Assembly (NCBI GenBank): GCA_026545225.1
Contig: CM048849.1
Location: 55,943,836-56,007,835, forward strand
Direction: 5' to 3'
Length of the DNA stretch: 64,000 nt
DNA from: Cornus controversa
Taxonomy: Eukaryota > Streptophyta > Magnoliopsida > Cornales > Cornaceae
This document shows, piece by piece, positions 1 to 64,000 of this stretch (within the stretch, counting starts at the first letter, position 1; each line of letters starts with the position of its first letter). The position numbers and the translations under genes were made by a program. Below the pieces are notes generated by a model. The model was not told the origin of the DNA, did no database searches, and worked only from the letters and a program-made list of their open reading frames with translations.

Positions 1-178
1 CAAATGCTCCATGTAACATCTGCGACCACTTACGTCACACAACATGGGACACTTCGTCTCTCTTTCCTCCACATATAATATATCTGTACAAATTAAAAAA
101 GCAAGATTGAAGAATGATTGGCTGAGTTGGAACAATATTGTCCTTTAATAGCTTAATTAAAATCTGAAAATTAAGAAA

Positions 179-263
179 GGGATAATATCTTTGACCTCCC
201 CTGAGGTTTGTCGAAATAACACATACATCCCCTCTTGTTTGCATAATCCCACTTACCTCTTCC
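179..263 (+). repeat. Left terminal inverted repeat of the MULE
   Basis: Pairs in inverted orientation with 9104-9188. Shared blocks include AATATCTTTGAC near the tip, AAATAACACA in the middle and ACTTACCTCTTC at the inner end. Confidence 0.88.
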
Positions 264-789
264 GTCAGTGACAGTCGTCCAAAAAACTAACAGTAGTGGG
301 TGATTTTAATGTTATGCCCTTGTATTATATATATTATTATATATTAAATTATGTCCAAATGAGAAATGACTAAAGTACCCCTTATCATGTTATGAGCTTC
401 GTAATCCACACTTAGTCAATTTTTGTGGCTCTCTGATACAATATACAAAAGGAGAGAGAAGTTAGAACGATATAGAGAGAGAGAACGATGTAGAGAGAGA
501 AAGTTACGCAGAAGAAATTTTAAGGGAAAATAACAGAATCCTTTGGGGGTTTGATATCTTCGGTTCGATTCATATCCTAATCGGAGCAGAACTCAGTGAA
601 GATTGCGATTTTGACTTAGTGTCTGCGAGGTATGTACAAAACCCAAAATTTTTTATATATTCGACTTGTTTTGTTTGCAGTTTCAGTTTAAGTTATCATA
701 CTTGTTTGCATATTCAATTTAGGGTTTTCATATTGTTTGCATTTTTGTTCAGTTTAGGGTTTGTCACATTCTTCGCATTTTCACTCTTA

Positions 790-1400
790 TGTGCTTTCAA
801 TTAGGGTTTTGTATGTGTTTGCTTTCAATTAGGGCTTCCAATTTGGAAATTTTTCGTTTTTGCTTTCAATTAAGGCTTAGAATTTAGGAATTTTTTATTT
901 CTGATTTAAATTAGGGCTTCGAATTAGGATTTTTCATTTCTACTTTCAATTAAGGCTTAAAATTTGAAAATTATTTGTTTCTGATTTAAATTAGGGCTTC
1001 CAATTTAGGGGTTTTTCATTTTTGCTTTCAATTAAGGCTTACAATTTGGGGATTTTTTGTTTCTGATTTAAATTAGGGCTTCCAATTAGGATTTTTTGTT
1101 TCTACTTTCAATTAAGGCTTAAAATTTAGAAATTTTTTGTTTCTGATTTAAATTAGGGCTTCCAATTAGGGTTTTTCGTTTCTGCTTTCAATTAAGGCTT
1201 AGAATTTGGGGTTTTTTTTTATTTTTGATTTAAATTAGGATTTCCAATTAGGATTTTTATGGTTCTGCTTTAAATTAGGATTTTCAATTTGGGATTTTTT
1301 GTTTCTGCTTTCATTTAAGGCTTAGAATTTGGGATTTTTTTGTTTCTGATTTAAATTAGGGCTTCCAATTAGAGCTTTTATGGTTTCGCTTTCAATAAGG
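790..1400 (+). repeat. Degenerate tandem repeat, unit about 80 bp, 6-7 copies
   Basis: Successive units repeat the pattern CTTTCAATTAAGGCTTA, then a T-rich stretch, then GATTTAAATTAGGGCTTCC. Clear unit starts fall near 861, 945, 1025, 1105 and 1185, with a looser one near 1305. It lies between the GA-rich leader of the MULE (about 450-510) and the first transposase-like coding piece, so it may sit in an intron or leader of the transposase gene. I see no coding capacity in it. Confidence 0.75.
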
Positions 1401-1439
1401 GGTTTTATGTTTGTGATGTAAATTATTATTATTATACAT

Positions 1440-4400
1440 ATGATAATGTTGCTTTATTTATTTTATGTGGAGTCATTTTGTGTCTTTGTCAAAGTCATAG
1501 ATACATATCATGACTTGCATTTTCATCATTTGGATTCAGTTAGTACAATATGGAATGTGGATCCTGATATGTATTCTCATCTTGATTTGAGTGAGGATTG
1601 TTATAAAGCCCTTACTGATATATATGGCATTATTGGTTTGACACTAATAATACACTATGAATTACCTGATAATAAGCATAGGATGTTGGTCAGTAGTGAT
1701 GTTGAAAAACATGTTTAGCTTTCGTGTTTCTAGGAGAGACATAAACCTATTTGTTGAAGTAGAGACACCTGTTAGTGTTTATCTTGGTGAGAATAATGAA
1801 AAGAAATATGATCAATTTGAGAATGAATAGGAAAATGTTGAAGTTGATAATAACAATGAAGGGGTTTTTTTTTTTTATCAAACTCATAATGAACAAGAAC
1901 ATGTCACGGTTAATAATAACAGTGAGAGAGGATTATGTGTATGGGTTAGCTCTGAAGATGAAGATTGGAATGAAGGTAGTTCTCAATCTGAATCATCTAG
2001 CAATGATGAAACTCGAATAAATGAAAGAATAATTAGGAACAATGCCTATTTGAACAGAACTGATGATGAGTTAAATGATTATGAATCTAATGATGACCGT
2101 GGGTACTCATCAAGTGATGGGTGGAATGAAAAGATGAAGTTGAAGAGGGATATTATGGAAAAATAATGACAAAGACAAGAAGTAAAAGAAGACCAAAGAT
2201 TAGGGTGTGTGATTACAACAAGTATGGAAAAGAATTTCGTAAAGTTGAAAGGGTTCAAATTGAACTGGAATAGTATCATATCTTTGACAATGTAGACTAC
2301 TTTAGAGAAGTATTGAAGGATTATGAAATTCAGGAGGTGGTTTAAACTGTAGAGAATAAAAAATAAAAAAACAAGAGTGACTTGTAGGTGTAGCACACAT
2401 GGCTGCCCATGGAGGATACATGCATCACCTCTCCCAGATAATGTGACATATATAATTAAGACATTGGATCACACACATGATTGTATTACGTTTACAAACA
2501 CTGATAATCCAAAGGCAGATTCCAGGTGGATAGCTAAAAAGTTTGTTTATAGGTTTCAAAAAAATCCAGAGTTGATTGTGAATGGATTGAAAGGGGCACT
2601 TAAGTCAAGTCATAGACTTCAACCAAAAATGATGAAGTTGTACAGGGCAAAGAGAAATGCAATGGATGATGTTGAGGGCAGTCATTTTGTCTCCTATAGG
2701 TTACTACCCTAGTATGCAAATGAAATAAGGAAAATTAATCCAGGCAACTTAGTTAAGTTCAACCATTGTCAACCTAATTTTACTGTGAACCCAATATTTA
2801 AGAGAATTTTCATTTCATTTGAAGCAATGAGAACTGGATTCAAGTTGGGTTACAGACTATTTATGGGGTTGGATGACTGTCATTTGAAGGGACCATATGA
2901 TAGTGTACTATTGGCAGCATTGCTTTGGATGCCAATAATGGTTTCTTTTCTGTGGTATTTGCTGTGGTGGAGAGTGAGAGAAAGGACATTTGGGTATTTT
3001 TTTCTACAACACTTAAGCACTGTAATTGAAGCAGATGCATTTTCCAAACATTGGACCATCATGTCAGATATATAAAAGGTAAATCAAAATTCATTTTTTT
3101 AAAATCAATTACTGTCCTAAATTATATTTTTGTTGTTTAATTAAGTTTGTTAAATATGATAGAGCCTTGACCAAGCAATTATAAAAACCATTCCCTAAGC
3201 AACTTATTGACTGTGTTGTCAACATTTGTACAATGCATTTAAGAAAAAATATGGTGGGTTCATGTTAAGGAAAAAAATTTAGAAGGCTGCTAGAGCCTAT
3301 AACTCATATAATTTTGAAGAGGCAATGGATCAACTTGGATCTTACAGCTCATGACTAACTTTCAATTGTCAGCTTGGTCTAGGCATGCATTCAATCCAAG
3401 TGTGAGAAATGATCATGTGACAAACAACATAACTGAGAGTTTCAACAATTAGGTTGGTGACCTTAGGATGATGCTTATATTTTCATGCTTAGATGGGGTT
3501 AGGATAAAACTTATGGAAAAACGTTAAAAAAGTACCAAGTGGGTTGCAACTGGAATAGTGTGGTCACACCAAACATTAGGAAGTAATTAAACAAGCTAAC
3601 TGCTGAGGGAAGGACATATAATATGAGGGTTGATGGTAGGGGGTGTTTGAGGTAATGGATGAGTCATTTAGGCATATCATCAATCTGAATACAGAACATG
3701 TGACTGTCATGGTTGGCAAATCTCAGGCTTACCTTGTAAGCATGCAGCAGCTGCAATATGTTATCCTAAAGACAATATTAAGACTTACTGTGATTCATAT
3801 TACACTGTTGAGACATTTATGAAGACATATCAAGGAATGATATATCCTATACTTGACCCAAAACTATGAGAGCCATACACTGGAATACTATTGGATCCTT
3901 CTCCTCTTAGAAAACTACCTAGAAGGCCTAGGAAAAATAGAAGAAAAGATGTTGATGAAGTTGCCCCAGGTACTAGTCTGTATAAAAGGAGTTTTACTCT
4001 TGCATGCACACTTTGCAAAAGATTTGGGCACAAACAAAGAACTTGTCAAAGGGCTCCAACTATAAGGGAACAGATGATATGAATTTACTTTTTTTTTGCA
4101 TGTAATCTTTATTTATTTATATATGAATCAGTTAATTTGAGGATGTAATACTGTTATATTAGACACAAGAAGCTGGAAGAGGAATAAGAAGTGTAAGGGC
4201 ATCCCAATCAGAGCCATGTGTCACCTAACAATAAGTGGAGTTGGTTTATAATTTTCTATCCAATCATTTAATAGTTTTTTTTGACATATTTTTATTATTA
4301 TTTGTGATAGCAACAAAATGACACATATGAAAGAGGGAGCTCAATCCCACCATAGAGAGGTAGAGGGACTACAGTTCCACCATATGCATAGAAAGGGAGA

Positions 4401-4850
4401 GGGACTGTAGCTCTACCATATTCATCAAATGCATAGAGTAGAAGAAGGGTTGCAGTGTTGTACCTTCAGCAAATGCATAGAGAGGGAGAGGGGTTGCACC
4501 TCCATCAAATATACTAGGAGGAAGAGGGGCTGCACCTCCATCAAATGCACAAGGAAGGAAGAGGAGTTGTATTCACACATGAAAGAGGAAAAGGGAAGCA
4601 GTATAGTTCCATCAAACACACAAGGAGGGAGAGGGTCTGCATTCACATATGGAAGAGGAAGAGGAAGTAGGAACATTGCAGCTTCATCAAATGCACAAGG
4701 AAGAAGAAATAGCTCATCACAACCTACTATGGGGAGAGGGAGATTCATACTTGTATTTGGCCAACTAGGAGCTAGGGGAAGAGGGATGGGGGGATCTCAA
4801 AATCAATATAGTACATCAAATGAAGGCATGCATCAATTGTAAACGTTGCT
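1440..4850 (+). pseudogene. MuDR/MULE-type transposase, broken by stops and frameshifts
   Basis: Pieces of a plant MULE transposase appear in order but in several frames. An N-terminal domain lies at 1440-1718, followed by an acidic linker to about 2130. A MuDR-type segment with FDNVDYFREVLKDYEI lies near 2280-2340. A zinc-finger-like block with CRCSTHGCPWRIHAS follows at 2377-2712. The start of the DDE catalytic domain (MGLDDCHLKG) is near 2860-2890, and TNNITESFNN near 3425-3450. The SWIM zinc finger (CDCHGWQISGLPCKHAAAA) lies near 3690-3760, and a CCHC knuckle (CTLCKRFGHKQRTC) at about 4010-4055. A Gly/Arg-rich tail lies at 4580-4800. In-frame stops (for example near 2270, 2345, 2710, 3075) and frame changes show it cannot make a full transposase. 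The family identity is secure; exon borders are not. Confidence 0.88.
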
Positions 4851-5271
4851 GTTTGTTTTTGGTAGTTTGCAACATAAAACTGTTTGGGTATTTTGAAGGA
4901 GGGGTTTTTGGTAGTTTGGTTTGTATTTTTTTGCAACATAAAACCTTTTAATGGATGTTTGTGTGATTTTGGCTAGTTTGATTTGTGTTATGTTTGGATA
5001 GTTTTTACATTTATTATGATTTTGCAAATGCATGATATTCAGAATGGTTTTTACCTTTTTGTTATATATGTTTGGCTAATTGCAGAATGGACACTACTGG
5101 AAGGCATGGAATTAATTACACAAATACATATTGTTGCATAACCTTAATTAATTGCAGAAAATTCATAACATAATACACATAACAAAAAAAAGGTTCATCA
5201 CCATAAATACATAATTAAAGGTATATATAGAACTATTTCCAAGCTAGTGAATCAAAATAGACATGAACTTA
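4851..5271. other. MULE 3' region, no gene seen
   Basis: AT-rich sequence between the transposase remnant and the LTR-type insertion. No coding family is recognised. Confidence 0.6.
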
Positions 5272-6418
5272 TGTAGAGACCATGACCAATTTTGACCGAT
5301 TTCTGATTTTCCATCATTTTTTCTATAAACGCATTTTGAATGATGTCTTGGATGTTTCAAGAGTGAAAAACATGTTTGGAAGGTTAATTTAAAGTTTTTG
5401 AAAGTTTTCAGAACATTTGGAGAAATTTGACTTTTTGATCAAACTGGGGCGTTGGACGCGGTCTAGGTGGGCCCAAAAATTCAAAAAATTTTTAAAAAAA
5501 TATTATTTTTGATTTTGAGTGTAACTAAATGTTTAATGAGTTAAGGGAGTGATTTTGAGGCCGTAGGAATTTTTGAAATAGAAAATGGAGCTCAGAAAAA
5601 CACGTTAAGTGACTTAAGGGCAAAATGGTCATTTTTCCTTGATGAGGTGTCATATATACATATATATATATATATATATATTGCTGAGGCAGAGGTGATA
5701 CATACAGATTTCAGCCATTGAAGGTTCTCCTTCTTCCCCAAGCTTCCTTCTTGATTTTATCACTTTAAAGTGTGATTTGGGTCTTGTCTCAATAGATAAA
5801 GCTTCTCCTATTTTCCTCCTCTATACATTGGTGGGTTCAAAGTCCCCCAAGTGAGAGTTTCAAAAATTGAGAGTTACGAAAGTGTAGATTTGGGCTTCGT
5901 CCAAGAAGGAAAGTGTGTTCTCCTCGATTCGATCTACAGTTCTATGGAAAAAAATCGCAATTTGGACAAACTTGAAGTTTGGTGATTTTTGGAGATTGCT
6001 TAGAAGGCTTCCAAACTTGAGGTAGAGGTATTCTCTCCATCTTATCATCGATTTCTTAGGAATTGATGTGGGTTATGTTGTTTAGTATGTTTAGAGTTAC
6101 TAGGATGTGTCTTGCATTTTTAATTGGATCAATTTATGCTAATTGATGATATTGTTGAATTCATGAGTATTGAATTGTGTTTATATGTTTAAATGTTGTT
6201 AATGGTGGAGGAATGTTGCTTTATAACATTATTTATAGTGTAGAGACCATGTTGTGTATAATGCATGTTATGTTTTGATAATATGCATTATAATGATTAT
6301 TTCATTCAAATGTTGTTTTGTTATATGCATGGAATCACATGTTTTAACATTTGAATTAAGTTACTTATGATGTGCTTAAATTATGAAATTGATGCATTAT
6401 TTCATGCATGAGATTACA

Positions 6419-6988
6419 TGTAATACCCCGCTCCAACACATGGTATGATATTGTCTGCTTTGGGCCTAAGCCCGTACGATTTTGCTCTTGGATTTTACCC
6501 CAAAAGGCCTCATACCATTTGAAGAGAACATACTACATATAAGCACATTCCCTTTTCCACACCCAGGCGATGTGGGACTGAGCACCCTGTACCCTGTCAG
6601 TGTGGTAGCTCAGCCCAGCGTTTGTTTTCAAACCCGCCCACTCACATCCGTCCACAAGGGTTACTACAATCCACCCCCCTACGAGGCCCGACGTCCTCGT
6701 CGGCATACTTCCAACTGGGTTCAGGCTCTGATACCAACTGTAATACCCCACTCCAACACATGGTATGATATTGTTCGCTTTGGGCCTGAGCCCGCACGGT
6801 TTTGCTCTTGGATTTTACCTTAAAATGCCTCATACCATTTGAAAAGAACATACTACATATAAGCACATTCCCTTTTCCAAACCCAGGCGATGTGGGACTG
6901 AGCACCCTGTACCCTGTCAGTGTGGTAGCTCAGCCCAGTGTTTGTTTTCGCACCCGCCCACTCACACCCGTCCACAAGGGTTACTACA
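6419..6988 (-). mobile_element. TRIM (terminal-repeat retrotransposon in miniature), complete
   Basis: Two direct LTRs of exactly 250 bp (6419-6668 and 6739-6988), about 15 differences by eye and mostly transitions, flank a 70-bp interior. On the minus strand the interior starts with a primer-binding site containing TGGTATCAGAGC, complementary to the 3' end of initiator methionine tRNA, and ends in a purine tract (GTAGGGGGGTGGAT). A 5-bp duplication TTACA lies at 6414-6418 and 6989-6993. It has no coding capacity, so it must have been moved by the enzymes of another element. The same family recurs at 36413-36985 and 37277-38219. Confidence 0.93.
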
Positions 6989-7870
6989 TTACATGTGTTA
7001 GCATGGAAGTTAAGTGGCTTATGATGCATTTGAATTATGAAATTGTTGAATTATTATATGTATGAGATTACATGTTTTAGCATGGAAATTAAGTGGCTTA
7101 TGATGCACTTGAAATTGTATGTGTTGTCATGCTTGAACTTATGTGATTGGTTGTTGATTTTGGGAGGAGGTCAAGAAGCAATGAGGGCTTAAATCCTTAG
7201 GGTGCAAATCCCTAAACTTGGCCAAGGTAGTTACTCTAGACCATTGGGTTAGTAGCCCGTAAATTCATATTTGGTTCCTTCTAGACCCTCGGGTTGATCA
7301 CCTGTCAAGATAGATATTAAGGATAATTGGCTCATTTAGCGGTTATCCGATTGTTCTACGACAACTCCCACCCTTGTATGATTTCAAAATTTATGTGATT
7401 TGGTGCTTAAGTGTTATTGTTGATTTGTGATAATCATATTGATGTTGTGTGACATTTTCCTTGGAATTGAGTAATGTTGCATATGTTTTCCATTTAAGCT
7501 TGGAATTGAAAATCCCTTAGAGCATGTGCATTGAAGTATACCATATAATGTAGGAATGCCATAATAACATTTTACGTGTATTGGGAGTATGCCATGTAGT
7601 ATAGGAATGTCATGTTTGCAGTTGACTGACTCCTTTTAATGCAGTTGACGTAAAAAGGAATATCATATAATGTAGGCATACTCATATAATGTAGGCATAC
7701 TCCATTTTATTAAACATGACATTCCTATATTAAAAATGTTATTATGTCAAGTGAAACAGTTGACTGACTCCTTTCTATAAGTCGACTATTGTAGACATTG
7801 TGTTTTAGAGCTTTTTAGAGCAGCAACTGTTTCACTTGATAAGTCGACTGTTGTAGATTTTTAAAATCTT

Positions 7871-7946
7871 GAAATAGGCATAACTCAATCGTTTCAAACC
7901 CGAATCAAGAAATAGGCATAACTCAATCGTTTCAAACCCGAATCAA
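7871..7946. repeat. Perfect 38-bp tandem duplication inside the solo LTR
   Basis: Two adjacent copies (7871-7908 and 7909-7946), each starting GAAATAGGCATAACTC. Confidence 0.9.
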
Positions 7947-9103
7947 GCGGTTCTTTTTTTAAAATTGAGTATTTTTGAATCCTCTTTCCAATGGTTTTAG
8001 TTTTAGCCTTTAATAATGAATGTATAAGGAGTTATGTATCTGTACTAGTGTAATAAGATCCTTTGAAGGGTTGTATGGTTTAGGCCCGTTGAGATAAGTT
8101 GTATATACCAATGTATGTATGTGATTAAGTTTTTGCGATATTTAAAGGTTAAAATGGTTCATTAGGGATTAATTAACTGATTCATTCTCGATATTTGGAC
8201 TTGGATCGGGGGAGTCCCGGTGGTCTAGATTTCGGGGTGTGACAACTTATTTGTTCTCCCTTAGACTAATCATTACCAATAGAAGCTAGGGAAATAAAAA
8301 AAAAAAAAACATGAAAGACAACAACATACATGCAATGCCCATAATTTTCAAGAAAAAAGAGTTTGCTTCAACCACTGCCTAAATGAGTCAATATAACATG
8401 TGCATCCACTATTTCTTGTGAAGAGGTTGTTTCATCATTGAACGACTGCCTTTCACTTACTGATAAAGTTTTCAGGTCATTATCAATTGGATCACACCAT
8501 TTTCATTTCCACTTAATGCAAGATCTATTGGAGCACACATAATATAACATTTCTTTGTTGTTGTTCTCATTGGATTTGGTAACCCTAATTTCAGCCAGAC
8601 TACCACAACGACAGAAGATTTCTCTGTACCTTAGATGCCTACCATAATTTGCATATGTGCTATAAGACTCCATCTTTAGTTTGATAAAGATAACTTCAAA
8701 TCCCTAATATTATATAAGCAAAGAGGGGAGAAAAAGAGTGAGAGACTCCATCTTTAGTTTGATAATGATAACTTCAAATCCCAAATATTACGCAAGTTAA
8801 TGGGGGAGAAAGAGAGAAAGACAACTGCTATTACCATGGCTGGCTGGAACGAAGAGAGAGAGAGATCTACAACTACTACAATGGCCGAATGACTCTAGGT
8901 TAGGTATATGTGTAATAAAGGCTAAGGGTATTGTGGTAACTATGTATAATGGTATACAAGTAATTTTTAGTTGGTCAAAAGGTAAAAAGAGTCATTTAAT
9001 GGGTCAGATGAGAAAAATAGACCTTTCATAACTGACGTCAATAGATTCTCTTTAATTGCGTTAATAACGGAAGGGATGTGTTCGTTACATGGATCAAAAT
9101 CTT

Positions 9104-9188
9104 AGAAGAGGTAAGTAAGATTATGAAATTTAGAGGAGAAGTGTGTGTTATTTGGTCAAATTTTAGGAGATGTCAAAGATATTAACCG
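9104..9188 (-). repeat. Right terminal inverted repeat of the MULE
   Basis: Inverted partner of 179-263. It is followed directly by the TTAAGAAA target duplication at 9189-9196. Confidence 0.88.
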
Positions 9189-9452
9189 TTAAGAAATTAT
9201 AAAGTACGATGATAGATATATATATACACACCAATTAATGTACAAGAGACGTCCAAGTACAAAAGGGCTGCCGGGCCACAACAAGTGCCTTGAAGTTGCA
9301 TGGCTCCTTCTAAACCACTTAAAGCTCATGAAAGTGCCAAACATTATCCCTGAATTGTACAAACAAAAATTGAACTGTCAGTGGTGGTAGCTCTTTGACT
9401 TGATTGATTTCTTCCTTCATGACCATTTGATCATTCGTTGGTTGGTTTAGAC

Positions 9453-10196
9453 CAGGGCCGGCCCTGGGCCTAGGCGGCCCAGGAGACCGCCTAGGGCCCC
9501 CAAAAATTTTAATTTTTTGAGGGCCCCAATTTCTAGTAAGTCCACTAGATGTTATTTAAAAAAAAAATAGTAACTAATAGCCTAATACACTAGTTTGGGT
9601 CAAAGTTTAGTAACAAAGTGTGTCTCATTTAAAAAATAATGATAATGGTCCAATACAATGGTTTGGGCCTCGTTTAAAAAATAATGATAATGGTCCAATA
9701 CAATGGTCTGGGACTTATTTAAAAAAAATAAAAATAAATTATTACTAACTATTTGTCTTAGACAAATTTTTTTTTTCATAACTCATTTCCTTTTATTCTT
9801 CTATATTCACAACAAGCAGGCGAGCAGCAGCAGGCGGCAAGGCAACGACTTTCCTTAGGGGATTGTGAGCACTTTAATTGATAATTTTGTAACTCAAAAT
9901 GCAAGACGATCACATTTACTTTGATATGAAGTTCAATTTTGATTTTTGTGACTAAGGTATATTGAATATTTTTTTTTAATTTTTTTATGTAAACTGGATC
10001 GTGCTATTTATAAAACACCAAGACCAGGGTTTTTTTTTTCAATATTAATATATTTTATTTGTTTATCGTCTCATTTTAATAAAAATTTTGCACTCCTATA
10101 GAATTTATCCACACATAAAATTTTAGGTAGAAAGGGCCCCTTTTTAAAGTCCGCCTAGGACTTCTCAACATTTTTGGAATCTCAGGGCCGGCCCTG
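9453..10196. mobile_element. Non-autonomous hAT-type element, copy 1
   Basis: Both ends carry the palindromic terminal motif CAGGGCCGGCCCTG, with GGGCCTAGGCGGCCC just inside the left end and an inverted counterpart (CCGCCTAGGAC) near the right. The flanking 8-bp repeat GTTTAGAC (9445-9452 and 10197-10204) is typical of hAT insertions. Copy B of the duplication has an uninterrupted site (TCTAAACTGATGG near 28222-28236), which confirms the insertion. No transposase is inside. A second member of the family lies at 28978-29640. Confidence 0.9.
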
Positions 10197-10441
10197 GTTT
10201 AGACTGATGGCTTCCATGAAATCACAGGGATTAGATACACACGCATACAAAGTCCATGTACACCTCAAAGCTTGCAAACCAATAATTAATGACTACATAT
10301 ACTGTATATTCTACACACAGATATTTGTATATTCTATATATACAACATTGATGCTTAAAATGTGGTCAACAAGCCTACTGAAGAATCTTTAACGTGGGTA
10401 AACGAGGCACCAAAATTTGAGCAAACTCACAATTAATTTTA

Positions 10442-11215
10442 GAGTAAAATGCAATCCAAAAAAAAAAAAAACTTATATTTTACCTCAGTTACAAGAAACC
10501 CTGGAAAAAAAAAAAAAAACCTTATATACCCATAACAAAAGACAATTATATCCTTTCTTATTAAATTATCTTTATTATCTTTTCTCTTATATAAATATTA
10601 ATTATACCATTTACCTAATTTTATTATTGTTATCAATTTATCATAATAATGAAAAAAATACACGAACTTGTAATTGCTATCAAATTTAGCTAATTTATAA
10701 AATGATTAACTTATTATTAAAATTTACTATTTATAATAAAACTTATTATACTGAGTTTAATTTTTTTTACCGTAAAACAAATACTTTTTTTTCATACAAT
10801 ATATTAATGAAAAATTAAGAAATTACTTAAATAAAAGAAGTACCTTCTTTTTTATGTAGTATATTCATGAAAATTTAAAGAATTACTTAAATTGTTTAAA
10901 AAATTACTTAAGTTTTTTATTAAAAAATTAATTTAAAAAATTAAAGGTAATTTATGCAAATTTGATTGAGAATATGTCATCAAAATAGTATAAAAAAATT
11001 TCATAACTTATTTTAATAAGAAAAATCAATTAATTGTAATTCAAGAAGAAAGATCATTATGGTCATTTAATAAAAAATAAGTAACAAAATGTGACAGTTT
11101 AGGGGGGTTTTGTGTACAAAATATAGTTTAGGGGATTAATTGCTAAAAAAAAAGTTTAGGGGAGTTTTTGGCTATTGAGGGTAAAGTATAGGGGTTTTTT
11201 TTTTGTATTTTACTC
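10442..11215. mobile_element. MULE-type MITE, 774 bp
   Basis: Short terminal inverted repeats (GAGTAAAATGCAA at the left, TTGTATTTTACTC at the right) are flanked by an exact 9-bp repeat TTAATTTTA (10433-10441 and 11216-11224). Copy B at about 29832-29850 has a single TTAATTTTA followed by the same flank, which is the empty site. The interior is AT-rich and non-coding. Confidence 0.9.
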
Positions 11216-11383
11216 TTAATTTTAATAATTTTGAACATATATATAATAATAATGAGAGCAAGAAAATTGTACTTGCATATATACTTTGATCATGAGCATG
11301 CAGTTGCCGTTGATGTATTCATAGAAATGCACTTGATATATGTGTGTATATATGTCGTGATGGAATATATATATATATCGTCT

Positions 11384-11486
11384 ATGTGTTGGGCCTGCTT
11401 GACTCCCTTGATGCCAAGTAGGAAGGTTGTCAACACTTTTGACAAGCTTCTTATATGGCATGCAGGGAGCCAGGCAGACCAATTCC
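11384..11486 (-). ncRNA. MIR160: MIR160-type microRNA precursor hairpin, copy A
   Basis: On the minus strand the 5' arm at 11476-11456 is 21 nt beginning TGCCTGGCTCCCTG, the miR160 sequence, with C instead of the common T at position 15. The 3' arm (predicted star strand 11414-11394) pairs with it. By eye 17 of 21 positions are Watson-Crick, one is a G-U and three are mismatched. About 40 bases form the loop, and the stem goes on a few pairs outside the duplex. Mature in the 5' arm is the normal miR160 layout. In plants miR160 guides cleavage of mRNAs for the auxin response factors ARF10, ARF16 and ARF17. A candidate intron in the primary transcript lies upstream (11531-11793). A paralogous hairpin with the same two arms and loop lies at 29939-30041. 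Expression cannot be judged here. Confidence 0.9.
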
Positions 11487-11530
11487 CAGACGAACAGATA
11501 TCCCTTAAAACTTGATCAGCTTCCCTATAC

Positions 11531-11793
11531 CTGCAGCAAATTAAAACTTTGCTAGGTATATAATTAATATTTTTAGTACATATCACATGCATTTATATAT
11601 GAACATAACAATATAGATCAAATTGCATGTCGTTCATCTAAAATTAAATCAATTGGTAGCAAAGATTATAAATTTGGTTACAATGGCCAAAAAATAGGAG
11701 ACAGATCACTTTATGCATATATGGATGACATAATCAACTGATCATTGTTGTGTGAATTGGTAAACACAGAAGTGAGATTGATGTAGTACTTAC
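11531..11793 (-). other. Candidate intron of the pri-miR160 transcript, copy A
   Basis: On the minus strand a donor-like CTGTAAGTAC and an acceptor-like TTTGCTGCAG bracket this segment, about 55 nt upstream of the mature microRNA. Both signals are kept in copy B (30086-30459). A TATA-like run lies upstream near 11918-11930. This is inferred from motifs and conservation only. Confidence 0.4.
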
Positions 11794-12001
11794 AGTCGAT
11801 GAATTGTGGAGCTCAAATATGAACAATGTCAAAAACCCACTAAAGGAAAAGAAGAAGAAAAATATAGTATGTTCCTCTCCCTCCTTGCTAGATCTCAGCT
11901 CGTTAATGTGTGTGTGTGTATATATATAACTATTCTTAAAAAGGGTTGTGAAGGTGGAAAAAGGGTGGAGCCAAGGAATACAACAGAAGAAGATGCATGA
12001 C

Positions 12002-12550
12002 ATGGAGAATTTAAGATGGGTCTTGATGAAGATCTAGACGGCAGGAAAGTAAGTTTGGTTTCTTATATGCAAATAGTTCCATAAAATAGAGCCAAGCCTG
12101 CCTTAGTTATTTTTGCAAGTAGGCAACTTTGGATTAAGCTACCAGCTGATGCATGATATATATATTCCTTTGTTCTCATTTATTAATGTATATATATACA
12201 CACAATTATCTCTCTCTCTCTCTCTCCCTCTCTGTGGGGTGCTAGCAATTAATAATTATTTGGGCATGCAGAGAGGAGAATATATATTAATCAAATTAAT
12301 ATAATCTTGGTTGACGATTCTAAATGAATGGGTTACAGAGAGAACCAAAATCATCTCCAAAAACAAGGCAAATAAATACTAGTTAACTATTTTGGCTCTT
12401 CTTCAATCAAGTATGCACGTCGAATAGTTTTTAATTATGAAATCAAATAGTCCGTACTCCTTACTTTTAGGCGATTTTGTCATGCAAATAATCAATCCTC
12501 TTCATAAATCTTAACTGATGGACAAGTTTTAGACTTTCACCGGCATAATT
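12002..12550. other. Diverged duplicated DNA upstream of MIR160 copy A, no gene seen
   Basis: Aligns in patches with 30670-31230. It contains a short (CT)n run near 12205-12235. No coding sequence is recognised. Confidence 0.6.
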
Positions 12551-13885
12551 TTAACGGTCTATAAATTTGTAATTGACAATTTTCAGTGTCAAATATGAGT
12601 ATGATCGAATTATAATATTTCATTTATATTCTTGTACTTGATTATATATTTGAAGATTCAAAGTGAGAATAGTGTTCTACATCAAACATGCATGCACATG
12701 ATCTTCAAAGGCAAGAGGCTTGAATTTCGAAAGAAGACATCAATGATTTGAACAAGGATTTGTTTGGTTGAAATTTTTGAGTGATTTCAATTGCATGTGG
12801 ATATCGTTGATCAAGTGTGAGAATCGTGTAGTTCAGATAAAGTGGTGAGAACACATATATTTCGAAACGAGAGGTTCCGACCTTGAAAATTATGGTTTTT
12901 GGACAAAAATGCAAAATATTTTAGGTTGAAGCTGGACCAATCCATGAAGTCTCGGGATTTCAATCCTTACAGGTCCAGGTATGGGCTGGGCCGGTCTAAG
13001 CCTTTTGATATGACTTTTTGGCTTTATAGATTTCCTATTTTGACCTGAATTTAACTCTGAAATTTCCTTAAACTTTGAGATTCGTTTTTAAATGATTTTA
13101 AACTTGTTTTTCAAGAAAAATTAGAATTTTTAACATATATGAAAACCTCATATGATTTCTCTCTTATTAAGCTTTCAATATACATCAAAAAATATTATTT
13201 TAGAGAGAGAAAATATTGAAATATTTTTCCGACAGAGAACTTTATTTTATAGTTTATATTTTTTTGAGAGATCACACACACATATACACTATGAGTAATA
13301 TAGGTTGCGTCACACTATCGACTTGATCAATCATACGAAGAACATTTCGAATATTACATATTGATTAAGTTAGTGGATCGTTTGGTTTCTTCTACAATTG
13401 TTCGTTGATGAGGAAGGAGAAGAAGATCGCACTAAGAAGGGGACAAAATACTTGCTAGGTGTTCGTGTTCTTCTAGTTAGCCTTATGTAAGGATTGTGAC
13501 ATTAGCCGGAGTTTACGGCAATTGGACAAGGGAGTTGCAAGAGTAAGCTTAAGGTGTTCTGCATCAAGTTCTTGTTTGAATGGAGGGGGTGTGAGTCTAA
13601 GACAGAATATGTTGTACTTTACTTTAACGATAATGGGTTTGGTTCTCTGGGGCAACAAAGACCTGTGATTTTTTTTTATCTGAATTTTTCACATATATCT
13701 GTTGTATTCGTTTATTTTATTACACTTTATTTTATATAATTGTTTTATGAAATTCCTTTAATTTTTAATTGAACTTAAAATTGGAATACTTTGAAAACTT
13801 AAGCTAACGAAGGAGAAGCATATTCCTCCCCTTTAAGTTTTAAATAAATTTTCGTAATCACTTTTGCGCTGCGCAACTCATATAC
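12551..13885. mobile_element. Copy-A-specific insert of about 1.3 kb, class unresolved
   Basis: The flanks match adjacent bases of copy B (near 31225-31240), so this stretch was inserted in A or lost from B. It has no recognisable coding sequence. Its 3' part looks leader-like and it ends near TTTTGCGCTGCGCAA, which is reminiscent of the end of some copia LTRs. I could not find a clean target duplication, so a solo LTR is only a suggestion. Confidence 0.35.
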
Positions 13886-14172
13886 TCTCTGTATTACTAG
13901 TGATTCTTTTTATTGTTTAATTTAATTACATAATCTTTTATGTTGTGTTTGAAAACACTACATTTAAAATCTTAAAATTAAAAAAAAAATTAATTTGAAT
14001 TTTGAACTAAATTTTATACAATTTCAAATTCGAAGACGGATTGAGAGCTTAGAAACATAACTTTAGGTTAATTAGCAATTTGGGGTTGCCATTGGCCCAC
14101 CAATTCTCCCGGTGACAAGGACTTGACCTTAGACATATCTGAACTTGATGTGCCCAGTCAATTATCACCATG

Positions 14173-14918
14173 GATGTATTCCTTTCTCTGTAGAAAAAAA
14201 CAGTTAAAAAATTGACTGAAGATTAAATCGTGGGAGAAAGTTATTTTCGGTAATTATGCAAATTCAACGAATCAGTTTGACGTGGAACCTAGGAAGCACA
14301 TATAATGATACAGGATACACACGATACGATACGAATACGACGATACGTTAAATTTCATAAAAATATAATACAGACACAACAATGATACGTTAAATAAATA
14401 AATAAATAAAAATATAATATTATACATAAAATATTTATTTTTATTCTTCAACCATATAATAAATATAGTTAAAGTAATGATACAAAATATAAGAAGTTAA
14501 AATTTAGAAATTCACTATCTTTTCTAATACTTTTTACAATGACTCATTTACTCGAAGGTTTTAAAAATATTTTTGTTTTATTATAAAATGAGCCTTATTT
14601 TCTTATCTATAAAGTTTTTAATATTACAATTTCAACCCCATTTTATAGAATAAAAAATTATAAATTTGTCACAAAAAGTATCTCAGCCGTATCCCAGACA
14701 TATCCTAAACATATCCTGACATATCCCGCGTATCCTCGTCGTATCCCCCGCATCCTAGCCGTATCCGATATTAAATAAAAAAAAAGGGATATTTCTTAGC
14801 CGTATCGGATACATATCCGGTCGTATCGTAGCCGTATCCGTATCCGTATCGAATACTTATTCGATACGACCACATCACTACTTTTGGAATATCCGTGCTT
14901 TGTAACTTGAAACCAAAT
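14173..14918. repeat. Copy-A-specific block with GTATCC/GATACG-rich inverted ends
   Basis: Absent from copy B, where the flanks are nearly joined at about 31515. Between 14300 and 14890 the left end is rich in GATACG and the right end in CGTATCC, giving an imperfect inverted repeat around an AT-rich core, as in a MITE. No target duplication was found and there is no coding sequence. Confidence 0.45.
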
Positions 14919-15235
14919 TACTTTTTTCATAGGCGTTGAAACTTGTAAATTTCAAGGGTTTTTTTTTTTTTGGAAGGTTGTAAATTTCAGGTTTAGTTAA
15001 CCTTTTCTGTTTTTTTTTTCTTTTTTGTTTAATGCCATTATCTGTAAATCACAAGAAAATCTCTGTTTAATTGCCAAGAATGCCTTTGTGATTGTTCGGA
15101 AATCAAGTCAATAACTCATGAATTAAGGCAGCATACAATGAAAAATCCGAGAGTCTAGCCTACTTTAGGATGGGGTTCCCTTCTGTGGTACTCCCATGCC
15201 TTTTGTGCTGTACATGTGAGGCTTGACCCAATCAC

Positions 15236-15870
15236 AAGTGCAACTCAAACGAGTTGAATGTACAACTCAGATTCAATTCAACATTTGAAATATTTAATTT
15301 TAACTCAATTTTAACCCAGTCTTCAATCTTAACGACTCAATCCGAATTCAATCCATTCTTAAATTTTAAACTCCAATTTGTAATTCGGGTTGAGTTAGAA
15401 AGTTGGATTATTCATATCACCAATCTCTACATTAAAATTTTATAGTGATCTTTAGTTAGTTTTAAGTTAAATTATTCCTAAACACAAATAAATAAATAAA
15501 TAAAATTAAGAACATAATGCAAATTCTTAAAAAATTACAAACAAATTTTTAGGAAATTAATTCTCCGAAGTGTTAACATACAATAAATTAAGAGTTAAAT
15601 AAAATAAGTTGAAACGAAAAAAGGTGACCATAATTTGAATATTATATAATAAATTTAAAATAAAAATATGTATATAAATAATATTACAATTCGGGTTCAT
15701 ATTGGGCTTGAATTGCTAGCATCTCAACCCAAGTCCAACCCTAATTAAGTTCGAGTTGAGGTTTTTTAACCCAAGCTCAAACCTAATTGTAAAAATAATT
15801 GTTTAAATTCGTAAAAAATTAGACTGAGATTGGGTTGGGTTCGGGTTGCTAAGCTCAAGTTGCACTGTTG
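15236..15870. mobile_element. Possible MITE with AGTGCAACT ends
   Basis: The left side reads AAGTGCAACTCAAACG and the right side AAGCTCAAGTTGCACTG, an inverted pair about 630 bp apart around an AT-rich core with repeated GGGTT(C/G)GGTT motifs. It is missing from copy B. No clear target duplication is visible. Confidence 0.4.
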
Positions 15871-16150
15871 TGACTTGGTGATCACAGAAAACAGGCTACA
15901 TGACTTTCTCCAGATCCTGCAATGACGAAAATTTCGTTCCCCGATAATAAGGATTGCGTACAGACTTGAATTCTAGTTGACTCGTGAACACATATACAAT
16001 AAGTTTTCTGTAAAGTTTAAAATTTTCATATACAATATAATGGAAATTTTAAATTTTGATGAGATGATTTTGGAAGGGGATTGCAATGTGCTTCTTGAAT
16101 CGAAGAATCCACAAAGGCTTCAGTTTGCATTGGGTGCCTAGAACTACTAA

Positions 16151-19100
16151 ATCTTGAAGATGTATATCCTCCTAGCTTCCAAATCTTGAAGATGAAGGTC
16201 CCTTGTTCTTGATCTTTAAATTCCTTTTTCTTTCTTCAAGTAAAGTCTCAAAGAATCACTTATATGACCCTAGTGATGGAATCTCTAAACCATAGCTTGT
16301 GGCAGCTCAAGAAAGAAAAATCACCATTGAAGAGGCCTTGAGAAATGAGGGTTTCTCAATGAAGAAGATGAAGTGACTACAATATGTATTGTATCTCTCT
16401 CTTCTTCTTTTTTTCTTGTATTTGCGGTCTTGCATATTATTATCTTCTCAAGACAACAATATATAAACCACTAATTAGGTGCCCTTAGCACTCCATAAAA
16501 AAAGAGTGTCATCCTAATTTAATTCTCTACAATGGGTGCCTTAGCACTTCTACCAAAAAAAGAAGTGTCCCTAGCGTATGGGTGTACTTAGCAATCCCAA
16601 CCACTTAGGAGTGCCCCTAACACCCAATAAATAAATAATAGGAGTTCTCATATTAATACATACTATTTATTTATTTTTTTCACTTTCTTGGGCTTATACT
16701 TCCATCTATGTGGGCTATATGTGAAGATCTTATTTGAGCCCAATCTCTTATTGTCTCCAATGAATTAATAACTGTTCCGATCATCCAAAACCATAATTCA
16801 ATTAATTCATTAACCAAACAAAGTACCACTATAAATGAATAATTACACTCCAATTTGATAAAGGTACTAACCACCATATTAATTAATTATGAAATTACCC
16901 CTATACTCACAATTGAGTCGGATAATATACCACCAATTTATACAACAATTGATATTTGTTAAGCCACTTGATTATTGCCCGTAAGATCACAAATATTGTT
17001 TTAATAAAAATGATAAGCATATAAAACAAATATTACAACTCGGTCATGTTGGTTTTGACACCGAAGATTGCCAATTACAAGAATATACATCACAATCTCT
17101 CCCTTTAACAATTTTGTGACAAAATCTACCTAGACAATTATAACATAACCACTGAAAAAATCAAATTACAATATGTCCTAATTATAAAGAAATATATTTT
17201 GAAGAACTCGGAGTATCATAAGCAAACTTTCAAACTTCATACGCAGTGTCTACCAAAAATCAGTAAAATTCGCATATCATGCAAACAACACTACTTGTGA
17301 AAGCTTAATCAAGAAAATATAATGATATAAAAATCAACTCTAAACTCCCCCTTAATCATATAACTAATGAAGTATACTATCTCCCCATATGTTTCTCATG
17401 TCTCCTCCTTTATCACATACATAATTCATCTATCCCTTTTTAGAACAAATTGACAAAATAAGACAACCAAAAACTAGAGAGAACCAATCAATACATGATT
17501 AAGTGAGATAAAAATATAACCTCCAATTAAATATATCACATATGTCTCAAAATGATGGAATGTTACACATAAGCATAACATTAAAAAAACATAGAAAACA
17601 TAAAATATAACATATCTAAGTAAATAAAAGTATAGAACATAACAAGTTCAACCATCAAAGACTAGACATAACATATTTGAGCAATAAACATAACCAACTA
17701 CTCAATGTCTAGCAAAACATAAACTAGGTCTAAACAATAAAGACCAAATCCTCATCTTCCTTATCATCATGAGCTCTAGAGCTTCCAAGTAAAGTTCTCC
17801 GAATCAATTCTTCAAGCTTTGAGAATTTCATCTTTAAGTACTTCTCTAACCCCTTCATGGATTGATTGTACTGTCTGGTAGTCAAAGCATGATTAGAATC
17901 CAGAACATAAAGTCCGGCAATAAAAGCATTGTTATCAGTCTCATCCACAACCTCCTTCATAACCTGTTACCTTGTAGCTTCCTTTTGAGCCATTTCCTTC
18001 ATCTTGTTAGTTATCGAAGACTTAACATTTGAAGCCGTGAACTTTCCTTTGGACTTCCTAACTAGACCATTTGAAGGAATATACACATTTTTTGCCTTAA
18101 GAATTTTCATCACAATCAAGGGAAAAGGTAAAGCATTGGTAGGCTTAGAATAATTTGTCTCTTGAATCATAATCCTCAAAATGGTATCCGACACATTAAT
18201 TCTATCACCATTCACAATGTAATATAAGATCTCACCTCGATGTCGTGGCAAATCACCCTTATGATCATGAGGGTTAAGAATGTAGGACACAATCAAATTC
18301 AATGCAAAGACATTATCTGTCACTTGAAATTTTATTCTCAAACAATGGAGTCTTTAGTTCACACAACATCTTAATGATTTCTTCTATGCTTGGAATGCTC
18401 TCTTCGGTACCTATATAAAGAAAATTTATACCATTCTTTGCCTCTGTAACTCCAATAACCTCATAAATTAATTGGGTAGTCACCTTGATCTCTGTCCCAA
18501 AATATTTTACCGTCATCTATAACTCTCCATCACTATAAGTAAGCACATTACTATAGAAGTAGGCAGTAGCGAACCATGTCGGGAATACAATCCTTGCCTA
18601 GGTTAGCTAGTGATCCCCAACCATTATTTCTAAAGTAGTGCATAAACTCCAAATGATAGTCTTGTCATACGCTATCCAAATCAAAGCTCCGTTCGCACCT
18701 CATTGGCCTACAACCAATCATTATCTTATAGTTGTCAAAAATTCCTTCCTCATCAAAATGATCTTCCGTGAAAATTATATTGTCTTCCGGTGTTAAAAAA
18801 ACATTAACTCTTTATCTTCTAGAGCCACCGACCATTGCCATGATAAGAGGAATGCAAAATAAGAAAGTTAAGGCCATTGGAGAATTTTTACAAACACTTG
18901 GAGTGCAACCTTTGAAAATACAAGCTTCAAACAAACTTTGTAAATTCAATCTCCCGAACACAATACAAATCCTCCAAAGATCAATCACTTTCACTACTTC
19001 AACTCAAAATCAACCACAAATATCAATCAATTTGATGAAGATTAAGTAGCACAAGGTTTATTTAGAGTTACGGCAAAGTAAGGAAAAAAGGCACACGATA

Positions 19101-20015
19101 TGAAAGTAAACACAATAATAACACCATGCACACATGCATATAAAAGACTCTTGGCCGAGCATGTGTGTGGACCGGTCCAGCTTGGTTCAATGAGTCTGTT
19201 AACCAACTTTGACCACTTTTGCAATTTTTTTTTTAGAAAAAGTCTAAAAATCTATAAAAAAAAATAGAAAAATCTTTTTGGATTTTTATTTATGTGAAAA
19301 TAAAAAAATAATAATCATATAATCATTAAAACTTATTTTTCATATAAAAAAGAATGAGTTCTAAAAATTTTAAAAAAATTCAAGAAATTTTAGAAAAATT
19401 CACAAATGCACAATTTTAAAACCTATAAATTTGCCAACAAAATTCATACTTAATTTCAAGATCATGGCATAATTTCCAATACCCAAATATTTAAATAAAT
19501 TTAAAAATTCATTTAACAAATCCATGTGTGTGTGCGTAATCCCACATCATAAAAAATTAATCAAATTCTTTTAATTCATATTCTAAAACACATTATATGA
19601 TAAGCAAATAAAATCACACATGATCAAATAATTTTCATTGAATTTTATTTTATTTATTTCTAAGAAGATGACTTTCACACTTACAGGCAACTAATTATTT
19701 TCTTAAAACAACATCTTTAAAAGATATCTTATTGGAGATTTATGTCGTAGTGGTAGCTTCGAACACATTCCGGAAGTAGTCTTTTCTTTTTGTCTTAAAT
19801 TTTCAGCAATTCATTTTTTTTCTTTTCTTTTCATTCCGAATAAAAATAGAATATTTTCTTTTCATTTTTTTCATTAATCATTTAAGCCTTTAATGTTGCT
19901 TATACAATATATTCTAGTCAACTTCACATTAGTTTTCAATTAAAGTAAAGATTATAACTCGATTATATTTGGTTTTGACACCAAAGATTGCCAATTACAA
20001 AAAATATACATCACA
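16151..20015 (-). mobile_element. LTR-retroelement-derived block, minus strand, non-autonomous and decayed
   Basis: A roughly 50-bp motif (plus strand TTGGTTTTGACACC, then AAGATTGCCAATTACAA, then ATACATCACA) occurs twice in direct orientation, ending at 17094 and 20015. Read on the minus strand each copy begins TGTGATGTATATT, as an LTR would. The copy at 17094 is preceded on that strand by a polypurine-like AAAGGGAGAGAT. Between the two lies a decayed gag-like reading frame (17730-18516). The LTR inner borders and target duplication could not be fixed and the two LTR-like copies diverge quickly, so the boundaries are approximate. Apart from that reading frame the block holds no gene that I recognise. 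Confidence 0.45.
17730..18516 (-). pseudogene. Plant retroelement-associated ORF remnant (gag-like), broken
   Basis: Three minus-strand pieces follow each other. One at 18516-18313 starts MTVKYFGTEIKVTTQLIYE, one at 18341-17967 contains HRGEILYYIVNGDRI and NALPFPLIVMKIL, and one at 17960-17730 is a charged C-terminal tail. The middle piece resembles the plant-specific domain common in ORFs of non-autonomous gypsy-like elements (often called putative plant transposon protein domain). A frameshift separates the first two pieces and a stop lies near 17965. The assignment is by resemblance only; a decayed host gene is not excluded. Confidence 0.45.
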
Positions 20016-20029
20016 AAGAGCATGTGAAA

Positions 20030-20250
20030 GATGGAATTGTTCAGAAAAAAGAGCATATGAAAGATAAAATTAGTAGATTGACAGATGAAATCTTCATTAC
20101 CATCCTGTCTCTTTTGCCGCTTAAGAAGCAGCATGTACTAGTATTCTCTCACGCAGATGGAGATCTATAACTGGCAGTTTGAACTTCGATTCAAAGACAT
20201 TACGAGCTCCTGCATATGGTACTTCACCATCTGAACTCGTGAAGCTTACA
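20030..20250 (+). pseudogene. F-box protein fragment (F-box/FBD-LRR type), frameshifted
   Basis: The translation gives ISRLTDEIFITILSLLPLKK, the F-box consensus of the plant F-box/FBD/LRR family. About ten codons later the frame breaks: ignoring one extra base near 20151, the reading continues as SRRWRSITGSLNFDS, the usual SRRWR...LDFDS stretch of this family. In the actual frame it ends at the stop at 20168-20170. No LRR or FBD domain follows, so this is a truncated, frameshifted N-terminal fragment, perhaps carried in by a neighbouring element. Confidence 0.7.
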
Positions 20251-20519
20251 AACCAACAATCGTGAAGCTTACAAACCAGCACTGCATTTTAATCTTAGAT
20301 ATAATAATTAAAGGATTTAAATACAAAAAAAAAAACAGAGAAAGGCCGTCAAAGCATCAAATGGAAAGGTAGTAAAGAGAAAGCATTTAGAAAACTAATA
20401 TTAAATGTAAAACAATGGAATTGGAATGATAATATGAATCAAACTTGTGATTAACTATTGAAAACTACAACTTCGTTAAGAACTTGTGATTAAGTATGGA
20501 AAACTACAACTTCATTAAG

Positions 20520-20775
20520 AAGACATGCTTAACTGGTTTCTGAAATATGTGTCCAATCCATCTCATTCTATTTTCGCTAATTTTTTCACAAATGAATGTT
20601 TTACCTAATTTTTCTCACATTCTCATTAGTAACCTTATCTCTTCTGGTTGCTCTTATCATCTACCTTAACATTCTCATCTCCGTTACATGAAAGTGTTGT
20701 TCTTGTCCCCTTTTTTTTTAAGACCCAACACTCTGCTCCATTCAACATAGTTGGTCGAATAATGGTGTAATGTTT
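20520..20775 (-). mobile_element. 3' tail of an RTE-type LINE (reverse transcriptase C terminus)
   Basis: On the minus strand, pieces in slightly shifted frames read IIRPTMLNGAECWVLKK, then MRMLRWMIRATRRDKVTNEN, then SENRMRWIGHIFQKPVK. These correspond to the end of plant RTE-clade LINE polyproteins (family pattern: RPAMLYG.ECW, EMRMLRWM, ENRLRWFGHV.RRP). Frame changes and the missing upstream RT show a dead 5'-truncated copy. Confidence 0.8.
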
Positions 20776-21412
20776 TATTGAGAACTTATGGGCTATTTTG
20801 AAGAACCTACTTCATAAATATAATTTCACTATAAGTGGCACAAGAGGGTGGCAAACCTACTTGCATATGAGGTATACCAGAGCTACCCAAACTAAGCTTG
20901 ATTATTTGCTTACATGAATTCTATTTTTTTTATAGAATCAAGAACAACTCATTATTTCATTAGAGAACATAATAAAATTTGATTGTAAAAGAACACATAA
21001 ACTAAATTTATATATGTAAATAAAACTATATATATATTTTTTTTATGTGGTTTAATTATCACATATTATATATGACATCAATTTTGATTTACTTCATGCT
21101 TAAATCTATTGTTCTTTATTAATTTCGTAAAAAGTATTATTACTAAGTATGTTTTTATAATCATATCGGTTCATGAATAAGTCATTACATGTGCTAATGT
21201 TCTTCAAAAATTCAATAAAAATCACTAAAAATTAATTTCTATTGAATTGTGCAGTAAAAAATTTAAGTATTAGCAAATTTTAGACCGTTTGTGCAAGTTC
21301 AAATTTTTTTTAAAATTACAGTAACTAACTCCATTATGTAACCGATACAAATCCAATTTCGTTAAACGAAGGACATCCACAGATAATACATATACCAAAT
21401 GCTGTCATGCAT
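20776..21412. other. Intergenic, AT-rich, nothing recognised
   Basis: No coding frame, repeat border or RNA gene can be supported in this stretch between the LINE tail and copy B. Confidence 0.6.
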
Positions 21413-21889
21413 TAGTACAATAGACGTGCAAGTACAAAATGGTGCAGGCCCACAACAAGTGCCTTGCAGTTGCATGGCTCCTTCTAAACCACTTGAAGCT
21501 CATGAAAGTGCCAAGCATTTTCCTTAATTGTACAAACAAAAATTGAACTGTCAGTGATGGGAGCTCTTGACTTGATTGACTCCTTCCTTCATGACCATTT
21601 TATCGGAGCCGGATCCTCGGCTGTAATCGGCTAATGCCGTATAGTGCTGTAATCCGAAAGTCTGTGCATCTCATGTATCATCAACCAAAAGAAAACTAAA
21701 ACATTAATAAAAGTCCATAACTTTTACCACAAATAATATTTTTTGATGAAACTAATTTTTTTAAATAGTATATTCCAAGAGCTTCAATATGAGTATAATA
21801 TAGGCTATGTTTTGACTTAAGACAAAAAAAATTATGTTATTTATAATTCATGTCAAATTATAATATTCACACTATTAAAGTACTTTCCA

Positions 21890-24800
21890 AACACTTAAAA
21901 AAAAAAAAAAATTATTTTTTTCCTTTCCAAATTTTTTTGGAACTCATAGGCACATTTGAAAGATATATTTTGCACAAAAAAATCAAAAAAAAATATATTC
22001 AGATTTTTTAAGCTAATTTTTATTTCACTTTCCACACTTTTAAAGTACTTTTGACAAATTTAAAGTTCTTTTCCACACATTTAAAGAACTTTTCCACACA
22101 CCTAAAACAAATACTTTCTTATGTTTTTTCTTTCCAATTTTTTTAAGAACTCTTAGTCATATATGAAAGATGTTTTTGCACAAAAAATTCATCAAAATTT
22201 ATATTCACATTTTTTAAACTCATTTTTTTCAACTTTCCACACTTTTAAAGTACTTTCCACACACTTAAAACAAATATAAATATATTTTTTTCCTTTCCAA
22301 TTTTTTTTGTAACTCTTAGGCACATTTGAAAGATGTATTTTGCACAAAAAATCATAAAAATTTATATTCACATTTTTTTGGCTAATTTTTTTCTCACTTT
22401 TCACACTTTTAAAGTACTTTCCACAAATTTAAAGTTCATTTCCACACATTTAAAGAATTTTTCCACACACCAAAAACAAATACTTTCTTATGTTTTTTCT
22501 TTCCAATTTTTTTAAGAACTCTTAGTCATATATGAAAGATGTTTTTGCACAAAAAATTCATCAAAATTTATATTCACATTTTTTTTAACTTTTCACACTT
22601 TTAAAGTACTTTCCACACACTTAAAACAAATATACATATATTTTTTTCCTTTCCAATTTTTTTTTTAACTCTTAGGCACATTTGAAAGATGTATTTTGCA
22701 CAAAAAATCATAAAAATTTATATTCACATTTTTTTGGCTAATTTTTTTCTCATTTTTCACACTTTTAAAGTACTTTCCACAAATTTAAAGTTCATTTCCA
22801 CACATTTAAAAAAAATTTCCACACACCAAAAACAAATACTTTCTTATGTTTTTTCTTCCCAATTTTTTTAAGAACTCTTAGTCATATATGAAAGATGTTT
22901 TTGCACAAAAAATTCATCAAAATTTATATTCACATTTTTTTTAACTTTCCACACTTTTAAAGTACTTTCCACACACTTAAAACAAATATACATATATTTT
23001 TTTCCTTTCCAATTTTTTTTTTAACTCTTAGGCACATTTGAAAGATGTATTTTGCACAAAAAATCATAAAAATTTATATTCACATTTTTTTGGCTAATTT
23101 TTTTCTCATTTTTCACACTTTTAAAGTACTTTCCACAAATTTAAAGTTCATTTCCACACATTTAAAAAAAATTTCCACACACCAAAAATAAATACTTTCT
23201 TATGTTTTTTCTTTCCAATTTTTTTAAGAACTCTTAGTCATATATGAAAGATGTTTTTGCACAAAAAATTCATCAAAATTTATATTCACATTTTTTAATC
23301 TCATTTTTTTTTAACTTTCCACACTTTTAAAGTACTTTCCACACACTTAAAACAAATATATATATATATATTTTTCCTTTCCAATTTTTTTTGTAACTCT
23401 TAGGCACATTTGAAAGATGTATTTTGCAAAAAAAATCATAAAAATTTATATTCACATTTTTTTGGCTAATTTTTTTCTCACTTTCCACACTTTTAAAGTA
23501 CTTTCCACAAATTTAAAGTTCATTTCCACACATTTAAAAAAAATTTCCACACACCAAAAATAAATACTTTCTTATGTTTTTTCTTTCCAATTTTTTTAAG
23601 AACTCTTAGTCATATATGAAAGATGATTTTGCACAAAAAATTCATCAAAATTTATATTCACATTTTTTAAACTCATTTTTTTCAACTTTCCACACTTTTA
23701 AAGTACTTTCCACACACTTAAAACAAATATAAATATATTTTTTTCCTTTCCAATTTTTTTTGTAACTCTTAGGCACATTTGAAAGATGCATTTTGCACAA
23801 AAAATCATAAAAATTTATATTCACATTTTTTTGGCTAATTTTTTTCTCATTTTTCACACTTTTAAAGTACTTTCCACAAATTTAAAGTTCATTTCCACAC
23901 ATTTAAAAAAAATTTCCACACACCAAAAATAAATACTTTCTTATGTTTTTTCTTTCCAATTTTTTTAAGAACTCTTAGTCATATATGAAAGATGTTTTTG
24001 CACAGAAAATTCATCAAAATTTATATTCACATTTTTTAATCTCATTTTTTTTAACTTTCCACACTTTTAAAGTATTTTTCACACACTTAAAACAAATATA
24101 TATATTTTTTTCCTTTCCAATTTTTTTTGGAACTCTTTGGCACATTTGAAAGATGGATTTTGCACAAAATAATTCATAAAAAATTATATTCAAATTTTTA
24201 GGAATAATTTTTTTTCACCTTCCACACTTTTAAACTACTTTCCACACACTTAAACACAAATATTTTTTTTTGTTTTTTTTCTATACAATTTTTTTAGGAA
24301 CTCTTAGGCACATTTGAAGGATGTATTTGCACAAAATAATCATAAAAAGTTATATTCAGATTTTTTAAGCTAATTTTTTTCTCACTTTCCACACTTTTAA
24401 AGTACTTTCCACACATTTAAAACATTTTCCCACACATTTAAAGTACTTATTCACACGCCTAAAACAAAGACTTTTTTATCTTTTTTCTTTCCAATTTTTT
24501 TAGGAACTCTTCGGCATATATGAAAGATGTTTTTGCACAAAAAATTCATAAAAATTTATATTTGCATTTTTTAATCTCATTTTTTTCACATTCCACACTT
24601 TTAAACTACTTTCCACACACTTAAAACAAATATTTTTTTTATTTTTTTCTTTCCAATTTTTTTAAGAACTCTTAGGCACATTTGAAGAATGTATTTGCAC
24701 AAAAAAATTATAAATTTTTTTTTCCACATTTTTTAGGATCTTTTTTTTCTCACTTTCCAAACTTTTAAAGTTTTTTCAACTAATTTAAAGTACTTTTCCA

Positions 24801-25159
24801 CATATTTAAAACAAATATTTTTTTATGGTTTTTCTTTCCAATTTTTTTAGGAACTCTTACGCATATTTGAAGGATGTCTTTGTACAAAAAAATCATAAAA
24901 AATTATATTCACATTTTTTAGGCTCATTTTTTCTCACTTTCCACACTTTTAAAGTAATTTTTACACATTTAAAGAACTTTTCACACACCTAAAACAAGTA
25001 TTTTTTTTTATGTATTATCTTTCCAATTTTTTAAAAAACTTTTAGGCATATTTGAAGGATGTTTTTGCACAAATAATTCATAAAAAATTATATTCACATT
25101 TTTTAGTTTCATTTTTTCTCATTTTTCACACATTTAAAGCACTTTTTCACACACTTAAA
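21890..25159 (+). repeat. Left arm tandem array of the foldback element (about 356-bp higher-order unit)
   Basis: Units repeat the order: TTCCACACTTTTAAAGTAC, CACACACTTAAAACAAATA, a poly-T tract, AACTCTTAGGCACATTTGAAA, then GCACAAAAAATCATAAAAATT. Near-identical copies start at 22333 and 22689 (offset 356), with further ones near 23041, 23412 and 23783. Each unit consists of two related halves, one with AGGCACATTTG and one with AGTCATATATG. Units nearer the loop are more diverged. Confidence 0.9.
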
Positions 25160-25193
25160 TGTGTTGAGAGTATTTTAATTGTGAGGAAAATGC

Positions 25194-27850
25194 TTTAAGT
25201 GTGTGAAAAAGTGTTTTAAATGTGTGGAAAATGAGAAAAAATGAAACTAAAAAAATGTGAATATAAATTTTTATGATTTTTTGTGCAAACTACATCTTTC
25301 AAATGTGCCTAAGAGTTCCAAAAACAATTGGAACGGAAAAAATTATATATATTTGTTTTAAGTGTGTTGAAAATAGTTTAAAAGTATGAAAAGTTAAAAA
25401 AAATGAGATTAAGAAATGTGAATATAAATTTTTATCATTTTTTTTTGTGAAAAAACATCTTTCATATATACGAAAGAGTTCCTAAAAAAGTTGGAAAAAT
25501 AAAATATAAAAAACTCTTTGTTTTAGATGCGTGGAAAATTACTTTGAATGTGTGGAAAGTACTTTAAAAGTGTGGAAATTGAGGAAAGAAATAGACTAAA
25601 AAATGTGAATATAAATTTTTTGAATTTTTTTGAACAAAAAGATCCTTCAAATATACCTAAGAGTTTATAAAAAAATTGAAAAGAGAAAAATAAAAAAATT
25701 TATTTGTTTTAAGTGTGTGGAAAGTACTTTAAAAGTGTGGAAAGTTAAAACAAATGAGATTAAGAAATGTGAATATAAATTTATATGATTTTTTTTTTGT
25801 GAAAAAACATCTTTCATATATACGAAAGAGTTCCTAAAAAGGTTGGAAAAATAAAATATAAAAAACACTTTGTTTTAGATGCGTGGAAAATTACTTTGAA
25901 TGTGTGAAGAAGTACTTTAAATTTGTGGAATGTACTTTAAAAGTGTGGAAAATGAGAAAATGTGAGCCTAAAAAATGTGAAAATATTTTTTATAATTTTT
26001 TTGTGCAAAAATATTCTTCAAATATGCCTAAGAGTTACAAAAAAATATTGGAAAGTAAAAAACAAAAAAGCAATTGTGTTAAGTGTGTGGAGAGTACTTT
26101 AAAAGTGTGGAAAGTAAAAAAAAATGAGATTAAAAAATGTGAATATAAAATTTTATGATTTTTTTGTGCAAAAGCATCTTTAATATATGACTAAGAGTTC
26201 CTAAAAAAATTAGAAAGAAAAAACATAAAAAAATATTTGTTTTAGGTGTGTGAAAAAGTACTTTAAATGTGTGGAAAGTACTTTAAAAGTGTGGAAATTG
26301 AGGAAAGAAATAGACTAAAAAATGTGAATATAAATTTTTTGGATTTTTTTGAACAAAAAGATCCTTCAAATATACCTAAGAGTTTATAAAAAAATTGAAA
26401 AGAAAAAAATAAAAAAATTTATTTGTTTTAAGTGTGTGGAAAGTACTTTAAAAGTGTGGAAAGTGAAAAAAAAATGAGATTAAAAAATGTGAAAATTAAA
26501 ATTTTAGGATTTTTTGTGCAAAAACATCATTCATATATGCCTAAGAGTTTCTAAAAAAATTGGAAAGAAAAAACATAAAAAAATATTTGTTTTAGGTGTG
26601 TGGAAAAGTACTTTATATATGTGGAAAATGACTTTAAATGTGTGGAAAGTATTTTAAAAGTGTGGAAATTGAGGAAAAAATTAGACTAAAAAATATGAAT
26701 ATAAATTTTTTGGATTTTTTTGAGCAAATACATCCTTCAAATATACCTAAGAGTTTCTAAAAAAATTGAAAAAAATAAAATAAAAAACATTATTTGTTTT
26801 AAGTGTGTGGAAAGTACTTTAAAAGTGTGAAAAGTTAAAAAAAATGAGATTAAGAAATGTGAATATAAATTTTTATAATTTTTTTTGTGAAAAAACATCT
26901 TTCATATATACGAAAGAGTTCCTAAAAAAGTTGGAAAAATAAAATAAAAAAAACTCTTTGTTTTAGATGCGTGGAAAATTACTTTGAATGTGTGGAGAAG
27001 TACTTTAAATTTGTGGAATGTACTTTAAAAGTGTGGAAAGTAAGAAAATGTGAGCCTAAAAAATGTGAAAATATTTTTTTATAATTTTTTTGTGCAAAAA
27101 TATTCTTCAAATATGCCTAAGAGTTATAAAAAAATATTGGAAAGCAAAAAAATATAAAAATCAATTGTGTTAAGTGTGTGGAGAGTACTTTAAAAGTGTG
27201 AAAAGTGAAAAAAAATGAGATTAAAAAATGTGAATATAAAATTTTATGATTTTTTTTGTGCAAAAACACCCTTCATATATGCCTAAGAGTTTTTAAAAAA
27301 ATTGGAAAGAAAAAACATAAAAAAATATTTGTTTTAGATGTGTGAAAATGTACTTTAAATGTGTGGAATGTAGTTTAAATGTATGGAAGGTGAGTAAATG
27401 TGAGCCTAAAAAATGTGAAAGTAATTTTTTTATAATTCTTTTGTGCAAATACATTTTTCAATTATGCTTAATAGTTCCTAAAAAAAATGTGAATATAAAT
27501 TTTTATGATTTATTCGTGAAAAAAATCTTTCTAACGTGTCTATAAGTTGCTAAATAAATTGTAAAAATAACATAAAAAAATATTTATTTTAAGTGTGAAA
27601 AAGTACTTTAAATGTGTGAAAAGCGAGTAAAAATGAGATAATAAAATGCGAATGTAAATTTTTATGATTTATTTGTGAAAAAATATCTTTTAAATTTTTT
27701 AAGCACATTTTTTTTTTTATGTCCACAAACATTTAAACACATTTTTTTTTATAAACATTTTTAAAAAATATTAAAATGTATATATTTTATGTGTAAGAAA
27801 GATTTTAAATGTAGTGAAAAATTACCCAAATGTGTAAAATAAATGGGAAA
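25194..27850 (-). repeat. Right arm tandem array of the foldback element (inverted)
   Basis: The same repeat family as the left arm, in reverse complement (GTGTGGAAAGTACTTTAAAAG and CCTAAGAGTT motifs). Copies are more diverged from each other than those in the middle of the left arm. Confidence 0.88.
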
Positions 27851-28002
27851 AATTTTATTTTTTCTGTCTTAAGTTAAAACATAGCCTAAGTTATACTCAA
27901 ATTGAAGCTCTCGAAATATTTTATTGAACAAAATTAGTTTCATCAAAAAATATTATTTATAGTAAAAGTTATTGAATTTTAAGTGAAAAGGAAAAAGTGT
28001 AA

Positions 28003-28039
<37 letters not shown>

Positions 28040-28312
28040 TGTACCGATATTATAAAATGAATCATCTATACATATGTATGCACATATAGATATTATAAAC
28101 TATTCCAAATGAAACTATATATGTATAAGATAATAATATTTTATTACATTCGGATTACATTACAGCATCTTACGGCATTAGCCGATTACCGCAGACGATC
28201 CTGGTCCCATTTTATCACTCTTTGGTCTAAACTGATGGCTTCCATCAAATCAGAAGGATTAATTTAGATACATATGCATACAAAGTCCATGTAAACCTAA
28301 AGCATTGCAGCC

Positions 28313-28940
28313 GGAGAGAATAGTGATTATTATATAGGCTAATGACAACAAAAAAATATAGAGAAAGAATACAAAAGAATCGCCCAAAAACTCAGAGAAA
28401 AACCTCTAATATTCTATTCAATATTCAAAATTCAAGTTATTTCAGAATCAGCCCACAAGTCAGGCTATATAGCTGAAACTGGTCAATATTATCAAAAATA
28501 GCAAAAACCTAATATTCGTGCCAAAATAAAATATGAAATAAAAGAAGGAAGCTGTCAAAAATCTGTCCCAAATCGAGTCCAGAATCACTTCCTAATCGAC
28601 AAAAGAAATATTACTAAAAAAGGAAATAAATAACTAAAATTGGGGATTCGAAGGAGAAAACAGTGGATTTTGGGTTTGAAAAAATACGCACCCAGCCTAT
28701 CTAGTGCCCACGACGTGCGCGCCGAAACAAGCTTTCCGAATTATGGTCATAAAGGCGATTCTAATACCCGTAGTCAAAGTTATGGCCAAAATACCAAAAC
28801 GCACCCAAAACTGCCCCAATTAGGAACAATATCGCGGCTTCCTGCCATCTTTGCGCTAATCTGCCAACTCAAGGTATCTCAGCGCCATCAATGTGTCATC
28901 TAACAGCTCAACACCTTCTGACTCGAATCCTCCTGCATTA
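28313..28940. mobile_element. Copy-B-specific insert of about 0.6 kb, class unresolved
   Basis: Copy A reads straight through this point (AAGCTTGCAAACCAATAATT near 10268-10290), while copy B has about 630 bp between AAAGCATTGCAG and AGCATGCAAACC. The insert is non-coding and somewhat less AT-rich. On the minus strand it looks like a retroelement leader or LTR. No convincing ends were found. Confidence 0.4.
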
Positions 28941-28977
28941 AGCATGCAAACCCAATAATTAATGAGTACATATACTG

Positions 28978-29640
28978 TAGGGCCGGCCCTGGGCCTAGGC
29001 GGCCCAGGCAGCCGCCTAGGGCCCCCAAAATCTTCAATTTTTGAAGGGCCCCCAATTTTGCTAGGCCCAATACTATTACTGAATTTCATTTTTTTTAAAA
29101 AAAATTGTTAACTATACCTACTGGGCTAGAGGGCCTCATTTAAAAGATAAAAGTTATTGAACAAGCTCAATAGCATCTGGGCCTCAATTTTTTTTTAATA
29201 AAAAATACAAGTATTAGCTTATTAGGTTGACCGATTTATCATTTTTGCTTCTTTCCTCACAAACACAAAATTGTTCCTTTTCTTCTTCTTTCCTAGCGGC
29301 GAGCACTGAGCAGGCAACTTGCAAGATTATTTCATTGATAATTTTGCAGCTCAAAATGCAAGACGATCACATTTGCTTTGATATGAAGTTCAATTTTGAT
29401 TTTTGCGACTAAGATGTGCTGAATATTTTCTTTTAGTTTTTTTATGTGAACTGAATCGTGTTATTTATAAAGCACCAAGACCAGGTTTTTTTTTTTCAAT
29501 GTGCTTATTGTCTAATTTTAATACAAATTTTGCACTCATATAAAATTTATTCGCGTATAAAAGTTTTTGTCTAAAGGGCCCCCCATATGAAAGCCCGCCT
29601 AGGGCCTCTCAAAATTTTTGTAATCTCAGGGCCGGCCCTG
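28978..29640. mobile_element. Non-autonomous hAT-type element, copy 2
   Basis: The ends are (T)AGGGCCGGCCCTGGGCC and CAGGGCCGGCCCTG, as in 9453-10196; the first base is T instead of C. The exact 8-bp duplication ATATACTG is at 28970-28977 and 29641-29648. Copy A keeps the uninterrupted site (CATATACTGTATATTC, near 10297-10312). The interior shares blocks with copy 1 (for example ATGCAAGACGATCACATTTGC) but carries no transposase. Confidence 0.9.
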
Positions 29641-29938
29641 ATATACTGTATATTCTATATACATATATTTGTATATACGTACTTAATTATATACTTGTGA
29701 TCCTCAATGAACACAACATTTATGCTTAATAACTACTGAGACTTACCTGCATGTGACCCATGAAAGCTGGCCTACCAATGAATCTTTTAACATGTATAAA
29801 CTAATGAGGCACCAAAATTTGAGCAAACTCACCATTAATTTTAATAATTTTGAACATATGATAATAATAAGAGCAAGAAAATTGATAGAAATGCACATGA
29901 TATGTGTGTGTGTGTGTGGGTATATATAGATATCGTCT

Positions 29939-30041
29939 ATGTGTTGGGCCTGCTTGACTCCCTTGATGCCAAGTAGGAAGGTTGTCAACACTTTTGACAA
30001 GCTTCTTATATGGCATGCAGGGAGCCAGGCAGATCAATTCC
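29939..30041 (-). ncRNA. MIR160: MIR160-type microRNA precursor hairpin, copy B
   Basis: Same structure as 11384-11486. The mature arm is at 30031-30011 on the minus strand (begins TGCCTGGCTCCCTG) and the predicted star is at 29969-29949. Mature arm, star arm and loop match copy A base for base by eye, whereas sequence just outside shows substitutions and the wider flanks carry indels. The expected targets are the ARF10/16/17 class of auxin response factor mRNAs. The two loci lie about 18.6 kb apart in the same orientation, so they are separate genes and not one polycistronic hairpin cluster. Confidence 0.9.
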
Positions 30042-30085
30042 CAGACGAACATATATCCCTTAAAACTTGATCAGCTTCCCTGTAC

Positions 30086-30345
30086 CTGCAGCAAATTAAA
30101 ACTTTGCTAAGTGTATAATTAATATGTTTAGTATATACCACATGCATTTATATATGAACATAATCAAATTGCATGTCCTTCATCTAAAATTAAACCAATT
30201 GGTAGCAAAGATTATAAATTTGGTTACAATGCTCAAAAAATACGAGACAGATCAATTTATGCATATCTGGATAGACTGGATGACATAATCAACTGATCAT
30301 TGTTGTGTGAATTGAAAAATCAATTGGAATTGTAAATAAATTAAA

Positions 30346-30384
<39 letters not shown>

Positions 30385-30459
30385 GAGATACGACATACAT
30401 AGCTAAAACCATTATATGAAAGTGCACCGGCACAGAAGTGTGATTGAGGTAATACTTAC
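30086..30459 (-). other. Candidate intron of the pri-miR160 transcript, copy B
   Basis: Donor-like CTGTAAGTAT and acceptor-like TTTGCTGCAG on the minus strand match those in copy A. The segment is longer than in A because of added AT microsatellite near 30347-30380. Confidence 0.4.
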
Positions 30460-30572
30460 AGTTGATGAATTGTGAGCTCAAATATGAGCAATGTCAAAAA
30501 CCCACTATAGAAAAAGAAGAAGAAGAATATGGTATGTTCCTCTCCCTCCTTGCTAGATCTCAGCTCGTTTAT

Positions 30573-30612
<40 letters not shown>

Positions 30613-30841
30613 CTATTCTTAAGAAGAGTTAACTGTGAAGGTAGAAAAAGGGTGGAGCCAAGGAATAGAACAGAAGAAGATGCATCATGCAAGTTTGGTT
30701 TCTTGTATGCAAATAGTTCCATAAGATAGAGCCAAACCTGCCTAAGTTATTTTTGCAAGTAGGCAACTTTGGACTTTTTTCCCTAATCTAACAAAATTAA
30801 GCTACCAGCTGATGCATGATATATTCCTTTTTTGTTACTCC

Positions 30842-30889
<48 letters not shown>

Positions 30890-31860
30890 TTTATGCTTTT
30901 AAAATACTACTATTTCTCTCTCTGTCGGGTGCTAGCTATTAATAATTATTTGGGCATGCAGAAAGGAGATTAATTATTAATCAAATTAACATAATCTTTT
31001 AATTAAGAGAGTGGTTGACGATTCTGAATGAATGGGTTACAGAGAGAGCCAAAATCATCTCCAAAAACAAGGCAAATAAATACTTGTTAACTGTTTTGGC
31101 TCTTCTTCAATCAAGTATGTACCTCTAATTAATAGCTTTTTATGAAATCAAATACTCCATACTCTCTAATTTTAGGCCATTTTTTCATGCAATTGATCAA
31201 TCCTCTTTAGGCTTTCACCGCGGTAATCTTGACTGTACTCTCTGTATTACTAGTTTATTCTTTTAGTGCTTGGTTTAATTTTGTAATTTTTATATTGTTC
31301 TTGGAAACACCGAATTGACATCTCAAACTTAAAATTAAAAAAAAAAAATTAACTTAAATTTTAAACTACATTTCCTTTTATTTCAATTTCAAAACTCCAA
31401 TTCTAGATAGAGGTTTATTGGCAATTTGGAGTTGCCATTGGCCCATCAATCCTCTAAGACTTGACCTTGGTCATCACAGCCTCTGAACTTAATGTAACCA
31501 GTCAGTTACTACTGACTTTTTCACGAATATTGAAACTTGTAAATTTGGTTGAGTTAGCATTTTCATTTTTTGTTTTTTTTTTCTTTTGTTTAATGCCATT
31601 ATCTGTAAATCGTGTGAAAATCTTTGTTTAATTGCAGAGAATACCTTTGTGATTGTGAGTAGGGCCTCCCTTAATTCACTGAATAAATGAGATGAAATTG
31701 AACCTAGTTATTGATTATATATATATATATATATATATATAATGGAAATTAATAATTTTGATGAGATTATTTTTGGAAGGGGACTGCAATGTGCTTCTTG
31801 AATCCAAGAATCCAGAAAGGCTTTAGTTTGCATTGGGTGCGTAGAACTGCTAATAGAGTT

Positions 31861-32353
31861 AGCTCACTATTTGAGCAAGCTTGGGCAGAGAGGATCAGTA
31901 AAGTGTTTGATTGGGGCAGTCCTAGGTGAGGTTTTGAGAGAAGCTCAATGTGATTTTAACTTATTCTGATATTAGTAAAAAGACATGATTTATAATTTTA
32001 ATTAAAATTATTATACAAATTAATAATTGTTAGGCATGATGAGAGTAGAGTTTATGTTGTTATTAAGTTTGTAAATTAGTTATTTAATTCATATAGAATT
32101 TAGAATTGTTAGTTAATAGAGCAATAATTAGGAGTCTATTAGTATGAGATGTTGAATTAATTATTTATTTGATATAGAGTGAGGAATTAGGAGTCTGTTA
32201 GTATGAGTGGAGGACAGGTAAATTATTATTAATTTTTTTCTCTAAATTTTAGAGATAAAAAAGTTTGTGGCAAATATGAAGTTTGAGAGAAGAAAAAGAA
32301 TTAGAAAATAATACTTGTTGTTTAAGAGTTCAATGAAAGTTATGTTCTATATA
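31861..32353. other. AT-rich, nothing recognised
   Basis: Starts where similarity to copy A stops. No coding frame or repeat border can be supported. Confidence 0.55.
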
Positions 32354-32551
32354 AGCTAAATTACTCTGATCTCTCCTGAAGTTTGACTTAATTATTTTCA
32401 AATTTAAGTTTTTACAAAATTATTTTACACTTTTGTCAGACTAACGACCCATTAAACAAAATTACATATAATATACAATTACAAAAGTAACATCAACTTA
32501 TAATATTTTTGTACAAAAATAATCTCAATTTATAATTATTTGATTGAGATT

Positions 32552-32592
<41 letters not shown>

Positions 32593-32803
32593 CATTAATG
32601 TCACACCAGCACTACCGCCATCGAGAATAGTTTTGACACTTTAATTTATATATTAATTGACTTTAACGGAACTAACTGTCAATTAACAGGAAGAGTATTC
32701 GGAGTAAAGTCAACCAAATCTTAGAAAATGTCGATTACAATATTTTAAAAACTTTAATATGAGAGTAATTAGACAAAATCTCAGGAATCAGAATAATTTG
32801 CCC
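32354..32803. mobile_element. MULE-type MITE, 450 bp
   Basis: Inverted ends of about 45-50 bp: the left reads AGCTAAATTACTCTGAT and the complement of the right reads GGGCAAATTATTCTGATT. An exact 9-bp duplication TTCTATATA lies at 32345-32353 and 32804-32812. The interior is non-coding and includes an (AT)n run at about 32553-32592. Confidence 0.85.
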
Positions 32804-33295
32804 TTCTATATATTTATTGCGATAAATAATATTATAAAAAATTATAAATACATTATAAAAAATATAATATATTGAAAACTCTTTGTACTTTTTTACTTCT
32901 AACAGTAGTATAGATAATGGATATGCATGAATAGTATTACCTTTCCTTCCTTAAAAAAAAAACTAAAAATCTTTATAAATGTCTTATTCTAACTATTTGT
33001 AGTTATTCAAGAATTGCCTGTAATAACGTAGGAAACACAAACACTTCCCCTATGTTGTATCAAAATCTCGAAGACGTATCAAATATGGCATAAATATCGT
33101 GAATTTTTATTTTCTGCTAGTACACGACATTGACTAGTTTTGAAATGCAGTGGTTTCGTAATTGTTTTTTTAAAATGATGGGATTAAATGTAATTTAAAA
33201 AATATTATGGATTAATTAGAAAAATAATGAATAGCAAACATAACTCTAGACTAAATTAATGATTGTATTCATGACCATATGGCTAAAATAATAAA

Positions 33296-33699
33296 GAAAA
33301 AATTACACTTACTTTTCTTGTAAATAGGCTAAATAACACAGATCTTTCCTGTGTTTTCAAAAATAATACCGACCTCCTCGTACAATTTTTTTACAATTAT
33401 ACTCTTGTACAATTTTTTTTAATTAAAAAAATCTTTTTTTTTCTTTTGTAAGTAATATTAGAATATATTAAAGAAGCAAAATTACATGATTACAAGGGGT
33501 ATACCCATGTGAAAATCCTAGAAAAAATATGATTATATAAAAATTCTAAGGATATTTTTGAAAAATTTAAGTGATTTTTGTATATAAAAAGCTGACAAGG
33601 GAGATCAGTGTGATAAGGGAGGCCAATATTATTTTTGAAAATATAGGGGAGGTCTCTGTTATTTAATCTATTAACAAGAGAGGCGATTGTAATTTATCC
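33296..33699. mobile_element. MULE-type MITE, about 400 bp
   Basis: Inverted ends of some 70 bp: the left contains AATTACACTTAC, GGCTAAATAACACAGA and TTTTCAAAAATAAT, and the complement of the right contains AATTACAATCGCC, GATTAAATAACAGAGA and TTTTCAAAAATAAT. The candidate 9-bp duplication (AATAATAAA against AATAACATA) matches at 7 of 9 positions, so the exact ends are less certain. Non-coding. Confidence 0.65.
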
Positions 33700-33804
33700 A
33701 ATAACATAAAATATTATTTATATATATAATAATATATTATATTATATTATATTATTATTTTTGGATGTATTCATGCCATATCCGTGTCTTATTTTTTTTT
33801 AAGA

Positions 33805-35510
33805 CTAGTTTAAATCAACGTGCGTTGCACGTGGGAGCCTCTAATTATATATATGTACATATATTAGGGATAACACCTAAAAGGGCATTAAATAAAAAAT
33901 ATACTATTGACAGAATACGTGTGTATTTTATCCCACTGAAGAGAAATATTACTTCTAATATAGATTATTGAAATTTTTTTTCCAATAATCAAACATCAAA
34001 CACATAATAATAGTGCCCATAAATTCATATTCAATTCATCTTTGCTATTATTTATCTTCATCATAAAAAATAATGACTTTCCTTTGCAGCCTGTCACTTT
34101 GCTATAGAATTCATCCATCTCATCATCTTACAAAAAGAAGAAATTTACTTCAAAAATATTGATAGATTTAAATGATTTTTTTTTTTTATCTATAACTTTT
34201 GTGAGAAAGAAAAAAGTTTTACCTCAGCTTTTAATTGTAATAACTCATTCACTGAAACAATTTATTAATGATTGACAATTATCGAACATTGTTATATATG
34301 CTACTTCTTTTACATCTATCACTCAAAATTGCATCATAAGTCTACATAAATGAGTACATACTTCATTAATACATAATGATAGAGAATCATATATTTGTAA
34401 TATTCTAAGAAATTTAAAAAAATTAAGAATGTTTAAAAGATATAATAATACATTTGAAAGCATTTTGTGTCACTTGTATTGCAATTAAAAATTTATTTTG
34501 GTTTAAATAATTTATTGTAATTAGATTTACCTTATCTAGATTCCGTTGCAATGGCATCATCTAATATATCTTCTTCACGGGTAACATCTTGTATAGCGTA
34601 TGGTTGATGATGTGTCTTGATATTATGATGACATTCGATCTCGCCGTATAGGAATAATAAAAGATATTATAGTAGATCATAACATTCAAAATAATGTTTC
34701 ACTCTATGCCTTTTGTCAGCGTGCGCAATAACAATTATGTCACGTTCTAAGCGTATGTTAGGGTTTGCTCCTTCTATCCAAATAGAAGCAATTTGGTTTG
34801 CTAAAGGTGAATTATAAATCTCTTGATCAAGTTGAACATCATTTTTAATCATTATTTCATAGCTCTCTACAATAGGTATGTCCTGAACCGTCGAAGGAAC
34901 TGAACATATGGATTTGACGATAATATCTCTATCAACTTCACAACAATAGGTTCACTTAAGTTTGCATCATTACAATTTGCATTATATTTTGTAATACATT
35001 GATAGTTTCATAAAAGTATAATTAGAGGAAACACGAGCAACTATCTCCACTTGACAATGAGGGTAATTCATTTGACCTTGTGCTCAGAAAGTATAGATAC
35101 CACCTTTCATATTTGTGAGATTTTTGTCAAGACGAATACCAAGAGATGTAAAAGAGAAAATATTGTTATATGCACATATGTATCGACATAATTCCATTGC
35201 CAAGGCAGTCTAGGATGCGAACAACTTGTACAACTCATTAGAAATAAGTGTAAATGTAAGATCAAATCACCATTTGAGCAACAAAAAGTCAGAGGCTCAT
35301 ATTCAAATTTCTTAGTAAAAAAGTGACAACAATATAAAACCTTCTTTAACTTGTGAGATGATGAATGAGTTACATGTCCCACATCTCCTTTTCTTCTTTC
35401 TTCAAATTCATTACATCTTTAATTTTATTTTATCTTTCTTTGGAAGTTAAATTTTTATACCATTTTGTATGGTATGAATTCAATTGCTCTTGTCTATGGA
35501 TGGATGCCAT
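33805..35510 (-). mobile_element. Helitron remnant, 3' end and part of the Rep/helicase gene
   Basis: On the minus strand the segment ends in CTAG followed by T. About 9 nt upstream is a perfect 6-bp-stem hairpin (ACGTGC, loop, GCACGT; 33818-33832). This is the Helitron 3' signature (hairpin, then CTRR, inserted before T). Upstream on the same strand lie Rep/helicase coding fragments. The 5' TC end was not located, so the element continues to an unknown point before 36413. The stretch 33835-34660 is AT-rich and non-coding. Confidence 0.75.
34667..35510 (-). pseudogene. Helitron RepHel N-terminal fragment, broken
   Basis: Minus-strand reading in shifting frames gives FEYEPLTFCCSNG (35290 region), then RYICAYNNIFSFTSLGIRLD (about 35190-35125), then NPNIRLERDIIVIAHADKRH and RVKHYFECYDLL (34780-34670). 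These match the zinc-finger-like and helitron-like N-terminal parts of plant Helitron helicases in the expected order (EP.TFCC..G, R.YNN.F.FTS.G, ERDI.V......HR...Y..YDPL). Frameshifts and stops near 35100 and 35390 show it is dead. The helicase domain proper is missing. Confidence 0.8.
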
Positions 35511-36412
35511 TGAAATGTGATCAACTATCTTCAAACACATATATGTAATCATAATATTTTAAATAGCTACATATAAAAAATAAAAATAAAAACACACTGT
35601 CAAATTGCACTATAGATACTGAAAGTTCACATATACAAAAAGCCATACCATCAAAAAGCACTATAGATACTGAAAGTTCATTTGCTAAATAATAAAGTAT
35701 TCATAACATACAATTATACAAAAAACAAAACAAAAAACAAAATTCTAGCCCTAAAGCTCCTTATTAATAATATCGAAAATAATAGATATCTTCAACACAA
35801 ATAATAAGCTATCCAAGACAAAGAAGACAAAGTAAAAATAAAATTAGGAACTATTATAAAAAAATGTCATAAAAGAAGTCAAAAACGAGACAGTAAAAAC
35901 AAATATTCAGGAAAGGATATTATCCTTGAAGCCTAGAGATACTTTTACTATTTATTAAACTATTAAGCGAATTTTTTTAAGCATCTGATTGATAGGAATT
36001 CAAGGAAAACGTTGTTGGAAATTCTGAACGATATCAAACAAAATAGTTTACAAAAAAATTCAGCAACATAACAAAGTATTTTTTTTCTTTTTGGTGAGTG
36101 TGGTCAAAAGATTTTTTTTTTAATTAAATAACATTAATTTCACTCACAAAACCAAAGTGAGATTGTATTCACAGTTAACATTGAGCTATATACTTGCATT
36201 CACTAATTTATGATCAGAAAACTCAAACAAATTTTTTTTGAAAATAATAAAATTCGAGGGGAATTGAGAAATTATCACCAGAAGAAAGTTTTGAGTCTGT
36301 GACTTAGACGAAACGAAATCAAAATTAGACCTACAATTATTACATTACAAAACATGAATTTCAAGCTTCAAACAATAAAAAGAAAATATTAGTTAACTGC
36401 TAGAATGATGTC
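35511..36412. other. AT-rich, nothing recognised (may include the Helitron 5' part)
   Basis: No open frame, repeat end or RNA gene can be supported. Confidence 0.5.
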
Positions 36413-36985
36413 TGTAGTGACCCTTGTGAGCGAGTGTGATGTAGGCGGGTGCAAGAAGAGATACTAGGCTGAGCTACCACTCTGGCAGGCTACAGGGTGC
36501 TCAATCCCACATTTCCTAGGTGTGGAGAAGGGGATGTGTTTATATGTAGTGTGTTCTCTCCAAATGGTATGAGCTTTTTTGGGGTAAAAATTCAAGAGCA
36601 AAACCGTGCAGGCTTAGGCCCAAAGCGAACAATATCATGACATCAGGTGGAGTGGGGTAGTACAGTTGGTATCAGAGCTTAAACCTAGCCAGAAGTGTGC
36701 CGAAGAGGACGTCGGGCCTCGTAGGGGGTGGATTGTAGTGACCCTTGTGGGCAGGTGTGCTGTGAGCGGGTGCAAGAAAAGACACTAGGCTGAGCTACTA
36801 TACTGGCAGGCTACAGGTTGCTCAATCCCACATCGCTTGGGTGTGGAGAATGAGATGTGCTTATATGTAGTATGTTCTCTCCAAATGGTATGAGACCTTT
36901 CGGGGTAAAAACCCAAGAGCAAAACCGTGCGGCCTTAGGCCCAAAGTGGACAATATCATGCCTTTAGGTAGAGCGGGTTATTACA
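36413..36985 (+). mobile_element. TRIM retrotransposon, complete
   Basis: Two 252-bp LTRs (36413-36664 and 36734-36985), both starting TGTAGTGACCCTTGTG and ending TACA, flank a 69-bp interior. The primer-binding site TGGTATCAGAGC is at 36667-36678 and the purine tract GTAGGGGGTGGAT is at 36721-36733. An exact 5-bp duplication ATGTC lies at 36408-36412 and 36986-36990. Same family as 6419-6988. Non-coding. Confidence 0.93.
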
Positions 36986-37148
36986 ATGTCTTATTACTTT
37001 TGATTAAAAATTAAGAAAAATGACAAATTATTCTAAAAAATAATGGTGACAATGAGAATTTTTAAAAAAAAAATTTATTTATTTTATGAAACTTTACAAT
37101 CGAAAATTTTTGTGGACTTAACAAAAGCAAACAAACAGTGAAAACACA

Positions 37149-37253
37149 GGAACACCAATATACAATCTAGCACAATACTGATGAGGCCTTAACAATATAT
37201 ATATACATAAACTAATATACAATCTAACACAATACTGATGAGGCCTTAACAAT
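37149..37253. repeat. Short tandem duplication
   Basis: The ~42-bp segment beginning AATATACAATCTAG/ACACAATACTG and ending GGCCTTAACAATA occurs twice, near 37158-37198 and 37212-37252. Confidence 0.75.
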
Positions 37254-37276
37254 AGGTACATATGTATGTATGTATG

Positions 37277-38219
37277 TGTAACGACCCGCTTCACCACATA
37301 GTATGATATTGTTCACTTTGGACCTAACCCGCATAGTTTTGTTATTGGGTTTTACCCCAAAAGACCTCATACCATTTGGAGAGAACATAGTACATATAAA
37401 CATATCCCCTTCTCCACACCTAGGTGATGTGGGATTGAGTATTCTGTAACCTGCTAGTGTGGTAACTCGCCTAATGTCTCTCGCACCTGCCCATATCACA
37501 TCCGCCCATAAAAGTCACCACAATCCACCCCCTAGGAGGCCCGACGTCCCCGTTGGCACACTTCCGGCTAGGTCTAGCTCTGATACCATTTATAATAGCC
37601 CGTTTCACCACATGGTATGATATTGTTCGCTTTGGGCCTAAACCCGCACAGTTTTATTCTTGAATTTTACTCCAAAATATTTCATACCATTTGGAGAGAA
37701 CCCACTACATATAAGCACATCCCCTTCTCCACACCCAAGTAATGTGGGATGGAGCACCCTGTAGCCTACTAGTATGGTAGATCGCCTAGTGTTTCTCGCA
37801 CCCGTCCATATCACACCTGCCCACAAGGGTCACCACCAAAACCATGCAGGCTGGGCCCAAAGCGAACAATATCATACTATGTGGTGGAGCGGGTCATTAC
37901 AAATAGTATTAAAGCCGAACCGAGCCAGCCAAAAGTGTGCCGATAAGAACGTCGGGCCTCTGAATGGGGTGAATTGCGGTGACCCTTGTGGGTGGGTGTG
38001 ATGTGGATGGGTACCAGAGACACTGGACGAGCTACCACACTGGCAGGCTACAGTATGCTCAATCCCACATCGTCTGGGTGTGGAGAAGGGGGATGTGCTT
38101 ATATGTAGTATTCTCTCCAAATGGTATAAGGCCTTTTGGGATAAAATCTAAGAACAAAACCCTGCGGGTTAGGCCCAAAGCAAACAATATCATACCATGT
38201 GGTGGAGCGGGTCATTACA
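37277..38219. mobile_element. Head-to-head pair of TRIM elements
   Basis: The left part is a minus-strand TRIM: LTR 37277-37522, interior 37523-37590 with the complement of GGTATCAGAGCT, and second LTR from 37591 to about 37835. It abuts a plus-strand TRIM with only the last ~66 bp of its first LTR (37836-37901), a degraded primer site (AATAGTATTAAAGC), and a full second LTR (37975-38219). The outer flanks GTATG (37272-37276) and GTGTG (38220-38224) differ at one base. Either one insertion jumped into another, or recombination made an inverted dimer. Confidence 0.82.
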
Positions 38220-38459
38220 GTGTGCCTGTCTATATATGCTTCTTTTTTCCTACTATTTAAATAACGGGTCAGTGCGCAAAACAAACATTCACTGTTGATT
38301 TTATGATATTTGTTTCATTCAATTTTTCTGAGCTCCTTGTTCTCATTAATTTAATTTTTGTTTCTTACTTATAACTATATATTGGGCTTGTCATGAAGTC
38401 CATCATAAATTAATTTAGAGAATTATCAAATGGGTAACAAATTAACAAATAGGATCAAA

Positions 38460-39110
38460 AACTTAAAAAAATTGATTTTGGCATGAAAGTTAAGTTCATT
38501 CTCAAATTAGGTCGATTACGTGATAAGGAAAAAAATAATTATATGAAAGGGAAATGGCATGAAATTGAAGTTCATTCTCAAATTAGATGATTACCTGATA
38601 AGCAAAAAAATTCATCCTCAAATTATATGATCAAAAAATTTAAAATCAAAATTAATTACCTATGATATGACACGGTGCCAAACTTGATTCTTGCCTCAAA
38701 TTTAACCCAGAAAGAATAGAGTTGTAATGGCTACAAGTCAGGGCAAAAGAAAACAAAGAGAATAAATTTAATTTGAAAAAAAAAATTCCAAAAGAGAAAT
38801 ATGAATGGAAAAAAATTGATTTTGGCGTGAAATTTAAGTTCATTCTCAAATTAGGTCGATTACCTGATAAGGAAAAAATGATTATATGAAAGGGAAAAAA
38901 TTGATTGTGGCATGAAATTGAAGTTCATTTTCAAAATAGGTTGATTACCTGATAAGGAAAAAAATTCATTCTCAAATTAGGTCAATTAAAAATTGATTAT
39001 ATAAAAGGGAAAAAATTGATTTTAGCATGAAATTGAAGTTCATTCTCAAATTAGGTGGATTACCTAATAAGGAAAAAAAATTATTCTCAAATTAAGTCAA
39101 TTTTTTTATT
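38460..39110. repeat. Degenerate tandem repeat with AAATTGATTTTGGCATGAA units
   Basis: About six imperfect units contain ATTGATTTTGGCATGAAAT, AAGTTCATTCTCAAATTAGG, TCGATTACCTGATAAGGAAA in that order. Spacing varies, and the region 38640-38800 is unrelated filler. Non-coding. Confidence 0.7.
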
Positions 39111-39354
39111 TTTTCCTAATGACAGTCCAAAAAGATACAAGATGCTAGTTGAATAACGTGCAAAAAATTTATGAAAAAAATTGATTCTAGTCTCAAATTT
39201 AATTGATCGAAAGAGTTGGAGTGCGAAGAGTTGGAGGAGTAGAAAGTCGACCAAGGAGGAGGAGTTGTGAGTTATAGTGGAGATAGAAGTATATTAATAG
39301 AAGAATTATTATAAAAGTGAATGATTTGAAACATCATGTACTTTTATCGATGGG

Positions 39355-39551
39355 AAATGCTAAACTTCATGAAATTATTTCATGAATGACGTGGCAGGTG
39401 GTAATACTATAAGGACTCCGTATATGAGGGAGAATCCCACCACTACTAACTCACCATTTAATTTTAAATTTCTATAAATATAAAATTATTACCTGCCATA
39501 TCATTCATGATACAAATTCATGAAATAATTTCATGATATGTATCATTGCTC
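39355..39551. mobile_element. Short MITE with TTCATGAAATTATTTCATGAA ends
   Basis: Both ends carry CATGAAATTATTTCATGAA, itself a near-palindrome. Next to it are GGCAGGTGGTAAT on the left and the inverted ATTACCTGCC on the right. The total is about 200 bp and non-coding. The target duplication is unclear. Confidence 0.6.
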
Positions 39552-39606
39552 TTTATAGATATATATATAGATATAGATCTAGATCTAGATCGATATAGCT
39601 AGATTA
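39552..39606. repeat. GATATA/TAGATC microsatellite
   Basis: Short simple-sequence run of TATAGA and TAGATC units. Confidence 0.7.
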
Positions 39607-40590
39607 GTCAATTTGGCTTATGGTGTGCTTCCTAAATAATAACCGAGTTAGAAGAAGGAATATGTTTAGATAATCGTGTCTCTTTTTCAAAAAAAAAGAA
39701 AAATTTAAGTTAGAGAAATAATTCAACCACCACTTAATTTTGGTCATGCCATTTTCAATATTATCCCATGATTAATAATTAAATATAATTTACTTTTATG
39801 TTTTATAGACATGCATTCACCACTTCATGTAAAAACACTTGTGACAAATGTGACGAACCAAGAACACAATTAAAAAATTAACAAAATAATAATAATAAAT
39901 ACACATCTAACAAAAAACACAAAGACATGTGATTCAACATAAAACCTACATGAATCTGGTGAAAAATTTTAATATGCAAAAATTTTGCATTTTAATATTT
40001 GCTTGATTCTCAATAACATTTTGCATTTTAAAATTTGACCCATGTGAGAATACCCTTTGATTGGAGGCCAAAATTATATTTCATATACTTAACACTTATT
40101 CATATTTTAATCTGAACTCATTCTCAGTGTGTTTAGTCAAAAAGCTGATCAAAGTGATTAATATTTGCTTGATTCTCAGTAAACAACAGACAAACAAAAC
40201 ATGCCAAATGTGGCATTTTATTCTGAGTTCAATAACTGTACTATGAACAGAACAGATAGACAGCTGAAAATCAATAAGAGAAGGCACTATAGTCACATGC
40301 CAAATGTGAGTTCCTGATAGACTGGAACATGTCTTCTCAAGCTAGCTCTAATGGTCATGACAACAAAAGAGCACTTGTACTGTAATCTCAATGATTGTGA
40401 CCGTTTTCCAAGTAAAAGTGATGCTCTTTTCACTTTTTCTGATTATATATATAGTGATATAGTGATACATTTAACCAAGCCAAGTGATTTTCGATTTCTT
40501 TCACGTGTGCTGTATCTACCCAGAACGCGGGATTTCATTCGAGATTCAATCGGTCGTTAAATTTGCATTAATGGGTTACTTTACTATTTG
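39607..40590. other. Intergenic, AT-rich, no gene supported
   Basis: Contains a repeated TATTTGCTTGATTCTCA motif (near 39999 and 40163) and a 69-codon open frame at 40351-40560 with no recognisable family. I do not call a gene. Confidence 0.5.
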
Positions 40591-40596
40591 AAATTT

Positions 40597-41015
40597 TTTA
40601 TGTATAATACACTCATTCATTCATGCATATGACTCTACCAGTATACATACCTTATATATGATATATGAGTCCAGTAAAATTTGGAGTCTTCTCCTATAGC
40701 CAATAGCAAGATTATTTTATATGTATCATATACTAATTCATTCATGCATATTACTCTACCAGTACCTATATATATTATATGATATAGAAGTCCAGTAATA
40801 TATATGATATAGGAGTCCAAGAATAATTTGGAGTCTTCTCCTATAGCCAACTAATCGCAAGATTATTTTATATGTATCATACACTAATTCATTCGTGCAT
40901 ATATTACTCTACCAGTACATATATATATTATATATGATATAGGAGGCCAGTAATATTTATGATATAGGAGTCCAAGAATAATTTGGAGTCTTCTCCTGTT
41001 GCCAACTAATCGCAA
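40597..41015. repeat. Three-copy tandem repeat, unit about 116-150 bp
   Basis: Units begin near 40597, 40713 and 40864. Each has CATTCATTC(A/G)TGCATAT, ACTCTACCAGTA, a TATA-rich stretch, and TTGGAGTCTTCTCCT. The second and third units have an extra ATGATATAGGAGTCCAAGAA segment. They lie 0.4-0.8 kb upstream of the protease start codon. Confidence 0.85.
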
Positions 41016-41418
41016 GATCTCCTATATTCGTAGAGTTTTCGGATTCTAAGGGTTGGTTGTTATTCTCTTTGATCTTAAATTAATACATGAATATATCCGA
41101 ATCATATCCAAACTCAATTATTATTAATAATAAATAAAAAATCAAAGAAGAGCTTTTCAAATTTAATTCTCTCTCTATACCATTATAAATTTGAAGTAGA
41201 ATAGGACTTTTCCACTTACCTCCTTGCTATTAGAATTGGTTTCACTTTAAATCATCTGAATCATGAGCTTACTCGAAGAGAAACTGATTTTCTTCTTCTA
41301 GATATAATTGAAAAAACAGGAGAAAGAGTTTCCTTCCTTCTCTTTCTCTCCCAAATAGTGCTCAATAATTGAGCACAATACTAGAATATCACATTCTTTT
41401 GCAGTAACCGAGAGCAGA

Positions 41419-42029
41419 ATGGTTTTTCCAAAGTTCTCAACTTTCCTTGCACTGTTTTTTCTTTTCTCTTTGTTTCAAACACCGGCACTATCAATCAAAA
41501 GGGTACACATTGTTTAAATTTTTCTTTGTAATTGGTGGAATGAAAAAATATTGTTTTCTACTGATTTGTCAGACTTTACGAAATGGGTTGGTTTTTTTTT
41601 TGTTTTTTTCTCTAATTCTCAATTTTTATTGACTGGTTTTGATTTTTTCGTTTTTGGGCTGTATAGTCCTATATAGTGTACTTGGGAGCACATTCACATG
41701 GCCCAGAAGTTACGTTGGCCGATCTTCATCAGGTGACAGATTCTCATTATGAGTTTCTTGGGTCATTCTTGGGAAGGTATGGGAATTGATACAGTTGTAG
41801 TTTAATCAATGATCTTCTTACTTTGTATTCTTATGGAATATAGATGTTCAAACTCTTCTTTTTTGCTAAAATTTCTTTTATGCAGTAAAGATAAGGCAAA
41901 AGAAGCAATCTTTTACTCCTATCAAAGGCATATCAATGGCTTTGCAGCTACGCTTGAAGAGGAGGATGCATCAGCTATTGCAAGTATAAACATGCTGCAT
42001 ATATATTTCATTACTCTGTTTGTTATGTA

Positions 42030-42068
<39 letters not shown>

Positions 42069-45000
42069 GTTTGTGTGTGTTCTGATTAGTTTTGTATACT
42101 AAAAAACATTTTTACAATCAATGTAGAGCATCCCAATGTTCTGTCAGTTTTCTTGAACCAAGGGAGAAAATTACACACAACCCATTCATGGAACTTCCTT
42201 TTGTTGGAAAAGAATGGTGTAATTCATCCTAGTTCTTTGTGGAAAAAGGCCAGATTTGGTGAAGACACCATCATCGGAAATCTTGACACCGGTAACCTTT
42301 TCATTCATCTCTCTTTTTTTCTCTTTCCCAATTCTGTGTTTTGTTCTAATAATTTTGTTGCTTTTGTTCTTTCTTTTTTCTCTTTTTCAATTTCAAAGTT
42401 AAAAACAGAAGATTAACAACTTATCATTACTTTTGTTAGGTGTGTGGCCTGAATCAGAGAGCTTCAGTGATAAAGGGTTTGGGCCCATTCCATCAAAGTG
42501 GAAAGGAATCTGTCAGAATAACACCAAGGCTGGAGTCCGCTGCAATAGGTATGCTCTATTTTATTTTTCATCATAATATAATGATAATAATAATTAACAA
42601 TATTTCTATTATAATGAAGATGGTATAAATCATCATCTTCTTCTCCAAGGTCCCATCTTTTATTATACGTATATAGGTTGAGGGTGATCTTGGTGTTTTT
42701 CTTATCATTAAATTTGATTGATTTGCATTATATTGGAGGTACAAATCCATCCAATATGATATAGAAATAATTGTGGGATTTCATTACTTGCTACTTTTTA
42801 GTCAACAGTCAAGTCCATTGTAGAACAAAATGCAACCATTCAATCTCTGCAGAATATTTTGACTCGAACTTTCAGAATGTATTGATCTTAATATCTTATT
42901 AGCTATCATGCCTCCGAATGAGAACCCAAGACAGCAATAGTGATGGTAGAGAACTTAATACTTTTTGATCTTTTAGGCTACAGTTCAATGTGATTCTTTC
43001 AATTATATTGCTGATGCATGAATGCCTTAGAAAAGCAACTTTAGTGGATTAAAAAAAAAAAACACTGGGTGGATTGCTTTTCTAGCTTTTAAAATAAAGC
43101 ATGAGAAGAAATTTTCATTATTTTAAGTTTTAAAACTGTAGATCCACATCCTTGTATTAGTGGACAGAAGATATTGACTTATCATTGTTGAAGCACTGTT
43201 TATTTGGATTTTTCTTTTTCTTTTTTGGTATTATCTAAACTGTGGTTGGAGCAGAGTATAGTATACTCTTTAATTGGAAAAACAAGTTTGTCAACTTCTT
43301 AACTTGTGTTATATTTGGCCAAATTTTGTAGGAAACTAATTGGAGCTAGGTACTTCAATAAGGGCTATATTGCGTATGCAGGGTCACTCAACTCTTCTTT
43401 ACTGGCCACTGCCACTGCACGAGACCATGAAGGACACGGAACTCACACACTATCAACTGCAGGTGGGAACTTTGTTCCTGGAGCAAATGTCTTCGGCTTG
43501 GGCAATGGAACTGCAAAAGGTGGTTCACCTAAAGCTCGAGTGGCTGCTTACAAGGTATGCTGGCCTCCAGTCAATGGAAGCGGCGAATGCTTTGATTCTG
43601 ATATCATGGCAGCATTCGATGTGGCCATACACGATGGTGTAGATGTGCTTTCAGTGTCACTTGGTGGAGAATCTGGTGACTACTTGAATGATGGCCTATC
43701 AATTGGGGCTTTCCATGCTGTTAAGAGTGGTATAGTGGTAGTATGTTCAGCTGGGAATAATGGACCTGCCGAAGGAACTGTGACAAATGTTGCGCCTTGG
43801 ATTATAACCGTTGGAGCAAGCACCATAGACCGTGAGTTCCAGGCTTTTGTTGAACTTCGCAATGGACTGCGCCTGAAAGTAAAAAATCTTTTTATCCTAA
43901 TAATGTTTCTTGTTGTGTGCCACTTCTAGGCACTTCTATTTGGTCAACATTCTATATATTTTCTTTTATTGTTATTGATACCAGGGAACAACCATTTCTA
44001 AATCACTGCCAGAAGAAAGATTCTATCCCCTCATTAGTGCTGCAGAGGCTAAAGCTGCAAATGCATCAACTGAGGACGCGTAAGAACTATCTGTTTCTGA
44101 AAACTTTATCGTTTAATCTCCAAAAATGAATCAATTCTAGGTTTGAAATAGTACTAGATAATAATGCAACTATCCATATATGCTGCTTTTAAATGCGCCT
44201 CTGTATTGATTATTAGGCTCTGCAGTATGCAGTGTGCTGTGTCTTACTATTTGCTTTGGTCATGCAGGATTTTATGTAAACCAGGAACCCTGGACACTGA
44301 GAAGGTGAAGGGTAAGATCTTGGTCTGTCTTAGGGGGGACAATGCGAGAGTGGAAAAGGGCCAGCAGGCTGCTCTGGCTGGTGCTGTTGGGATGATTCTT
44401 TGCAATGATGAGAGCAGTGGTGATGAAATTATCGCTGATCCTCATATCCTTCCGGCATCACATATCAATTATAAAGATGGTGTTGCTGTTTTTTCCTACG
44501 TCAATTCGACTGAGTACCTCTCTCTCGCTCTCTCTGTACTTTCGTATTCTTCCTACATCAACTCTAATTAGTACAATAACTTTGACAGTGATCCACTGGC
44601 TTTTATTACGAATCCAGCAACACAATTGAATACAAAGCCATCTCCATTCATGGCTTCTTTCTCCTCCACGGGTCCTAATTTGATTACACCAGAGATCCTA
44701 AAGGTTTGAACTCAAATTTGCTGTGATTTGCTTTGGTAGTTGTTTACCTTTTTGTCACATTGCTATTTGTAACTGTAGTTTTAGGTAAAACTCATTCCCA
44801 CTTTTGAATGATTCAGCCAGATATCACTGCACCAGGAGTTAATATAATAGCTTCCTACTCTGAAGCAACAAGCCCCACAGATGAAGACTTTGATAATCGC
44901 AGGATTCCTTTTAATGTAGATTCTGGTACATCCATGTCTTGTCCTCATGTTGCTGGAGTTGCAGGCCTACTGAAGACACTCCATCCTGACTGGAGTCCTG

Positions 45001-45658
45001 CTGCAATAAGATCATCAATCATGACTAGTGGTAAAATCTCCAGATTTTTTTAGTTGAATTATTATTTGGTCTTACATTTTACAATGTTTAGCTAATAATG
45101 TGTTTTTGTAACGCTTTGTCTACAGCGAGAACAAGAGACAACACTAGGAATCCAATGTGCAATGCTACTTTAGTTAAGGCAACGCCTTTTAATTATGGTG
45201 CTGGACATATTCGCCCAAATCGAGCCATGGATCCTGGCTTGGTCTATGACTTAACTCTCAATGAGTACCTGGACTTCCTTTGCGCCATTGGTTATAACCA
45301 AAGCATGATTCAACTCTTTTCCGAGACACCTTATACATGTCCCAAATCCTTAAATCTCCTCAACTTCAACTACCCTTCGATAGCTGTCCCTAACCTCTCT
45401 GGCTCAGTCACACTGACTCGAAGAGTTAAGAATGTTGGTTCCCCAGCCACCTATACAGCTCGTGTTCGTCAACCACTAGGAATTTCAATTTCTGTCGAGC
45501 CCAATGTTCTGAAATTTGAGAAGATTGGAGAAGAGAAGAGCTTTGAGCTGACACTGAAAGCTAAAAGAGACACAGCAAAAGATTATGTATTTGGAGAGTT
45601 ATTATGGTCAGATGGTAAACACTACGTGAGGAGTCAAATCGTGGTTGCTAGTGCTTGA
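41419..45658 (+). CDS. Subtilisin-like serine protease (plant subtilase, SBT5 type), 11 exons, intact
   Basis: Exons: 41419-41502, 41667-41776, 41886-41983, 42127-42291, 42440-42548, 43332-43878, 43985-44079, 44268-44513, 44589-44703, 44817-45030, 45126-45658. All junctions are GT-AG, the frame closes exactly, and the product is 743 aa. Residues 1-25 form a signal peptide (hydrophobic [11 protein letters not shown]), so it should be secreted to the cell wall. An I9 prodomain follows ([26 protein letters not shown]). The catalytic centre is complete: Asp123 (GNLDTG), His196 (DHEGHGTHT), Asn303 (SAGNNGP) and Ser534 ([12 protein letters not shown]). A PA domain interrupts the protease domain in exons 7-8, and a fibronectin-III-like tail ends the protein (exon 11). 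Family members process peptide hormones and wall proteins; the substrate cannot be read from sequence. Closest in style to Arabidopsis SBT5.3/SBT5.4, by recall. A (GT)n(AT)n microsatellite lies in intron 3. Confidence 0.95.
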
Positions 45659-46709
45659 TGAGGCCTTTGATGTTGGTTGGGAAGCCTTCACTTTTTTTTT
45701 GGTTATTTTTTAATATTTTAATTCTTGGTTCAGGGATAATGATTAGATACTAGTATAGAGATTGGAAGGGATATATTTGTTGATTACACTGCTTTACTAG
45801 GGCAGTAGATCTAGAAGTCATAATAATAAGTAATCTATGCAATTCAATATATACACATTTTTAAACAGTCTCTGACTGATAAATCTTTATTTACAAGAAA
45901 TGGTTTGTCATTAGAGAAAGTCTGGGTTGTGAGCTTGAGAATACATTTAAATGTGTGTGGATTTTCCAGTTTAATGTGTGGAAAAAAATGTGCGTGTGTG
46001 CATGCTCTTGTTTGCTCATGTTCATAAATTTAGAGATATGGTATCCACAAGAATCATATAAAAGATGATATGTTTTTCAACACCTTCACTAATCTTTCTG
46101 AAAGTGTAACAAATTAAATTAAATACTAAAACTAAGAGCAGTAATGGAAATCACTTCACCAAAACCCTAATTTTGATTGTAGACATTCATCAGTGCAAAT
46201 GAAATTTGAGTTCACCGGGTTGTTCTTTGTAAGAAAAAAAAAATCTGAGTTTTTTTCAATGATATCTATCATTGTTTTGTTTACGGTACCCGGTTGACAA
46301 GTGTGAGAATGCATGTTCGTGAGAATGCATTTTGTGTAAAGTAATACTAAATGTAGATGAAATTAACATTCGGGCAATGTTAAACCCATCTCCATTGCGA
46401 TGAAATTAGCGTTCGGGCAATGGATGTGACCTAATTTTTTCTTCATTTTTGTTTTGTCATTTTCTGCGTGTGACCTCTAGGGGTGCCAAAGTCAACACTA
46501 ATTTCCCCTCCCACAACAAAATATGAAAAATATAACTAATTTTTTCGAGAAGAAAAAAATTATCATATATTTCTAGATGGCAACATGACTGATGTCGAAT
46601 GTCAAATTTTTCGTCTATAAATCTTTTTTTTTCATAAATTCATCAATTTTCATTCATTAATTTTTTTTCTTCATATTTGTTGTACACATGTTCATTCGTT
46701 AATTATGTT

Positions 46710-46747
<38 letters not shown>

Positions 46748-47275
46748 TGCGAATGTGTATATCCAACATCTTATTCTCTCACGCTTAAACAGTCTCACAT
46801 GACATGACCACATCAGTTTCAATGATAATTTCAGACGTTTCTATCATTATTCTTCAATTTTTGGTGGACAACAAGACAAAAGCACATCGGATACAATTGT
46901 GTGCCGCATGATCAAAGGGCAGATTTGTCTCAGAAAAATGAGAGGACATTCTTCTTTTTTTTGGGTAAAAAAAATGAGAGGACATTCTATTCCTGTAGAA
47001 GATTAGAAATGATAGAAGAGTTGGGTAAGCATCCAAATGATTTGTGGTGATCATTCATTTATATATATATCCTAGCTCCTATCGTTTGGGAAGCAAACTT
47101 ACATCACTCATAGGAGTTTGTGCCTTTGTCTCCTTATTATCATTACTACCTCCTACAGTATATGATCTGTTGATATTGCTATTTGTATGTTCTAACTGTC
47201 TCTCCAACTTGTACTCTGAACTTCAAAACTTGTACTAACAAGGGCATTAGAAGCTTCACTACTTCCAACCCCACC
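45659..47275. other. Protease 3' flank and upstream sequence of the truncated glycosidase copy
   Basis: From 45710 on this is the first copy of the tandem duplication. It contains the protease 3' untranslated region, non-coding spacer, an (AT)n run near 46716-46745, and promoter-like sequence of the truncated copy (TATATATA near 47060). No separate gene is seen. Confidence 0.65.
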
Positions 47276-49297
47276 ATGACCACCGTACTCATATCTCCTC
47301 CTATGAGCACTCTGCAACTCAATGCCCGTTTCTCTTCCTTTTTGGACTCCAATCAAAGGGTATTCTCACATGGGTCTGTGCATCTGCACAAGACATGGAA
47401 ACATAGTATGTTTGTCAATGCAAAACCCATCATAAAAGATGGGGTTTTGAGCTTCAATGGCACTGAAGCACTGACAAGCGTGCCGGAGAATGTCGTCCTT
47501 ACACCATGGACTAATTCATCAGCATTTGTGGGTGCCACTTCCAATGTTAATATTTTAATTCTTGGTTCAGGGATAATGATTAGATACTAGTATAGAGATT
47601 GGAAGGGATATATTTGTTGATTACACTGCTTTACTAGGGCAGTAGATCCAGAAGTCATAATAATAAGAATTCTATGCAATTCAATATATACACATTTTTA
47701 AACAGTCTCTGACTGATAAATCTTTATTTACAAGAAATGGTTTGTCATTAGAGAAATTCTGGGCTTATGAGCTTGAGAATACATTTAAATGTGTGTGAAT
47801 TTTCCAGTTTAATGTGTGAAAAAATATGTGCGTGTGTATGCTCTTGTTTGCTCATGTTCACTGGGATTGGGCCTTGGTTCATATTTTATATCACAAGTTA
47901 CAAAATTTAGAATTTAGAGACATGGTTTATATCCACAAGAATCATATAGAAGATGATATGTTTTGCAACACCTTCACTAATCTTTCTGAAAGTGTAACAA
48001 CTTAAACTTAAATTCTAAAACTAAGAGCAGTGATGGAAATCACCAGTAACAAAGATGCAAACCTCCCCGGACTCCGGCCACAACAACTATGGTTGTTCTG
48101 CCAATAATACTTGTCTCTTCACCACACCTCATCACTATTCAAGGATTACTTGAATTATCCCTCAACGATTGTTAACAAAAATTTAAAATTCCAGTGAAGA
48201 TATATGACTTTGTTCCATTCTTCTTGATTTTTCGTTTGATATCCGTTTCAGAAATTCATAGATTGTGATTATGGTGCTATATCCTTTGTGTGTGTTTACA
48301 TCCTTGCCTTCACCTATACTTCACCCTTTATAAGGTTGTTCTTTGTAGGAAAAAAAAATCTGAGTTCTTTTCATGATATCTATCATTCTTTGGTGTAATG
48401 GTAACACAGCCCTGTTGACAAGTGTGAGAATGTATGTTCAAGTATGCTTTGTGTAAAGTAATACTAAATGTTACATGAAATTAACATTCGGGCAATGTTA
48501 AACCCATCTCCATTGCGATGAAATTAGCATTCGGGCAATGGATGGAACTGACCTAATTTTTTCTTCATTTTTGTTTCGTCAGTTTCCAATTAATACTGAC
48601 CCTTTTCTGTCTTTTGCCTAAGGAGGAGGTTAATTAATGAACTTCAATTTTTGGTGAACAAGAAGACACAAGCACATCGGATACAATTGTGTGTCGCATG
48701 ATCAAAGGGCAGATTTGTCTCAGAAAAATGAGAGGACATTCTATTCCTGTAGAAGATTAGAAATGATAGAAGAGTTAGGTAGGCATCCAAATGATTTGTG
48801 GTGATCATTCATATATATATATCCTAGCTCCTATCGTTGGGAAACAAACTTACATCACTCATAGAAGTTTGTGCCTTTGTCTCCTTATTATCATCACTAC
48901 CTCCTACAGTATATGGTCTGTTGATATTGCTATTTGTATGTTCTGACCGTCTCTCCAACTACTCTGAAATTCAAAACTTGTACTAACAAGGGCATTAGAA
49001 GCTTCACTACTTCCAACCCCACCATGACCACCGTACTCATATCTCCTCCTATGAGCACTCTGCAACTCAATGCCCGTTTCTCTTCCTTTTTGGCCTCCAA
49101 TCAAAGGGTATTCTCACATGGGTCTGTGCATCTGCACAAGACATGGAAACATAGTATGTTTGTCAATGCAAAACCCATCATAAAAGATGGGGTTTTGAGC
49201 TTCAATGGCACTGAAGCACTGACAAGCGTGCCGGAGAATGTCGTCCTTACACCATGGACTAATTCATCAGCATTTGTGGGTGCCACTTCCAATGTTA
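45710..49297 (+). repeat. Tandem duplication, unit about 1.8 kb (45710-47549 and 47547-49297)
   Basis: The unit runs from the protease 3' flank (TTAATATTTTAATTCTTGG at 45710) through the spacer to the middle of glycosidase exon 1 (CACTTCCAATGTTA). At the junction (47547-47549) exon-1 sequence passes into protease 3' flank through a shared TTA. The copies differ by small indels and by private blocks: about 46460-46840 in copy 1, and about 48040-48300 in copy 2. Confidence 0.9.
47276..47549 (+). pseudogene. Truncated exon 1 copy of the raffinose-synthase-family gene
   Basis: It starts with ATG in the same context (CCACCATGACC) and matches the N terminus of the downstream gene almost completely (one visible change: SSFLDSNQ here, SSFLASNQ there). 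It stops being exon at ...ATSNV and runs into the duplicated protease 3' flank, where the frame soon ends. About 91 codons of the original exon remain, mostly the transit-peptide-like part, with no catalytic residues. Its upstream region, including the TATA-like stretch, is duplicated too, so it could still be transcribed. Confidence 0.88.
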
Positions 49298-52200
49298 GCA
49301 GCTCTCGACACGTTTTTAAGCTTGGTGTCATTCAGTAAGTCCTAGTGTTCTTTCCTTGTCATAGATTTTTTGAAGCAAGCACAATAGGCTAATGCCTCGG
49401 TGCTTGATCATTGTAGCTCATGTTTTGCTGCATTATTCATCTACTATGAAGATTATTATGTGTATTACTTATACGCTGAGTTAAATTTCTCTCTGTCATC
49501 CAATTATGCTGCTTTTAATCATCGGATGTGTATAATAACTCTGTACAATTTTACCCTATTTGAAATGGAAACAATTTGAGTTGTTTTGTGATGGAAAAAT
49601 ATGTAGTCACATATCAGATATCATTAAGATATATGGTGATGGACATGGCTTGATAGCCTTGATTGGCACTCCCTACTATACGAGGTTCTCCATCAAGACA
49701 AACTTACGATTGGATGGATTTAATTAGGCATTATTGGTTTGTTTAGTTTTAAAATGAATGAAGAAAAGAGAACACACTACATTTCCTTAATATATGATAT
49801 GGGTTATTTTTCCTTGGCAGTATAACTTGGTGTTTGTCTAAAATTCAGAATTAACATCTGAATTAGTTTATTTCAGCAAATCGCAACACCCTATTGCTAC
49901 TAATTTTCTTAATCAACAAGTGACCTCCGTCTGAAGTGAAGTAAATGGATCCATAAACTAAACCAATCGGTTCTGCTATCAAAAGGATCAATGATCAGAT
50001 GCAATATGTTAGTTTGCAGATGGAACTAAACCCATCAACTTATCATAAAAAAAAAGAAGCTAAAATGTTATGATGCTTGCTTGATGCAGGGATGCCAGAT
50101 TGTTATGTTTGTTTCGGTTTAAAATTTGGTGGGTGATCCCTCGAATAGGGAATTCAGGAAGTGATATTCCCATTGAAACCCAGATGCTGCTGGTGGAAGC
50201 AAGGGGAGAATCGGATTCTGATGTGCCTAATGGATCTTCAAATTATATCATATTCTTGCCCGTGTTGGATGGTGAATTTAGAAGCAGCTTGCAGGGAAAC
50301 TCAGCTGATGAACTTGAATTTTGTGTTGAAAGTGGTAAGAATTTCACATATTTGGTTCCATTCTTTTGTCCACCTTTCCACTTCATTGATCATTGTATGA
50401 AGTAAACTGCAATTCAGTATTGACAATGCTACAATGGCTACCTTTCACCATCCAGCAGTTATATTCCACTATAAGCAAGTAGGGACCAATTGGTTGATTC
50501 TGATCAATCCATGAAAAAATCTCCCAGACAGAATGCTGAGGCTATCAACTGATTTTAACCTATATTAATGGTCCAAATATAAATAATTAATAATGTAGAT
50601 TTGCAGTTGTTGAACCTTGTAGTGGAGAGCACAGACAGGATCATATCTATGGTATATATAATGTGTCCAGGAACATTTTGTTCTTAGTAACCAACCCTCT
50701 CCTCATCCTCTTATCTTTAATTGATGAAGCTTTTTGCCTTAGTATAATGATATAAGTTGGTTATGCATTCTATAGGTGACCCTGCTGTAGTTGCATCGGA
50801 GTCTCTAAAAGCAGTTTTTGTGAATTATGGAAACAACCCATTTGATCTGATGAAGGAATCTATGAAGTAGGTGGGCCTCTGAGCAAAGTATGAATTTCAT
50901 GAAATTTTATGCGGCTTTCTTGAATGATTTGTGAAATTTAATCTAATTGCTTTATAGTATGACAGCTAAATCTAACTGCGTCCCAATCAGTAGGCTTGGA
51001 TTTGAGTCACATGACATTTTGGCTCCCAAGCGAGCTTCTTGGATGCCAAATGTATGATGTAGATGGGATATTAACTAATTAACTGTTATATATGCATGAA
51101 CTGGTTATTGACTTTTGATAATGTGCAGAATTTTGGAGAAGCATAGTGGAACCTTTGCTCTTCGTCAAAACAAACAGGCAAGTTAGCTCACCAATTAAAT
51201 TTATTGCGCCTTCTCAATTTAGTCTCAACTTGTACCTCAATAACAAGTTGCTTTGTCATTTTTTTGATGCAGATGCCAGGAATGCTAGATTGGTTTGGTT
51301 GGTGTACTTGGGATGCTTTCTACTTTGATGTTAATCCTCAAGGAATTAAAGATGGCCTAAAAAGGTAAATGCATCCCCCTATATATACTCTCACCATCTT
51401 TCTTTTTACAATATATTCATCAAATTTATGTTCTCAATTCTGTGCATTGTCTTGTGAAAATCTACAAATTAAAAGTGCATTTGTACATGCAAATACTAAT
51501 TAGTACTCTATGATAGTAAAACTGCCATTGGTAGGCTGCTTGTTTGATTCTGTAACCTCATTGCAAGCACAGCACAGCCATAAATATTTCAACAAAACAG
51601 TGATTTTAAATTTTGATTTGACCTTCCAGATCCTCAATTAATTACTTGAACAGATGGACATCTTACCTAGGACTTGAGGTCCTAAAAGTCCAAGGAGAAT
51701 GAGATAAAAACAAGTTATATAGTAATATCGATGGTTTCCAGCACACTATGACAAATTGAGAAGATAGTCATATGCAATCTGAATGATGATGATAGTGCAT
51801 AGCATCCATAATGTATCTTAAGGTTGAGAATTCTCTAAAGGCTCCTATGAACGGATGTATCTCTTAAGAGTGTGAGAATTCCTTATTTGCTTAGCTGTTC
51901 TTTCTATGTTTCATCTCCTCCTTGTTTGATCTTGATTTTTTTTAATTACAAACTATTTTTCCAACTATTTTATATATTTTTTCCTATCTCTCAGTTTATC
52001 TGAAGGAGGCACTCCAGCAAAATTTTTGTTAATTGATGATGGATGGCAAGATACAACTAATGAATTCCAGAAAGAAGGGGAGCCTTTTGTCGAAGGGTCA
52101 CAGTAAGTTCGTCCATTTCATTTCTTGCTAATTCAGAAAAGCAGTAACTGGTTAAGTCAAAAAGGTGCATCTCTGATTCTTTTAAATCCAAACTGCAGGT

Positions 52201-55200
52201 TTGGTGCCAGATTAGTCAGCATACATGAAAATAATAAGTTCCAGAGAAAAGCAAATGAGGATTTAAGCAAAGCACCTGGTTGTCTTAAGGATTTTGTTTC
52301 AGAAATAAAGAGGACTTTCGGCCTTAAGTATGGTTTGACAGTGTCCCCCACCCCCTCTCTCCCCCATTTTTGCCTTTACTTTTACTTTGATAAAAATGTA
52401 AAATAACAATGGGATTAGAACATAAGGATGCCATGCAGTAGTTCATCCTTCGTGGTCTTTTCTTAGATTCCTTTGTTGCCATTGCCAACAATATGATGAT
52501 TCATTTTTGTTTTTTCCCTACTGTTTTCAGGTATGTCTATGTATGGCATGCACTGATGGGATACTGGGGTGGACTTCATCCAGATGCTCTGGGAACTAAA
52601 AAGTATAATCCTAAATTACAATTCCCAATACAGTCACCAGGGAACCTTTCACATATGAGGGATGGATCTATGGACGCTATGGAGAAGTATGGCGTTGGTA
52701 CAATTGATCCAGCAAAAATATCAGAATTTTATGATGATCTACACAGTTATCTTGTGTCGCAGGAAGTGGATGGGGTTAAGGTTGATGTGCAGAACATACT
52801 TGAAACTGTGGCAACTGGTTGTGGAGGCCGAGTCTCACTCACTAGACATTTCCAACAAGCACTTGAAAAGTCCATAGCCACCAACTTCCAGGATAATAGC
52901 ATTATCTGTTGCATGGGTCAGAGCACAGATACAATTTACAAGTATTAAACTTGTGCACCCAATTTCCTGCTGAATTTCAGTACAAAATATAGTATGCATT
53001 TGGAATAATTTAGAAAACAGAAATAAACTAAACAGCATCAGTTATTGCCATCTTAAGCGCTCTCCTACCAGCCACTACTATCAAAAGAATCACATGTCTT
53101 GGCTATCGAGGAAAACAAAATGAATGTCAATTCAGGGCAATGAGGACTTATTGCCACATATATTTGACCATGGAATCTGTATTAAGTTCATACAACTTTA
53201 TACTGGGAACCCATTCTTCACATGTGAGAAGCATGAACCAAAATAGTTTTGCTAGAATTTCTTAGCATGTAACCCGGTGTTACCCTATATGGCTATATCT
53301 CTTCTCTCTTTACATGGTCTTACTAATATAAACTTATCATCATGCATTAGGAAAAAGAACCATAGCATCTCCGCATATTACTTTTTAAAGATCATCGTGC
53401 CTTCTATGTTTATACCTGATTCTAGTTTGCAAAATTGTTGATCAATGTTTCCAAGGATTATAGTGATTGTGTTCTTCATTTTCTGTTGCAGCACAAAAAG
53501 AAGTGCTATTACACGTGTTTCTGATGATTACTATCCCAAAAACCTAACCACACAGACATTGCACATAGCTGCCGTGGCTTATAACAGCATATTTTTTGGA
53601 GAAGTTGTCGTCCCCGATTGGGACATGTTCTATGTATGACTTTGCCTTTTCAGTTTATGCCTATTGCCTTCTTAACAATCCTGGCAATTGAGTTATTTTC
53701 TTTAATACCTTTCAGAGCCTCCATGATGCAGCTGAGTTTCACGCAGTTGCTCGTGCAGTAGGAGGTTGTGGAGTCTATGTCAGGTGAGGCTATCTTATTT
53801 ATAGAGGTACAGAGGCTCAAAGAGGCCTAACAAACAATGTTAAATATGCACATGATGGCATCTCAACATTTTCTGCTTTAAAAGTTGAAAAAGCATACAT
53901 GTTTGCCTATATTTTCAATATCTAAACTTGCATATTTAGTAGAGATGTACGTGTACACATGAGAGTTTGGTTCCCCTATTCTTCTCATATGTAATTGAAT
54001 TACCCCCCTTCTTTTGCAACTATTGTCCCCATGTTAAAATAAACCTCTCCATTTTCCCTTTTTTATTCCTATCATGCCCACCCCAGTGTATCCATGTGTA
54101 TGTGTGTGTTATAGAGAGAGAATCTTGGCTGCATTACTCTTTACTGGATATTTGACTGGGGTTTTTAATGATTAGTCATGCTAAAAGATTTTCATAAATT
54201 GGCAGTGTCCGTCAAACCTACACAAGAAATAACTCTACAAATATTTAATAAAATCTCATTAAGATTCGTTGCATGTTCCTTCTTTTACCACTTTCCCCTT
54301 TCTATTATCCTTTTACCCCTAAATCTTGAACCAACTCACTTATTTCTTATTCGTGAAGTCTTTTTTTAAGTGCATATATATATTATATATCATATCACAT
54401 AATTAGGCCATTTTAGCCTACTATGTCACCTTTTTGCTAAGGTGTTCACTCTTGTGCTTCATTTTCCTTGAAAATACTCTTCATCTTTAATGTTTCTCAA
54501 GCACCATCATTTAAAACAGTGATAAACCAGGACAGCATGACTTCAAGATACTAAGAAGGCTTGTTCTTCCCGATGGATCAGTGCTGAGAGCTAAATACCC
54601 TGGAAGGCCATCGCGAGATTGTTTATTCAATGATCCAGTTATGGATGGAAAGAGGTATCCTTTTGAATTCTAATTGCATTTTATTTGTTTCCCGTGTTCT
54701 ATTTTTCGAATCAGTTTCTCTATTTTTTGAAACCACAGCCTTCTGAAGATTTGGAACCTGAACAAATATACTGGAGTTATTGGTGTGTTCAATTGCCAAG
54801 GAGCTGGAAGCTGGCCTTGTATGGACAATACCGTTCAGAGCAATGTCAGTTCTAAGCTATCTGGACTGGTCTCTCCTGCTGATATTGAGTATCTTGAAGA
54901 AGCTTCAGGGGAATCATGGAAGGGAGATTGTGCTGTCTTTTCCTTCAGCTCAGGTACAATTATACTTGCTCAATGTTACCTGGAGTGTTGATCATTCTAG
55001 TATGCAGATTGAGAACAAAAATGCATTATGTCACATACTATAAAATGTGGTGAGATAGGAGTATGCTTATGCAGTCACATAATTAAGATGTGCTGAGGTA
55101 GTTCAAATTGGGAGATTGTTGTGTTCTTTAATGATATAAAGTTACGCCTATTGAATCTAATTGAACTGTTGAATTTTGATTATAATGCATTGATTTATAT

Positions 55201-56032
55201 AGAATAATAAGAAGCATTCTTTTGGAATGTTAAATCTAGTGTTCTGGATGTTCCTTGTTTTGGGGCTTGCATTCAAAAACACTGATTGCTATTCTTCTGG
55301 TAACTGCACTCTTGCTCAAACCGTAGTTTCTTGGTCACTGTATAAGTGATATTCATAGCCTTTTAAGCTTCAGTAATTATTATCATTTTGGTGCTCAATT
55401 TCTCCAATCATAATTAATTATGTGACCACATGAATAATAGATATGGAAAAGGAAAATGTTTATTGTATTTGTGAGTATAGACATTGGACTGAATGTTTGA
55501 AATCCTAGTTGATGGTGCTTCTTCAACCTTCTTATATTCATCTGTACACTTTCAGGCTCCCTTTCTCGACTGGCAAAGCAAGAGTCATTGGAGGTCACCT
55601 TAAAAACTCTGCAATGCGATGTCTTTACTGTATCGCCTATAAAGGTTGGCTAGTCGCTTACATTCCTATGTTTCTTTCTCCCAGCTGGTGTAATTCATAT
55701 TATATATAGTTTTTGACTAAGGCAAAAAATTATGTTTGTGATTTTTACAGCTCTATAATCCAAATATTCATTTTGCACCTATTGGATTAATAAATATGTA
55801 CAATTCCGGAGGGGCTGTTGAGGCCATTGAAGCTTCTCGTGATTCTTCCAACTGTAGAATTAGTGTCAAGGGGAGAGGGGCTGGTTGTTTTGGAGCATAT
55901 TCGGATCCAAAGCCGAAGTTTTGCTCCATAAACTTCAAAGAAGAGGGATTCAACTACAGGAATGAAGATCATCTTTTGACTATGACAATTCCAGCTGACA
56001 CAAGTTCTTGGGATATAACTGTTTGTTACTGA
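49024..56032 (+). CDS. Raffinose synthase / alkaline alpha-galactosidase family protein (SIP type), 14 exons, intact
   Basis: Exons: 49024-49334, 50090-50334, 50776-50866, 51129-51177, 51273-51364, 51995-52102, 52199-52327, 52531-52941, 53492-53633, 53716-53783, 54520-54654, 54739-54953, 55556-55644, 55751-56032. The frame closes to 788 aa. Family members make raffinose from galactinol and sucrose, or hydrolyse alpha-galactosides at neutral to alkaline pH. Motifs present: [11 protein letters not shown] (239-249), [17 protein letters not shown], the nucleophile motif KVD (Asp427 in [12 protein letters not shown]), the acid/base region RVSDD (487-491), PDWDMF, and [11 protein letters not shown]. 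The first ~48 residues are rich in Ser, Thr and basic residues with few acids, like a plastid transit peptide, ahead of the usual start ([14 protein letters not shown]). The start was chosen as the first in-frame ATG in good context; the frame is open upstream but has no ATG. Intron 4 has a GC donor. Synthase versus hydrolase cannot be decided here. Confidence 0.94.
51178..51272 (+). other. GC-AG intron (intron 4 of the glycosidase gene)
   Basis: The junction reads CAG|GCAAGTTAG...GATGCAG|ATGCCAGG. Using it restores the conserved run [15 protein letters not shown] in frame, and GCAAGT is the usual context of GC donors. No nearby GT donor keeps the frame. Confidence 0.85.
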
Positions 56033-57589
56033 GGCTTTGTGTTTTTATGCAAGCTTCACAGCCTCTATTCCAATAAATTTTAGATAGATATTTATCCAAT
56101 TTAAGAGGGAAACAAATAAACATTATGAAGCAAGTGATTAGGGAAATGATTAATATTAAATGATGAATTATCTTCTCTGAGGTGTTTAACATTGCCATGT
56201 TCAACAGTCTATGATTGAGTATGTAACTGCAAAATAGCTTTGTGTAAGACCAGTGCAAGTAATATTACATAAATAAAGGTTACAAATCACAAAGGGTAAA
56301 TTTGTTTTCAATTGTCATGAAATTTAATATATATATATAATTTAGGACTTCTTTTTATATACATGTGTTGTCTGTATGAACAGTATTTCCACTACATAAA
56401 AATGTTACCGAGTGATAATTATTGTTCGGGTGATGCTACTTTTTTCTTCTTCTCATTTTTCAGCTCTTAGCCTTCGCTGTAAAGTTTTGTTATGGATGTC
56501 ATGTTGACTTGCGTTACGACAAATACAGCCAAAGTTTTCACAAATTTTTAAGTTTTAGCCCTAAAACTCTCTCTCCTTCTAATACTCTCACCATGTACTT
56601 CTTTCCACTCTCTAAACTATAAACGCCCTTGTATATTAAGTTACAAGAGAATTCTAGAACCTTGTCAACGACTCACAAGAGAGCTCTCAAACTCTCTTTC
56701 CTTCTAACACTCTCATTTTGTAGTTCTCTTCGCTCTTCAAATCATAAATGTTATTATATACTAGGTTAAAAAAAAATTTTAAAACTGTGTTCACGACTCA
56801 TAAAAAAAAATAAGTCAAAAAAAATTTTCAAAAATATTACCCGTCATAACTGATTCGCAACGTGACTTGAGCCAAAACCAAATTCACCACAACATTCGCT
56901 AACTTGATTATAAAAATGGAATGGAAATTAGTGGTTTGATTCAGCTTATGAGGAAACTTGTTCTTTTGGGTTCAGTAATGAGCCTTTTTTGGGATTCTAA
57001 ATAGGTTCCCTAGTTGTCATGTGTACCATGAATCACAAAAATCACAGCAATAATCAACAATGCCCCATTGGTATTAGTGGGCAGTAGGCAACATCCAGAA
57101 TAACAATAGAAAGGTCAATTGTTTATTGAGGGTCAAGGAAGGGAAAGCCTAGATAGATTTTTTTTTTTTTTTTTGGTTACTTAGGTCATATAGTAAAGTC
57201 TGTCAATCAAGTCAAAATAAAATTCAACTCATGAATGCTTGTCCCACAGTGAACGTGTGTCAACATCTGACACAATGTTGGTTCCTTTAATTGAAAATCT
57301 GCCAAATAATTTAAAATTACTTCCAAAAGGAAGACAACTTTCTATTAGTTTTGGAAATTTAGAGCTATCATATGTGAGAAACTCTATTTTGCCTCTCCCT
57401 GTTAAAAAGTGGAGTGTGATGTCACAACTTTTGAAAAATAAATAATCATCTTTTTTTAAAAAGTTGTATGCGCAGGTGTGGAGCTCACTCTTCACTTATT
57501 TTTTAAATTTATTTATTAAAAAATTAAATAAATTTATTATTTTGATAGATATAGTGAGAGAAAGAGATAGAGTATATATATATATAGAG

Positions 57590-57634
<45 letters not shown>

Positions 57635-58329
57635 GAATGGATCCGCCACAATGAAACCCATGAAATAGATTGGTCCATGCGACACAATTTTATGCTACTT
57701 TGGATTTACAGGCACCAAACCACCATCCGCAGTGTTGAGTTGGCTCCTTCCAAGCATACATTTAAACACTCCTAAGTCCTAACTACAACTCGAAATGATG
57801 TTGCATGTGTATTAAGTTTGTCAAGGGACATTTTCAATAACTAAAATTGAGACCGAATTTATATTCAAGATTGGATTTCAAAAAATTAAAAGATCTTAAA
57901 TGAAATTCCAATTGTACTTTTGAAACAAATTGAAACTTAAGATACGTGAACAAGTTAGAGTAAAATTAGCTCAAGTGTAAAGTTTATGTTAGCGATTTAC
58001 AAATATGATAAAATTCGATTTTTTTTTGTGATTTTAAAATAATATATTTTGTCATTTCATTATCATCATCATCCTTGTTTTAATTCCATATGAATGAGAT
58101 CTATTACATGAATTCTCATTGAATAAGAATTTATCAAAAACATTTGACATAACGTTGATAGTTCATCTGACACTAACCTACCTCTTTCAAATGAGTATGC
58201 ATCACATAAATCACAAACCCAACTTGTGAAATCTCTTTAAATTCAAATATTATCAACAAACACAACCTTCGAATATTAAAATTAGAATTGCTATATTTTT
58301 AAATTAACACATACATAGTTAAAATAAAA
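56033..58329. other. Intergenic region, no gene supported
   Basis: Holds the glycosidase 3' flank. A 69-codon open stretch at 57239-57445 has no recognisable family. A (TA)n(GA)n microsatellite lies at about 57570-57635. The rest is AT-rich with short CTCTC/TTCTAACACTCTCA repeats near 56565-56720. Confidence 0.55.
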
Positions 58330-58634
58330 AAAAATTACACTCACCTCTTTTAAAATGTAACATAATCACACACACCTAGCCCTCCAATTGATTCAAATAT
58401 TAAGGGAGGGCAATTTTTCTATTTTGCCGACACCCATCATTATATTACTATTATGTTTTGAAAAGTGGACAATAAAGTGGGGGGGTAAATCTTGTATTTT
58501 TCATTTAATTTTACTAATATAAACAGATTTATTATAAAGCATAAACTTAAAAGATAGTATATACTTTTTTATTGAACAGAACCGGAGGGATAGGCTCAAC
58601 TATATGTTATCAGATGAGGTGAGTGTGATGTATG
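58330..58634. mobile_element. Possible MULE-type MITE, about 300 bp
   Basis: The left end contains ATTACACTCACCTC...TAACATAAT and the complement of the right end ATCACACTCACCTC...ATAACATAT, so the ends are inverted. Inner blocks (CCTAGCCCTCC and GCCTATCCCTCC) also match inverted. The flanks share GTTAAA (TAGTTAAAA and TGGTTAAAT, 7 of 9), a weak target duplication. It lies 0.35 kb upstream of the RAB start codon. Confidence 0.55.
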
Positions 58635-58974
58635 GTTAAATATTGAAGATTAAACGCTAAAAAAAGAAATTAGAAATTACAAGATATTTGTTGGGATGCA
58701 TATGAATGACCGGGTCACATCTTGGTAAGCGTCCATGCTATATTAATTCGGGGCGGTTTTCCGTGGTGGTCGGAGATTCGGTGCAATTACAGCGTGTACG
58801 GAACTGAACTTTGAGCATATGCTTCGCTGGAACAAAAATTCATCATCATCAAGAAGCTACAATACATCATCATATATAATAAATAAACACTTTCTTTTCA
58901 TTCACATCTTTTCGACTAAGACCTGAATTCTCGAATCGGGTCTTCGCCAATTCAACCGGAGAGAGAGTAACGCC

Positions 58975-64000
<5,026 letters not shown>

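Follow-up and report, generated by a model that had tools for sequence, protein, structure and literature searches.

A non-autonomous foldback element, probably a MULE, with arms of satellite-like repeats in Cornus controversa

The closest known kinds of element to the one described here are the MULE foldbacks FARE and Tm1, together with Tetris. As the citing papers PMC4486113 and PMC3169594 present it, FARE (Windsor and Waddell 2000) is an Arabidopsis foldback MULE and, compared by description only, it resembles the Cornus family in being a plant foldback of the MULE class with long palindromic ends and a MULE transposase. The Cornus family has arms built from a dimeric ~164/206-bp array, and relatives above 40 kb that bear a transposase; neither feature is mentioned for FARE in those two accounts. 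Tm1, a Mutator/foldback of Meloidogyne, has, according to the portions of PMC3169594 that deal with its structure, foldback inverted repeats with a variable number of tandem repeats, target duplications (TSDs) of 8-10 bp, most commonly 9, in 45 of 53, and one MULE-transposase-bearing member alongside many non-autonomous ones. However, its repeats are 13-15 bp, as against a ~370-bp dimer here, and the 2.5-kb Tm1-A encodes a FLYWCH (Phantom) transposase, whereas the Cornus family has a FAR1-type transposase and elements exceeding 40 kb. In the parts of PMC4079207 used here, Tetris, a foldback of Drosophila virilis, carries tandem ~220-bp repeats in its inverted repeats, with copies differing by whole units, and has TSDs of 8-10 bp; satellite formation from within Tetris has been proposed there, and the relevant section of a review (PMC9659126) counts it among satellite-generating transposons. 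Its inverted repeats reach 1,735 bp, whereas the arms of the present element are ~2.5-3.3 kb; it is apparently non-autonomous by that account, which names no partner for it, whereas the Cornus family has a transposase-bearing partner; and its satellite arrays run to 66 copies, whereas free arrays of the Cornus repeat were not seen on chromosome C1. MuTAnT of Medicago (PMC4486113) is likewise a family of foldback MULEs, in which the long inverted repeats are modular and a mudrA-like partner exists, but its members measure ~200 bp to more than 1.6 kb and target (TA)n, and satellite arms are unmentioned in that paper's account. Apart from these four, the part of the literature covered yielded nothing that we recognised as a plant MULE with satellite arms.

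The element lies within a 64,000-nt stretch of Cornus controversa DNA (the window) and is a complete insertion of 6.6 kb at 21605..28207, made up of a 9-bp TSD, inverted tips, two head-to-head tandem-repeat arms and a short loop.

21596..21604, + strand: left TSD copy, 9 bp, CATTTTATC; two exact copies in the window
21605..21641, + strand: left terminal inverted tip, of 37 bp, resembling others across the genome
21642..21867, + strand: left subterminal region, including the subterminal module 21708-21852
21868..25158, + strand: left arm, 20 tandem monomers by monomer HMM, ~164/206-bp alternation, 356-370-bp dimers, all +
25159..25194, no strand: loop, 36 bp, at the orientation switch
25195..27694, - strand: right arm, 16 tandem monomers in - orientation, ~83% to the left arm (best long match)
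27695..28170, - strand: right subterminal region, with subterminal module and an (AT)n tract at 28006-28036
28171..28207, - strand: right terminal inverted tip, 37 bp
28208..28216, + strand: right TSD copy, 9 bp

An earlier note on this DNA had described an exact 9-bp target duplication, inverted tips, and two reverse-complementary arms of a dimeric ~356-bp higher-order repeat around a ~34-bp loop. The duplication and the tips were borne out: searched for on both strands, CATTTTATC has just two copies in the window, at 21596-21604 and 28208-28216, and the 37-bp tips, which start with GG, are identical at 32 of 37 positions. The arms are indeed inverted arrays of tandem repeats, but the long inverted matches between them are of about 75-84% identity (the best, 22058-24254 against 27380-25194, covers 2254 bp at 83.0%), so that they are imperfect rather than exact reverse complements. 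The loop length was near the mark, at 36 bp. The dimer stands, with a period of 356 in the left arm (6.5 copies, 94% match), but is really composed of about 164 + 206 bp (~370 bp). The monomer HMM finds 20 plus monomers followed by 16 minus, and the right and left copies of the subterminal module are identical at 115 of 134 aligned positions.

The same note had pointed to a paralogue of the target that lacks the element. It exists, but in a more complicated form than was claimed.

9240..9452, + strand: paralogous empty target site, left part, by homology to the joined flanks

The joined flanks of the element match 9240-9435 at 90% identity, and the homology picks up again at 10195, running over 10195-10276 (83%); it is broken in between because the paralogue has its own insertion of 744 bp (9453-10196), with the TIR CAGGGCCGGCCCTG and the 8-bp duplication GTTTAGAC. 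Once this insertion is discounted, the paralogue is an empty target site, which together with the exact TSD upholds the reading of the feature as an insertion.

A genome-wide search with the tips, which the earlier note had named as a test that could refute its reading, found these tips, along with 9-bp TSDs, on many further copies. Allowing at most one mismatch in the 771.7-Mb genome, the tip core occurs at 105 places (reversed control, 1), and the 100 of these that were listed form at least 41 convergent pairs, 3.8-26.6 kb core to core. We call elements and pairs with tips of this kind WIN-type. Both tips were retained in 30 of 33 WIN-type pairs examined, three having lost one; an exact 9-bp TSD flanks 23 of the 30 two-tip pairs and is lacking in seven, the count rising to 25/30 at one mismatch or fewer, and none of 870 crossed pairings gave one. 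In 20 whole spans plus the window element, each of 19-49 monomers, there is exactly one switch from + to - (21/21), as the proposed foldback architecture predicts, and the array keeps one orientation with respect to the tips in all 21. Taken over the family, the tip, TSD and architecture results exclude chance as the source of the structure of the window element. No transposase was found inside these 21 elements, whose longest stop-to-stop frames (two per element) reach 138 aa; those of the frames inspected by eye read as repeat or extend into the flanks. Nor was a recognisable transposase present among frames of at least 100 aa, one of them Pfam-scanned, in the ~1.7 kb inside 11 unpaired or odd tips and one on C11. 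No element combining exact WIN-type tips with a transposase was found, the 26.6-kb pair being the one pair above 10 kb whose interior was sampled.

The repeat is AT-rich and satellite-like in monomer size and dimeric higher-order structure. Short and long monomer spacings alternate in 450 of 542 neighbouring pairs across the 21 elements, and a sub-repeat of 20-21 bp recurs within the monomers. For 512 of 660 monomers the closest relative sits in a different element. Of the 16 pairs of copies aligned, 10 reach 99.0-99.6% identity, and in nine of those the two copies differ by gaps close in length to one, two, four or five dimers; in the 26.6-kb pair (TSD 8/9), three interior samples (8 kb) consist of array only, in a single orientation. 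Genome-wide there are 3674 array anchors (control, 0), which at 20.3 anchors per element sampled amounts to ~180 element-equivalents. This exceeds the 41 tip-defined pairs, and some arrays must therefore lack WIN-type tips. On C1, the 81 exact anchor matches listed fall into 20 loci, of which 17 lie no more than 8 kb from a family tip; none exceeds 41 kb, the longest (40.2 kb) being that of a 44.7-kb element considered below, and no free satellite array independent of the transposon was seen among these matches on that chromosome.

The predicted protein P0001 (722 aa) matches PF03101 (FAR1), PF10551 (MULE) and PF04434 (SWIM), all above cut-offs, and gave no match in the PDB at E <= 0.01; 150 of 886 MULE candidates were scored. 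At all nine loci listed with this FAR1/MULE/SWIM transposase at 91% identity or more, the array lies upstream of it in fixed orientation, as opposed to none of seven sampled copies at 52-69% identity. Four of the nine are enclosed by related tips 42-46 kb apart, and a further pair of tips is more widely spaced:

C1, 44.7 kb: transposase between related tips, TSD exact
C5, 42.0 kb: transposase between related tips, TSD exact
C9, 46.4 kb: transposase between related tips, 10-bp TSD exact
C3, 43.2 kb: transposase between related tips, TSD 8/9 after a 1-base shift
C6, 71.0 kb: transposase between related tips, no clear TSD

Two arms were seen in the C1 element only, and the upstream array was seen in the other four. 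Several transposase copies in matched giant elements are free of stops. An exact 9-bp TSD is present in seven of 11 autonomous-type pairs (one of the seven being the low-complexity ATTTTTTTT) and lacking in four, with none in 110 crossed pairings. The module at 21708-21852 recurs at both ends of the 44.7-kb element (123/144 identical at its left end, 127/146 at its right).

This linkage to a FAR1/MULE transposase, which was beyond the reach of the earlier note, supports on sequence grounds the MULE affiliation that had been proposed from the 9-bp duplication. The family combines the 9-bp TSD, terminal inverted repeats and related P0001-bearing elements of a MULE with the long inverted repeats, internal tandem repeats of variable number and short middle of a foldback, and, like Tetris, has arrays that have expanded within the element, as seen in the gain and loss of nearly whole dimers and in the 26.6-kb element. 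The earlier note had suggested that the element might seed satellite DNA or, if transcribed, yield very long double-stranded RNA; on the first point, near-unit changes in array length are demonstrated, and no free-standing satellite was seen among the C1 matches. The interpretation that we favour, with a probability of roughly 0.87, is that the feature is a non-autonomous MULE foldback, derived from a larger transposase-bearing parent and mobilised in trans by its transposase. The parent would most likely have been of the kind seen in the four best examples of 42-46 kb, carrying this repeat together with a gene for a FAR1-type MULE transposase, and the foldback would have arisen by loss of the content between the arms. 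A P0001-type transposase may then act in trans on the tips and the subterminal module; since 28-29 of 37 positions agree, and 8-9 differ, between WIN-type tips and those of the 44.7-kb element, with no relation in the sequence that separates tip from module, we infer such cross-mobilisation rather than observe it. Insertion produces a 9-bp duplication, and the arrays move with the element, most monomers having their closest relative in a different one. Close copies have gained or lost about whole dimers, presumably through unequal exchange, slippage or palindrome repair. The outcome is then a satellite-like repeat that is spread by transposition and can grow longer within its element, the longest WIN-type pair listed measuring 26.6 kb.

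Assembling long palindromes is hard, and the feature might come from misassembly, or be an inverted duplication of chromosomal DNA with no transposon involved; however, the exact TSD, the empty paralogous site and the recurrence of its plan, with differing TSDs, at many unlinked loci leave this barely credible. A mirror artefact of assembly was rejected on the ~83% identity of the arms, the empty paralogue and the many loci. It is also improbable that the repeat began as a chromosomal satellite and came into a MULE by later capture, so that the element is its vehicle and not its source. The satellite-like monomer size, AT-richness and dimeric structure fit such a history, as does the excess of anchors over tip-defined pairs, but the tip-associated and bounded distribution of the C1 anchor matches speaks against it, and so does the constant orientation of the array relative to the tips (21/21 elements) and to the transposase (9/9 loci).

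A different MULE lineage may have mobilised the foldback, with the 42-46-kb elements as a sister family sharing ancestral arms. The divergence of the tips and the ~78-86% identity between arrays of the WIN and transposase-bearing types are consistent with this, and the scoring of 150 of the 886 MULE candidates leaves room for such a lineage; yet the subterminal module and GGATCCTC-type tips are common to both types, and no other transposase was seen in the WIN-type members sampled, a partial sample, so we regard it as rather unlikely. We are similarly doubtful that the array is under selection for the element, for instance as many putative binding sites for the transposase or a host factor, or as a source of hairpin RNA that shapes silencing. 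The fixed orientation and the recurring sub-repeat would suit a selected role, but the wide range of lengths (pairs of 3.8-26.6 kb) fits neutral expansion equally.

Returning to the non-autonomous MULE foldback, it appears that here the transposon multiplies and spreads a satellite-like repeat. More tentatively, and at somewhat less than even odds, this may be a 'mobile satellite', i.e. a higher-order repeat almost confined to one MULE lineage, multiplied by transposition of whole arrays and not through enlargement at a single chromosomal site, changing length in near-unit steps within the moving element, and with a carrier above 40 kb that bears a transposase; if so, transposon and satellite form a single selfish unit. 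The origin of new satellite DNA is an open question, as is the part that transposons may have in building and spreading it. This one genome offers sister copies differing by counted repeat units, clear footprints of insertion and, in giant elements, stop-free transposases, so that one can test directly how fast and by what mechanism an array grows in a transposon, and whether hairpin RNA brings about any silencing.

The window also contains a MuDR-type ORF (2353-2712), which was considered as a partner of the element and rejected: its sole Pfam match is PF03108, not FAR1, and the only tip cores in the window are the two of the element at 21605-28207.

The window element and its tips are as follows.

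21605-28207: window element, between two copies of CATTTTATC
Ends of the element: inverted 37-bp tips, 32/37 positions identical to each other

Both the exact 9-bp duplication and the inverted tips claimed in the earlier note are thus borne out, and CATTTTATC has no further copy in the window on either strand. Inward of the tip lies a subterminal region and then tandem repeats (21868-27694), which on the left have a period of 356 bp (6.5 copies, 94% match in TRF); the unit is a dimer of ~164 + ~206 bp, in agreement with the proposed dimeric higher-order repeat, and within it a 20-21-bp sub-repeat recurs. The monomers face inward, 20 on the left and 16 on the right, with a single orientation switch at a loop of 36 bp, close to the ~34 bp first read. 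While the two ~3-kb tandem arms stand, their description as exact reverse complements does not, since the best long inverted match between them is 83% identical, and they are better regarded as related arrays than as exact mirror copies. The element-free paralogous target was also recovered, at 9240-9435 (90% to the joined flanks), though it is split by an unrelated 744-bp insertion of its own, past which homology to the flanks picks up again at 10195. That insertion (9453-10196; ends CAGGGCCGGCCCTG, 8-bp duplication GTTTAGAC) we take, from its ends, to be hAT-like.

The suggested genome-wide search for other members, run on the 771.7-Mb assembly (61 contigs), whose genes and repeats fit a flowering plant, placed the 19-bp tip core at no more than one mismatch in 105 places, against 1 for the reversed pattern. 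Among the 100 of these places that were listed, neighbouring cores form 41 convergent pairs, the two cores of a pair lying 3.8-26.6 kb apart. Twenty spans were taken whole, two of them (L014 and L019) without one tip, and all 20 share with the window element a single plan of one plus run and one minus run, with 19-49 monomers per element. Both tips are kept in 30/33 WIN-type pairs examined, that is, pairs with tips like those of the window element (a tip is missing in L014, L019 and L105/L106), and the 9-bp target-site duplication (TSD) is exact in 23 of these 30 and within one mismatch in 25. An exact TSD is missing from the 26.6-kb element and from six others (L011, L012, L015, L016, L020, L022), two of which, L020 and L022, have instead 11-bp flank matches with one mismatch. 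When left and right flanks of different WIN-type elements were crossed, none of the 870 pairings yielded a duplication, either exact or with one mismatch. One further locus with a WIN-type tip, L043 (G000:C5:38513370-38515100; one core mismatch), has a GC-richer interior with a frame matching transferase family PF02458, and is possibly a gene-carrying MULE or an insertion adjoining a gene.

A scan with the 31-bp array anchor identified a place on chromosome C1 where plus and minus arms lie ~33 kb apart with a MULE-domain frame between them.

Tip pairs around the transposase
C1:126730150-126774810: 44,661 bp (the 44.7-kb element), exact TSD GGGTATGAG at both ends
C5: 42.0 kb, exact 9-bp TSD
C9: 46.4 kb, exact 10-bp TSD
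C3: 43.2 kb, TSD 8/9 after a one-base shift
C6 (G000:C6:5783597-5854621): 71.0 kb, no convincing TSD

The arms of the 44.7-kb element measure ~7.6 and ~8.5 kb (4.3 and 2.0 kb of these unread), and its 722-aa open frame carries FAR1, MULE and SWIM domains; candidate catalytic acidic residues are found in FDTTY (245-249), TDQDAA (307-312) and STQLSESLN (412-420). Its interior also holds a frame that resembles the plant mobile domain below threshold and one with PF20167 ("putative plant transposon protein") above cut-off, a family to which a window frame at 17967-18353 (minus strand) has a sub-threshold match; the extra frames of the 44.7-kb element may be either cargo or nested insertions. Both arms were seen only in C1, and the upstream array alone in C5, C9, C3 and C6. 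The GGAAGAGG tip lies upstream of the transposase gene in all five giants; the 722-aa frame is full-length and without stops in C1, C9 and C5 (C1 and C9 differ at 13/2169 coding bases), and the C3 match covers residues 1-658 with no stop. In the C6 pair the transposase is in two pieces, and nested insertions may be present. The 44.7-kb-element tip was found in 105 places (control 0), its one-mismatch matches including some WIN-type tips, and of six other autonomous-type pairs, 9.9-19.6 kb long and checked at their ends, five have an exact TSD (one low-complexity) and the sixth has none.

The MULE relation proposed in the earlier note thus gains a FAR1/MULE/SWIM transposase between related tips. 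A protein search placed the transposase at nine loci at at least 91% identity among those listed, and the array lies upstream in the same orientation at 9/9 (C1 and eight others, 1.2-3 kb sampled at each of the eight). None of seven sampled copies at 52-69% had the array in 1.2 kb taken ~0.8-2 kb upstream, an interval that a more distant array escapes, and the comparison leaves out copies at 80-89%. The WIN-type tips have 28-29/37 positions in common with those of the 44.7-kb element, both types share the array (~78-86% identity), and a subterminal module (window 21708-21852) recurs at the left and right ends of the 44.7-kb element (123/144 and 127/146 aligned positions identical). The best explanation, to which we give a probability of about 0.87, is a non-autonomous MULE foldback, most probably derived from a transposase-bearing parent by interior loss; this confidence is slightly tempered by there being a single transposase-bearing element in which both arms were seen, and by the sampling having reached the interiors of few long WIN-type pairs. 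In the simplest model, the foldback members would be deletion derivatives stripped down to tips, subterminal modules and arms, and would move in trans. That a related but unseen transposase drives them instead is unlikely, though it keeps some weight, since the scoring covered 150 of 886 MULE candidates. Separately, short MuDR-type transposase frames in the window (2353-3075; PF03108 on the first, no match on the second) belong to a MULE lineage with a DNA-binding domain unlike that of the FAR1-type partner.

Among known foldback systems, published accounts pair the ends of FARE (PMC4486113, PMC3169594) and of Tm1, with its 9-bp duplications (PMC3169594), with MULE transposases, and describe Tetris as having ~220-bp tandem repeats, proposed as a seed of satellite DNA, and allelic copies one repeat unit apart (PMC4079207). 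As far as those accounts go, the Cornus controversa family joins the FARE/Tm1 trait of foldback plus MULE transposase with the tandem-repeat arms of Tetris. New to the combination are arms that consist almost wholly of a dimeric higher-order repeat, related tips that enclose a FAR1-type transposase at a distance of 42-46 kb from each other, and a large number of close sister copies.

The array anchor at up to two mismatches occurs 3674 times genome-wide (control 0); the 20 whole spans and the window element hold 426, or 20.3 per span, so that the total corresponds to ~180 element-equivalents and exceeds the tip-defined pairs. On C1, for which alone the exact-anchor listing is complete, 81 exact matches, joined at 35 kb, make up 20 loci. 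Of these, 17 have a known tip within 8 kb; the other three, a 25-kb cluster (96.35-96.38 Mb) and two isolated matches, have no recognised tip, and no chromosomal-satellite-like array was seen among the 20. The repeat is therefore satellite-like in structure and, on C1, sits mostly at transposon loci.

Of 660 full-length monomers, 512 have their nearest relative in another element, and therefore the arrays were mostly copied as blocks. Sixteen pairs of elements were aligned, ten at 99.0-99.6% and six looser (94.2-98.8%) with more complex gaps.

Gaps in the ten pairs at 99.0-99.6% (tabulated at >=100 bp)
Window element/L022: 86 + 282 bp, near each other (368)
L009/L020: 738 and 372 bp
L009/L023: 740 and 371 bp
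L013/L020: 741 and 372 bp
L009/L016: 739 and 370 bp
L009/L025: 369 and 370 bp
L016/L025: 778 and 372 bp
L012/L028: 1503 bp
L018/L028: 1902 and 211 bp
L009/L013: none

Gaps close to one, two, four or five dimers occur in 9/10 of these pairs (the 778- and 211-bp gaps are not exact dimer fits), and most pairs also have gaps of 20-41 bp. The 26.6-kb member (TSD 8/9) is array throughout, in a single orientation, in three interior samples (8 kb). Array length thus changes inside the element, as the near-dimer gaps between sisters and these all-array samples indicate.

Other repeats in the window were also recorded.

6416-6988, 36413-36989, 37285-37830, 37837-38223: dispersed repeat of up to ~570 bp, direct and inverted copies, 80-84% identity
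46970-47549 and 48724-49297: 580-bp direct duplication (97% identity), a similar short open frame without Pfam match in each copy, upstream of a raffinose-synthase-like exon (52442-52948)
60012-60520: two tandem copies of a 251-bp unit (99% match), near a Ras-like exon (60993-61352)
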